Origin: Zoroaster sp. YZ-2022
Taxonomy: Eukaryota; Echinodermata; Asteroidea; Forcipulatida; Zoroasteridae
Assembly (NCBI GenBank): GCA_029582265.1
Contig: CM055817.1
Location: 61,939,152 to 62,003,151 of the forward strand
Length of the DNA: 64,000 nucleotides
Direction of reading: 5' to 3'
Each line of letters starts with the position of its first letter. Position 1 is the first letter of the stretch. The notes below the pieces were generated by a model that saw only the letters and a program-made list of their open reading frames with translations, did no database searches and was not told the DNA's origin. Both the position numbers and the translations under genes were made by a program. This document shows positions 1 to 64,000 of this stretch, one piece after another.

Positions 1-830
1 TTCACTCTAAAAGATTGTATGATAGTACAATGAAGAGTATTTCATATACAAATCATCCTAATGGAATAGTTCCAGTGTCTTTACTATTATGACGTATAGT
101 CAGGTTCTGATTTGTAATCCTATACAACTGTATTGATATTCATTTAAGTATAGCCCTAATGCATTTTTCCTGTTCTTTTAAGTTCATATCCACGGTCCTG
201 GCAGTTCAGTAATTATTGGTGAAGGAAAAGGCACAACTGTCTGCTGTCATTCACAAACATCGAAAGGTAATTGGCAATGACAATTTGTTCAATAAAGGGA
301 GTTTACACCATTGGTAATACTCTTTTAAAAAAATAATTACTGAATTAAACCAAAATCTTACTTGATGTGAAGTTGGCGATGGTACCAAACACCATGAGAC
401 ATGTTTCCATCTGACGTGCTTTAATGTTTAAAAAATAACTTGAAATGTGTTACAAAATTTGAAAGTGATCACGGCCGTGATACTTTTTCCACATTATAAT
501 GAATGCAGACAAATCCAAATGCATTTGCACTATTTTCTCGTTCATGACTTAATGAAATGTGTTGAAACTATTCGATGCATTTACAGTCATTTTACCAATG
601 GTGTACAATCTCTTTATGTGTTCCATTCCATATATGAACCCTGTTCATTTAATTAGTGTAAAATACACTGTTTTCCAAATCTCAATGTAAACTATTTAAA
701 AATCATTGAATACCATTGAGAATGGTATTCTCAAAAGACAATCAGTTTCCCATTATTTATACTCGATGTAAAATGAGCGGTATCAAACATTTCTTGAAAT
801 CTTTCTGCCTGAGGTACTCTTGTTTTAACA
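1..830. other. Non-coding flank upstream of NLR-1
   Basis: No convincing gene is seen. Bases 1-50 resemble 40181-40230 in the NLR-2 locus (both start TTCACTCTAAAAGAT), after which the two diverge. This is the intron or flank equivalent to the region between the last mini-exon and the Death exon of NLR-2. The short open frames here are of chance length and show no recognisable domain. Confidence 0.5.
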
Positions 831-1350
831 GTCAAATTTTATTCTCAAATTATAAACATCTGAATTTTGTTGACAAACTGTATCAAAATTCAATGCAAGA
901 ATTAAAAAGAAAATTTGCTGTAAACACAATGTAATTTTAATGGACATGTTTTTTGCGTTTATTCTTCAACGACTAAAACTTGTCGTGGTGTTTACCAAAA
1001 CATGTTTGTGCGTGTATGAATTTAGACACAAAGACACGTTTACAATTTAGGCACAAAAACATGTTTAAAAACATGTTTATAGGAGGATAATACTTTTGAA
1101 CACCACAAAAGGTGTCAACTTTTCTTTTACAGTATTTGTGTTTGCAGATTGTAATTTCTGAATGCATTTTCACGGTTTTCTCATTAATAACACACAGCAA
1201 TGAGCTGAAACTTTCACATGACAATTGTTTTGTATATTATATCTTAATTGATATGAAGTGATACATAGCAGAATGAGTCTACTAATGGTATACTTTCCCT
1301 TCAATACTTTCCCTTCAAATAATTTAATCATTGAATCATTAAAAATGATA
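831..1350. repeat. Block repeated in inverted orientation at 61219-62240
   Basis: This stretch matches the reverse complement of 61219-62240 closely, including the segment that would read LNFVDKLYQNSMQEL and the run of palindromic ACATGTTT motifs. The copy near the window end is longer because a 547-base transposon (61551-62097) is inserted in it. Here the block lies directly 5' of the NLR-1 NACHT exon, so it is probably intronic sequence of the NLR family rather than a gene. Confidence 0.75.
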
Positions 1351-1541
1351 ATGCTGTAATAATGCTGAAATGAAAGTGATTTCCAATTGTCAGACCTTTT
1401 TGTTGGCAAACGTAAAACAAATCATTTACTCAACCGTCACACATAGTGTATATCATTACCAAATGTTGCTATATTGTTTATGTTCCTTTTTCTATTTTAT
1501 TGATAATTATTTTGTTTTACAGAAACGAAGGCCCGTCACAG

Positions 1542-3932
1542 ATGATCAACCAAGTCATTCTCGGCAAATGAGTCCAGAGTTGAGAGATCCGTCACAAGTT
1601 TCCAAATGTAATGCAGCATTGAAAGAACACTACAAAACGACAGGTAGCTATGTGAATATAAATCCTTGGGTGGATGATGATGAAAGATGCAAAATCATTT
1701 ATGTAAAATTGCAGTTGGAAAAAAGCGGAAGGTGTATTCTGAAGTTACATGTGAGATGTTAACTTCCAAAAAGTATGGAACATTGATCTTCCACATGAAT
1801 CAGAAAAGGGCAATTTTCCATTGTTAGCGACTTATTTTCTGTGGCAAGGGGGTGTAGGGAAGTCAACGATCTTTGTTAAAGATTGCCTATGACTGGGCTG
1901 TTGGTTCCAGTGGTGTACTCAACAAGTACAAACTTGTGTTCGTTTTCAAAATGTGTGCATTAGACCAAAGCTCAAACCTTATTGATGCAATCTTTCCAAC
2001 AACTGCTCGAAGAAAACGTAGACATTTCAAAAGAAGCTTTGGATTGAAATCATTTATCATCCAAAACCCTAATGACGTTTTGATTCTTTTGGATGGTTTT
2101 GATGAGTTAAAACAACAATTCTCACCGAAACCTGAATTTGGGTCAATCCTAACAGCCCTGAATAGAAAAAAATACCGTGCAATGTTGCATAGGTGTAACA
2201 ACCCGTCCCTCCCATCTTGAGCGATTAATGGACAAATCATTGGTTCAAAATCCTTGCATACACCTAAAGGTTCTTGGTTTTACAAAAGATGATGTGGAAG
2301 AATATGTCAGAAGTTTTCCCGGGAAACAGTGAGGCACTTATTAGGACAATTAAAAAGTTCAGATGTTCTTTCTGACTTAGCAAGTAATCCAATGATTCTT
2401 CAACTTATCTGTTTAATTTGGAGAGAAGATAAAGAGCTTCCATTAACCATGTCACGCTTATACAGTAAGGCAGTGGATTACATATTCAAAAGGAAAGGCC
2501 ATGAGTCTGATGAAGAAATATCAAGTTTTTGATCAAAATTGGAAGTAGCTGAATGGACTCCTTGACCCAGAACTAAAACTTGCATTTCCAGAGTCTGCAT
2601 TTGAGAAGAATACACTTGCCCTTGCATTAAAGGTAGGCATCCTAAACAGTCAGAGGGTTTTAAAGAATTACAAATCACATAACAGCATACAATTCCTGCA
2701 TAAAACTATGCAGGAATTGTGTGCTGCAAAATATTGGCAGAGCCTACCTCCAAACCAATTTCAGATTATTTTGGATCGCGTATGTGATGGAACACACAAC
2801 ATCAGTGATTTTGAATATCTCCTTCGCTTTTGTTGTGGTGACAATGAAGTGTGCATGAAAAGAATCTTAATTCCACTCCTAAACCCTAAATTAAACAAGT
2901 TGGCATTAAATTGTTATTTTGAGGGTCAGTTACAAGAGATACCTTCAGAGACATATATCAAGTCACTGGTTACAAATACCATAGACATCGATTCCAATAG
3001 TGATTTCCACCGTTCTCATGTTCTTTCTGTCAAATGTTCGCAAGTCAGAGTTTGGAAGGAATTATCTTGGAATAATTGAATATATTGAATTGTATAATAT
3101 ATTCATAACAGAGTCAGTGGATTTATTTGCTCTAGTGCTGAGTAACATGACAAATGTCCAAACGCTTGCCCTGCGTTACTGTTCACTGTCTGTCTGTGAT
3201 TTGAAGACAATTCTGTTGTCCTTGAAAGACAACACACGCTTGAATAAATTAAGTCTTGTTGGTAATACAATGTTAGGAGGCACAGCTTCACAGTGGGCTC
3301 CTCATATTCAACACTTCACAACCCTAAGAGTTCTATCTATACGTGATTGTAACATACAACCTGAAGATATGGAACACATCATGAAGAATGTCAGTAAAAG
3401 CAAGAGTGAGTGTGAGGTAAGATTCCACAGTAACGAAGCACTGGGTGGCAAGGCTGAAATATGGTCTCGTTATTTGTGTCTCATGATACACAACGAGGAG
3501 CTGGACCTGAGTGAGTGCTCATTGGTATGCAATGATATTGAACATATTGCTAATGCATTGAGTGAAATGCCCAACCTGACCCACTTGTCCCTATTGGGAA
3601 ACTCATCCTTAGGAGGGTCTGCCAATGTGTGGTCTCGTTATTTGTGTCACATGATATACATCGAGGAGCTGGACCTGCATGGTTGCTCATTGGTATGCAA
3701 TGATATTGAACATATTGCTAATGCATTGAGTAAAATGACCAACCTGGCCATCTTGTCCCTATGCATCAACTCATCCTTAAGAGGGTCTGCCAATGTGTGG
3801 TCTCGTTATTTGTGTCTCATGAAGCACCTGCGGTGGCTGGACCTGGATGGTTGCAACTTGGATAGTAATGATAAGATCATTATTACTCAGTCCTTGAGTA
3901 AAATGACAAACCCATTTCGTGTCTATTATTGA
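1542..3932 (+). pseudogene. NLR-1: decayed NACHT-LRR receptor copy
   Basis: This is a broken copy of the NACHT-LRR gene at 42089-44539, to which it is closely similar at the nucleotide level. Homology begins after a splice acceptor (CCCGTCACAG, ending 1541) and runs through a pre-NACHT segment, the NACHT ATPase (Walker B reads LILLDGFDEL near 2088-2110), the helical NACHT-associated region and the leucine-rich repeats. NACHT proteins are STAND-type ATPases that oligomerise to start innate immune signalling in the cytoplasm; that is family knowledge. The frame is lost many times: a deletion and frameshift before and within the Walker A segment (about 1745-1880), further shifts near 2030, 2120-2200, 2320, 2530-2560 and 3015, and loss of about 50 bases near 2740 relative to NLR-2. 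The LRR part from about 3020 to the stop at 3930-3932 is open. It is not translatable as one protein. The join that is broken in NLR-2 (the MQELCAAKYW segment, about 2708-2737) is intact here, so the two copies carry different lesions. Confidence 0.9.
3463..3860 (+). repeat. 168-base LRR-encoding tandem units in NLR-1
   Basis: The phrase TGGTCTCGTTATTTGTGT recurs at about 3463, 3631 and 3799, a period of 168 bases (56 residues, two LRRs). Each unit reads roughly WSRYLCxM, then a short LRR, then NDIEHIANALSxM, then a second LRR. The same period occurs in NLR-2 near 44068, 44236 and 44401. Near-identical in-exon units suggest gain or loss of LRR pairs by unequal exchange. Confidence 0.8.
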
Positions 3933-5996
3933 TAACTTGTTCGATTGAATGAGACACATCATGGCATGGCTTTAACTTAGTTTAAGTACGTTAGTAACAA
4001 TACATTTTCCGCCTCCAATATACAAAACAATGCAGCTGACTTATTTACCTTTCCACACTGCTGCATATCATATTGTTATGTTGTTATGAAGGATAAACTA
4101 ATAAAGAATGGACTCGATTCCATTATTTGAAACACTTATTTATTGCTGTACTGTACACCGTAACGGTTCACGATGATATGGGAAGCCATATTGTGTAATA
4201 AGGACTAACTCTTGAGGGCGCACTTCCAATTTACAGTCCAGTTTTTATTTATTTATTTTTTAATTTTTTTTTAATTTTTTTTTTAAATGTGAAGACAAGA
4301 CATACAAATTATGATAAACAGCTCTATTTAGTGGGATGCACCCATGCACATGGAAGCCCATTTTATATGTCAGTCTCGTAAAAAAAACAAGATTTTATTG
4401 AATATTAGAAATACTTTAGAATTCGCAATATGTACATTCGCAATCACTATTGTGAATAATTATTCGCCCTCAGTGTTAACGATCGATCGTACACAGTTCC
4501 TGATCAGGGCTGAGCTGGTTTCACTTCAAACATTGTCTGTTATCAAAATGATTTCAGTATCAAACCATAAAACAACCTTGGTTACCATTGGAAACTCTAT
4601 AATATGAATATTTGAAAACTATAATGAGTAAATAAAAGCCAAAGAAGTGTGAATTGTGAGCAATGATGGACCTTGATCAATGAATTTATGAAAAATTTGT
4701 GGAATCAAAACACATGGCTTTTGGTTGTACTTGTGTGTTTCATATTTATATATTTTTTATTTTAATATATAATATATTTTAGGAAAGTTGTACATTAATT
4801 TATAATACAAAATACTACAGCATATAATCTATATTGAAGATCATATCGTTTTATATTGAATATATTATTTATCAATTTACAAATGTTAAAGATGGATCGC
4901 CTGTGTTTTACCGGCAATTTTCAGAAGTTTGTGTGGGCATTGGAACATTGATAATGTGGACACCAGGTTCATACAGACGACAATTTATATGAATTATCAG
5001 TGGTGTAAATTTGTTAAAGGTGTGATGGATGATTCAATTCCAGTGAACCCCCCCCCTTGAACGTGATCCAGTCCTAAACCCTCCCCAACACCTGAAAATG
5101 TTTATTTATTTATTTATTTTAATTTCAAAGGTTGAATAATTTGATAACAATGGAAGTCCTAAATTATGTTCAAATAAGCCTGAGAGAATCCAAATTTTCC
5201 CGAGGAGTTTGTCCAATATTTGTTTTTTACTTGACCCAAAAGGTTAGTGAGGGTGATCCTATGGACCATCCCCCAACAAAATATTGTTATACCCCATCCC
5301 CTGGGATTTACACCCATCCAGTTTATACCTTCGAGTTTATATACATAATATATTACACAATAATGATTATTTCATTATTTTTTAACTGTTCTGAAATTGT
5401 AGAACCACGATGAACCGTTGATTTATATAATTAATGACGTCATAACCGTACACGTGATTTGACGTCATTATGTTATTGTATTTTTGATATGTGTCAGATT
5501 GTCAAGCAAACCATTTATTTTCACTGATATGCCGGGGTTTTAACTTTAATCATGAATATTCATATTGATATGTCATTCTCGTATAGCCTTATACTAATTA
5601 CATGATATAATATCATTATCATATTGTGTTGATGGAAATTTCAGAGCTCAAATAATGTCCATTGATTGACATTTTAAACTGTATATTTTAAGTGGTTAAA
5701 GATAGAAAGTGAGAATATGTAATTAAAACCACGTGACCTACAAACTATTTAATTTTCACTTTTAGTAGTTTGTGTTTTGTGTCATGCAATGATTGAAACA
5801 AATTCTTATTGGCCTTAATCGAATATTGAGTTTTACTTGATAACATTTATTGCTTTTCTATGTATGTGTCGTGTGAAGACTGGAATCATAGTTTTTATAA
5901 GTCCTCGTTTGTAGTAAAGAAATAAAAGACTGTACAAAACATTAGTGTGTACGTGTGGCTGTTGTACTTTGTCCTTTGTGAATATTATATATATGT
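3933..5996. repeat. 3' flank duplicated downstream of NLR-2
   Basis: Non-coding DNA that matches 44540-44763 and then 47265-49286, with a 2.5 kb insertion in the second copy. Homology stops abruptly at about 5996, after GAATATTATATATATG. The small open frames (for example 4344-4607 and 5132-5413) occur in both copies, but they are short and show no domain, so I do not call them genes. The segment includes short poly-T and TTTA runs. Confidence 0.85.
4100..4105 (+). promoter_or_regulatory. Polyadenylation signal AATAAA after NLR-1
   Basis: AATAAA lies about 170 bases after the NLR-1 stop codon. It is conserved at the matching position after NLR-2 (44704-44709). It would serve the 3' end of the receptor transcript if that is still made. 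Confidence 0.5.
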
Positions 5997-7913
5997 GACA
6001 CTTAGAAAATAATGCCCATGACAAGGATGGTGTACAGTGTCGTGTTCTTTTAATGGTGTAACATAAACCCTGAAAAGATACAAAAATGCAAATTCCATAT
6101 AAATACTATGCCTTGGAATGTACCAATCGAGCAAAGAAATTTATGATAAGAAGTTGTAATGATCTCGGAAATAAATCTCAAGTAAAGGAAAATCAAATAG
6201 AAATAATAATGCAATTAACCATTAACAAGTAGTTAAGTTAATGTTGTTCCAAAATGTGCAAGGTAAGTGATTGCTCTAACTTGAACTTAAGGTAAACAAC
6301 AAAACCTTTGTCAAAATGCATCGAACATTTCTATATTAAAGTTAAGAAAGTTTGGATAAATAAATGAGCAACGCGATAAAAGAGTAAACAAAGAATATAA
6401 GAAAGTCTAATTATACACTTTCAGAATATCAGTAGAATAAAACATAGTGGCAATACAAGCTAACTAGCCAAGGTCCTTCGACAAAGAAGCACACAAATAG
6501 CCAGCATTTGTGCAGTAAAACATAGGTGAATACATAATCATTAAAACATAAGAAAACCCAACTATATAAACCCTTCTCTAGCACACTACAATAAACAATT
6601 GCCCAACCTGTAAAAAGGGTGATGTAGCAGTGATGGCATATCAATTACTTAAATCAACTCAACCATCACTGTACACCATATGCACCATATCCATAAACAA
6701 TGCTATATGTAGCATGGGGATTATCCATATGTCAACTTCCCTAACCACAGACACTATACTCAGCATATAGCTCCAGGGAATCTCTGCCTGGGCTAGAGCA
6801 TGGCTAGAGAGACCACACACATTCCTGAGTAATGGTGTAATAAACAACTACACAGTGCTCTGTGTTACATAAGAAATTATGTAAACAGCAATGGATAAAA
6901 CTAATAAGTAAATAATATAAAATACAAGTATTTTAGGCTAAGTTGTTATTGACCCTATGCTCTAGAAAGTTAAATACCCAAGAGGACAATAAAACTGGTG
7001 GTTATTCCTAGTGGTTGCTTAATGGAATGAGAAATAGAAATGATCACAGATCAATTGCTGGAGAACTTGAATAAGAACAACCATACTATTATCAATAACA
7101 AAGCAATATCGATGGACAGAATTGTGTGCAAACCTATAGGCAATTGATAATTAGATTTCGTATGCTCTAGAAACACTCAGCTAATAGTCTAGGGACTTAC
7201 TCCAGAAACGAAATGAGCATGCCATAATAAATCAAGGTTCCTTGAGCCACTACCAAATATACCAATAACCTTCAACCTTTCACTTGCAGCTGAGGAAAAC
7301 CACATGTTATTACGGCTAGGTCACTTCTACAGCTGATACGTGTACAATATTTTAAGTGGTAGTCTAAGGTTAAAGAAAAGCAGTTTGATCACAGTACTAA
7401 ATTTGTGAATGTTTCCAAACTAAATTAAGTAAATACAAAAGAACTAAACAAAACTAAATAAACTTAATGCATCTATGCTGTCTCAGAAAAACTATCAACC
7501 AATAAACAAAGCAAGAGTAAAAGTAATTCCATACAAGAAAATGTGATGAATAGGTAAAACTAATTCAACCACTGGAGAAGTATACTATGAACAAGTGAAA
7601 TATCAGAGTAACAAGTAAACCTATAAATACAACTTTATGGAAATCTAAAAGAATACAAAGAAGTAAAACTTACCCTAGCCTAGATCTTGAGCAGTTTCAT
7701 AGAGGTATATTCATGGATCATAAGTGAATAACTATAAACAAAGAAACTTGTATGTGCCACAGAGATCTTGTCTGGGTGCACTCTGTGATAAGAATGATGT
7801 GGGGTCCTAAGGAGTATGGTTACAGGGTGGCCTTGTTTATCAAATGGGACAAATGAGGGCGCTTAGGTGGTCAGACAAGGGCTGTATGTAAATGGCCTGT
7901 CACATATAGATAG
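5997..7913. other. Non-coding AT-rich DNA, no feature seen
   Basis: No gene, splice chain or RNA gene is recognisable. The segment begins exactly where the NLR-1/NLR-2 duplication ends. The left edge (ATATGTGACA) and a point near 7897-7906 (TGTCACATAT) are inverted copies of a 10-mer, so the stretch could be a 1.9 kb inserted element, but that evidence is weak. Confidence 0.4.
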
Positions 7914-8140
7914 TTTAAAGGGACAATATCGTCACGATTAACAGGGCATGGAATCGAGTACTAATTTAAGATTAACTCTGTGACTGAAGAAATACCATAT
8001 ATTTATAATAAGGTCATAACCGTTGCTGCTGCATAAATGACCTAGTAATTTTCAGTCACTGTGTTCATCTTAAACTAGGCCACCGATTCCATGCCCTGTT
8101 GAAAGTCTGATCTGATCGTGACGATGTATGTCCCTTTAAA
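7914..8140. repeat. Palindromic MITE/fold-back repeat, copy 1
   Basis: The two ends are inverted copies: TTTAAAGGGACA with ATCGTCACGAT at the left, and the reverse complement (ATCGTGACGAT with TGTCCCTTTAAA) at the right. The GGGCATGGAATCG motif is inverted in the same way as CGATTCCATGCCC. The whole can fold into a long hairpin. Relatives lie at 50548-50769 and, more diverged, at 40351-40520. Confidence 0.75.
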
Positions 8141-8560
8141 GATTGTATTGCCCGTGTTTTTGTTAGTATTTCTCACGTGATTTTCCCATGTTACATCAGA
8201 GCATTGTTAAGGTATTATCTCCTTGTAGAATGAAAAACTAAATATTTGAGAATGACAAATCTAAGTTTTACATAAACTAAGCCTTGCTCATTAATTGAGG
8301 CGCTTAATTTCTGCTAAATCATGATTTTGATCAATATTCTGAGAAATATTTTATGAAAACATGGGAAATACAAGCTAAAATAGGTCTTACAAGGTAAAAT
8401 TTGGGGGACCTTTTCAGATATAAATACAATCAATATTGCACCAAACTCCCACCGAACTAGTCAGTGGTCTATACTCACTATAATTGTACGGATATTTTTA
8501 ATCTCAAAGCTACATTGTTATTCTAGGCCAAGGTTTATGATCTCCAGGCCGGCTCATTAG
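8141..8560. repeat. Dispersed repeat family, copy 1 of 4
   Basis: This shares long, nearly identical stretches with 18371-18862, 50770-51320 and 54927-55385, for example TAAACTAAGCC with TCATTAATTGAGGCGCTTAA and the phrase GGCCAAGGTTTATGATCTCC near the 3' end. No protein is encoded. It usually directly follows the palindromic element, so both may be parts of one larger non-autonomous transposon. Confidence 0.75.
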
Positions 8561-9500
8561 TGGTACCCCAATGATAAATTTGGTCATTGAGATTTGCACA
8601 AAACCCTGAGCTGCCAGGGTTGTCAGTGTATAAACATGGTATGCAGTGACCATTATTCAAGGTCCAATCAGGCAAGGGAAGCTAATTATAGGTCACATAC
8701 CACATGTGATGTCTGTGGTCCTTTCTCTATGCTGTGAGTGACCACTATGCTGCTGCATGCGCAAGCGCTGTGGGCCAGCAACGGAGGGTCTGTGTGCTGA
8801 TTTAACCTTGGAGGCAGGGATACAAGCATGCATGTATTGTACTGTACATATACAATGTTCATGTACATGTACATAATTATAGGGTTCTGTTCCATGAAAA
8901 AGCTCATTCTTCAACTCAACTGCAGATAGAACTGATCTTAACTTCTTAACAAAAAAGCAAGGGATGAGAACAAATTATAATATTAAGTTCAACACCCCGT
9001 GTACGATGAAATGATATATTTTTAAATTAATTAAGTAAATATGTTATCACCCAAATTTTGGAATGAAAACTTTGATACTCGATCGGGTTGTCCATAACAA
9101 AACTTTTATAGAAGTTCAAAGTGCCCTAACTTTCATTGGACAAAACAATAGACGGAAAAAAGAGGGCTGGCGACCATTTGATACGTTTTTATAAAACAAG
9201 GAATTGATGTAAATGACCACTTTCTGAAAGCGAGAAACTGTCAACGTCATATGTCCGTTGAGTCATTTTGCGGCGTTGGTATTTGGTGGACGCTGTCTTC
9301 AAGACAGTAATAGTTCATTGTGTGTTCAAGAAAGAGAAAGGGCAAACAATCGGATCACTGAACTAAGATGAAGATGCACGCGAACTCTCACAGGTATTGT
9401 CGAATACGGTGAACCAAACGCGGATGAAGAAAATAACGGAGAACTAATTGCAGGTATATAACTTATAAGGCCCCTCAATTTAGAAGAAAGAGGTAACATA
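8561..9500. other. Non-coding interval, no gene recognised
   Basis: No domain-bearing frame is seen. A short TACATGTACAT palindromic cluster lies at about 8820-8880. The region near 9300-9480 directly precedes the degenerate gene at 9500 and could hold its 5' part, but no start or promoter can be assigned. Confidence 0.4.
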
Positions 9501-9509
9501 GCAAAGTCA

Positions 9510-10440
9510 AGGGAGATTTTGTCTACGTCAACTTTGAAAGATAAGAATGATCGTAGGAATCAAGATGACAACTCCGGTCATTCCGCATCCAGAACTCTCG
9601 GAAAAGAATTCGATTACAAGAAAAATAATTATCAAGAATTTCAAGAACAGTCCACAATGGTGGTAAAGATGATTTCTGCTTGGCTTTGGGGTTAAGCGTC
9701 TCAGATACTAGAAAGAGACGTATCATCGAGGGTGATGATGAAGGTTGGAATGGAAGGTTGTCCGTTGATGATTTAAAAGATGTTATAAAGAGAATTACAA
9801 TTAAAAAATGTGGTCGCCAGACGAGTTTGTACGATTTCCTTATAACATCCCACAGTGCAAACCACTATCACATCACGGCTGATGAATTATTGATAATAGT
9901 TGACACAAAGAGTGTGCAAGATATTATCAGCTATCTCAGAAAGCGGTTACCTGGGTTTCTGGCCTCAGAAAAGGCCATCACCAGAAAGTTGAAATCCCGG
10001 TTGAATGGTGGTATGAGGGTACTGGAACCAAAAATGACAGCTACCGGAATGTCCATCAATCCAATGCGCCTCCGACAATGTCTTCTTTATTTATATCATT
10101 GGCTTAGTCCTGCAGGAGAGTGGTGGCGACTTTTTGGTGATGCTAGCAAACTGGGACGGGAACAGGCAACTCTAATGGGTCTCACCTGTATCAATATTGT
10201 CAAGTTTTGCAAGGGATCAAGTGGCATAGCCCTAAAGAGGTTTGGATGACGAACCTTTTCTTTCTGAAGGATTCAAGGGCAAATGTTGGGGCAAATCTGG
10301 GTCATGCAGGAGGGGAACCAGGGGAGTTCATTACTGCTATGAAACAAATGGGCCATCATAATATACTTATCTGCTGATTCAATGTTTTGTGACGCAATTT
10401 TCGGGGGCAACCTTGGTCCTACAACAGCTAGCGGTTGGAA
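9510..10440 (+). pseudogene. Unrecognised protein gene, frameshifted
   Basis: An open frame of about 205 codons (roughly 9629-10249) encodes an alpha/beta-rich soluble protein. Features are RKRRIIEG near the start, a central ITADELLIIVD segment, and a motif-like stretch WWRLFGDASKLGREQATLMG near the end. Upstream (9510-9690) a second frame is open and appears to run into this one through a frameshift near 9665. Downstream, the frame stops at 10247, but another frame continues with FFLKDSRANVGANLGHAGG (10255-10311) and then FCDAIFGGNLGP (10384-10419), which looks like the same protein after further shifts. I do not recognise the family. The KDSR block and the GREQ block look like conserved motifs of a mobile-element or invertebrate-specific protein, but this is impression, not a match. 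It is probably a decayed gene. Confidence 0.5.
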
Positions 10441-10812
10441 TATTATTATTTGCGGGAGGATGAAGATGCCCAGAGAAGCAATTACAGCGCATGTTAAGAG
10501 TCTTGGCGGCAATATCTGGACCAGTCAATTACCAGATGAACGTATACCAATAAAAGGATTGGTAGTTTCTTCGCAAATAAAGTGTAACAGGGAACCTCGC
10601 TGCATTGTACAAAGCCTCGCTGAAGGATTTCGCAGGGGATGGGCAATAGTGTCTGAAAGTTATATAGAGAAATGTGCTGAGCGTGGATTTGATGTGGGCG
10701 TTGAAGAATACCTCCTAGATACAAGAAAGCTAAGAGATGCTCCTCAGAAAGTACTTCAGAAACTAAGAGTTCTTCCTCCACCTGGTGACATTGCGACAAA
10801 TGAACACAAGCG
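10430..10812 (+). CDS. BRCT-like domain exon
   Basis: The frame reads a single domain from GWNIIICGRMKMP through AHVKSLGGNIWT to EGFRRGWAIVSESYIEKC. This fits a BRCT fold: N-terminal beta strand, helix, the GG turn, a second hydrophobic strand (GLVVSS), then the conserved Trp/aromatic helix with SESYIEKC. The spacing resembles the BRCT of PARP-type proteins. BRCT modules bind phosphopeptides or DNA ends and usually act in nuclear DNA-damage signalling; that is family knowledge. The exon ends with a clear donor (AAGCG|GTGAGT, last base 10812). The start is uncertain: the frame is open from 10382, with possible acceptors near 10420-10460, and the beginning overlaps the decayed gene upstream. 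The next exons (11213-11649) carry an HMG-box-like module. Confidence 0.6.
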
Positions 10813-11212
10813 GTGAGTCAATACTTTTGAACATATTTATTCTCTTTCGTTAAATATTCCAGCATTCTTTGACAAAACAATAGTTTAACGTAACCGATTG
10901 AGCACAAAATAATAAAATCCCGTGCACGCGTTCTTGTATAAATTAGCTTGTGCTATCATTGGCCTATTTTGTGTGACTTTATATCTTGTAATATTTTCTG
11001 TATTTCTGTAAAGCCGCTTCATTATTATTAGTTGACACTAAATCAATGATATCAGAGCCCCACCCTCTTTCCCCCCTTTTTTTTGTTCCTACTCGTTTTT
11101 CATTTCTACCATTTTCAGAGTTTCGGGACTGACAAGGTTGAAACATCAAATGAGGAAGCATGAAGGGCCGATGTAACGTTTGAACATCAAATACCTTTAA
11201 AGGAAATCAACA

Positions 11213-11279
11213 CTGCCTGTAACGCAAAGAAAATGCCATCTGGATTCAGTGTCTACAAGAGATGCAAATTTAAGCAGGT
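11213..11279 (+). CDS. HMG-box-like exon, first half
   Basis: The frame ends KKMPSGFSVYKRCKFKQ and stops at the donor GCAG|GTAAAC (last base 11279). PSGFSVYKR matches the start of helix 1 of an HMG box, where an aromatic pair after a proline is typical. The true 5' edge is uncertain. An acceptor (CATTTTCAG) lies near 11120, but the frame contains a TGA at about 11162, so either the exon starts later or the gene is broken. The second half of the box is in the next exon at 11510-11649. Confidence 0.5.
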
Positions 11280-11509
11280 AAACACTCCTCATGACTTTGT
11301 CTCCTGCTCTATCATTAATTACATCAACTTGATTTGTATAAACCATACAACGATTTAACGCAAACTGCACCAGGTGGAAACGATTTTCAAAAAGTGTTGT
11401 CTATTAGGTTCACTTCGATAATATAGAAATATTAATAAGTTTTCCAAAAAAGCAAGATTTTCGAAGGGTCGCTCAAAAGTAACACAAAGTTCCTTTCTTC
11501 CGGATGCAG

Positions 11510-11649
11510 GCAATACAGCTATCATTCAACAACTTCTCAGTAGCAAACCGGACGATTTGCGATGATTGGCAAGTCATGCCAGCAGATGAGAAGGAAGTCT
11601 ACAACAGAAGGGCATTAGCTGTTAACAACGAGCACGAGGTTAATATGAG
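11510..11649 (+). CDS. HMG-box-like exon, second half
   Basis: Bounded by an acceptor (CGGATGCAG, ending 11509) and a donor (AATATGAG|GTACGT). It encodes SNFSVANRTICDDWQ-type sequence (here FNNFSVANRTICDDWQ) followed by VMPADEKEVYNRRAL. The W, then MPADEK, then the YN helix match the HMG-box pattern W-x-x-L/M-x-x-x-E/D-K-x-x-Y. HMG boxes bind and bend DNA in the nucleus. Splicing to the terminal exon at 14402 preserves the frame (AG|G completes an Arg codon) and gives a short acidic tail. The intron between is almost wholly tandem repeats. Confidence 0.6.
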
Positions 11650-11689
11650 GTACGTCACTCTATGGAATTTTGTTCTGTTTGTTAGAACC

Positions 11690-11770
11690 CAAGAATTGTG
11701 GTGTTTAAGGGGTTGGATGCTTGTCATTTTAGTTTTTGAAATATTCTCGACCCCCTTTTCATAGCGAGAA
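11690..11770. repeat. Single 60-base hairpin unit at the 5' side of the intron
   Basis: One copy of the 60-base unit found in arrays at 12105-12262 and 13940-14310 (TTTTGAAATATTCTCGACC, then CCCTTT). It marks the start of the repeat-filled intron only about 50 bases after the splice donor. Confidence 0.7.
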
Positions 11771-12098
11771 TAAAACCATTGTAAATATCGCACCCCTCTT
11801 ATACTTAAACAAAAAATCATTCTTATCATAGTGAGAATAAAACCATTGTAAATCTCGCACCCTTCTATTCAGACTCGCTCTCTTATACTAATGTTATACT
11901 TAAACAAAAAATCATTATTATCATAGTGAGAATAAAACCATTGTAAATCTCGCACCCTTATATTCAGACTCGCTCTCTTATACTTAAACAAAAAATCATT
12001 ATTATCATAGTGAGAATAAAACCATTGTAAATATCGCACCCTTATATTCAGACTCGCTCCCTTATACTTCAACTAAAAATTAGTCTCATCACAGCAAG
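11771..12098. repeat. 84-base minisatellite, first block
   Basis: About four diverged copies of the 84-base unit described for the main array (12265-13925). Units contain CATAGTGAGAATAAAACC and CAGACTCGCTC. This block is separated from the main array by three copies of the 60-base unit. Confidence 0.85.
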
Positions 12099-12104
12099 GT
12101 TGGA

Positions 12105-12262
12105 TACTTGTAATTTTAGTTTTTGAAATATTCTCGACCCCCTTTGTCGTGTTTAGGGGGTCGGATACTTGTCATTTTAGTTTTTGAAATATTCTCGACC
12201 CCCTTTGTCGTGTTTAGGGGGTCGGATACTTGTCATTTTAGTTTTGAAATATTCTCGACCCC
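12105..12262. repeat. 60-base hairpin minisatellite, first array
   Basis: Nearly three copies of a 60/61-base unit. Each unit contains CGACCCCCT and, 12-13 bases later, AGGGGGTCG, a 9-base inverted repeat able to form a hairpin. Confidence 0.85.
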
Positions 12263-12264
12263 CT

Positions 12265-13925
12265 TTTCGTAGCGAGAATAAAACCATTGTAAATATCGCA
12301 CCCCTCTTATACTTAAACAAAAAATCAGTCTCATCATAGCGAGAATAAAACCATTGTAAATCTCGCACCCTTATATTCAGACTCGCTCCCTTATACTTAA
12401 ACAACAAATCATTATTATCATAGTGAGAATAAAACCATTGTAAATCTCGCACCCTTATATTCAGACTCGCTCCCTTATACTTAAACAACAAATCATTATT
12501 ATCATAGTGAGAATAAAACCATTGTAAATCTCGCACCCTTATATTCAGACTCGCTCCCTTATACTTAAACAACAAATCATTATTATCATAGTGAGAATAA
12601 AACCATTGTAAATCTCGCACCCTTATATTCAGACTCGCTCCCTTATACTTAAACAACAAATCATTATTATCATAGTGAGAATAAAACCATTGTAAATCTC
12701 GCACCCTTATATTCAGACTCGCTCTCTTATACTTAAACAACAAATCATTATTATCATAGTGAGAATAAAACCATTGTAAATCTCGCACCCTTATATTCAG
12801 ACTCGCTCCCTTATACTTCAACAACAAATCATTATTATCATAGTGAGAATAAAACCATTGTAAATCTCGCACCCTTATATTCAGACTCGCTCCCTTATAC
12901 TTCAACAACAAATCATTATTATCATAGTGAGAATAAAACCATTGTAAATCTCGCACCCTTATATTCAGACTCGCTCCCTTATACTTAAACAACAAATCAT
13001 TATTATCATAGTGAGAATAAAACCATTGTAAATCTCGCACCCTTATATTCAGACTCGCTCCCTTATACTTCAACAACAAATCATTATTATCATAGTGAGA
13101 ATAAAACCATTGTAAATCTCGCACCCTTATATTCAGACTCGCTCCTTATACTTCAACAACAAATCATTATTATCATAGTGAGAATAAAACCATTGTAAAT
13201 CTCGCACCCTTATATTCAGACTCGCTCCCTTATACTTCAACAACAAATCATTATTATCATAGTGAGAATAAAACCATTGTAAATCTCGCACCCTTATATT
13301 CAGACTCGCTCCTTATACTTAAACAACAAATCATTATTATCATAGTGAGAATAAAACCATTGTAAATCTCGCACCCTTATATTCAGACTCGCTCCCTTAT
13401 ACTTCAACAACAAATCATTATTATCATAGTGAGAATAAAACCATTGTAAATCTCGCACCCTTATATTCAGACTCGCTCCCTTATACTTCAACAACAAATC
13501 ATTATTATCATAGTGAGAATAAAACCATTGTAAATCTCGCACCCTTATATTCAGACTCGCTCCCTTATACTTAAACAACAAATCATTATTATCATAGTGA
13601 GAATAAAACCATTGTAAATCTCGCACCCTTATATTCAGACTCGCTCCCTTATACTTAAACAACAAATCATTATTATCATAGTGAGAATAAAACCATTGTA
13701 AATCTCGCACCCTTATATTCAGACTCGCTACCTTATACTTAAACAACAAATCATTATTATCATAGTGAGAATAAAACCATTGTAAATCTCGCACCCTTAT
13801 ATTCAGACTCGCTCCCTTATACTTAAACAACAAATCATTATTATCATAGTGAGAATAAAACCATTGTAAATCTCGCACCCTTATATTCAGACTCGCTCCC
13901 TTATACTTCAACTAAAAATCAGTCT
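12265..13925. repeat. 84-base minisatellite, main array (about 19-20 copies)
   Basis: Highly homogeneous 84-base units (CTTATACTTAAACAACAAAT, then CATTATTATCATAGTGAGAA, ending CAGACTCGCTCC). The unit length is a multiple of three, so the minus strand stays open for hundreds of codons. That is a by-product of the period and not a gene. Two units near 13143 and 13311 have lost a C, which breaks the apparent frame. Confidence 0.95.
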
Positions 13926-13939
13926 CATCATAGCAAGGT

Positions 13940-14310
13940 TGGATACTTGTAATTTTAGTTTTTGAAATATACTCGACCACCTTTGTGGTATTTAGAGGGT
14001 CGGATACTTGTCATTTTAGTTTTGAAATATTCTCGACCCCCTTTGTCGTGTTTAGGGGGTCGGATACTTGTCATTTTAGTTTTGAAATATTCTCGACCCC
14101 CTTTGTCGTGTTTAGGGGGTCGGATACTTGTCATTTTAGTTTTTGAAATATTCTCGACCCCCTTTGTGGTGTTTAGGGGGTCGGATACTTGTCATTTTAG
14201 TTTTGAAATATTCTCGACCCCCTTTGTCGTGTTTAGGGGGTCGGATACTTGTCATTTTAGTTTTTGAAATATTCTCGACCCCCTTTGTCGTGTTTAGGGG
14301 GTCGCATTTA
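13940..14310. repeat. 60-base hairpin minisatellite, second array (about 6 copies)
   Basis: Six copies of the same 60/61-base unit as at 12105-12262, with the internal CGACCCCCT/AGGGGGTCG inverted repeat. The array ends about 90 bases before the splice acceptor of the terminal exon. The 84-base array is thus framed on both sides by the 60-base family. Confidence 0.9.
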
Positions 14311-14401
14311 AAATTGAATTATTATTATTGATTTTTTTGGCGTGGGGGAGTAATACATGTATACATAATGCCCTTTCCTCGTTATTTCTGCTTTGTTTCA
14401 G

Positions 14402-14435
14402 GGATGAAAATTCATCAGACCAGGAAAACGTATAA
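14402..14435 (+). CDS. Terminal exon of the BRCT/HMG-like gene
   Basis: The acceptor TTTGTTTCAG ends at 14401. Joining to the donor at 11649 gives an in-frame acidic tail DENSSDQENV followed by TAA (14433-14435). The match of phase and the immediate acidic tail (common in HMG-box proteins) support this as the real end of the gene. It implies a 2752-base intron filled with minisatellite. Confidence 0.55.
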
Positions 14436-14611
14436 CTCATTAAGTGCGTTTGCAAGTCTCTGGAACACACTGGAACCACGCTCCAATGCACACAGCGAAG
14501 TCCCGTGTAAAAGGAAGCGCGGTCTGACATTTGTACGCTGATGGACACAGCTTGTGGTCACCAATTTCTTCAACACTCTTTTCACCAACACTCCAGGAAG
14601 TTTGCAACACA

Positions 14612-14989
14612 ATGTCAGAGTCAGTACCGGTTGGACAAAATGTACAAATATTGGACGAGGAGTCTGGTGTGTGGAGGCTCGGAACATGTTTGCAAATTTT
14701 CAATGATGAGTACCGTGTTCATTACGACGGATGGTCAAAGAAGTTTGATGAGACCGTGACAATGAGTTGCGTCCGCTCACCTTGTCCCAAGCCTCAAAGC
14801 AAACGAACCAAACGCAAGCCATTTTGTTTCGGTGATGGTCAACATACATTCACCTCAACTATTAAACCAGCCTTCTTGGTGAAAGGCGACAATTTTTATT
14901 TTCGAATAAATGAACAAGTCTTAAAGGGAACCGTAAAGATAAATGACCCATTTAATGAAAGTGGAAGGAACATTAAGACAATGGCGTGA
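14612..14989 (+). pseudogene. Tudor/chromo-barrel-like reading frame
   Basis: From ATG 14612 the frame reads a small barrel-type domain: VGQNVQILDEESGVWRLGT, then RVHYDGWSKKFDETV. The pattern of W, then H/RYDGW, then K-FDE is typical of Tudor, MBT or chromo-barrel folds, which read methylated histones or DNA in the nucleus. A basic stretch (KPQSKRTKRKP) and a less clear C-terminal part follow. The frame ends in two stops at 14987-14992, where the next frame (14986-15876) takes over, so a frameshift there is likely. It starts only 180 bases after the end of the HMG-like gene and may be a separate gene or a relic of a shared mobile element. Confidence 0.55.
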
Positions 14990-15876
14990 TGAACGAAATC
15001 AAAGTATCTTACACTGACGTATGCGCCCCGTTAGAGAGTGATTGTACTCGTAGTAGGAGCTCTGCAAAAGCAGGAAAGAAAAGAAAACGGACATGTGAGA
15101 CGAGGCAGGTCAACTTTACTAAATACAAACGCTCGCGAACACGGTCTTCTCAAATCCAAGAGCCCGTGTACGTGCCCATGGTTAGCTCTGAACCTAAAGG
15201 ACAAATTTGCCAATAAGTCACGCAGTACATTCGCGGTGATGGCATAATCAGCTGTGGAGACTTCTTACACACAAATGAAATAAACGTGTTTCATTTTGTT
15301 AGCACCCTTACACTTGAACAGGACGGGAGGTGCAAGGCTTCTGGATATGTTGTCCGATTACTCAGTGCAAAAAATCTCCTCCAATCTGGGAAATTCAGCA
15401 CTTACTTGGACTAGCAACAATGCGCTTCCCCGCTTGTTAATTCTTACTGGCAAGAGCGAAAACACTTTACCCAACTAGCTGCAGAGGAACGGGTGAAAAC
15501 ATACAATGAGAAGAGCTCATGTGATGTAGAGCAACGAAGAGCGGTTCTGAGGAGGCAAATTCATAAGCACCTGAAGGCAGGATTAGATGGTAGAAAACGC
15601 CACATCAAGTTTTCTATACCGTACCACAATCGTGTTGATGCAGACATTTTTGGGCTACATATCGGAAATGGATACAGAGAAGAATTTTCACCTGAGAGTT
15701 TTGAAGAGCTGGATGGACTCTTGGGTGGGCAATGGGATTATAAAACAAAGAAGGACAGTAGAAAATATTCTTATGTTTCTCGTATCAGTTTCAGACTCTT
15801 ACCAAGTGCACAAGAGCTGGAGATAAACGCCCACATCGTTTCTAGTTCTTTGTTTGACTGGCATGAAAATTACTGA
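14986..15876 (+). pseudogene. Continuation with second HMG-like segment, internal stops
   Basis: One frame is open across this span except for TAA near 15214 and TAG near 15409. It encodes a basic linker (AGKKRKR, KYKRSRTRS), then a region with GIISCGDFLHTNEINVFHF, then YWQERKHFTQLAAEERVKTY, which has the W-x-x-x-x-x-x-x-L-A-x-E-E-R-x-x-Y spacing of an HMG helix 2-3. It closes with FRLLPSAQELEINAHIVSSS and ends at TGA 15874-15876. The identical frame on both sides of the stops argues for a decayed coding region. Family not recognised. Confidence 0.5.
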
Positions 15877-17948
15877 GTTGATACACTGCGTGGACTCATT
15901 TATGCAAACAGTCTGAATGACTGAAAAGTGATTACTGAGTTTGCCTTGAAACACATTTCTATATGCAGGGAACGATTTCGTTCAGAAATTTTGCATAGCA
16001 AACCTGCGATGCAAAAAATTATTTGGCATAGCAAAATAGTTTTTTTGTATAGCAATCTGTGAATTTTGTGTAGCAAATTTAAAAATGCTTAAAATTACAG
16101 TATGTAGTGTGCATAGGTAAAGGTGTTTTTTAAGGTGTTACTGTCGTTTGGTTCATAATAATAATGTCCAAATTTTACCAGAAATAATAATTTTGGTGTC
16201 CGGAAATTGAGCCACATGTGGTAAAAAAACTCACGTGTAACTATTTTCGCCAAATTGCATTCATTCATGAAAGTTAGTCCTCCGTCCATTTTCTTTTTTG
16301 TTTACATTATTATATCGATCGCTAAAACAGAGGCAATATCACGAAAACAAATTACCGACTGCGACATGTTCGGGTGCTTTTCAAAGTGAATTTCGCTGAG
16401 TGTAACGTTACTTTGTGGTATGATCAAGCTTGATTTTGATTATTAAAAATTTGTCAGGAAAATAAGTGGTTGAAAGCGTGATCATATTGTGTGCCGAAAT
16501 TATTCTAAATCTCACCACTACATATATAAATGAATGCTCATTTTGTTAATTTTCAAAAACTTGTATTATAAAACGAAGTTATTAACCATGGGCGGATCCA
16601 GAACATTTTTTAGGAGGGGCTGAGAATCAAAAACAATTATTTTTCAGTACTACAAAAATTACAATGAAATAATCAAAGGGAGAGAAAATTGTGTAAAATA
16701 CACTGGTCAACAATTTTTTTAAAGTTGTCTGCTTCGGAGATAAAATGTGCTATTTATTATGGATTATTTATTTTTTTGTTTAGGTTTTAAACAAGAGCAT
16801 ATAAATTTTATTCTTTTGAATTCATTCTTTTGGAAAAAAAGGTTTGATATTTTTTATGACGATTACAGAAAGAGCTGACGACACAGTGGCAATGTTTTTG
16901 TAGGCGATATACACTAGGAAACCTTACTCCATTTCACAAACAACTTGGCGTTTCCTATTCTGTATTCAGATATTCAACTGCTGTATTCAACCTTCCATAA
17001 TTCAACTACTTTTGTTTTGGCCTATTTAACTTTATGGGAACAAAGAGATGGGAGACGGAGAGTTTCAACATGGTTTAACAAATACGTTTTGCACCCTTCC
17101 CCGTTTGTTCAATGAAGGAAAACATTTCGTTGACTTGGTAATATTTATGTGGAATGAACTAAATGTATAATGCCTTTTTAATTTGTTTAATACAGTATAT
17201 AGGGCCTACTGGTATTTGAGATTGTCAATGAGCAAAATAATCACAAATAAATAAATTATTTTCTTGTGATTTTGAATTTTTTGTCCATACTTTATTTACA
17301 AGTTTGTCTCATAATCATTTAAGTCGTACTCTTTAGATATAAATGAACCATCTTGGCAAACAAACATCATTACATGAATTAGATCAACTTGTACATCCAT
17401 GATAAAAACGAAACAATTATATCCCCAATAACCCATTTGGTTTCTACATTCACTCTTGTCTGAAAGAATAATTAAAAACGGTTTAATGTATTATCTGCGA
17501 TTTTGTGCACGTTTATCATATCCATCAAAAGTAAGAAAACTTTGTTTTTAAAAATACCATTTTAGTTACGACCCTGCTGCGGTTGGTCCATGCATAGAGA
17601 AAGGACATGGCTGTTAACAACTTTCATATGCAATGAGAATTACTTATGTTCAATTACACTGTTCCCCATGGCCACCTATTAGCAGGACATTAAGTGGGGT
17701 TATAAATAGTGATCTGGTAACAGCCCATGTCTCTGCAGTATAAACCAAGTCTGGCGGTGTCCTTGGACCTACTGGCCACACCTACTGTGACCACACCGCA
17801 CACTCATTGGTTGAATACATATTGTGCACAAAGCAATGGCCCCATTCAACTGTGCACAAAAATAAAATGACTGAATTTGTCGTTGGGGTCCCAGTCATGT
17901 GAAAATGTTCAAAGAGAACTCACGACAATTGAAGTCTATAACTGTAGG
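15877..17948. other. Non-coding interval, no gene recognised
   Basis: AT-rich DNA with GCATAGCAAA-type short direct repeats near 15990-16080. No open frame with a domain is seen. GGGCGGATCCAGAA near 16590 resembles the end of hAT-type non-autonomous elements, but no partner end was found. Confidence 0.4.
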
Positions 17949-17956
17949 CTTTTAGA

Positions 17957-18317
17957 CAGCGGCGGCACCAGACCTGTTAAACTGAGGGGCGGGGCAGGCT
18001 TACATTTAAGGGGAGGAAACATTAATCATTAAAAGTTCCCAAGCTTGTAAAGATTCATAAATACACATTGCCGACGATGGAAAGTTTTTTTGTTTTTTTG
18101 TTTTTGGGGTTTTTTTTTGTGGGGGGGGGGGGGGGGGCTTTTTAATGATATGGATGAAATTGAGTTTATTATTTACAGCGCGAACATAATTGCATGAATG
18201 TGGGTTCAATGGTTTTGGGTTCAAGTCAATTTCGGCCATCGGGGAAAAATTGGGGGCAAAGAAAGTAACTGTGGGAATTTTTCCCCCTTGCCCCACCCCC
18301 CCGTAGCGCCGCCGCTG
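17957..18317. mobile_element. hAT-type MITE with 8-base target duplication
   Basis: A 361-base element begins CAGCGGCGGC and ends GCCGCCGCTG. It is flanked by perfect 8-base direct repeats CTTTTAGA (17949-17956 and 18318-18325). CAG...CTG ends with an 8-base duplication are the hallmark of hAT transposons. It carries no transposase; a long poly-G tract lies inside. The flanking sequence (AAAATGTTCAAAGAGAA to the left) also flanks the related copy at 54622, so the element sat inside an older repeat that was later copied. Confidence 0.9.
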
Positions 18318-18370
18318 CTTTTAGACACTTGCCGGTTACGAGCATAAACTTCAGCTTACTTCATTTAACA

Positions 18371-18862
18371 AGTCTGCTCTGGTCGTGACGATGTAGGCCT
18401 ATTATATGTCCCTGTAAATATTGTATCGCACGTGTTTTGTTAGTATTTCTCACGTGATTTCCCATATGTTACATCAGAGCATTGTTAAGGTATTATTCCC
18501 TTGTAGAATGAAAAACATACATTTGAGAATGACATTCTTCAAATCTAAGTTTTACATAAACTAAGCCTCGCTCATTAATTGAGGCGCTTAATTAGTGCTA
18601 AATCATATGATTTTGATAAATATTCTGAGAAATATTTTATAAAAACATGGGCGATACATCTTTAGGTCTTACAAGCTAAGATTTTGGGGACCTTTTCCGA
18701 TATAAATACAATCAATATTGCACCATCAAGTTCCCACCGAACTGGTCTATAGTTGTACCAATATTTTTTAATCTGAAAGCTACATATTGTTATTCAAGGC
18801 CAAGGTTTATGATCTCCTTGAAGGCCAGCTGAGGGTGGTCGTGTGCGAACGCATCTACCCCC
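18371..18862. repeat. Dispersed repeat family, copy 2 of 4
   Basis: Matches 8100-8560, 50770-51320 and 54927-55385. It begins in the right arm of the palindromic element (GGTCGTGACGATGTA) and runs to GCGAACGCATC. The order shared with the 54.6-55.4 kb region (hAT element, then this repeat) shows both came from one composite. Confidence 0.8.
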
Positions 18863-19554
18863 GCTGCGCTAGGATCCCCATCAGTATTTCCCCTATATAT
18901 TCCATGGTTTGTCAATAATTTACGATTAGGTTTTGGTTTGTACAGTATTTATAATAAATTTGCATTCATTATAACACAATTTTCATACAGATTATTACAT
19001 ACAGAAACTTAATTTCTTGTTTTCTGATTTTCATATTCCTATGCATAAAGCTGGTGGTCATTGCAGCAATCAGTGGTCACTACCATTAATAGATGAAATA
19101 AATCATTCAATTACAGGTTACCATCAGCAATGGCATATGATATACCTATAGAGGTTACAGGTTATTACTGCTTTGGATTGACCCAACACAGGGGGTATAA
19201 AAAGTGTGTCCATTGGGGATGGCTGTCGTTTCAGAATGGATGTTTTCTTTCCAAGTTAGAAAGGTCTAACTCGGATTCATAGGGTTAAATGGGAGAAATT
19301 CGTAATGTGTGAAAAAGCAGTATATACTGTACATGTACATGCATTAAAAAATGTCAAAAGCAAAACAACATTGATTTCCAAAACACAAGTACATGTACAC
19401 TAAACACCAATTGTTATGAAACCTCACATATTATTTTCTTGACTTTCTGTTCCTACCTCATGCCCATTTACTTTTATTTAGGCAATTCCCCCTCAAGGCA
19501 ATTAAGGTTTCAAGCACTTATAAGTGTACTCATCATTTTGTTTCTTTCTTAAAG
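18863..19554. other. Non-coding interval, no gene recognised
   Basis: AT-rich; nothing coding seen before the acceptor at about 19554. Confidence 0.4.
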
Positions 19555-21230
19555 AAATGAACGAAAGGAGTACCACTAAAGCTCGTGAAAAGGCTCGCCG
19601 TCAGCCCCAGTATTTGACCGTTATCATAATTGATGGTATGGATCAGGCAAAAACTGATGTTCCACACTTCATAAAGCGTGATAAAGGATCAGCACACTTA
19701 TGCAGACATCCTGTACATATAACAGGTATAAACATTTTCATAACCTGTTTTGTTCTGATGCACATTTTATGATTTTGCACGGATTAACTTCTTGGACAAA
19801 GATGATACTGTAATCTGCTGTTCAGTTATAGCAGTATTCAGTTTGAAATGTCAGGCCATATTTTTATTTTATGGATTGAGTCCAATACATGTAATATGTA
19901 TCTCATTCAAGGTTGGGTAAAGTTCATGTTTCTACAGTAGTTTTCTTCCCCGCGACATCTTTCGCACAGCAGTGCCCACAACTACAGGATAAGACTGTAT
20001 GACTGTACTATGAAAAAAAAAAACATTATTGTCAATCGATATTGAATATACATTTGAAAATAACATATTTGTGTTCTTGCAAATATAAACTCTCGTAACT
20101 TTTTCCATTCAAAAATAGGTGTCATAATGCACACTGATGCTCCATCGGGGAAGATACCTATGGTATTTCTAGATAACAAACACGTGCCTCACGATAGCAA
20201 CATGACCATGAATTGTCTTCTGAAGGTGCTTGTGATGCATAAGGACAAACTTGGACAAACCAAGTCAAAAACCCAACATTTTAAAGGTGGAATTGCGTTG
20301 AATACAGAGTTGTGTACAATGTTTGCAAGTCTTAAAATATCTCATTTCATAGGCCCATTAAGTTTATAGGAGTCTGCTTGTAATTACTGCACTCTTACTA
20401 GTTGTTTCCTGAAAACACAACTTCTTGTTATAGGTACCGGATACACCCAGCAGCTGGGCTCTGGATGAGCTTCAGTATTTGACAATCAACAAGGATGTTG
20501 AGCGGGCGGAGATTCCACATGCTACTCCTAATCAAAGAAAAGATGTCTAAGAAATACCCACAGGTAACTACATGTAGCTCTGTCTAATGAAAAAGAAAAT
20601 ACTAGATAGATTTGTTTACCTAACTTTGCGGTGATAATCAGTCTAATTAGGCTATTCCAGTACCCAATGTGCATCTATGACAGTTTAAAACCAGGGTAAA
20701 CTAATTAATGGATATTATTGTTTCTAATAATCCAATCCTAAAAATAACTGACGTTGTTTACCTATTTAAAAAGATTTATCGATCTTCTTTGAAATACATC
20801 AGAATACATTGTAACTTAAAGTACCAAATGAAAATTCCTCTGCAGTCCAGTAATAATTGTCAAAGACCATTTCAAGTGAATGACTTCCTATAAACAAAGT
20901 TTAATGTTGATTATGTGTTTACAGGTAACAATTGGAGCTCAAGGGAGACAAATTGACAGGAATGTGGAAGTACAAGAGACAAGGGATTCTGTGAGAGTGG
21001 GCCAACTGGCAGCAATCCATCTAGAGGGCAAGAAGAAACGCCCATATATTGGCAAGATCATAGGCAGAGAGGGGGATTAGTGTGACACTCCACTGGATGA
21101 AAGGCTCATGGTTGAAGCCCTGGAAGCCATGGAATGTAGGTACAGGGAGGAGTGTCACACCATACCTTGACATCATTTCTGTTAATTCAATCATTTTGTG
21201 GGGTTTTTATTTGACAGACAAGGGGGGCTA
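19555..21230 (+). pseudogene. Broken multi-exon DUF7869-like gene
   Basis: Four exon-like pieces lie in order. Exon A (19555-19725) reads VIIIDGMDQAKTDVPHFI and ends in a donor. Exon B (from 20119) joins in frame (ACA-G|GT) and reads VIMHTDAPSGKIP, then HDSNMTMNCLLKVL. Exon C (20435-about 20561) reads VPDTPSSWALDELQYL but has an in-frame TAA before its donor. Exon D (from 20925) reads VGQLAAIHLEGKKKRPYIGK and, after a frameshift near 21070, VTLHWMKGSWLKPWKPW. The DGMDQ-K-x-x-x-PHF and HDSNMT motifs match a protein family common in cnidarians and other invertebrates (DUF7869-like, transposase-like, function unproven). Part of the expected core after exon B (the segment preceding the usual MDN motif) is not found. 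Stops and a frameshift make it a pseudogene. Confidence 0.65.
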
Positions 21231-21489
21231 AACAAGGGCACTAGATCTGAGTTAAAGAGAACATAAATATTTAGAATTGAGATGCATCTATAAACTAAAA
21301 TGTACTAATGTAAGCATAGCCTACAATTTGTCGCAGTTTTCTAAGTGAGATCGCTCAAAATTAAAAATTAATTTTGTTGGCACAAATTGTAATTATGTTA
21401 TTAATGTATAAGGTATTCAATGATAGTGATACCTTTCTTTCAGGAAAGTATCAAGCCTTGAAATGCCTTAAATGTTATTTAGCTAAAAA

Positions 21490-22385
21490 GATTGCAGATC
21501 CTGTGTAAGTAGTAAGGAGAGGAGCAGGAGACACCCCGTTTGGTGGGGCTTTTGTGGGTCAAATTGAGTGGGGGCCAGTGGGTGAAATGTGGGGCAAATT
21601 GAGTGTGGAGGGGCCGGTGGGTGAAATGTGGGGAAATTGAGGTGGGGGTGGTGGGTGAAATGTGGGGAAAATTGAGGTGGGGGATGGTGGGTGAAATGTT
21701 GGGGAAATTGAGTGTGGGAGCCGATGGTGAAATGTGAGGTAAATGGAGGGTGGGACTTTTGTGTAGTAAGGAGAGGAGCAGGAGACTCCCCGTTTGGTGG
21801 GGCTTTTGTGGGTCAAATTGAGGTGGGGGCCGGTGGGTGAAATGTGGGGCAAATTGAGTGTGGAGGGGCCGGTGGGTGAAATGTGGGGAAATTGAGGTGG
21901 GGGTGGTGGGTGAAATGTAGTAAGGAGAGGAGCAGGAGACACCCCGTTTGGTGGGGCTTTTGTGGGGCAAATTGAGGTGGGGGCCGGTGGGTGAAATGTG
22001 GGGCAAATTGAGGGTGCGGGCCGGTGGTGCAAATGTGGAATTGAGGGTGGGGGCCGGTGGGTGAAATGTGGGGCAAATTGAGGGTGCGGGCCGGTGGTGC
22101 AAATGTGGAATTGAGGGTGGGAGCCGGTTGGGCAAATGTGGAATTGAGGGTGGGGGCCGGTGGGGCAAATGTGGAATTGAGGGTGGGAGCCGGTGGGGCA
22201 AATGTGGAATTGAGTGTGGAGGGGCCGGTGGGTGAAATGTGGGGAAATTGAGTGTGGAGGGGTGGTGGGTGAAATGTGGGGCAAATTGAGGTGGGGGGTG
22301 GTGGGTGAAATGTTGGGGAAATTGAGGGTGGGGTTTGGTAGGGAAATGTAGGGTAAATGGAGGGTGGGTCTTTTGTGTAGTTTAT
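21490..22385. repeat. G-rich minisatellite with higher-order structure
   Basis: A 35-40-base unit (GGGTGAAATGTGGGGCAAAT followed by TGAGGTGGGGGCCGGT) is repeated about 20 times, with G on the plus strand. A longer marker, GTAAGGAGAGGAGCAGGAGA, followed by a CCCGTTTGGTGGGGC-type segment, recurs near 21512, 21768 and 21919 and marks a higher-order repeat. Proline/histidine-rich open frames on the minus strand are only translations of this array. Confidence 0.95.
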
Positions 22386-23488
22386 GTTTTTTCATATTGG
22401 AACACATATTTCGTTGAACCCGTTAGTGTGTTCCTTTTCAGTAACATGATTCAGCGGTTTATAGTATAATACAATGAGATTTGTAATAAATTTCTTTAAA
22501 ACAAAACGAACGAGCAAACACGGAATAAAAAACATGTACATATTATAATTTATTTGTACTATTAAATTGAATTTAATGGATAGAATTAATCGTAATCTTA
22601 ATGGATAGAAATAATCATAAGTTGTTAGGTAAACAAAAGGACTACTAGAAATCTTAATGGATAGAATTACTCGTAAGTTGTGTAAATACCGTTCGTGTTG
22701 AGACAAGTTACGGCGATACTTCCACTCAAGTCCAATAACCATGTAATGTAACCTTTGGAAGCTGATTGTTTGTCCATTATGAAATAGTCCTGTATAAATT
22801 CTACAGCAAGCCTCATCTAGTTGGTTTTCCTTCCTCCATGGTTATACATGCACGCTTTGCATGGAAATAAACTCACCGAAATCAGATGGCGCGGGATCCA
22901 ACATGTTTCCGTGGGCCCCTCCATTGACGGCATTGTAATTTCCTCGATCCCTCTTACGCCATTATTTCTCTCGATCCCTCTTACCCAATTTGCAATAACA
23001 ATACATTAGAAAAATGTTGCTTCTTTTTCGAACGAAAAACACATTCGGACATTGTACCAAGATTTATACACGTACACAAACGATCGAGTTGCTATATGGC
23101 TACCCGAAACATTTAATCTTTGGATAAGACAAATTTGGCCATTGCGTCACGGACCCCCTTTGTTGACGAATCGATCGGTGGTCAGTCCTCTTTGTGTAAA
23201 GGATTTAGTCGTATAGTACTACCGGTACACGTTCACAGTTGGTTTTCGGGCTTAGAGTCGATTTTCCAATGCTGAATGAAACATCCCATGAACTTAATGT
23301 AAAGTTCGTGTTACTTTTAATGCTTCAACGTTTCAACAAATACAGTATTTTCTATAATAAAACTGACTGCGTCTTCATCCATTTAAAACATACAATACAA
23401 ATTTATCAAATGGTGATTATCAATAACATTTATAAAGAACAAAATTACAACGTATCAGCTAACTACGATTCTTTAAACAAAACAAACC
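22386..23488. other. Non-coding interval with a short repeat
   Basis: No gene recognised. AATCTTAATGGATAGAAT-type motifs occur three times between about 22575 and 22670. This lies between the minisatellite and the protease; a polymerase gene expected in a complete Polinton is not present here. Confidence 0.4.
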
Positions 23489-23974
23489 CTACTTGGTAAA
23501 AGAATCTTGATGTAACAAAGCCCTAGATATTTGGCGTATAATAAATTGTTCGTCATACACTTCTGTTTTAATACGAGGAAAGTGTTTCCTAATAAAGTTA
23601 TTTACATCCAAATCATTATCCATTGTATCCGACGAAAACAATTTGCTAATTTTGTTCATGCTCATTTCTCGGCATCGATGTAAAAGGAAGAAGATGACGT
23701 ACTGTCCACAGACGGTTGACAAAGGTCCCTGAAGACGGCGAGTGTTATAGATGGTGTATTTCGCATTCTTTTGAAGGAAATGTTCAATCTGCGGTACCTT
23801 GGGACGTAGTCCGTATGAGTCAAAATATTCACCCACACCATCTCGTGTAATGTAGATTGCCAACCAGTGTTCTCCTGGCTTATCAGCAGGGAGTAGTATG
23901 TATGCAGCATCTTGACCAGGTTTGTGGTGGTGGTGGTCTGCAGTGGTGGTGGAATTCGGAAGATTACACCTCAA
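23489..23974 (-). CDS. Polinton/Maverick adenain-like cysteine protease, 5' end damaged
   Basis: A minus-strand frame of 161 codons. Catalytic features of the adenovirus-type (Ulp1-like) maturation protease are visible in order: GEHWLAI (His), FDSYG (Asp and surroundings), and a CGQYV block containing the nucleophile Cys. In Polintons this enzyme is thought to cleave structural proteins; that is family knowledge. The body looks intact to the stop. The first 25-30 residues, including HHHHKPGQ, are unlikely to be original, because they lie inside an inverted repeat that joins the gene to a foreign tract. The orientation is opposite to the ATPase and integrase. Confidence 0.75.
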
Positions 23975-24047
23975 TTACACCTCAATTGCTGCAGACAAAT
24001 TGCAGACCACCTCCACCACAAACCTGCTCAAGATGCTGCATACTTGA
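23893..24047. repeat. Inverted repeat at the protease 5' end
   Basis: About 45 bases containing ATGCAGCATCTTGACCAGG and TTTGTGGTGGTGGTGGTCTG (23898-23942) reappear in reverse complement at about 24000-24047 (CAGACCACCTCCACCACAAA, then CTGCTCAAGATGCTGCAT). A spacer of about 55 bases includes a duplicated TTACACCTCAA. The arms include coding sequence of the protease, so this is a fold-back duplication of the gene end. Confidence 0.8.
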
Positions 24048-24049
24048 AA

Positions 24050-24524
24050 TCCCTCCTCCCTGTGTCTCATTGAGGAGGACCTCCTCAATTCCCTCCTCAA
24101 TCCCCTTTCATGACAAAATACTTACTCCCTCCACACAAAACTGCACACAAAATACTTACTCCCTCCTCACAAAATACTGCACACTACTCCTGTACTCCCT
24201 CCACACAAAATACTGCACACTATACACATACACATATACATATACATATATACATATACATATATACATATACATATATATATATATATCAATCCCTCCT
24301 CCCTGGCGCGCGTGGGCACGTCTGGGCGCGTGCGTGACTCCCTCCACACAAAATACTGCACACAAAATACTTACTCCCTCAACACAAAATACTGCACACT
24401 ATACACATATACATATACATATATACATATACATATATACATATACATATATACATATACATATATACATATACATATATACATATACATATATACATAT
24501 ACATATATACATATACATATATAC

Positions 24525-24564
<40 letters not shown>

Positions 24565-24835
24565 CTGCACACTATACACATATACATATACATATATACA
24601 TATACATATATACATATACATATATACATATACATATACATATATACATATACATATATACATATATACATATACACATATACATATACATATATACATA
24701 TACACATATATATATATATATACATCATCCCTCCTCAATTCCTCCTCCACTGTACTCCCTCAACACAAAATACTGCACACTATACACATATACATATACA
24801 TATATACATATACATATATACATATACATATATAC

Positions 24836-24873
<38 letters not shown>

Positions 24874-25735
24874 CTGCACACTATACACATATACATATAC
24901 ATATATACATATACATATATACATATACATATATACATATACATATATATATATATATATAAAATACTGCACACTATACACATATACATATACATATATA
25001 CATATACATATATACATATACACATATATATATATATATACATCATCCCTCCTCAATTCCTCCTCCACTGTACTCCCTCAACACAAAATACTGCACACTA
25101 TACACATACATATACATATATACATATACATATATACATATACATATATACATATACATATATATATATATATATAAAATACTGCACACTATACACATAT
25201 ACATATACATATATACATATACATATATACATATACACATATATATATATATATACATCATCCCTCCTCAATTCCTCCTCCACTGTACTCCCTCAACACA
25301 AAATACTGCACACTATACACATATACATATACATATATACATATACATATATACATATACATATATACATATACATATATATATATATATATAAAATACT
25401 GCACACTATACACATATACATATACATATATACATATACATATATACATATACATATATATATATATATATATATATCATCCCTCCTCAATTCCTCCTCC
25501 ACTGTACTCCCTCAACACAAAATACTGCACACTATACACATATACATATACATATATACATATACATATATACATATACATATATATATATATATATAAA
25601 ATACTGCACACTATACACATATACATATACATATATACATATACATGTACATATATACATATACATATATATATATATATATATATCATCCCTCCTCAAT
25701 TCCTCCTCCACTGTACTCCCTCAACACAAAGGAGT
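24050..25735. repeat. TATACA microsatellite with higher-order units
   Basis: Long tracts of (CATATA/TACATA)n are separated by marker segments. One marker (CCCTCCTCAATTCCTCCTCC, continuing to CAACACAAAATACTGCACAC) recurs near 24729, 25046, 25261, 25480 and 25688, giving units of about 208-317 bases. A shorter marker, AAAATACTGCACACTATACA, recurs within each unit. Alternating Tyr/Ile/His open frames on both strands are artefacts of the repeat. Confidence 0.95.
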
Positions 25736-25962
25736 AGTGCGCAAGCGCAGCATGCATATTGATGATTTCGGGCAAGTTGAGACATAATGACACAAAAATA
25801 TAAACACAAAAGAAGACATTCAACTCTTTTTATTATTTTTTTATTCACTTTTTTTTAAAATTCACGTAACAATGAATGGATTACCGATACAAATCACTAT
25901 ATAAAAGAAAACTAAAAAATTATTATAACTCAAAGTATTAATAATTCCCAAGAAAAATATGA

Positions 25963-26270
25963 AGGAATGGTCCAAAGGATCATCCCACCCTCACACTTTT
26001 TATCTAGGAGGAATAGTCCAAAGGATCATCCCCACCATCACACTTTTTATCTAGGAGGAATAGTCCAAAGGATCATCCCCACCATCACACTTTTTATCTA
26101 GGAGGAATAGTCCAAAGGATCATCCCCACCATCACACTTTTTATCTAGGAGGAATGGTCCAAAGGATCATCCCCACCATCACATTTTTTATCTAGGAGGA
26201 ATGGTCCAAAGGATCACACTTTTTATCTAGGAGGAATGGTCCAAAGGATCATCCCCACCATCACACTACT
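25963..26270. repeat. 47-base minisatellite
   Basis: About six copies of a 47-base unit (GGTCCAAAGGATCATCCCCA, then CCATCACACTTTTTATCTAG). Successive GAATAGTCC motifs are exactly 47 bases apart. One unit near 26205 is shortened. Confidence 0.95.
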
Positions 26271-26945
26271 CATTTACTCATTTACTCATTTTACTCATTT
26301 ACTCATTTACTCATTTGCTCATTTCGCTACTCATTTACTCATTTCGCTGCTCATTTACTCATTTTACTCATTTCGCTACTGATTTACTCATTTCGCTACT
26401 CATTTGCTCATTCGCTGCTCATTTACTCATTTACTCATTTACTCATTTACTCATTTCGCTGCTCATTTACTCATTTGCTCATTTCGCTACTCATTTACTC
26501 ATTTCTCTGCTCATTTACTCATTTACTCATTTCGCTGCTCATTTACTCATTTGAGTCTTTACTCATTTACTCATTTTTACTCATTTCGCTACTCATTTGC
26601 TCATTCGCTGCTCATTTACTCATTTACTCATTCGCTGCTCATTTACTCATTTACTCATTTACTCATTTACTCATTTATTCATTTCGCTGCTCATTTACTC
26701 ATTTGAGTCTTTACTCATTTACTCATTTACTCATTTTTACTCATTTCGCTACTCATTTGCTCATTCGCTGCTCATTTACTCATTTACTCATTTGCTCATT
26801 CGCTGCTCATTTACTCATTTACTCATTTACTCATTTTACTCATTTCGCTACTCATTTTGCTCTTTTCACTGAAATACAAACACGAAAGGGTATCGCAAAT
26901 TTACTCATTTACTCATTTATTTCGCTACTCATTTGCTCATTTCTC
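26268..26945. repeat. (ACTCATTT)n microsatellite
   Basis: An 8-base repeat with interspersed CGCTGCTC and CGCTACTC variants over nearly 700 bases. Serine/leucine-rich frames in it are artefacts. It ends about 220 bases before the ATPase gene. Confidence 0.95.
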
Positions 26946-27167
26946 TAAAATAAATTTATGTAATTTAAAACATGTTTTGTGTATATATTTATTTGTTCTA
27001 TTTTATCATTCCTTTTGGAGTTGCAGTTGAAATAAAATAATTATTGGTCTGTTCTTGTGAAAAAAAAAAGGAAAGAAAAAAAATGTATGTTATCTGACTT
27101 ATTTATTTCCTAAGCCCTAGGTCATACTTAAACCAGTTACAAATCCTCTCTGTATTCATTTCATACT

Positions 27168-27815
27168 ATGAACCCGCAAATGAAACATCCCTTCACCTGT
27201 GTGATAGCAGGACCAACCGGCTCAGGCAAAACTCAGTTCGTAAAACGTTTGCTGGTTCCAGCGTATGAAAATGTCATCGAACCTCCACCAGACAACATCG
27301 TGTTGTGCTACGGAGAGTTTCAACATGCTTACGCTCATTTGGCAAACATGGTTCGTGATATACAATTTGTGGAAGGTATTCCAGATGACCTTCATACGAA
27401 AATACATCGATCCAGGAACAATATGATAGTGATCGATGATCTCATGTCTGAAACTGGCAACAGCAAACGGATTACGGAGCTTTTTACCAAGGGCAGTCAT
27501 CATAGAAATCTTTCCATTGTGTTGATTCTCCAAAATTTATTTCATCAGGGCAAAGAAATGCGCACGATTAGTCTCAACGCACATTACCTGATCCTCTTCA
27601 AAAATCCTAGGGACGCTTCCCAGATAAACCATCTGGCAAAACAAATGTATCCCACCAAATCAAAGTTCATGGTCGAAGCCTACCGAGATGCCACTTTACC
27701 ACCCTACGGTTACCTTTTCATTGATCTAAAACCCGAAACGTCCGAGGAAATGAGACTAAGGACCCACATTTTTCCGGTGAGAATCCAATTGTGTATGTCC
27801 CGAAGGTATAAATGA
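27168..27815 (+). CDS. Polinton/Maverick packaging ATPase (A32/FtsK-like)
   Basis: An uninterrupted 215-residue frame. A Walker A motif (AGPTGSGKT, residues about 14-22) and a Walker B motif (NMIVIDDLM, about 84-92) are separated by a normal distance, followed by a polar sensor segment (LILQNLF, about 121-127). This combination is typical of the DNA-packaging ATPase of Polintons and related double-stranded DNA viruses, which drives genome entry into the capsid. The length is near that expected for the family. It is the only Polinton gene here without a stop, frameshift or truncation. The ATG lies directly after non-coding DNA and a short poly-A tract. Downstream genes on the same strand are broken. 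Confidence 0.85.
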   Translation: MNPQMKHPFTCVIAGPTGSGKTQFVKRLLVPAYENVIEPPPDNIVLCYGEFQHAYAHLANMVRDIQFVEGIPDDLHTKIHRSRNNMIVIDDLMSETGNSKRITELFTKGSHHRNLSIVLILQNLFHQGKEMRTISLNAHYLILFKNPRDASQINHLAKQMYPTKSKFMVEAYRDATLPPYGYLFIDLKPETSEEMRLRTHIFPVRIQLCMSRRYK

Positions 27816-27847
27816 AGTGAAGATCCGAGCACGTCATTCATTTGAAG

Positions 27848-28663
27848 ATGTCTAACCGCGTGCGGAACCACGCTCGTACCTACAAGTCCTAGCAAAGGGA
27901 AATACCAAACAGCGTCAGGGTGTGATCCAGGAGCCAGTAAAGAACTTATCGCTTGTGTGTGAGTGTGCCCTCAACATCCTCAATGGGAACATAAGTCTGA
28001 AAACCCGCCGACAAAAGAAAACTAAAAATACAAGCATCACATCAGAGCCCTCGCCACCAAAAAAACTTAGTGTCCAGAAGAAGAAAAAATTCTTCATCAA
28101 AAGGTGGATTCCTGGGTGCATTACTTACCCCTGTTTTGAGTGCACTTGCCGGTCTGCTCTTCAAGTAACGATGCAGCACACCAAGAAAATGGTACTTGTT
28201 CCCCGACGACACTTTCGCAACTGCAAGCTGCAAGACTGTTAGAACAAACTCCAACAACGCGTGTAGTGCACGGTTTGGACGAAGACATGAGGACTCTGCT
28301 CGAAAGGCAGGATATCACAGACGAAGAGAAAATGAAGCTGTATCATCAGACACTTCAGAGGTACACCATTTTAAATCGGCAGAGGAAGGCCCTTTAACCA
28401 TGAACTTGCAAATGAATAGTGATGAATCCAAAGACCAGCCCAAGTTAGAGCGAACACCAGGAGAACCACCCAAGTTAGAACGAGAACCCGTCACCCACTA
28501 TCCTACTAAATTTAAAGCTGAGCTGAAAGGGTACCCTGAGGAGTCGTTCGGTCTACCTCGACTGTTTGCCGAAGCTACACATCTATCACCCCTTTCCCTT
28601 CGAGGTAAGAAAAAGAAGAGAGAGGACCGTAAACAAGCCACCCCGAAATGGACTCCATATTAA
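27848..28663 (+). pseudogene. Polinton small structural protein(s), frameshifted
   Basis: Between the ATPase and the integrase lies a basic protein in pieces. A frame from about 27848 begins MSNRVRNHARTY and is frameshifted near 27895. A basic stretch (KKLSVQKKKKFFIK, about 28061-28102) leads into a small hydrophobic, Gly/Ala/Leu-rich segment beginning GGFLGALL (28103) and ending at TAA 28166-28168. A new start follows at 28171; after a shift near 28205 the frame continues with DEDMRTLLERQDI to TAA near 28395, and a further frame runs to the C-terminal KWTPY (28663). The order basic, hydrophobic, helical is what many Polintons carry between ATPase and integrase; the exact role is not established. 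At least three frame changes are needed, so this is a relic. Confidence 0.6.
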
Positions 28664-28823
28664 AAGATGTATCGAGTCTTTTCTTGTCATTTTGTGTTTT
28701 CGTTCACCATGGACTGTTGTCCTCCCAAGTCCGACTGTGGACCCCAACACTTTCTTAAGAAAATCCGTTGCACATGGGCTTGTTGTCAAAGCACCGTCAT
28801 CATTACAAACTCGGATTCTACCG

Positions 28824-29885
28824 ATGGCGGAGGCATACCTGAAGAAGGTGTATTACGACCCCAAACATCCCGCTGCCTTTGGTGGTGTGGAGGCTGTTTA
28901 CCGCGCTGCAGTAAGAGACGGCATCAATGTCACAAAGAAACAGATAACTGTATGGTTGCGGGAACAGCCGACCTACACGTTGCACAAACCAATACGGAGA
29001 AATTTTAAAAGAAATAGGGTCGAAGTGCATGGCATCGATCACCAATGGCAGGCAGATTTGGTAGATATGTCCTCGCTCAAAGAACACAATCGAGGGTACA
29101 GGTATTTGCTGACGTGCATCGATGTCTTTTCGAAGTATGCGTGGGTCGTTCCTCTGAAAGATAAGACTGGGACAACTTTAGTGAAAGCCATCAAAAAGAT
29201 TTTAAAAGGAGGGAGAAAGCCGCGTCTGCTTCAGACCGATAAGGGTACCGAATTTATCAATGAACAGTTTCAGGCTTTTCTCAAGAAAACGAATATCTAC
29301 TTCTTCACTACCAATAATGAAACCAAAGCCAGCATTGTTGAGAGATTTAACAGAACACTGAAGACAAAAATGTGGAAATATTTCACGGCCAACAACACGT
29401 ACCATACAAAGGTCCTCCCCGCATTACTTTCTGGCTACAATCATTCGTTTCACAGAAGTATAAAATCCACCCCGGCGTCAGTCAATACGTCCAATGTCGA
29501 TCGAATAAGACAGGCGCTGTACACCCCTGACTCCAACCCCTAAAACTGTCTTCAAGTTCGAGGTTGGAGATACGGTTCGCACATCAGCATGGCCGCCAGG
29601 CCTTTCCGTAAGAGTTATTTACCAAGCTGGACCACCGAACTGTTTACCATCAACGCCAGAATCCCCGCCACCCCTGTGTACACGTTGAACGATTATGAGG
29701 GAGAGCAATTGGAGGGAACTTTCTACGAGCAAGAACTACAACATGCAGTTCAGAAGGACGACCTGTACAAAGTTGAAAAAATACTGAAAACCAGAAGGCG
29801 ACGGGGGAACCTAGAATACTTCGTGAAATGGTTTGGATATCCGGAAAAATTCAATAGCTGGGTGTCCAGGTTGCACGCTCTATAA
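28824..29885 (+). pseudogene. Polinton retroviral-type integrase with chromodomain, frameshifted
   Basis: From an ATG at 28824 the frame gives an N-terminal helical segment (FGGVEAVYRAAV), then a DDE integrase core: first Asp in HQWQADLVDM, second Asp in LLQTDKGTEF and Glu in IVERFNRTLK, with about 35 residues between the last two. The core is open to 29541. A different frame covers about 29525-29585 (FKFEVGD), and a third from 29589 carries a chromodomain ending in YFVKWFGYPEKFNSW. Polinton integrases join element ends to the host genome, and a C-terminal chromodomain is usual; that is family knowledge. Two frameshifts, near 29530 and 29580, separate core and chromodomain, so the full enzyme cannot be made. 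Confidence 0.85.
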
Positions 29886-29934
29886 AGACGACCAGAACGT
29901 CAGCCATGTGCCATTTTAAGCAAACGAATGAATC

Positions 29935-30384
29935 ATGGAGGCCGCATTTTACGTGACGCTCCCAAGCAATAGCTCGATGAATGATTATCCCAACAACACT
30001 TTGGCTCACTTCTTTGTAAATTTGCCCTCCCCTCTCACGTTAACGGGAGAATAGGAAGTTGCCATGGCCGAGTTCGTCTATCCACACCGTTGGCTCAAGT
30101 CAATGTATTCGAAGGTGACAATCATATAGTATGTAACGCTGGACCACGGGGTCAGCCACACAGGCACACGATCGAAGAGGGTTACTATTCCACACCTGAA
30201 GAACTTATATCAGCTATTAAGCCCTCTATCGATCACGACGGACAAGTCACCATATTGTACAATAAATACATTCAAAAAATTGTGCTGAAAATACGAGAAA
30301 GGGCAAGAATGATTTTTCGCGGCCGATTAGCGACATTATTTGGATTTAATAACAACGAGAGCATCATGGATGTCCAAACAGCCC
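29935..30384 (+). pseudogene. Polinton capsid-type protein, 5' part
   Basis: From ATG 29935 the frame reads a conserved-looking start (FYVTLPSNSSM) and continues to an in-frame TAG at 30052-30054. After a shift near 30087, a second frame runs to 30384, where a transposon interrupts it. The position after the integrase fits a Polinton structural gene, possibly the minor (penton-type) capsid protein, but I cannot distinguish this from other structural proteins by reading alone. Lesions: one stop, one frameshift and a 1718-base insertion. The 3' part resumes at 32103. Confidence 0.6.
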
Positions 30385-32102
30385 CAGGCCCGTACGCAGG
30401 GGGGGGGGGGTGCGACGGGTGCGTACGCACCCCCCCAAATTACCAAAAGGTCCACATTTTCCGGGGTAAATAATGGTATTTTGATGTAGAAATAACGGTA
30501 CTACTGGCACACGAAAATGGACTTGGCTTAGGCGAAATTCGACTCGGACCTTCCTCCTTGCAATAATGTCAACTAAAAACTTTACGCGGGCGCGTAAAAT
30601 ATGCAAATTATACACATACGCCGCCGCGCCAGGTGGCCGGGCGCGGCCGGATATGGAGGTGGTGCGTAATTTGCATAATCGCTCGACAGCGCGCGCTACA
30701 TAACACACGTACTGTACACGCGTACATGTGTATGTGTACATACTGTACATATACAGTACATGCACACATTGGGCGTATGTCTATCAGCGATGACGTCAGC
30801 GCACCAAGGTGGGTTTTTTTTTCTTACGTTTAAATTTAACAATGTGTTATCTGTACTTGAAAATTACTTGAAAATGAAAACACCCCGTTGTTTATCTAAA
30901 CTACATGTCGTATGCGCAATCGCTTTCGTATCTTCCAGATCGAATCATGTACAATTAACGCTATATATAGCCTACCTGTATCCTCAATTTACCCTAAATG
31001 ACGCACCTAAGGTTATATAATCAACTGGACGGTAACTTACAAATGAAATTAGCAGTTTGGTGTTTCGGTTTGTTTCAGTGAAGGATTCTCTTGTAAAATG
31101 TTGAATTTCAATGCATGATCATACGCGTGGACGTCTTGAGCTATGTTTTTTGAGACGCACAGAATTGTGGTCATCAGAAAATTGATGTTGGTATAATGAC
31201 TCACCCCAAACTGTTAAAGTTCATGGGGGCACAGAAAATGTACCCAAGAAGAAAAACAGTTGAATCATGTTTCATCTTATTCCAGATGGTTGTAAAATTG
31301 TTTTTAATCTTGAAAATAAAAATATTGTTTTCTATTTTTAAAATAAAATGGTATAATTTGGAGAAGCTCTCAAAACTTTTAATCAATATTCTTGAAAACC
31401 CAATAAAATAGAAGGTGGTTAAAATTTTTGCAAAAAGTACTTTAAAACTTTGAAATGTATAAAAATGCTGTTAACATTTTGTCAAATAAAAGATTTCTTT
31501 TCATAACCATGATATTAATGTTAAATTTTTTCAATAATTTTCCACTACCGACGAAATAAACACCAACAAATTAAGTAGTCTTCGTTCACTTCTTTTATAA
31601 GGAATGTGTCCATTTTGAGGATCAGTATTTCTTTAAAAAATCATTGCAAATGCAAAGCATTCAGATATTTTGGTTTCCACAGACAACAGCTTGTTGACGG
31701 CATAGAACAATAAAATCACAGATGTTCGTGGAAAAAAAATGAGGTCAATGTAAATCTCTTACTATTTGTATCTAGTAAAATCAGTGATTAAACAACTTTT
31801 TCCACTTTCACAAGCACTAACTTTCCATTAAATCATACAATTTCACTCTAATTTGTATTTCTGTAACAAGCATGACTTAGATAAGTTTATGCAACCAGTA
31901 ATACGCCATATTTTTTTAAGTTTTCTGAGAAATGCTAAGCCAAAAGTAGGTGCGTCATTTCACGAGTGCGGCGAATTGCGTACATGGACGATACATGTAG
32001 ATGAAAGGGCGCGAAACCGACGTTATATAGTTTCCCAAGGCATTTTTGGTCCCATCAGTACAAATTCGCACCACCCCATAACAAATCCTGCGTACGGGCC
32101 TG
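30385..32102. mobile_element. 1.7 kb inverted-repeat DNA transposon inside the Polinton gene
   Basis: The ends are perfect 16-base inverted repeats (CAGGCCCGTACGCAGG at 30385-30400 and its reverse complement at 32087-32102). The flanks share AGCCC (30380-30384 and 32103-32107), a likely 5-base target duplication. A poly-G run and a second GTGCGTACGCAC palindrome follow the left end. No transposase frame is seen, so it is non-autonomous. Inside are a GC-rich patch (30610-30660) and GTACAT palindromes (30710-30770). The superfamily is unclear, because CAG ends suggest hAT but the duplication is not 8 bases. Confidence 0.85.
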
Positions 32103-32406
32103 AGCCCCTCACACTGTGGACGTTCATCCATTTCACTCCATGTTCGTGTATACTAATATCATCCAGTACAACACGGTAGGTGATAAGAGGGCACCTTTAT
32201 TACGGATCGTGAACGCCGAAGGAAAATATGGAGATATCGTTTCAAAAATATACGACAACCCTCATTACATTCCTCTGAAACAAAAGGTCATTGACACCAT
32301 TGAAATAGATATAAGAGACGACACAGGCGAGCCCATTCCATTTATCAACGGTAGGGTCATCGTGAAACTACACTTCAGACAGCGGCGCTCACCGTACTTC
32401 AACTGA
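32103..32406 (+). pseudogene. Polinton capsid-type protein, 3' part
   Basis: After the transposon end, the same coding frame resumes and stays open to the stop at 32404-32406. It reads HPFHSMFVYTNII, a middle containing VGDKRAPLLRIV, and a C-terminal strand-rich segment with VKLHFRQRR. Allowing for the short target duplication, the reading phase on the two sides of the element agrees, which is strong evidence that one gene was split. The protein is unlikely to function. Confidence 0.65.
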
Positions 32407-32411
32407 TCGCT

Positions 32412-32530
32412 ATGACGAAGCTTAAATACATTCCCTATCACTCTAAACGCTATGAAGATTACTACACACAGCAAGTGGGTCAAGGGTTGCCTGTGTTTAA
32501 AGGACCCGCACGCAGCGCGGGTTTTTGGGC
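32412..32530 (+). CDS. Small Polinton protein, cut by assembly gap
   Basis: An ATG six bases after the previous stop starts MTKLKYIPYHSKRYEDYY, then GQGLPVFKGPARS. The frame is still open at the gap (32531). A short basic protein immediately after the capsid-type gene is common in Polintons. Immediately after the gap the sequence is stop-rich (33031-33080), so its C-terminus cannot be identified. Confidence 0.5.
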
Positions 32531-33030
32531 NNNNNNNNNNNNNNNNNNNNNNNNNNNNNNNNNNNNNNNNNNNNNNNNNNNNNNNNNNNNNNNNNNNNNN
32601 NNNNNNNNNNNNNNNNNNNNNNNNNNNNNNNNNNNNNNNNNNNNNNNNNNNNNNNNNNNNNNNNNNNNNNNNNNNNNNNNNNNNNNNNNNNNNNNNNNNN
32701 NNNNNNNNNNNNNNNNNNNNNNNNNNNNNNNNNNNNNNNNNNNNNNNNNNNNNNNNNNNNNNNNNNNNNNNNNNNNNNNNNNNNNNNNNNNNNNNNNNNN
32801 NNNNNNNNNNNNNNNNNNNNNNNNNNNNNNNNNNNNNNNNNNNNNNNNNNNNNNNNNNNNNNNNNNNNNNNNNNNNNNNNNNNNNNNNNNNNNNNNNNNN
32901 NNNNNNNNNNNNNNNNNNNNNNNNNNNNNNNNNNNNNNNNNNNNNNNNNNNNNNNNNNNNNNNNNNNNNNNNNNNNNNNNNNNNNNNNNNNNNNNNNNNN
33001 NNNNNNNNNNNNNNNNNNNNNNNNNNNNNN
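32531..33030. other. Assembly gap (500 N)
   Basis: A run of exactly 500 N, a placeholder of unknown true length. It falls within the Polinton, where further genes (major capsid, polymerase) might have lain. Open frames spanning it are not real. Confidence 1.
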
Positions 33031-33599
33031 AAACAGATAGAATCACAGCCATAATTAAGAACAGTCTGGAACGAATTTAGCAATACGTATGTGGTTACAT
33101 GTAATGTTGACCGGTCGTCATGCATGTCATGGTCGTGGTTAACGATGGGATTTTGTGTGATTGCGTGACTGCAAAACACACAGAATTAAACAATGGATCC
33201 GGCACAAGAAATCTCCTGTTATTTACGTGTACATGTATTTACGTTTCATCTGACATGTAATACGCAAATAGAGGTAGGCCTATCTACCACTATGTATCGT
33301 TTTCTCAAAAAGGTATGCTGGCCAGTTGGTTACGTTACGAGAGCGTTTTTTGAAAAGGAACATTGCGGCAATCTCGACAGGGCATCTGGCATTGGCTGCG
33401 ATGGCCGCGGTTAAGATCGAGGCTCATTGATCTTTCTGGGCGTTAACCGTATTTCGCGCCGTTTTTTACACAATCGACATTTTAACTTTTGAAAAGCGTA
33501 CGCGGCGCCTTAACCCCTTCCCCCAGCGTACGGTTTGTACGCTCGCTGAAAAATGTTGATAGTGATGAACGGCCCTTAAGGGACAATTGGGAAAGTTGT

Positions 33600-33775
33600 G
33601 TTGATTTGAACGTTGAGGGGATTAGTATCTTTGATTGAACGTTGAGGATTAGTATCTTTGATTTGAACGTTAGGATTAGTATCTTTTGTTGATTTGAACG
33701 TTAGGATTAGTATCTTTGATTTGAACGTTAGGGAGTTAGGATCTTTTGATTTGAACGTTGGTTAAGGATTAGTAT
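33600..33775. repeat. GATTTGAACGTTAGG tandem repeat
   Basis: About six imperfect copies of a unit of roughly 30-35 bases containing TTTGAACGTT, then AGGATTAGTATCTT. Spacing varies through small insertions. Confidence 0.8.
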
Positions 33776-35065
33776 CTTAAATCTGTTAATTATGTTGTAA
33801 TTAATCGTCCTGTTGAAAAGTTTAAACATTTGAATCTGTTCTTTCGCCATATAGGAATTTTTACAAGATTTATTAGTATTTTGCGTCGTACAAGTTTAAG
33901 AATATATGATTGCTCGTTAGCACCCAATTTGCCCTTTCCTAATTAGTGTAATTACAAAACTAATAAGTTTTGTCGTGAAAACGGTGGCGACATAATTATA
34001 GGCCTACATCGAGTATTTCACTAGTTTGGGAAAAAGCGTCACCGCACCGATTTTGAAACCTGCATGTATGACCAGAAACTGAGACTTGTTTGGCCAAATG
34101 AATGATCTACTCGTTTAATAATTAACCTAAAAACAATATTACAAACATGGCAGATATAAGCAGTGGTGGATGACCATTAATATAACGACAATTTTGTGCA
34201 CCACCATTCCTTCTTTGAAAGTACAACAATGGTTGTTTCCGCTAAAATAATGTTCTTAACTTTGCATTCGATTCACCGTATGTACGCAGACCATGTTACC
34301 ACCAAACCATGGAAGGTATGCCATTGCTATTCAAGTAACACCTCCCCCTATTGGCTACTTGAAATGCAATCTAGTGTACTGATTGGATAAATTTGCTGTT
34401 CTTTGATTGGCTGAAAGATACAAACCCTGAATCCCAACTTTGTCACAAATTTCCCAATGGACATTCACACAGTTAAACACACAGCTATTTGCTATTTGAT
34501 TGGTTAAAAGTTCTTACACAAGATCCCTCATTTACATATCTGTTTATTATAAATACAGATGCACCGTGTGTAACATACATCAAAGATATTTGTAGTATCT
34601 TTGGTAACATGCGGACATAAAAACACACTGTCCTGCCCCCCCCCCCCGTGTAGTCAACTGTGTGTACTGCATTGTATGCAGACACACAACTGAACTTTGC
34701 AGGTTCAATGTACATTACATGTATTAATGTTAAGACAACCTGACTGCACTCATTCTTGCGGTGAGTAAAGAAAACAAAATAAACAGTTTATTCCGAGTAT
34801 AACTAAACTAGGCCTATAAAGCATTTGATCTCATTGATCTCCTAAAGTCCTAGTGATAAAATATCATATTGTTTTTGTTTATTGTAACACAGTTAACGGT
34901 TCGTGAACATCCGTAATGTTAGTTTCTGTATTCTTCAGCCGATTTTCATGAAACTTTTTACTTGTCATGCTTGTAAAGTTAGGTCATGTAGGTAGGGACG
35001 AGGCCTATGTTCAGACAGTTTTTTACACGATCTGTCGAATGTGGCCATGAACATGATGAAAACGT

Positions 35066-35172
35066 CTGTAGGTCACCGTTAAAAGGGTTCTGTAGGTCAC
35101 CGTTAAAAGGGTTCTGTAGGTCACCGTTAAAAGGGTTCTGTAGGTCACCGTTAAAAGGGTTCTGTAGGTCTA
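35066..35172. repeat. 25-base tandem repeat, four copies plus a partial one
   Basis: CTGTAGGTCACCGTTAAAAG plus GGTT repeated four times without change, with a diverging fifth. Perfect identity suggests recent expansion. Confidence 0.9.
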
Positions 35173-36056
35173 CCCATTTTGGGGTAGCCTAACTTTTCTT
35201 CATTTTTAATTTTATTCAAAAATATTATTTTCCCATAAGTTCCTTAATTTTTATCTGTAAATAATAGTGTTGGCCATGAAATTTGGCACAAAATGTTTGT
35301 CTTTCAACTTTGGTTGTAAACTGGGACATCACTGTTAGAGGGCGCTGTAACCAGCATTTGGGTCATTTTGTTTGAACGTCGTGATTTGTAACGATTTTGA
35401 CAGAATATTGTGATTTCTTTTAACCACACACACGTAGGCCTACAATAAAGGCAAAAATATTGAGCAAAAAAATACTGAACAAATCTTTAAATAATCATGT
35501 TTTAGGGACAAAATATAGGCCTAAGATATTGCATTTAAACATAATAATAGTATGTGGCCATATTGGATTCCCAAAATGCATTGGAAGTGGTCACATGACT
35601 CAATGTTGTCCAGCATTTGAAAGTTGACCACAAACCAAATATACATAGGCCCTATTGAATATCTTTAAAAAAAAATTAAAGTGGACCTAGTCAAAATAAA
35701 TAGTTGCCATGGCAAACATGAACACCCCAATACTGCAATAGGCCTACCGTTGGTTTTGGCATGAGGGTCCAAAAGAATAGTAAGGAAAAGTCAGAAAATG
35801 TCAGCTTGATCGGACAAAGTGTTCTAGAGATATTATACAAAATATCATGGGGGGGGGGTTAATGGGGGAATTTGGTAAAACATTTTGTTGCCCAATTAAC
35901 AGCGACGTAGCCAGAACTTTTTCAGTGGAGGGGGGGACACAGGGGTATGGGGTTTTTCCCTTTTCTTTTTTTTTCTTTGAGGGAGGCACCATCACTGCTG
36001 CCGGCAATTAAGGATTATTAGCTCAGTTAACTCCAGACATATCTTATTTGTCTCAG

Positions 36057-36123
36057 GTTTCGTGACGCTGCTGTCTCCTGTGGATTCTGTTAAGCTCAAT
36101 AAGGATGGATGGTACCCCATCAG
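36057..36123 (+). other. Possible upstream exon of NLR-2
   Basis: A 67-base open stretch between an acceptor (TATTTGTCTCAG) and a donor (CATCAG|GTACAA). It could encode VTLLSPVDSVKLNKDGWYP. There is no homology support and its length is not a multiple of three, so this is only a candidate. Confidence 0.2.
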
Positions 36124-36239
36124 GTACAAAACAGACAGGTACATTTTATGGTAATAGAACTTGATCACGCTGTATTATCTTTGTCAAATTACTTGTATCT
36201 AAGTATGAATATAGTGCAGATTCTAAGTACTTTGAAGCA

Positions 36240-36440
36240 TAAAGGGGTCTCACCATCAAAATAATGTTGACGTATTGGTGTTATTTTAACACCACATTTT
36301 TACAGAGTAGGACTATGGCTACACTTATCAACTGTGGTGTTAAAACTACACCTGTTGGTGTTTATATTGGCAAAACCATAAAAGAATAAAGTTGACATCA
36401 TTGGTGTTATTTTAACACTACAGGTTTTACAGAGTACAGC
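36240..36440. repeat. GGTGTTATTTTAACACC-type repeat
   Basis: A short palindromic motif (TTGGTGTTATTTTAACAC) occurs twice, near 36276 and 36401, with inverted copies between (GGTGTTAAAACTACACC). It is probably a decayed MITE. Confidence 0.45.
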
Positions 36441-36583
36441 TATGGCAATACCAACTCTATCCTACTCCGTAGGGTTTATCATTTCTGGGAGCAATTTTTG
36501 TTGTATATGGGCTATCAAAAAAGTGACATCTTTTCATCTTGTCAAGTCTGGTTACATACTCAAAAAATTCCATTATTCTTCAG

Positions 36584-36671
36584 ATCGTCCAGAAACATCC
36601 CAGCATAGACCTAGCCAGTCAGTCACACAGTATCCTGATGTACGTACGACCTAAACAGCGGATAACATCGG
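36584..36671 (+). pseudogene. Decayed mini-exon of the NLR-2 array
   Basis: Preceded by an acceptor (TTATTCTTCAG, ending 36583), it contains the family signature CCAGTCAGTCACACA and CCTAAACAGCGGATAACAT. A 4-base duplication (GTACGTAC) shifts the frame and the donor has become GGCTAA. It is the most 5' recognisable unit of the array. Confidence 0.65.
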
Positions 36672-36774
36672 CTAAAGTATCAACTTTGAAATGTTTGTTT
36701 GATAGTGAACATGTTATTTTCATTGATTTTTGGTAATTAATGGTGCACGTATCCTACCTTTCTATATCTTCTAG

Positions 36775-36846
36775 AAACATCCCAGCCCCAGTCAGTCACA
36801 CAGGATCCTACTGTATGCCCTAAGCAGCAGATACATGTAACATCCG
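36775..36846 (+). CDS. Mini-exon, diverged 72-base unit
   Basis: An acceptor (ATCTTCTAG) and a donor (CATCCG|GTAAAG) bound 72 bases (24 codons) that are open in phase 1: ETSQPQSVTQDPTVCPKQ and a few more residues. It is clearly related to the 63-base units downstream, but longer and diverged. Confidence 0.6.
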
Positions 36847-36887
36847 GTAAAGTGTCAACTTTAACACATTTCTTGAGTGCCAATCAG

Positions 36888-36935
36888 GCTCACATGAACA
36901 GCGACCTGTACGACCCAAACAGCGGATAACATCAG
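36888..36935 (+). CDS. Mini-exon, shortened 48-base unit
   Basis: Bounded by AATCAG and the donor ATCAG|GTAACG. It encodes the last 16 residues of the repeat (SHEQRPVRPKQRITS type) in phase 1. The usual pyrimidine-rich acceptor is missing; the AG used here is inside what is normally exon, so this unit may be truncated. Confidence 0.5.
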
Positions 36936-37026
36936 GTAACGTTTGAAATATTTATTTCATATTTCATAATTTCTATTCATTACTTTTGGTAATTACCTGT
37001 ACTAATAGTGAATCCTTCCTTTGCAG

Positions 37027-37089
37027 ATCTTAGCCAGTCAGTCACACATGAACAGCGACCTGTACGACCTAAACAGCGGATAACATCAG
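37027..37089 (+). CDS. Mini-exon 1 of the homogeneous array (63 bases)
   Basis: Acceptor CCTTTGCAG, then 63 bases, then donor ATCAG|GTAACG. Read in phase 1 (two bases finishing a codon at the start, one base left at the end) it is open and encodes 21 residues: Asp/Glu completed across the junction, Leu, then SQSVTHEQRPVRPKQRITS. Length and phase make it skippable without a frame change. The segment is basic and rich in Gln/Arg/Pro, probably an unstructured linker. It lies upstream of the Death exon (40946), which accepts the same phase. Confidence 0.7.
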
Positions 37090-37179
37090 GTAACGTTTGA
37101 AATATTTATTTCATATTTCATAATTTCTATTCATTACTTTGGTAATTACCTGTACTAATAGTGAATCCTTCCTTTACAG

Positions 37180-37242
37180 ATCTTAGCCAGTCAGTCACAC
37201 ATGAACAGCGACCTGTACGACCTAAACAGCGGATAACATCAG
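37180..37242 (+). CDS. Mini-exon 2 of the homogeneous array
   Basis: Identical in structure to 37027-37089, with acceptor CCTTTACAG and donor CAG|GTAACG, 63 bases, phase 1-1, no stop. The intron before it is 90 bases and is also nearly identical to its neighbours. Confidence 0.7.
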
Positions 37243-37334
37243 GTAACGTTTGAAATATTTATTTCATATTTCATAATTTCTATTCATTACTTTTTGGTAA
37301 TTACCTGTACTAATAGTGAATCCTTCCTTTGCAG

Positions 37335-37397
37335 ATCTTAGCCAGTCAGTCACACATGAACAGCGACCTGTACGACCTAAACAGCGGATAACATCAG
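37335..37397 (+). CDS. Mini-exon 3 of the homogeneous array
   Basis: 63 bases, acceptor CCTTTGCAG, donor CAG|GTAACG, phase 1-1, encoding the same 21 residues without change. The preceding intron is 92 bases. Confidence 0.7.
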
Positions 37398-37490
37398 GTA
37401 ACGTTTGAAATATTTATTTCATATTTCATAATTTCTATTCATTACCTTTTGGGTAATTACCTGTACTAATAGTGAATCCTTCCTTTACAG

Positions 37491-37553
37491 ATCTTAGCCA
37501 GTCAGTCACACATGAACAGCGACCTGTACGACCTAAACAGCGGATAACATCAG
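37491..37553 (+). CDS. Mini-exon 4 of the homogeneous array
   Basis: 63 bases, acceptor CCTTTACAG, donor CAG|GTAACG, phase 1-1, same peptide. The preceding intron is 93 bases. Confidence 0.7.
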
Positions 37554-37631
37554 GTAACGTTTGAAATATTTATTTCATATTTCATGATTTCTATTCATTA
37601 CCTGTACTAATGGTGAATCCTTCCTTTACAG

Positions 37632-37694
37632 ATCTTAGCCAGTCAGTCACACATGAACAGCGACCTGTACGACCTAAACAGCGTATAACATCAG
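37632..37694 (+). CDS. Mini-exon 5 of the homogeneous array
   Basis: 63 bases, same splice sites and phase. One change (CGG to CGT) is synonymous for Arg. The preceding intron is shortened to 78 bases. Confidence 0.7.
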
Positions 37695-37772
37695 GTAACG
37701 TTTGAAATATTTATTTCATATTTCATAATGTCTATTCATTACCTGTACTAATAGTGAATCCTTCCTTTACAG

Positions 37773-37835
37773 AACTTAGCCAGTCAGTCACACATGAACA
37801 GCGACCTGTACGACCTAAACAGCGGATAACATCAG
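37773..37835 (+). CDS. Mini-exon 6 of the homogeneous array
   Basis: 63 bases, same splice sites and phase. The first base pair is AA instead of AT, which changes the junction codon from Asp to Glu. The preceding intron is 78 bases. Confidence 0.7.
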
Positions 37836-37928
37836 GTAACGTTTGAAATATTTATTTCATAATTTCATAATTTCTATTCATTACTTTTTGGTAATTACCT
37901 GTACTAATAGTGAATCCGTCCTTTACAG

Positions 37929-37985
37929 ATCTTAGCCAATCGGTCACACAGGATCGTGATGTCCGACCGAAACAGCGGACATCAG
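37929..37985 (+). CDS. Mini-exon 7, 57-base variant
   Basis: Acceptor CCTTTACAG, donor ATCAG|GTAAAG, 57 bases (19 codons), still phase 1-1 and open: LSQSVTQDRDVRPKQRTS. It resembles the unit at 40001 (VAQDPSVRPKQ) more than its left neighbours. Loss of exactly two codons keeps the frame. Confidence 0.7.
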
Positions 37986-38204
37986 GTAAAGTTTGATATG
38001 TTTGCTTGATAATCATATAGTGTGAATATGACATGGAGGTGCACATCATCATTAATGTATCTGTATGTACTTCTGACATCATGGGCATCAATCGCTACTT
38101 ACAAGTGTGAGTAAGCGTAACATACCCTATGTGGACCTAAGAACAAAAAATATCCACACAATGCAGGTTCTTCAGACGTTATATTTTCACAAATCTAAAT
38201 CTAA

Positions 38205-38412
38205 ATTTCACAAATCTAAATTTTCTCAAAGGAAGCATTTTAGTATATATGTGATTGTAATGTCGTAAAATGGAGTAGATTGATTATTCAAGGGAAAGAC
38301 TGAGACAAAATTTCACAAATCTAAATTTTCTTAAAGGAAGCATTTTGGTATATGTGATTGTAATGTCGTAAAATGGAGTAGATTATTCAAGGGAAAGACT
38401 GAGACAAAATTC
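38205..38412. repeat. About 100-base tandem duplication
   Basis: CACAAATCTAAATTTTCT through GACTGAGACAAAATT occurs twice in a row (about 38212-38315 and 38314-38410) with small indels. Non-coding. Confidence 0.85.
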
Positions 38413-38956
38413 GCTCCAAAAAGAATCTTCAGTGCAAATGGCAATGGTTTGAAAAGTGTGTTTTACTTAATTACACGATAACAATAGTAGTCCACATGTG
38501 TGCAGTCATTGGCAGATCCAGGATTTGGTTAACATGGGGGTTGGGGAACCCAGGTCACACAGCCTCACCCCCCTTGTAGGCAAAATATTTTTATAAAGTT
38601 TTCTTTATTGCCATGGCCACTTTGCCCCCCTCCTGTATTCACCCTGTGTCCGTCACTCTGCATGTGTGATCTGCAGCATTTATTTTGGATTCTTGATGCT
38701 CTGTAGTACATTCCGAGTGCTTAAAATAATGACTTCTTTTAATGGTTTCCAGAGATGCAGTAAGAAATGTAACCTATTCCTTATGGTTTAGAGTTCAAAT
38801 TTGTTCAGGACCTTTTTATATGGGTGACCAAAAAACGTTGGGGTTGGGACACACATTTATTGATATAGCGGCCCACTACTCTAAAAAGGGGAATGCAAGT
38901 CCATCAATCCCCAAACACTCTACACCCATTGATGGGGAAATGAGGGTGGTCCCATT

Positions 38957-39997
38957 GGGCCGGATAAATAAAAGTTAGCAATTGCTTATCTAGTAAAAGC
39001 TCAAGCAATAGCAATTGCTTAACAAGTAAAAGCTCAAGGTTAAGCAATTGCTTAAAAATGTATAAATAACCTTCTTCTTTGACTAGCACCTGTTGCTTGG
39101 GTGGGTTAGCAATTGCTTATGGGTATAACAATGATGGGAGGTCAGTTCCGATTAGCCTAGTGGTTGTATATGAGGCATGTATTAGCAACATGGATGCTGC
39201 CGAAGAATTGGGGAGTGGTACAAATAGTGAGCAATCTTTGAACGAACTGTTCGTTAGTATAATCAAAGACTACCCTGTTCTAATCGAGAAAAGTCAGTTG
39301 CCGGGGGTAAAAGACATGAAGGCAAATGCACTTAAAAAAGCACAAATGTCAATTGCTACCAACACAGGTAAAGCTATGGATGAGAAGCAAATTTTGAAAA
39401 AGATAGCAAACATGAAAAGTCACGTGAAGAAGAAATCAGATGGAATGCAAACAGGAAATAGGAAGATTGCTTTGGTTCCATGGGAACAAGATCTGTACAA
39501 CATCTTCAAAGGGGATGAAAACCCGACTATTACGAAGATGCCATGCGCCATTTCTGCTGGTTTCAAACCAAGTACTTCGACTGCTGCTAGCCACTCCAAA
39601 TTTTCAAAATTGAACAGAAATAATGTCCGGTATCTGGTATGATTGACTTCATCACGATTTATTCTTTCATTGGACACCTTTTCATGTTCCCTTACATGCA
39701 TAAACTCGGCCATGATGGCAGGAGTAATGCAACATGCAAGTGTTAGCAAATGCGTAAGCTCCTCATTTAGTATCTTGTAAAAATATTAGCAAGTGCTACA
39801 AGTCATTAGTAAAAGGTCTGGTTTATTTATATGCTTCCAAGCAAGTGCTAATCTCTCTAGTAATTGCTTAAAAATCATAGCACTTGCTTTTGCTTACTAC
39901 TGGAAGCAATTACTTGCAAGTAATTGCTCACTTTTATTAATGAAGATTTAAGAAAATGACTAGTAAAAGCAATTGCTACTTTTTATTTATCCGGCCC
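38957..39997. mobile_element. PIF/Harbinger-like element beside a mini-exon
   Basis: The ends are inverted repeats of about 30 bases beginning GGGCCGGATAAATAAA, flanked by a 3-base duplication ATT (38954-38956 and 39998-40000). The sub-terminal regions are full of AGCAATTGCTT and AGTAAAAGC motifs in both orientations. It encodes a Myb/SANT-like protein but no transposase. Three-base duplications and an accessory Myb-like protein are typical of PIF/Harbinger elements. The right end abuts the last mini-exon, replacing the intron sequence and acceptor. Confidence 0.8.
39190..39642 (+). CDS. Myb/SANT-like protein of the Harbinger-like element
   Basis: 150 codons from ATG 39190; the frame is open further upstream, to about 39079. 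The N-terminal half has a trihelical pattern: LNELFVSIIKDYPVLIEKSQ, then ILKKIANMKSHVKKKSD, then WEQDLYNIF. This matches the MADF/Myb-SANT-like DNA-binding domains that PIF/Harbinger elements use to bind their ends. A Ser/Thr-rich tail follows. A donor-like CTG|GTATGA occurs at the end, so the gene may once have had another exon. It sits alone in a 1041-base element, so transposition would need a transposase supplied from elsewhere. Confidence 0.65.
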   Translation: MDAAEELGSGTNSEQSLNELFVSIIKDYPVLIEKSQLPGVKDMKANALKKAQMSIATNTGKAMDEKQILKKIANMKSHVKKKSDGMQTGNRKIALVPWEQDLYNIFKGDENPTITKMPCAISAGFKPSTSTAASHSKFSKLNRNNVRYLV

Positions 39998-40000
39998 ATT

Positions 40001-40066
40001 ATGATTCACCTGGCCAATCAGTCGCACAAGATCCTTCTGTACGACCTAAACAGTCGATAACATCAG
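40001..40066 (+). CDS. Last mini-exon of NLR-2, acceptor disrupted
   Basis: It reads GQSVAQDPSVRPKQSITS in the phase-1 frame and ends with the donor ATCAG|GTAATG. It is the nearest mini-exon to the Death exon. No pyrimidine-rich acceptor is visible, because the Harbinger-like element ends exactly at 39997 and its ATT duplication follows. The exon is probably no longer spliced, or it uses a site inside the element. Confidence 0.5.
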
Positions 40067-40350
40067 GTAATGTTTGATAATCAGTGTGAGATGTAGCTAG
40101 CTGTGGTTTTAGGACCTACAGATCCATGTCATTTGATTGGAACACACATCACGTGTCATCTACTAGTTTGGCCATTGCGTCTTCACTCTAAAAGATAGTA
40201 AGATAGTACAACGAAGAGCATTCCTATAGCAAAACGTGTGTAAGATAGTAAATACTATCTTACACACGAAACATGCATATAAGCACACTTGAATGCTTAC
40301 ATACAAAACATTCATAGGGACACTCAATCGTAATTTAATTCTGGTTCTCA

Positions 40351-40520
40351 TTTAAAGGGGCAATCGGAGTGCTAGTTTTAGATTAACTCAGTGACTTAAA
40401 ATAATACCCCACATGATAAGGTCATATTAACATTGCTGCTGAGTCTCTCTGTTAAACTAGGACACCAATTCCATGCCCTGTTGAGTCTGCTCTGATCGTG
40501 ACAATACTGTCCCTTTAAAA
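40351..40520. repeat. Palindromic MITE/fold-back repeat, diverged copy
   Basis: Related to 7914-8140: TTTAAAGGGG at the left, CCCTTTAAAA at the right, with GATTAACTC and CCATGCCCTGTTGA inside. It lies in the intron before the NLR-2 Death exon. Confidence 0.6.
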
Positions 40521-40945
40521 AACAAATATTGAGTGCCTTTTATTTTGTTAATTTTGTGAAGTTTGATAATCATAGTGTGGTGATGTAGCCAGCTGTGATT
40601 TTATATGCATGAACTTATAGCATGGAGTTGCATCAATCGCTACTTAGACGTGTGTGAATATAGTGAAAATGCATTCAGATTTTAAGAATTCATTCTAATG
40701 AGAAGTTAGGAAAGTTTACTCTTTTCTTAATGTGAAAGGGAAATTATTTAAATTTTCTTAAAAGTAAAGGCACCTCATCAGACAAAAAAAAAAAAAAATC
40801 TTTTATGGAAAATACCACTCTGTTGATTGCTTGACCTTAAATTTGGCAAAATCATGTTTATTTAATTCTGTATTTACCCCCAAAAGGACATTGCTATATC
40901 CTCTCTTGTGCCATGAATAACGTCTATTCGACTTTTCTGTGTTAG

Positions 40946-41206
40946 TTAACATTCCAGAGGTTCTGAATGCAAAACTTATCGCAAGGATATCAAAGGACAT
41001 TGGCAACAACTGGAAGTTACTAGCTGCCGAATTGGGTTTGGAAGAACCAGACATTCAAACATTTGCAGCAGATGCCCCACTTAATCAAGTAGAACAGACA
41101 CGAACAATGCTGAGTGAATGGGTCAGAAGAAATGCCGAGAGAAGTGATCGTGTTGCTGTGTTGATATCAGCTTTGAAAACCATTGGTCTAAATGATGTGG
41201 CATTGA
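40946..41206 (+). CDS. NLR-2 Death-fold exon
   Basis: 261 bases between an acceptor (TTTCTGTGTTAG) and a donor (CATTGA|GTGAGT). It encodes 87 residues of a Death-type six-helix domain: IPEVLNAKLIARISKDIGNN, then WKLLAAELGL, then DIQTFAADAPLNQVEQ, then MLSEWVRR, then VLISALKTIGLNDVAL. The conserved Trp in helix 2 and the LSEW helix 5 are characteristic. Death domains recruit signalling partners through like-like contacts in the cytoplasm. Start and end are both phase 1, so the exon is symmetric. The last base plus the first two of the NACHT exon (42089) form a Ser codon and keep the frame. An intact inverted paralogue lies at 62949-63209. Confidence 0.85.
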
Positions 41207-42088
41207 GTGAGTATGGTTATATTTTCTTGTTTTTAAAATGTTTTGAATTGTCAGTTTGGCAATATTTATTTCCGCTAAATCGGTAATGCCAGTACACCAA
41301 AGGTTTTGCCAGTGACTGTTCTAACCAGCTCCACTTTTTTTTATCAATGTATGTATCTGAAATATTCAATTTGAAGATGCAATAATGTTTAAAATTTTTG
41401 AATACTGACAAGCCCAACCATATTGTGAGTATGACACGTGTGTTAAGTTTTGATTTGAACAAACTTTAAATTAGGGATCAAGTTAGTTTGGAACAAATTC
41501 TTTAGGAATGAACATGGCTTTGGACAACTTGGTTTGCAACCAAGCTTAATTTGAAATCTTCTCTTTTTTTCCCTCTCGAACATAATTCAATGATAACTGG
41601 ATCCGATCCCAGTGAATTGATGTGAGATTAATTATTTAAGTAAAAATATTCTTACCAAATCCACTTACTTAGTCTGTACCTGATGATAGGCATGCATGTG
41701 GCAAAAACAATAACGATGTGTGTAATCAGGCGAAACTAGAGTGATTACAAATTATAGGTCCTTTTGGTGGCATATTTCTGTTTCACTTTTACTAAGCCGT
41801 TCACACGCTTAAATAATATATATGCAATTTTGCAGAATTCTTTATTTTTCTTTGTCTAACAGTGTGTTCTGTCTGTTTCAAGAGTCATACTATTCAAAAC
41901 ATCTTTAACTATCCTCACTACCGGTTATTTTCAGAACCACACCAATTCTTCCAAGAAGAGATTATTACACATGGTGTTACCCATAAACCTAATCTTCTAA
42001 TATCCAATCCATCATGCAAAGCTTCAAATCAAATTTAACTTGTGGATGTATATCTATTTTGTTTTTACGGAAGTAATGTCTCTCACAG
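41207..42088. other. Intron between Death and NACHT exons of NLR-2
   Basis: Mostly unique non-coding DNA. Its reverse complement recurs at 62240-62948 in NLR-3. The polypyrimidine tract and TCTCTCACAG form the acceptor. Confidence 0.7.
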
Positions 42089-43275
42089 GTTATCAGCCAA
42101 GCCATTCTCAGGAAATGGGTCCAGAGTTGAGAGATCGTTCACAAGTTGCCGCTGACAAATGTAATGCAGCATTGAAAGTACACTACACAACGATAGGTAG
42201 CTATATGAATATAAATCCTTGGGAGGATGGTGATCAGATGCACATTAAAATTTATACAAAATTGCAGTTGGAAAAAAGTGAAGGTGCATCTGTTGTTATG
42301 ACAAACAGTGAGATGTTGAATTCCATCGAGTATGAAAAGATATTCCTCATTAAGTCAAGAGAGGGCAATTTTGTTAAGCGACTTATTTTCTTTGGCAAAG
42401 GGGGTGTAGGGAAGTCAACGTTCTTTGACAATATTGCCTACGACTGGGCAGTTGATGCCAGTGATGTACTCAAAAAGTACAAACTTGTGTTCGTTTTGAA
42501 AATGTGTGCATTAGACCAAAGCTCAAACCTTATTGATGCAATTTTCCAACAACTGCTCGAAGAAGACGTACTCATTTCAAAAGACGCATTGAAATCACTT
42601 ATCATCCAAAACCCTAATGACGTTTTGATTCTTTTGGATGGTTTTGATGAGTTGACAACGACAATTCTCACTGAAACCTCATTTGGGTCAATCCTAAAAG
42701 CCCTGAATAGAAAAACATACTACCGTGAATGTTGCATAGGTGTAACAACCCGTCCCTCCCATCTTAAGCGCTTAATGGACAAATCATTGGTTCAAAATCC
42801 TTGCATACACCTGAAGATTCTTGGTTTTACAAAAGATGATGTGGAAGAATATATCAGAAAGTTTTTCCCTGGAAACAGTGAGGCACTTATTAAGGCAATT
42901 AAAAATTCAGATGTTCTTTCTGACTTGGCAAGTAATCCAATGATTCTTCAACTTATCTGTTTAATTTGGAGAGAAGATGCAGCACTTCCATTAACCATGT
43001 CACGCTTATACAGTAAGGCGGTGAGTTACATATTCAAAAGGAAAGGCCATGAGTCTGATGAAGAAATATCAGAAGTTTTGATCAAAATTGGAGAAGTAGC
43101 GCTGAATGGACTCCTTGACCCAGAACTAAAACTTGCATTTCCAGAGTCTGCATTTGAGAAGAATACACTTGCCCTTGCATTAAAGGCAGGCATCCTAAAC
43201 AGTCAGAGCGTTTTCAAGAATTGCAAATCACATAACAGCATACAATTCCTGCATAAAACTATGCAGGGTTGTTAA
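42089..43275 (+). CDS. NLR-2 NACHT exon, N-terminal part, ends in premature stop
   Basis: After the acceptor TCTCTCACAG the frame encodes about 395 residues. A pre-NACHT segment (QPSHSQEMGPELRDRSQ, then NINPWEDG) is followed by the NACHT ATPase: Walker A FFGKGGVGKST near 42391-42420, Walker B VLILLDGFDEL near 42622-42654, a CCIGVTTRPSH sensor stretch, then the winged-helix and superhelical regions (ILQLICLIWR, EVALNGLLDPE, SIQFLHKTMQ). NACHT NLRs act as cytoplasmic pattern receptors; oligomerisation is driven by nucleotide binding (family knowledge). The frame ends at TAA 43273-43275, exactly where NLR-1 reads on through CAAKYWQSL. The LRR part continues open after 43276 in a compatible frame, so a small substitution or indel here broke the gene. 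Both ATP-binding motifs are intact. Confidence 0.85.
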
Positions 43276-44539
43276 CTGCTAAAAATTAACGCAGAGCCTA
43301 CTTCCAATCAGTCGGGTCAAACGTTTTGCAACACAACTATTGAAAATTGGAACATTTCAGAATATTTTGGATCGCGTATGTGATGGAACACACAACATCA
43401 GTGATTTTGAATATCTCCTTCCCTTTTGTTGTGGTGACAATGAAGTGTGCATGAAAAGAATCTTAATTCCACTCCTAAACCGTAAATTAAACAAGTTGGC
43501 ATTACGTTGTTATTTTGAGGGTCAGTTACAAGAGATACCTTCAGAGACGTATATCAAGTCACTGGTTACACATACCATAGACATCGATTCCAATAGTGAT
43601 TTCCACTCACTCATGTTCTTTCTGTCAAATGTTCGCAAGTCAGAGTTTGGAAGGAATTATCTTGGAATAATTGAACATATTATATTGTCTAATATATTCA
43701 TAACAGAGTCAGTGGATTTATTTGCTCTAGCGCCGAGTAACATGACAAATGTCCAAATGCTTACCCTGTGGTACTGTTCACTGTCTGTCAGTGATTTGAA
43801 GACAATTATGTTGTCCTTGAAAGACAACACACGCTTGAATAAATTAAGTCTTAATGGTATTATTGGTAATACAATGTTAGGAGGCACAGCTTCACTGTGG
43901 GCTCCTCATATTCAACTCTTGAAAACCCTAAGAGTTCTATCTATAGTTGATTGTAACATACAACCTGAAGATATGGAACACATCATGAAGATTGTCAGTA
44001 AAAGCAAGAGTGAGTGTGAGGTAAGCTTCTACGGTAACGAAGCACTGGGTGGCAAGGCCGAAATATGGTCTCGTTATTTGTGTCTCATGATACACAACAA
44101 GGAGCTGAACCTGAGTTATTGCTCATTGGTATGCAATGATATTGAACATATTGCTAAGCCATTGAGTGAAATGCCCAACCTGACCGACTTGAACCTATCT
44201 GTAAACTCATCCTTAGGATGGTCTGCCGATGTGTGGTCTCGTTATTTGTGTCTCATGATACACATCAAGGTGCTGGACCTGAGTGGTTGCTCATTGGTAT
44301 GCAATGATATTGAACATATTGCTAATGCATTGAGTAAAATGCCCAAGCTGACCCACTTGGACCTACGGTTCAACTCATCCTTAGGAGTGTCTGCCAATGT
44401 GTGGTCTCGTTATTTGTGTCTCATGAAGCACCTGCGGGTGCTGTACCTGGGTTATTGCAACTTAGATAGTAATGATAAGATCATTATTACTCAGTCCTTG
44501 AATAAAATGACAAACCCATTTGATGTCGGATATTGGTAA
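43276..44539 (+). pseudogene. NLR-2 C-terminal part with leucine-rich repeats
   Basis: An open frame from about 43296 (reading LLPISRVKRFATQLLKIGTF, then NILDRVCDG) to TAA 44537-44539. It holds the end of the NACHT-associated superhelix and about eight LRRs of the ribonuclease-inhibitor type, for example HIKVLDLSGCSLVCNDIEHI. It includes about 50 bases near 43306-43360 that NLR-1 lacks. It is separated from the NACHT part only by the lesion at 43268-43290 and would form one protein with it in an intact relative. An internal ATG at 43340 is not a credible natural start. The first base at which the frames reconnect cannot be fixed without an intact family member. Confidence 0.8.
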
Positions 44540-44703
44540 CTTGTTCGATTGAATGAGACACATCATGGCTTTAACGTTAGTAACAATACATTTTCCTCCT
44601 CCAATAAGAAGCTCTATGTATATATACAAAACAATGCAGCTGACTTATTTACCTTTCCACACTGCTGCATATCATATTGTTATGTTGTTATGAAGGATAA
44701 ACT

Positions 44704-44709
44704 AATAAA
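44704..44709 (+). promoter_or_regulatory. Polyadenylation signal AATAAA after NLR-2
   Basis: AATAAA 165 bases after the stop, matching the position in NLR-1. The 2.5 kb transposon starts 55 bases further on, so the signal itself is intact. Confidence 0.5.
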
Positions 44710-45624
44710 GGATGGACTCGATTCCACTTGATTGAAACACTTATTTATTGCTGTACTGTACAACATTACGGGAATCCTCCATTAGAGAAAAATCCAGTAT
44801 CACACATCCTTTTCATGTTTACCAACTCACACCTCTTATCTGCTTGGACAAACAGTGGCTTTTAATCCCTTTATCTGAGTGACAGGCGATATGTAGCCGG
44901 TACTACTTTTAACCACTGAAGCGTGAAGACTGATCTACCAGCACAAGCCACTGTATTTATTTCCTAGTGCATGTATTGTGCAAGGGTTGAGGCACATTTT
45001 TGTATTATTATGGTGGGTGGTTTAAATCTTTTCCAAGTTCACCTATTAATGTAGTAGAAAGTTGAGGTAGCAACCATGAAGATATTTATTTAGAGTTGTG
45101 GCTTAGTTCCAGAGTCATCACAAATCTTTTTTAACATTTCCATGGTGCTACAGAAAGCAGTAACACTAACCAGATTGTTTCCCACATCTCTATTTTCCTA
45201 CCAGAACATTGTTAGACACACTAAGCAATAATGAAACATAATTTTTTTGGGATCCGCCCCTGCTAATAAATACTCATGGTCCATTAAACAGCCGCCATAA
45301 CTTATGGTTTTCGACAACGAAACGGGATTCAAAGATCCATGTTTGTATAGCCTATGATTATTATTAGAAGTACTGTATAAGCATTTGCCTAAATAAGTCG
45401 TTTTATTTACATGAAATAAAAAAACACATCGGGCGCACGTTTTCCCCATGGTTCAACACGTCGAAGAGTTTCGCTGTGCTGGTCGGGCGGCAATTTAGAC
45501 CGGGAATATTATTTCTCAGCGTGGCTGGGCCTGGTATTTTTTTACCCAGCGGTTCCGGCAGTTTCCCTAGAAAATAAAAAACAGTATAACGGTCGCTACA
45601 GGTATTTTGCACGTATTTTACACT

Positions 45625-46070
45625 CAACTTGCAAATACGACCCTGATGTTTTTATACGTGTCGTTAGCTAAAAAATCATGAAAGACAGACGCTGGACAAT
45701 AATCGTTTGGTATAAAAAAAAAAAAAATACTGTGGCCCCCGTGCAATTATATTTTCTGCCCAACAATAGTAAATTCCCGGCCCAACTTGCAAATACGACC
45801 CTGATGTTTTTACGTGTCGTTAGCTAAAAAATCATGAAAGACAGACGCTGGACAATAATCGTTTGGTATAAATAAATAAAATACTGTGGCCCCCGTGCAA
45901 TTATATTTTCTGCCCAACAATAGTAAATTCCCGGCCCAACTTGCAAATACGACCCTGATGTTTTTATACGTGTCGTTAGCTAAAAAATCATGAAAGACAG
46001 ACGCTGGACAATAATCGTTTGGTATAAAAAAAAAATACTGTGGCCCCCGTGCAATTATATTTTCTGCAGT
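45625..46070. repeat. 155-base tandem repeat, about three copies
   Basis: Units start CTTGCAAATACGACCCTGAT at about 45627, 45785 and 45939. Each contains ATCATGAAAGACAGACGCTG and a variable poly-A before TACTGTGGCCCCCGTGC. Confidence 0.9.
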
Positions 46071-46280
46071 CCGAAATTGCCACTGTCCTAGTGATATCTA
46101 ATAGGGAAACTTATCCCCATTAGATATCATTACGACAATGGCAATTTCGGACTGACCGCAAAAAAAAGAAAAACAGGGGCCACAGTATTTTTTTAATATA
46201 CCAAACCATTGATATCCAGCGCCTATCTTAACATGATTTCAAAGCTAACGACACGTAGAAAAAAATTGCGGCCCGTGCGA
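45965..46280. repeat. Large imperfect palindrome
   Basis: The last 155-base unit is followed by its own inverted copy (GGCCACAGTATTTTTTTAAT, then CAGCGCC, then GCTAACGACACGTA). The centre is a tight hairpin: AGTCCGAAATTGCC (46069-46082) pairs with GGCAATTTCGGACT (46141-46154). The arms total about 140 bases each. Confidence 0.85.
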
Positions 46281-47264
46281 AAACCTAGACCAGGACGTCT
46301 TGTCTAACCCTCAACCAAGTACTATGGTGCACAATGAATTAGCAAAGCGCAAAAGCAACGCTTTTCAAAACCCATGTCATATCAACGCACACGCGAAATA
46401 ATGGATGACTACAATCCCGCCGGGAATTTTTTTCTGCATTCCGAAATCGCCATTGTCGCAATGATTTTCAATGGGGAAATTTGTTTGTTGTAATTTGATT
46501 CAAAAGAGGGAATCCTCAAAAAGAAAAGGAAATTTTTTGAGGATGGCAATTTTGAATTGCAGAAAAAAATTGCATCCCGCCGCGTACCCCCCTCCCCCAC
46601 CGATCAAAACAATAAACGCTTTGGCCTATTTTGCTACAGCGCCATGTGTAGGCTATTGCACGCAGTTAAATCACCTACCATGCCTATGCTCGCTGTTGAG
46701 TGTGGTGCGTACGCAGGCATATTTAAAACCTACGCCTGAAAAAAGTAGGACAATGTTGCTCACTATTTTCGTTCAACTTCGTTAAAACTATATGACCAAC
46801 ATAAATAAATATACCCAACGACCTTTATTGACGACTAGAATCGATTTTTAAAATATTAGACTCATTATTGCAAAACCCTAATAAGTAAGCATCAACCTTA
46901 GTAAATATCCATTCGCACGCAACGCTGCCATTTTCACGGCCGTTGAGTTACCGTGTGCCGTACGTTCTCAGCTCATACTTGGTCCTTTTTCAGGATTAAA
47001 CAATGAAACTATGATAACTTTTTGTCAAAAGAATGAAAATACAAGAATGGAATCCGAAAACTAATGCCTTCTATGTGATATTTTTCTCTGCAAACTCACA
47101 GCCAGCCGGTGTACATTTCAGTTACCGCAGGATTAGCTATCTAATCTGATAAGTTTATTGACACAGTAAACACACTTAAAAAAATTTGCATTGAAAAGGA
47201 TGTGTGATTTCCGAGTTTGGGGCCTCAAACTCGGAAAGTTTCTAATGGAGCTATCCCGTAATGA

Positions 47265-49286
47265 CGTAATGATGGTTCACGATGATATGGGAAGCCATAT
47301 TGTGTAATAAGGACTAACTCTTGAGGGCGCACTTCCAATTTACAGTCCAGTTTAGTTTTTTTTGTTTTGTTTTTAAATGTGAAGACATACACATTATGAT
47401 AAACAGCTCTATTTAGTGGGATGCACCCATGCACATGGAAGCCCATTTATGTCAGTCTCGTAAAAAACAATATTTTATTGAATATTAGAAATACTTTAGA
47501 ATTCGCAATAATTATATGTACATTCGCAATCACTATTGTGAATAATTATTCGCCCTCAGTGTTAACGATCGATCGTACACAGTTCCTGATCAGGGCTGAG
47601 CTGGTTTCACTTCAAACATTGTCTGTTATCAAAATGATTTCAGTATCAAACCATAAAACAACCTTGGTTACCATTGGAAACTCTATAATATGAATATTTG
47701 AAACCTATGAGTAAATAAAAGCCAAAGAAGTGGAATTGTGAGCAATGATGGAACTTAATCAATGATTAAGTTCACAGACACTCAGAAAGCACTGAGCATG
47801 CAGTGCTATACACACGTCGGTGTAGGGCAAAATTAAATCAATTAATCAATTAATTTATGAAAAATTCGTAGAATCAAAACACATGACTTTTGGTTGTACT
47901 TGTGTGTTTCATATTTATATATTTTTTATTTTAATATATATTTTTTATTTTAATATAATATATTTTGGGAAAGTTGTACATTAATTTATAATACAAAATA
48001 CTACAGCATATAATCTATATTGAAGATCATATCGTTTTTATATTGAATATATTATTTATCAATTTACAAATGTTAAAGATGGATCGCCTGTGTTTTACCG
48101 GCAATTTCCAGAAGTTTGTGTGTGTATTGGAACATTGATAATGTGGACACCAGTTTCATGTAGTATTGTTATACAGACGACACATTATAGAAGTTTGTGT
48201 GTGTATTGGAACATTGATAATGTGGACACCAGGTTCATGTAGTATTGTTATACAGACGACAATTTATACGAATTATCAGTGGTGTAAATTTGTTAAAGGT
48301 GTGATGGATGATTCAAAATGTCCAATTCCAGTGACCCCCCCCCCTTGAACGTGATCCAGTCCTAAACCCTCCCCAACACCTGAAAATGTTTTATTTATTT
48401 ATTTTTTTGAATTTCAAAGGTTGAATAATTTGATAACAATGGAAGTCCTAAATTATGTTCAAATAAGCCTGAGAGAATCCAAATTTTCCCGAGGAGTTTG
48501 TCCAATATTTGTTTTTTACTTGACCCAAAAGGTTAGTGAGGGTGATCCTATGGACCATCCCCAACAAAATATTGTTATACCCAATCCCCTGGGATTTACA
48601 CCCATCCAGTTTATACCTTCAAGTTTATATACATAATATATTACACAATTATGATTATTTCATTATTTTTTAACTGTTCTGAAATTGCAGAACCACGATG
48701 AACTGTTGATTTATATAATTGATGACGTCATAACCTTACACGTGATTTGACGTCATGATGTTATTGTATTTTTGATAGGTGTCAGATCAGATTGTCAAGC
48801 AAACCATTTATTTTCGCTGATATGCCGGGATTTTAACTTTAAACATGAATATTCATATTGATATGTCATTCTCGTATAGCCTTATACTAATTACATGATA
48901 TAATATCATTGTCATAAATTATTGTGTTGATGGAAATTTCAGAGCTCAAATAATGTCCATTGATTGACATTTTAAACTGTATATCTTAAGTGGTTAAAGA
49001 TAGAAAGTGAGAATATGTCATTAAAACCACGTGACCTACAAACTATTTAATTTTCACTTTTAGTAGTTTGTGTTTTGCGTCATGCAATGATTGAAACAAA
49101 TTCTTATTGGCCTTAATCAAATATTGAGTTTTACTTGATAACATTTATTGCTTTTCTATGTATGTGTCGTGTGAAGACTGGAATCATAGTTTTTATAAGT
49201 CCTTGTTTGGAGTAAAGAAATAAGACTGTACAAAAATATTAGTGTGTGTGGCTGTTGTACTTTGTCCTTTGTGAATATTATATATA
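47265..49286. repeat. 3' flank shared with NLR-1 (matches 4160-5996)
   Basis: Non-coding, closely similar to the region after NLR-1, with an extra internal duplication (GAAGTTTGTGTGTGTATTGG near 48110 and 48190). Homology ends at TATATATATG, about 49288. Confidence 0.85.
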
Positions 49287-50547
49287 TGTAGTATGTCCAC
49301 GGAGGTGGAGAACCTTATTGAGGCCTTAGCTCTCAACGGGGTAGGGAGTGATCCCATAGATAAGGAAGACTAGAAGAATTGTCACACCAACACAATTATA
49401 AGTAGAGTGGAACCGGCTGTCTCTTTTATTCAGTTAACAACAGTCCACCAATCAAAATAAATTCAACAAAACCCCTGCAATTAGATACACAAACAGTATG
49501 CTCACATTAATGTTTACTAATCGATATATAAACTATTGATAAATACATGCGCAGTAATCGAACGAGAGTACCAAAGCCAAAGGAAAATGACTCACCCAGC
49601 ATCTGTTTATATCCGGGTCAGCTTAACTTCATAAGTGCAATGACCGAGTGACCTAGGGATACGATATATATATATATTCCTCTATAAGTAATTTATATTT
49701 TATAACCTAGAAAAGTTACTGGGGATTGAACACTACGAGCATTCCGTTTTTGGTTCTTTGATAGAAGCCACGACCAACAGTACCGTATTGCGCCATGCAT
49801 TTAACGCGCGTAACTATACATACACACACATGAGACTATATGTAATACAATTCCCGCATACACACATAAGATCGATAGAGACTACATGTAATACAATTCC
49901 CGCATACGCACATACGAGGCATACAACGCGACGGTATAATTATATATGCTGTACACAGTAGTAAAAATGGCTGATCTAAAAATAGAACGCAAAATGTCGT
50001 GGATAAACTCTGCTTTTCTAACATTTCCCGCAAACCAAATGCTCACAATGACCCATCTACATGACCACTGATAATTGTTATCACTAATCGAAAACAACAT
50101 AGTATTTGTAGATCAATATTTAAGCAAGAAAATAGGTAAAAATAGTCTCTTACCGAGAAGAATGAACTCTGATGCTACTGGCAAGTTTGCAAGAGACCGA
50201 CCGAACCACGAAATTGAACTAATGTATCCGTGCGCTTTAAAAGTTTGTCAACAATAAACAAAAACGGCTTCAGACTATATCGATATGGTGTTAAATATGT
50301 ATAGAAATTATTACTAGATAGGAGGTCCCTTATGGGGTTGCAACCCTCATTATAAAAAGCCACATCTACAATTTTGCCGATGATGACGTCATCGGGGTTC
50401 TATATTATTTCAGTGTACGTATTAAATTGGTATGTAACAAGGTTCTGCATAGTTTGATAAGGGTTAAATGAACTATCTGGTGAGTGTACGTGTGTGAATG
50501 AAATACTCAACAATGCGATAAAAATACATATCCTCACATATAGATAG
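49287..50547. other. Non-coding interval, no gene recognised
   Basis: Begins exactly at the end of the NLR duplication. No domain-bearing frame. Short repeats TACAATTCCCGCATAC occur near 49848 and 49891. Confidence 0.4.
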
Positions 50548-50769
50548 TTTAAATATCGTCACGATAAACAGGGCATGGAATCGGAGTACTAATTTAAGAT
50601 TAACTCTGTGACTGAAAAAAATTCCCTATATTTATAATAAGGTCATAACCGTTGCTGCTGCATAAATGACCTAGTAATTTTCAGTCACTGTGTTCATCTA
50701 AAACTAGGCCACCGATTCCATGCCCTGTTGAAAGACTGATCTGATCGTGACGATGTATGTCCCTTTAAA
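50548..50769. repeat. Palindromic MITE/fold-back repeat, copy 2
   Basis: Nearly identical to 7914-8140, with the left GGGACA of the arm deleted. Inverted GGGCATGGAATCGG and CCGATTCCATGCCC lie inside. Confidence 0.75.
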
Positions 50770-51320
50770 GATTGTATCGCCTGTGTTTTTGTTAGTATTT
50801 CTCACATGATTTCCCATGTTACATCAGAGCATTGTTAAGGTATTATCTCCTTGTAGAATGAAAAACAAAATATTTGAGAATGACAAATCTAAGTTTTACA
50901 TAAACTAAGCCTCGCTCATTAATTGAGGCGCTTAATTTCTGCTAAATCATGATTTTGATAAATATTCTGAGAAGTATTTTATGAAAACATGGGCAATACA
51001 AGCTAAAATAGGTCTTACAAGGTTAATTTTGGGGACCTTTTCAGATATAAATACAATCAATATTGCACCAAACTCCCACCGAACTGGTCTATAGTTGTCC
51101 CGATATTTTTTAATCTCAAAGCTACATTGTTATTCTAGGCCAAGGTTTATGATCTCCAGGCCAGCTGAGGGTGGTCGTGCGCGAACGCACCTCACCCCTG
51201 CTAGGATCACCACTATTTCCCCTATTATTACACAATTTATTCTCTGTACCCTTTGCAAAGATTTCATGTTTGAAATATGCTCCAAATATGTAGCACTGAG
51301 GTGTCTAGAAGCCAACCACC
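50770..51320. repeat. Dispersed repeat family, copy 3 of 4
   Basis: Closest to the copies at 8141 and 54927. With the latter it also shares the 3' extension (TTATTCTCTGTACCCTTTG to CACTGAGGTGTCTA). Confidence 0.8.
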
Positions 51321-52831
51321 CCACGCCGGTATAGTGACGAGCTATCGCGGATTCAATTTTTTTGGCCGTGTATTTCGTCAAAAGGAAATAAATTTTAAAC
51401 AAATCTAGCACATGAAAAAGGCAGACTAGAGGCAGACTGTACTTGGCGTAGGCCTACTATTTAAACACGTGGGCGAGACACAATTATTTCCGTTCACAGT
51501 CCCCGAGTCGGTCAATATTTTTCTGACCGAAGTCATACCGCTATTTCACTAATAGCGTAGCCTACACTGCATTGGGCGAGGGAAAGAGAACCGGGGGCAA
51601 TTCTTTTAATACAGAGCAAAAACTAGGGTGTTAAATAATATTACAGGATAATTGGTATCTACCAACTTTACATCAAGTTAGCTTTCTAAAAAAAAATGTT
51701 ATTTTGTACTCGGGTAATTACCAATGTACCTTTCCCTTAATATAAACAGATTTTGTAAGGCTTTGTGAGTTGTCCTATCTATCAAGATGTTTTCTGTCTT
51801 TGATTTGTTTCTGTTGATTGCTTGTGCCGTGATATTTTGAGATGTTGTATTACTGAATAAATAATCCAACCAAACCTACATCTTTTAAAAGGAAGGAAAA
51901 CTTGTTAAAAAAGTGTGAGTTAACAGTAGTTTTTCTGTTGAAAAGAATGCTGTTTTCATGCATATTCTCTATGAAGTTACAGTAGGTCTGCTGTTGATGC
52001 ACAAGGGAAAATTCTCAAAGAATCTGCTGTATAATAAAGAAGTCTCCGTAATGCCAATTGACAAAACAACTTACTGTAAATGAACAACAATTTTTTAACA
52101 GTGTATTGATTAAAAAATGAGCGATTATCTACAAGCCAACTTGATGTGAATTATTCTGTCTCTGTAATGCTCCCATAGACGGGAACTTTTTGATCAAAGT
52201 GTTTTCTGTAAAACAAAATATTGTGAATGCTTTTTCACACTTTTGTTCATGACTCTGCACTGAGCTGAAACTAACAAAGGCTGGTTGTTCAATGTATCTT
52301 AATTACAATAAAGTAAGCATATACTCATTAAAGCAGTTTTTACAATATTGGAAAAATGGAAAAGGTAAACATTTAATATATTTTGCTTCGAATCCCACTA
52401 AGTGAATTTTCGAGGCGTGTTGCCTTTGATAAGTTCTCATCTGCTTTGTATACACAGTTCGAATAAAGTTGCCACAGACGTCTTGACCAACGACGACCAG
52501 GTGGTAGACTGCCCCAAAACAAGCCTGCCCCTTTAACCTTCTCAGACTAGACCGGTCGTTGACGTCGGTCGAGAACGACGTATGGTCGGTAGGGTTGACA
52601 TCTGTGTATGCTTAGTGTCCGTCACGTATAGAGCAATAGCTGGGAAGTTGTTTGAATATATGAATAAGTCTTATCTGTTATCTTAGTTAAAGGAATTTTA
52701 CACCATTGGTAAAATGTCTGTAAATACATCCATACTTGATAAGAATCAAGAGAGATGAAAGTTTCTTCTCATTTCATTGTGTCATTGACGAGGAAATAAT
52801 GAAAATGCATTAGATTTCTTTGCATTCATTC
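51321..52831. other. Non-coding interval, no gene recognised
   Basis: AT-rich. Nothing with a domain or clear repeat structure seen. Confidence 0.4.
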
Positions 52832-52839
52832 TTGGGTGA

Positions 52840-53050
52840 CAGTGGCGTAATCACGGGGGTGACACGGGGGGAACGTGCCCCCAACCGAGGTCTGTGCCCT
52901 CTGGGTGCTCCCATTCAGAGTTTGAAAAAAATAGGTCCCCATTTGAGGCTGCATGATACAAAATATTCATGTATTGACATTCCCCCTAGAAAAAGTGGTG
53001 CACCCCCTAGTTCCCCCTGAAAATTGGACCCTATTATAGTTACGCCACTG
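52840..53050. mobile_element. hAT-type MITE (211 bases)
   Basis: The ends are CAGTGGCGTAA and TTACGCCACTG. Flanking 8-mers TTGGGTGA (52832-52839) and TTGGGTGG (53051-53058) match at 7 of 8, an aged 8-base duplication. It contains C/G-rich runs (GGGGGTGACACGGGGGG) and no gene. Confidence 0.85.
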
Positions 53051-53232
53051 TTGGGTGGAAAATTTATCACGGCTTTGATTCGAATTAATACATGTCACGT
53101 TTAGTCAATAATACACAATAATTTCTCAGGATGTTTTTAGATTATAATTCAGTAATATATTCCTTTTAATTATCAAAAGTGTACATTCCCTTTAAGGACC
53201 TTTTAAGGAACCTCGTGTCGTTTTTCCCTCCT

Positions 53233-53542
53233 CACTGTAAAAATGGTGTTTAGAATTTAAACACATTTCTAAACAATTAATTGTACCCACTTTTTTCACA
53301 TGTTTAGCCTAAAACATATTTATATTGTGCTTTTCTGTGACTGTGTTTGAATGCTAAAAACCGTATGAATACGTTTAGCTTTGTGACATGTACAGATGAT
53401 GGCCGTTTAGCTTTGTGACATGTACAGAGGATGGCCGTTTAGCTTTGTGACATGTACAGAGGATGGCCGTTTAGCATTTAAACGCATTCCTAAACGCGTA
53501 TATTTTGTGCGCGTTGATATTCTAAACACCATTTTTACAGTG
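53233..53542. mobile_element. Inverted-repeat MITE with internal 32-base tandem repeat
   Basis: Ends CACTGTAAAAATGGTGTTTA and its reverse complement. Inside, GTTTAGCTTTGTGACATGTA with CAGAGGATGGCC repeats three times (about 53372-53475). No clear target duplication beyond 2 bases. Confidence 0.8.
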
Positions 53543-54095
53543 CTGTGTTTGTTGTTCGTTACATTTTAATGTCATTTTGTTCATTTCATTGTAAATTTGT
53601 TTTTATTTGTTACACAAGAACCAAACCAAGTTTTTGGGTAATTTCCATTAGAAAACGAAAGCAATTCTTGCCTTTCCGTTGCCCATGACCTCAGCTCACT
53701 ATACCACAGTCATACGATGTTTTTCTGTGATCATATAAGTTACAATAAAGTGTGGCTTTGTCAATGGATTCGATATTCACAAGTTTAATACCATTGTCAT
53801 GTAATAGTCTCCTTAAAATCCATATGCACTAGCCCCATAACAAGTCTCATAAATTTTACAGTTTTACATAAAAAATACTTGGTTGACGATGGTATATCAC
53901 ACATCCATTGAAATAATGTATCTGGTGTTATCGTTTGAATACAATTAGTGAAATAGTTCCCCAAATTAATTTCTGTCATAAAAAAGAAATTTCACATTGG
54001 AGTGAATATGAACTGTCTGAATGCAGTAACACTATATTTTCTCGTATAATAACGACACAATGAACAAAGCTGAGTTAACCCTATCAGGCCCTGGG
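53543..54095. other. Non-coding interval, no gene recognised
   Basis: Nothing coding seen. Confidence 0.4.
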
Positions 54096-54482
54096 AGTGC
54101 TACTGGAGATACTCGCCTGATGAGCAGACATCTTGAGCACCGTACCAGTTTGAAGATACTCGTCTGATGAGCAGGCATCTTGAGCACCGTACCAGTTTGG
54201 AGATACTCGCCTGATGAGCAGACATCTTGAGCACCGTACCAGTTTGGAGATACTCGTCTGATCAGCAGGCATCTTGAGCACCGTACCAGTTTGGAGATAC
54301 TCGCCTGATGAGCAGACATCTTGAGCACCGTACCAGTTTGGAGAAACTCGTCTGATGAGCAGACATCTTGAGCACCGTACCAGTTTGGTGATACTCGCCT
54401 GATGAGCAGGCATCTTGAGCACCGTACCAGTTTGGAGATACTCGCCTGATGAGCAGGTATCTTGAGCACCGTACCAGTCTGG
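54096..54482. repeat. 47-base minisatellite, about eight copies
   Basis: Unit GAGATACTCGCCTGATGAGC, then AGACATCTTGAGCACCGTAC, then CAGTTTG. Very uniform; minus-strand frames through it are artefacts. Confidence 0.95.
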
Positions 54483-54621
54483 TGAATACGTGGATATTAA
54501 GAAATAAAATAAATACAAATTCCAGCACGAATATAACAATTAAAACTGAGAGTAGCAAATGAAAATGTTCAAAGAGAACGCACGACAATTGTTGAAGTCT
54601 ATAACTGTAGAGGCTTTTAGA

Positions 54622-54926
54622 CAGCGGCGGCACTAGACCTGTTAAACTGAGAGAGGGGGGGGGGGGCCTTAAATTTAAGGGGGGGGAGAAACATTAATCA
54701 TTAAAGGTTCCCAAACTTTTTTTTTTTTTTTTTTTGTGGGGGGGGGGCTTTTTGGTGGTGCTAAAGTTAATAATATGGATGAAATTGAGTTTATTATTTA
54801 CAGCGCGAACATAATTGCATGAATGTGGGTTCAATGGTTTTGGGTTAAATTCAATTTCGGCCATCGGGGAAAAATTGGGGGGGGGGAATTGGGGGGAAAA
54901 GAAAGTATCTGGGCATTTTCCCCCTT
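54622..54926. mobile_element. Truncated copy of the hAT-type MITE at 17957
   Basis: Starts CAGCGGCGGCAC after CTTTTAGA, as at 17957, and shares its interior, but the right end with GCCGCCGCTG is missing. The sequence passes directly from CCCCCTTT into the dispersed repeat. Confidence 0.8.
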
Positions 54927-55385
54927 TCTTCAAATCTAAGTTTTACATAAACTAGGCCTCACTCATTAATTGAGACGCTTAATTACTGCTAAATCATGAT
55001 TTTGATAAATATTCTGAGAAATATTTTATAAAAACATGGGCGATACATCTTTAGGTCTCACAAGCTAACATTTTGGGGACCTTTTCAGATATAAATACAA
55101 TCAATATTGCACCATCAAACTCCCACCGAAGTGGTTTATAGTTGTACCAATATTTTTTAATCTGAAAGCTGCATTGTTATTCTAGGCCAAGGTTTATGAT
55201 CTCCTTGAAGGCCGGCTGAGGATGGTCGTGTGCGAACGCATCTCACCCCCGCTACGATCCCCAGTATTTCCCCTATTATTACATAATTCTGCCATATTTT
55301 CACATTTATTCTCTGTACCCTTTGGAAAGATTTCATGTTTGAATTATGCCCCAAATGTGCAGCACTGAGGTGTCTAAAAGCCTTA
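54927..55385. repeat. Dispersed repeat family, copy 4 of 4
   Basis: Starts at CTTCAAATCTAAGTTTTACA, inside the repeat relative to other copies. With the truncated hAT end next to it, this marks a deletion that joined the two. Confidence 0.8.
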
Positions 55386-57025
55386 AACTTCCAGAGCCCG
55401 TAGGCCGGCGCAAACCACCTCTCGCCGTTTTGGATATCAGTAGGCATTATATGCCACGATCTGATCCAGCTTCTACATGCCATTCTGGTCCAACATCTGC
55501 GAGCCATGAATTAAAAGTTTTGTCATTTTAGTTTATTCTGTTATTCCCTACATTGTTGAATCAGCAATGGTGAATAACAACTGATCACCTTCTTTGTATT
55601 AAAACTATCTAAAAGTATGCTATATGGCCCAAATTGTGTCCATAAAATTCTTCCACACCAGCATGGATGTTGTATAAACATTGTATGAAAATGACATGTG
55701 CATCTCCTTTTTAAAACTAACTCTAACCATTTTTTTTAATTAGTCAAACAATACTGTTAAAGTTTCTTTCCAAAGGGTATTTTTCATAAGAAAAATAGAA
55801 GAAAAAAAAACAGTGGCGAAGCCGCAGTTCAGTAAAAATATTTTTTCTTATTTTAGGTTTCTGATGAACAAGTAGCCTATAATGTGTGTACGTGTGTTGA
55901 CGATATTGGGGCACGTTTTCGCGACCGTAATCAGAAACATGTTTGGGCCTTGGTCATTGGCGAAGCGTTTTCGCAAGTTCGGTCGTGCTGCGATGACGTT
56001 ATTGTTCTGACCAAATGTGAACCAAAGTTTGTGATGATCGGTTTAGCTTGGCGGATTGTAAAAAGTAACGAAAGTTTTATTTAATTATTTGTTAACGTTT
56101 TCGCGTACCTACGCTGTCTTATTTCTGGTCAAGAATATGACGTCGGAAACAATTTTCTGGTGAGGATTGCGAAAACGCGGCCCAGCTTAAGGATCACCCA
56201 TAGCCTAATACTTTGCAACTTCCTTCACAAGACATTGTGGATTGTACCGGTGGGTACGAGCGAAGTAAGAACTATGCCTACCCCCTGGGGACGCGGTTGA
56301 CAAAATAAGAGATCATCGTACTTTAGACAGGTTCCAGTTGTCTCTATTGCATGCACTGCACAGCACGAGTCAGGTCACTCGACTACAACTCCACATTGTT
56401 CAAATTAAATTTGGCGCTCTCTGAGTATGAACTGCAGAACAGACACACGAGTGGATGGACTTGTCAATATTATCAATCGACAAACATCGAGCTAATAAGT
56501 CTACGAAAACCATCCTCACCGAAAGTATCTATTAGGTAAGTACTCATACTTAATTAGTTTTTAAAATTGGGGAAAATTATCAATCGAATTTTAAAATGTT
56601 GGCCGTTGCACGAATGGGGTTCTCCGACATGCGAGAACCGTTATTCGCCATCCAGTATCGTGGCCGCATTAGTGTATCGCCGTTGGTGTACTGAATTTGA
56701 AAGGTTTACTACTAGTATTATAATATCATTTTGTACAAAAAACATTAACCTTTTACAGACGCGCATAACATTAATTATTGGAAAGAATGTCAAACCCACC
56801 CACCACATGTGCACAATGTCTAGCATGTGTACAAAACGGCAGTACCTCACTGCACCGGATATTATTTTTTTCTCATATTAACTAGGCAGCAGGCTATGTC
56901 CTCTTTCGTCTTTTAAAGGACAGTCTGTGATATTTCATTATTTGTCATATTCTCATAGAAAAGTGATTCATCATTCTTTACAAAATATTAACCCTAACGT
57001 CCTAGGCATTCATTTGGGGTCCAGT
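55386..57025. other. Non-coding interval, no gene recognised
   Basis: The longest frame (55884-56084, part reading CVDDIGARFRDRNQKHVWAL) is short and without a known domain. No splice partners identified. Confidence 0.4.
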
Positions 57026-57139
57026 ACACTGTACTACAAAATACTACTCAATTCTAGACCAGTATGAGTGTAGTATAAACTAGTAAAAGTACTCCATACT
57101 GCAGTTTACTCAAGTAGTATTTTGTAGTATTCAGTGAGG
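57026..57139. mobile_element. Small inverted-repeat MITE
   Basis: TACTACAAAATACTACT at the left and AGTAGTATTTTGTAGTA at the right, about 110 bases in all, bounded by CACTGTAC and TCAGTG. It forms a near-complete hairpin. Confidence 0.7.
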
Positions 57140-58606
57140 TTAGGGTTATAGTATAATGGTATAACAATGTGATGCCACCAGCTCATTTTAACTTCATGGA
57201 GCCTGTGTCATTAGAAAGTGTGGGCATTTAAGTTGTACCGTCATTATATGGCAGCCATTTTATTGTCTGCCTGTGGCATGCATCAGCTATGTTGGTACTG
57301 ACCACGATGAGAAAGAATATCGTATCCAACCGATAACTAGTTTTTAAAAAAAATGATTCTATCGATTTTTGGGGTACAGAAAGCGAAATCTTTTTAAAAT
57401 AGTAAATACACATTTGTTTTATGTCCCTTCTAAAAATTTGTAAAAAATCATTTCCTTCAAAAAGTAGAAGAATGTTATTAACGTTGCCACAATCAGACTG
57501 ACATGTATGAGGAAGTCTTCATATACCAAAATTGCCCGATTTTTCATGAAATATGTATCCTGGAATAATTTTATGTCCATCATCCAAATGTTCTCTACCT
57601 TGGGTAAGATTACATTATTGGTTATACTGAATGAGAAAGTGGCAGTCGGATACGACATTCTACCCCTTTTTAATTCAAACAAAATTTGTTCCTCATATGA
57701 CATCCTTAAACCAGTATTGTATATCTCAAGACCGGTCTCGAGACCACTTCTGGTTTTTCTGTATTTAGTACTGAAAATAATCCAAAAAGCAAAATATGGC
57801 AATTTGGATTTAGAGAAAAGTACATTTAAAAAATCCAAGTCTGGCACAAAACATCCTCCAAAAAATCAGGTTAAGTTTTAAAAAATGTATCGGTTGATTT
57901 TCCTGAGAATCGTGGTAATTGCTGGCCCACTGAATGCACTCCATGAAATAAAAGGTCAAATTTTTTAAGTTTTGTGATTTATAAAATATATTGAGTGAAC
58001 TTATTTTTCGTGTACATTTGTAAACATCCCATTTTTGGCTTGAAGTTGAATCTAAATGATGTAGTTAAATTGGTTTTGTAATCTTTCAACAGATTAGTCT
58101 GGCTGGGTTGAGAATAACATGATAGCTTCAACGGTGTAGCATGCTACAGGATGTGTCAACTTGTTGAGGGATTTCTGTGAAACTTAGTGGTAAGTTTGAG
58201 ATATATTATCAAGTTAAAGGGAAGGTACAACATTGGTAATGCACATCCATTCCAATCCTCCAGTTTTCAAGAAATATCAAACATCATAAAACTAACCTGA
58301 GAAAGTTTCATCACAATAGGTTCCCACGACTTGAGAAAAGAACAAAACTGTTACATATCTGTTATGTTTTACTCCATTGTTTTTCAGTACATTTACCAAC
58401 ATCCCATCAAGTTAGCTTTCAGATAATAATGTGGTCATGACCAATACTGCACCTTCCCTTTAAACGCTAGTCAGCATATTAAGATGTTTCTGTTTTGCTT
58501 TTTCGCCCAAGTTAAATAAATTTTGATAATTTGTCAACAAACAGGAGGGAAGCAAAATGTCCAAAAATATCATTTCCAATCCTCACAGGACTACACTTTC
58601 CTCTCC
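57140..58606. other. Non-coding interval, no gene recognised
   Basis: An open frame at 57419-57847 (minus strand) and its plus-strand counterpart have no domain or homologous copy in the window. Confidence 0.4.
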
Positions 58607-58610
58607 TTAA

Positions 58611-58882
58611 CCCTCCTATGCCCAGGCTGAAATTTGGCCCAGTCAGCACGGCACCCACAGACAGTCACTTGAGTATTTTTGGTTGCATTGCCAATTGGTA
58701 CAATGTACATGTAGGTCAAACCACAGAGTCACACAAAGCTGTGTATGTACTGTCGAGTGGTTTTGGTTTGACCTATCCTAGCCACATGTCCTTACATTTA
58801 TTTGAGTGCACTGCACAAAGTCAATGGGTTAACAGAGACATACAAATTTTGAGTGTCTTTGATTGTTAAACCTATAGGAGGG
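58611..58882. mobile_element. piggyBac-like MITE with TTAA target sites
   Basis: The ends are CCCTCCTATG and CTATAGGAGGG, each directly flanked by TTAA (58607-58610 and 58883-58886). TTAA duplication is diagnostic of piggyBac-type insertion. There is no transposase. A second TAGGAGGG-TTAA end, without a clear partner, lies at about 59999-60010. Confidence 0.75.
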
Positions 58883-58886
58883 TTAA

Positions 58887-59304
58887 TGTTCTTGTTAATG
58901 AACACATTGATATGAGTTGAACAGTTATTTGAAATCCCAGATTCCAGGAATGTCTTACTTATAATCACAAAGATGGAAGTTAGTTTGAAGGATTCCAAAA
59001 ATCACATTCCTCAGCAAAAGTTAGTTTTTTTTGTATAATTGAAACAGCTTTAAATGACACTAATGTTGACACTAATGTGTAGTTGTTGGAACCTATATTT
59101 AGTACAGATTTTTATTAACCCTTTAGAAAGACTTTTCTTGATAACCACTGTCGAATACCCAGGCATTAACATTTACCATTAGGTAGATCCATTTTATTAA
59201 TTATTGCTATTTTTTCAAGGGAAAAATCTCAAACCATTTGTAGAAATCTGCATGTCTCATTGCTTTCAAGAGTACATTATCAGGGAATAAGAAAATACTT
59301 AGTT
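58887..59304. other. Non-coding interval, no gene recognised
   Basis: Nothing coding seen. Confidence 0.4.
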
Positions 59305-59306
59305 TA

Positions 59307-59514
59307 CTACTCAAAACAATTTAGGGAACACCGGAATAATCTCAGTTAAAGCAAGATCATTTATTTCAGATAAACGGTGTTTCACAGAACTGAGACATGT
59401 GTGCCAGATTGAACACGGCCATTGTGTCAATATTGCTGGTACTTGAAATCATTGCACATAGCCCAAACCTATTTGATGTTAAAAATCTGGTGTTCCCTAA
59501 ATTGTTTTGAGTAG
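59307..59514. mobile_element. Tc1/mariner-like MITE with TA target sites
   Basis: 208 bases with perfect 26-base inverted repeats beginning CTACTCAAAACAATTTAG, flanked by TA at 59305-59306 and 59515-59516. The perfect ends suggest it is young. Confidence 0.85.
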
Positions 59515-60185
59515 TATATGTACCAATGGCACAGGAGGGTACTGAAATCTGTGGTCACCAACCATGAGTTTGAGTGTTGAAATAAATGGGCAACTTTGTA
59601 CAGATTGTTGAGAGAATGCAATGCAATTTGCTGCCCTGTTTACTCCTGCAATCAAGGCCTAGATGACATCAGTACTGTATAAACGGATTGGAGATCAATG
59701 AGGGAAAAAAGTAAGTTTTCTCAACCCTTGTATACATGCATTCTCCAAAATGCCACAAAAACTTGTCTGATAAATACGCAATGCTTTTTCTATGCATGCC
59801 TTAAAATATTGCATACTGTACACAAGAGTGGTACATGGATATCCCTGGGACAAAAACAAAATGTTCTGACCTTCACACAGAGTGTGCCACATGGTATTGT
59901 GTGGATAACTCCTGCTATATGTACAGTGAGTGCCTCAAAATGTCATGGTTGTGACATTTTGAAGTATGGGTCAACTTTGCTAAGAACAACACTGATAATA
60001 GGAGGGTTAAAAACTTGGCCCACATTTTGAGCATAAACCCTGCAAACCAGTAAAAACCCATTTTAATAACTTTGTTAAAATCCTGAATGAATGGTTTAGA
60101 AATCAATCTGTACATATGTCTGTTTTAAAAGGTATGTATTTGGTTTTTAGAAGATCTTTTAAATGGCAGGTACATGTATAGTCAT
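59515..60185. other. Non-coding interval, no gene recognised
   Basis: Nothing coding seen apart from short frames without domains. Confidence 0.4.
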
Positions 60186-60191
60186 CACTCG

Positions 60192-60718
60192 CAGAGACTT
60201 TTGAGAGTATTTTGCGGTGGGCTAAGTGTGCATGGAGACCGTTTAAGGTATGAAGAATTTGTCCAAATCCAAAAGTCATGTGATTTTCTGAAAGAGGAGA
60301 ACCTCAGCTTTAATTTGAATATAAATTTGTCGGCCTCCCTTAAAAAGCTTTTTGAAAGTTATACCCCGTTGCTAGAAATAATTTCACATTCGTATTTCTG
60401 CTTTAATCACAACAATCTACGGGGTATTTTACCGTCCCGTATTTTGAGAGTATTTTGCGGTGGTCTAAATGTGCATGGAGAGACCGTTTATGGTATGAAG
60501 AATTTGTCCAAATCCAAAAGTCATGTGATTTTTCAGAAAGAGGAGAACCTCCAGCTTTTAATTTGAATATAAATTTGTCCGGCCTCCCATAACAACTTTT
60601 AAAGATTACTTACCCGTTGCTAGAAATAATTTCATTCGTATTTCCTGCTTTAATCACAACAATCTACAGGGGTACATTTTTCGTCCCGTATTTTTGAGTA
60701 TTTTGCGGTGGGGTAAGT
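60192..60718. repeat. 245-base tandem repeat running into the gap
   Basis: TTTTGAGAGTATTTTGCGGT starts units at about 60199 and 60440, and a third begins near 60692 and is cut by the gap at 60719. Units share GGTATGAAGAATTTGTCCAA and GTTGCTAGAAATAATTTCA. Confidence 0.9.
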
Positions 60719-61218
60719 NNNNNNNNNNNNNNNNNNNNNNNNNNNNNNNNNNNNNNNNNNNNNNNNNNNNNNNNNNNNNNNNNNNNNNNNNNNNNNNNNN
60801 NNNNNNNNNNNNNNNNNNNNNNNNNNNNNNNNNNNNNNNNNNNNNNNNNNNNNNNNNNNNNNNNNNNNNNNNNNNNNNNNNNNNNNNNNNNNNNNNNNNN
60901 NNNNNNNNNNNNNNNNNNNNNNNNNNNNNNNNNNNNNNNNNNNNNNNNNNNNNNNNNNNNNNNNNNNNNNNNNNNNNNNNNNNNNNNNNNNNNNNNNNNN
61001 NNNNNNNNNNNNNNNNNNNNNNNNNNNNNNNNNNNNNNNNNNNNNNNNNNNNNNNNNNNNNNNNNNNNNNNNNNNNNNNNNNNNNNNNNNNNNNNNNNNN
61101 NNNNNNNNNNNNNNNNNNNNNNNNNNNNNNNNNNNNNNNNNNNNNNNNNNNNNNNNNNNNNNNNNNNNNNNNNNNNNNNNNNNNNNNNNNNNNNNNNNNN
61201 NNNNNNNNNNNNNNNNNN
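60719..61218. other. Assembly gap (500 N)
   Basis: Exactly 500 N. The left edge is a tandem repeat and the right edge is the inverted NLR block, so the missing DNA probably includes more repeat units and part of NLR-3. Confidence 1.
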
Positions 61219-62240
61219 ATTTCCCCAGGATTATTACAGCATTATCATTTTTAATGATTAAATGATTAGAAGTATTGAAGGGAAAGTATACCATTAGTAG
61301 ACTCATTCTGCTATGTATCACTCCATATCAATTAAGATATAATATACAAAACAATTGTCATGTGAAAATTTCAACTCATTGCTGTGTGTTATTAATGAGA
61401 AAACGGTGAAAATGCATTCAGAAATTACAATCTGCAAACACAAATACTGTAAAAGAAAAGTTTACACCTTTTGTGGTGTTCACAAGTGTTATCCTCCTAT
61501 ATACATGTTTTTTAAACATGTTTTTGTGCCTAAATTGTAAACGTGTCTTTAGCCGTGTTCGCACTGGACTTTTTTTGGGGGAAGGTTTTACCGAGACGAT
61601 GGTAAAATGAAAAATGGTCAAATGTAACCTCTGTCCGAAATTGGACTTTCGACACGGGAAAATTTTACCGAGACTGGTAGAAGTAACCGAGCTGTCAGTA
61701 TAATGACTCATGAGGGCACTTTGCGTGACCTTTCTACGTTGACCAGATTGACCCAACAATGCACAGAAAAGTTGCTACACATGCACATGCATTAAATGCC
61801 TTGAGCCCGCCCCACCCGCGCGATGAAACAATGCAATCCACGACCTTGCGCTCGGGCCGGATGTACGCTTTCCTGAGCCGCTTTTACCGACTCGCACTGT
61901 CCGCACTGGACTTATCGTCTCGGGAAAAGTTACCTGGTTAGTTTTCCTGGGCAGCAGTTGGCCAGTAGAAGTAACCGCTGGACTCAGGAAAAGTAACAGA
62001 GGAAAATGTCCCAGGCTGTCCGCACTGGACTTAAAATGGGAAAAGTACCCATCGTCTCGGTAAGTTTTACCAAAACAAGTCCAGTGCGAACACGGCTTTT
62101 GTGTCTAAATTCATACACGCACAAACATGTTTTGGTAAACACCACAACAAGTTTTTGCCGTTGAAGAATAAACGCAAAAACATGTCCAATAAAATTACAC
62201 TTGTGTTTACAGCAAATTTTCTTTTAATTCTTGCATTGAA
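61219..62240 (-). repeat. Inverted copy of 831-1350 (NLR-3 intronic block)
   Basis: The reverse complement matches the block 5' of the NLR-1 NACHT exon, interrupted by the transposon at 61551-62097. The NACHT exon of NLR-3, if present, would lie in or beyond the gap, and none is seen left of 60719. Confidence 0.8.
61551..62097. mobile_element. 547-base MITE inserted in the NLR-3 intronic block
   Basis: The ends are AGCCGTGTTCGCACTGGACT and the inverse, flanked by TTT (61548-61550 and 62098-62100). The paralogous site at about 1033 is empty and has a single TTT, which proves insertion and a 3-base duplication. CGCACTGGACTT motifs recur inside. The 3-base duplication fits the PIF/Harbinger group. 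Confidence 0.9.
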
Positions 62241-63511
62241 TTTTGATACAGTTTGTCAACAAAATTCAGACGTTTGCATGATGGATTGGATATTAGAAGG
62301 TTAGGTTTATGGGTAACACCATGTGTAATAATCTCTTCTTGGAAGAATTGGTATGGTTCTGAAAATAACCGGTAGTGAGGATAGTTAAAGATATTTTGAA
62401 CAGTATGACTCTTGAAACAGAGAGAACACACTGTTAGACAAAGGAAAATTGTTTTTTGCTACATGCATGACTATCTTCAGGTACAGACTAAGTAAGGGGA
62501 TTTGGTAAGAATTTGTTTACTTAAATAATTAATCTCACATCAATTCACTGGGATCGGATCCAGTTATCATTGAATTATGTTCGAGAGAAAAAAAGAGAAG
62601 ATTTCAAATTAAGCTTGGTTGCAAACCAAGTTGTCCAAAGCCATGTTCATTCCTAAAGAATTTGTTCCAAACTAACTTGATCCCTAATTTCAAGTTTGTT
62701 CAAATCAAAGCTCAACAAATGCTTCATACTCGCAATATGGTTGGGCTTGTCAGTATTCAAAAATTTTAAACTTTATTGCATATACAAACTGAATATTTCA
62801 GATACATACATTGATCAAAAAAGTGGAGCTGGTTAGAACAGTCACTGGCAAAACCTTTGGTGTACTGGCATTACCGATTTAGCGGAAATAAATATTGCCA
62901 TACTAACAATTCAAAACATTTCAAAAACAAGAAAATCACCATACTCACTCAATGCCACATCATTTAGACCAATGGTTTTCAAAGCTGATATCAACACAGC
63001 AACACGATCACCTCTCTCAGCATTTCTTCTGACCCATTCACTGAGCATTGTTCGTGTCTGTTCTACTTGATTAAGTGGGGCATCTGCTCTGAATGTTTCA
63101 ATGTCTGGTTGTTTGAAATCCAATTCGGAAGCTAGTATCGTCCACTTGTTACCAATGTCCTTTGATATCCTTGCGATAAGTTTATCATTTAGAACCTCTG
63201 GAATGTTACCTGACACAGAAAAGTCAAATAGACATTATTCATGCCACAAGAGAGGATATAGCAATGCCCTTTTGGGGGTAAATACAGAATTAAATAAACG
63301 TGATTTTGCCAAATTTGAGGTCAAGCAATCAACAGTGGTATTTTCCATAAAAGATCCCTCTGGTTTTTTTTGTCTAATGAGGTGCCTTTACTTTAAAGAA
63401 AATTTAAATAATTTCCCTTTCACATTAAGAAAAGAGTAAACTTTCCTAACTTCTCATTAGAATGAATTCTTAAAATCTGAATGCATTTTCACTATATTCA
63501 CACACGTCTAA
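62241..63511 (-). repeat. Inverted copy of the NLR-2 Death-exon region
   Basis: The reverse complement aligns to about 40640-42000, including both introns around the Death exon. It defines the third, opposite-strand NLR locus. Confidence 0.85.
62949..63209 (-). CDS. NLR-3 Death-fold exon
   Basis: Minus-strand exon of 261 bases, the same length and phase (1-1) as the NLR-2 Death exon. Its acceptor (CTGTGTCAG) is better than that of NLR-2 and its donor is GTGAGT. It encodes IPEVLNDKLIARISKDIGNK, then WTILASELDF, then DIETFRADAPLNQVEQ and the LSEW helix, with no stop. Substitutions relative to NLR-2 cluster in helices 2-3 (for example KLLAAELGLEE versus TILASELDFKQ), while helices 4-6 are almost unchanged. 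It is part of an inverted NLR copy transcribed leftward into the assembly gap. Confidence 0.85.
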
Positions 63512-64000
63512 GTAGCGATTGATGCAACTCTATGCTATAGTGCATGCATATAAGTAGCGATTGATGCAACTCCATGCCATAGTGCATGCATATAAGTAGC
63601 GATTGATGCAACTCCATGCCATAGTGCATGCATATAAGTAGCGATTGATGCAACTCTATGCCATAGTGCATGCATATAAGTAGCGATTGATGCAACTCTA
63701 TGCCATAGTGCATGCATATAAGTAGCGATTGATGCAACTCCATGCCATAGTGCATGCATATAAGTAGCGATTGATGCAACTCTATGCTATAGTGCATGCA
63801 AGTAGCGATTGATGCAACTCCATGCCATAGTGCATGCATATAAGTAGCGATTGATGCAACTCCATGCTATAGTGCATGCATATAAGTAGCGATTGATGCA
63901 ACTCCATGCTATAGTGTATGCATATCAGTAGCGATTGATGCAACTCCATGCTATAGTGTATGCATATAAGTAGCGATTGATGCAACTCCATGCCATAGTG
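63512..64000. repeat. 42-base minisatellite, about 11-12 copies, reaching the window end
   Basis: Unit AGTAGCGATTGATGCAACTC, then CATGCCATAGTGCATGCATA plus TA. Alternating CTATGCTATAG and CCATGCCATAG variants. NLR-2 has a single inverted unit at about 40612-40650 (GAGTTGCATCAATCGCTACT), so the array grew from an intron sequence of the NLR family. One unit near 63800 lacks 4 bases. Confidence 0.95.

Follow-up and report, generated by a model that had tools for sequence, protein, structure and literature searches.

In zebrafish, the NLR-C genes are described, in excerpts of the published account, as carrying N-terminal repeats of a ~30-residue motif with every N-terminal peptide encoded by one exon; the repeats of groups 2b and 3b are termed extensively duplicated (PMC4852459). 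A 2024 legend for the NLR-C / NLR-B30.2 genes names repeats ahead of the death-fold domain (PMC11192531). The same excerpts present a death-fold domain in subsets of the members, a large family and exon shuffling (PMC4852459, PMC11192531). In schistosome micro-exon genes, the short exons are mostly divisible by three, alternative splicing is linked to protein variation, and a 1988 title cited in the article names a gene with tandemly repeated exons (81-base repeats) and multiple transcripts (PMC10526429). Modular exons are also found in the LRR region of NLRP3, in which skipping of exon 5 leads to an inactive form (PMC6642158).

Comparison of these systems with an array of mini-exons in the window, the whole 64,000-nucleotide stretch of Zoroaster DNA analysed here, shows that it resembles the zebrafish NLR-C plan closely. 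Exon-encoded variable N-terminal repeats in NLRs are already known, and since those of NLR-C lie one per exon and vary, the array appears to be a variant of a known plan. As far as the excerpts describe them, both are NACHT genes with an N-terminal, exon-encoded repeat (here in predicted exons), the number of which varies in fish; the fish genes have repeats of ~30 residues, FISNA and often B30.2, whereas the repeat here has 21 residues, and it is plans that are compared, not repeat sequences. No match to FISNA (PF14484) was found before NACHT, in 42001-43275, at E 0.001, nor any B30.2 in the 16 frames scanned with Pfam. The schistosome genes encode secreted parasite proteins and have introns of up to ~5 kb, whereas the array has near-identical units and 78-93-base introns, and lies in an NLR gene. 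Micro-exon genes consist mainly of short in-frame exons, a description that does not fit the gene here, whose NACHT exon spans 42089-43275. The NLRP3 gene is alike in its modular NLR exons, but the modules described form LRRs rather than a linker array at the N-terminus. In the PEVK region of titin, series of short exons, all in frame, determine how long an unstructured arm is; unlike the array, however, titin is a muscle protein and its exons are not recent near-identical copies. Among the literature matches listed, consisting of titles and abstract starts with thin coverage of the subscription literature, none described a comparable array in an invertebrate NLR, which does not prove absence.

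A blastn search of the 64-kb window with the 63-base unit as the query (E up to 1, pieces >25 bases) gave 11 match places, all on the plus strand, from 36612 to 40066. With AG and GT taken as the exon borders, the units are as follows.

36584..36677, plus strand: U1, decayed unit; a 4-base insertion breaks the frame and the usual donor is spoiled
36775..36846, plus strand: U2, 72-base mini-exon, phase 1-1, ETSQPQSVTQDPTVCPKQQIHVTS, good splice sites
36888..36935, plus strand: U3, 48-base unit, open, 41 bases behind the U2 donor
37027..37089, plus strand: U4, 63-base mini-exon, phase 1-1
37180..37242, plus strand: U5, 63-base mini-exon
37335..37397, plus strand: U6, 63-base mini-exon
37491..37553, plus strand: U7, 63-base mini-exon
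37632..37694, plus strand: U8, 63-base mini-exon with one silent change
37773..37835, plus strand: U9, 63-base mini-exon, D to E at the first residue
37929..37985, plus strand: U10, 57-base diverged mini-exon, DLSQSVTQDRDVRPKQRTS
40022..40066, plus strand: U11, remnant unit, 45 bases by a makeshift acceptor, good donor, without the usual acceptor

The original prediction, made from the sequence alone, had proposed six 63-base units and one of 57 bases, and U4-U9 and U10 are indeed each bounded by AG and GT and open only in phase 1, with no stops or lost splice sites. It had added diverged units of 72, 48 and ~66 bases, among which the 72-base U2 has good sites, whereas the 48-base U3 and the ~66-base unit were not confirmed. 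Every length from U2 to U11 is divisible by three. The eight sound units (U2 and U4-U10) are open in the phase-1 frame only, and none contains an in-frame ATG. The unit peptide has 21 residues, [D/E]LSQSVTHEQRPVRPKQRITS, in agreement with the predicted repeat length, although the peptide printed with that prediction had 19. As U1, U3 and U11 each look defective, 8 of the 11 units look usable.

In unit U1, which starts at 36584, an extra GTAC shifts the frame and the donor GGTAAAG has become GGCTAAAG, which rules it out as an ordinary unit exon. When ended as a 60-base exon at TAC|GTACGA, it would keep the phase, but pairing with U1 snRNA would be very weak (-0.9). Unit U3 is doubted because just 41 bases separate it from the U2 donor, too short a distance for an ordinary intron; its pyrimidine count alone would be insufficient, since the NACHT acceptor also has 9 of 15. 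This gap rules out direct joining of U3 to U2, and in a single 161-base exon comprising both, the 41 bases are open but U3 is entered in another frame, leading to a stop near its end. Unit U11, which ends at 40066, shows TG where the AG of the usual acceptor would stand, the nearest substitute being an internal CAG just before 40022, and it adjoins a transposon-like insertion. These three units are probably dead. The 1-1 symmetry is as predicted. That any subset of units could be spliced in is a prediction from phase, limited in that U2 and U3 lie too close together for direct joining and U1, U3 and U11 are probably dead.

Donors were ranked by pairing with the U1 snRNA 5' end, using what we take to be its sequence, against the 7439 GT sites on both strands of the window. 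The donor CAG|GTAACG of U3-U9 falls within the best 1.6%, CAG|GTAAAG of U10 within the best 1.0%, CAG|GTAATG of U11 within the best 1.3% and CCG|GTAAAG of U2 within the best 5.4%. The donors of the sound units equal or exceed that of the Death exon (6.0%), and the unit donors have no G at +5. A branch-like TACTAAT motif precedes all seven acceptors of U4-U10; TACTAAY occurs 17 times on the plus strand and 14 times on the minus strand of the entire window. The 15 bases at the acceptor include 10-11 pyrimidines in U4-U10, 13 in U2, and 9 in both U3 and the NACHT exon.

Units U4-U7 are identical across 63 bases, and U8 and U9 differ by one base each. Variable columns number 2 of 63 in exons U4-U9 and 6 of 94 in the seven introns before U4-U10 (Fisher p 0.48), with gaps in 16 of the 94 intron columns. 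The expectation that introns are as conserved as exons therefore holds among the young copies but fails for the older units U1, U2, U10 and U11, in which the exon core aligns with U4 and the intron aligns only close to the donor. Intron lengths of 78-93 bases and the duplication of complete exon-intron units were both as predicted. The introns before U8 and U9 have one deletion in common, and acceptor variants alternate between U4/U6 and U5/U7, suggesting that one-unit and two-unit blocks were probably both duplicated. A two-unit period of 297 was also detected by TRF and, together with the alternating acceptor variants, is the pattern expected from unequal exchange.

The older units U1, U2, U10 and U11 contain QSV[T/A]Q where the array type has QSVTH, and share with it a later V, PKQ and the final TS. 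Relative to U4, the lengths of U2 and U10 differ by a whole number of codons. In the aligned core, variable columns fall at the third codon position in 10 of 18 cases (first 5, second 3), and 7 of 13 distinct core changes from U4 are silent, against an expected share of ~0.28 (p ~0.04); this count leaves out the replaced middle block, and p ranges from 0.02 to 0.13 as the assumed silent share is varied between 0.24 and 0.35. The value of dN exceeds that of dS in 2 of 10 unit pairs (U1-U4 and U4-U11). Exon indels divisible by three in the sound units, and the weak silent bias of the core changes in this small sample, suggest past protein constraint on the units.

The features surrounding the units are listed below.

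36057..36123, plus strand: candidate first coding exon, ATG at 36105, MDGTPS, phase-1 donor CAG|GTACAA, with AG just before 36057
38956..39998, no strand assigned: insertion resembling a DNA transposon, located between U10 and U11; its inverted ends of 32 bases agree at 30 of 32 positions, and ATT flanks each end
40946..41206, plus strand: Death domain exon, 261 bases, phase 1-1 (PF00531, 4.7e-14)
42089..43275, plus strand: NACHT exon, phase-1 acceptor, open to the stop at 43275 (PF05729, 6e-27, above cutoff)
43283..44539, plus strand: LRR open frame (Pfam), open for 418 codons, in a different frame from the NACHT exon

The Death domain is placed ahead of NACHT, and the phases of both exons agree with those of the units, supporting the innate-receptor context originally proposed. 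Sequence matches in the PDB include chains of Baculoviral IAP repeat-containing protein 1e, NLRP3 and NLRC4 for NACHT, and weak matches to FADD and PIDD chains for the Death exon. The intron from U10 to the Death exon has 2960 bases and contains the transposon-like insertion. The ATG at 36105 is flanked by A (-3) and G (+4), and accounts for two of the four rows returned, at an initial cutoff, by a scan of 3.75 kb for an ATG with an in-frame phase-1 donor. At a cutoff of -7.0, combined ATG-context and donor sites numbered 5 in ~126 kb (both strands) and 1 in the 1 kb before U2; because this cutoff was chosen once the candidate's own score of -7.1 was known, the start exon is only a candidate. 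In the ATG-less frame (FVTLLSPVDSVKLNKDGWYPIR), exon 36057-36123 would finish in phase 2 and U1 and U2 would then contain stops; the ATG frame is therefore preferred.

Joining the candidate start, the eight sound units and the Death and NACHT exons gave a single open frame of 657 residues. The predicted arm before the Death domain has 175 residues, with K+R minus D+E of +11 and a pI of ~11. The model ends at 43275, short of the LRRs, which do not follow in frame after NACHT, their frame (43283-44539) being shifted. Because the frame stops there, the copy at the array locus may be truncated or a pseudogene, and the full receptor is perhaps no longer made. The LRR frame is open for 418 codons, so that a loss, if there was one, could be of recent date or reflect an error of assembly.

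Two further copies are present in the window. An upstream copy (1508-4166) is ~88% identical and decayed; between it and the main copy over 42089-44600, 18 of the 22 differences in length are not divisible by three (one edge gap being excluded from 23), and two of these, near 43267 and 43289, mark where the main copy loses its frame. The third copy is inverted and has an open Death exon at 63209-62949; its similarity stops at 62273, no NACHT exon being included, and on the other side enters repeats at the window end. Because the upstream copy is decayed and the third is without a NACHT exon, the locus reads as a cluster with decaying members. Positive selection was considered for the excess divergence of the Death exon, but in its first 41 codons dN (0.156) and dS (0.142) are both high, which makes a converted tract the likelier explanation.

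A search of the linker against Pfam gave 11 matches up to E 10, all below the family cutoffs; the best, TX13_rpt (8.7e-8), scored 32.8 bits against a cutoff of 40.3. These were attributed to the repetitive query. The linker had no match in the PDB up to E 1, and Rfam and tRNA scans gave no matches. A scan for bacterial-type promoters found 10 sites where 7.0 were expected, a result without meaning for an animal gene.

We consider it rather probable that the units are coding exons of a Death-NACHT(-LRR) receptor, spliced in now or until recently and yielding a basic, flexible arm, as judged from the sequence inside the 64-kb window. The reading draws on what is observed directly: the sequence and its phases, the splice signals, the pattern of duplication and the open 657-residue frame. 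Protein constraint would probably have acted on the units while the old ones diverged, and a single unit type would have multiplied recently by tandem duplication of the entire exon-intron unit. The units would encode a basic, probably unstructured arm between the start peptide MDGTPS and the Death domain. Unequal exchange in the germ line would add or remove units, and skipping would omit them from the transcript; because every junction among the start exon, sound units and Death exon is in phase 1, such changes would be harmless to the frame, and arm length would shift in steps of ~21 residues. We infer such variation from the array, most likely at least by copy number.

The coding-exon reading is favoured by the single frame, splice signals, frame-preserving indels, silent bias, candidate start and open joined model, and is weakened by the slightness of the silent bias, the two unit pairs with dN above dS, the three units of 11 that look broken, the missing G at +5, the long U10-Death intron with its transposon-like insertion, the late choice of cutoff for the start exon, the early frame stop and the decayed upstream copy. 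The last two mean that the entire gene may be dead. The array would then consist of former exons in a pseudogene, its recent copies being a neutral 141-156-base minisatellite that contains a dead exon. We regard this as unlikely, though deserving of attention: the frame is lost before the LRRs, the upstream copy is heavily frameshifted, three of the 11 units look broken and the exons of the young copies show no significant deficit of variable columns relative to their introns, but the start, eight units, Death and NACHT still form one open frame of 657 residues, the long LRR frame allows for a recent loss or an assembly error, and U4-U10 show no stop or lost splice site. A non-coding array, such as a regulatory or structural repeat in an intron upstream of the Death exon, would fit the duplication of introns along with exons and the lack of an in-frame ATG in the eight sound units; it is highly improbable, given a single open frame in eight units, indels in U2 and U10 that keep it, splice signals, and a phase shared with the Death and NACHT exons. 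Constitutive inclusion of all sound units, not exclusive with the coding-exon reading but a sub-case of it, would give a fixed repeat-rich arm, with copy number varying only among alleles and paralogues. The nearly alike donors and acceptors of the young units, which favour skipping of no particular one, make this a real possibility, somewhat short of an even chance; skipping is nevertheless compatible with the data, and very short exons and donors without G at +5 are often optional.

An improbable extension of the coding-exon reading is that the array tunes signalling in a receptor family of this animal lineage, with arm length varying by allele and by splicing to give graded receptors that evolved independently of the fish repeats. 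If so, a single gene would give rise to receptors that differ in the ease of Death-domain assembly. If the units are spliced in, there would be two animal receptor families with a multi-copy, exon-encoded repeat near the NLR N-terminus, which would suggest that arm length matters for sensor signalling.

Comparison of the Death domain exon downstream of the mini-exon array (40946-41206, plus strand) with the open Death exon in the inverted third copy of the locus near the window end (63209-62949) showed that 17 of 123 bases differ between the two copies in the 5' part (40946-41068 versus 63209-63087, minus strand), compared with 3/138 in the remainder of the exon and 33/772 in the flanking introns (p = 1.4e-4). 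Both dN and dS are elevated across this 5' part, suggesting that 40946-41068 is a converted tract.

The third copy also contains, at 63509-64000, ~12 repeats with a period of 42 bases of a stretch that occurs once in the intron preceding the Death exon (~40601-40646). Elsewhere in the window, ~19 repeats of an 84-base unit (12306-13933, 98% alike) have long open stretches on the minus strand, corresponding to a 28-residue repeat. Two N runs of exactly 500 each (32531-33030 and 60719-61218) are probably assembly gaps.

Between mini-exon units U10 and U11 lies a transposon-like element (38956-39998) with inverted ends of 32 bases, flanked on each side by ATT, a 3-base target copy reminiscent of Harbinger-type elements. 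Its 190-codon open frame had no Pfam match. At 27132-29543, Pfam identified a frame resembling a packaging ATPase (PF04665, PF02456), together with an integrase core (PF00665); these genes are Polinton/Maverick-like.
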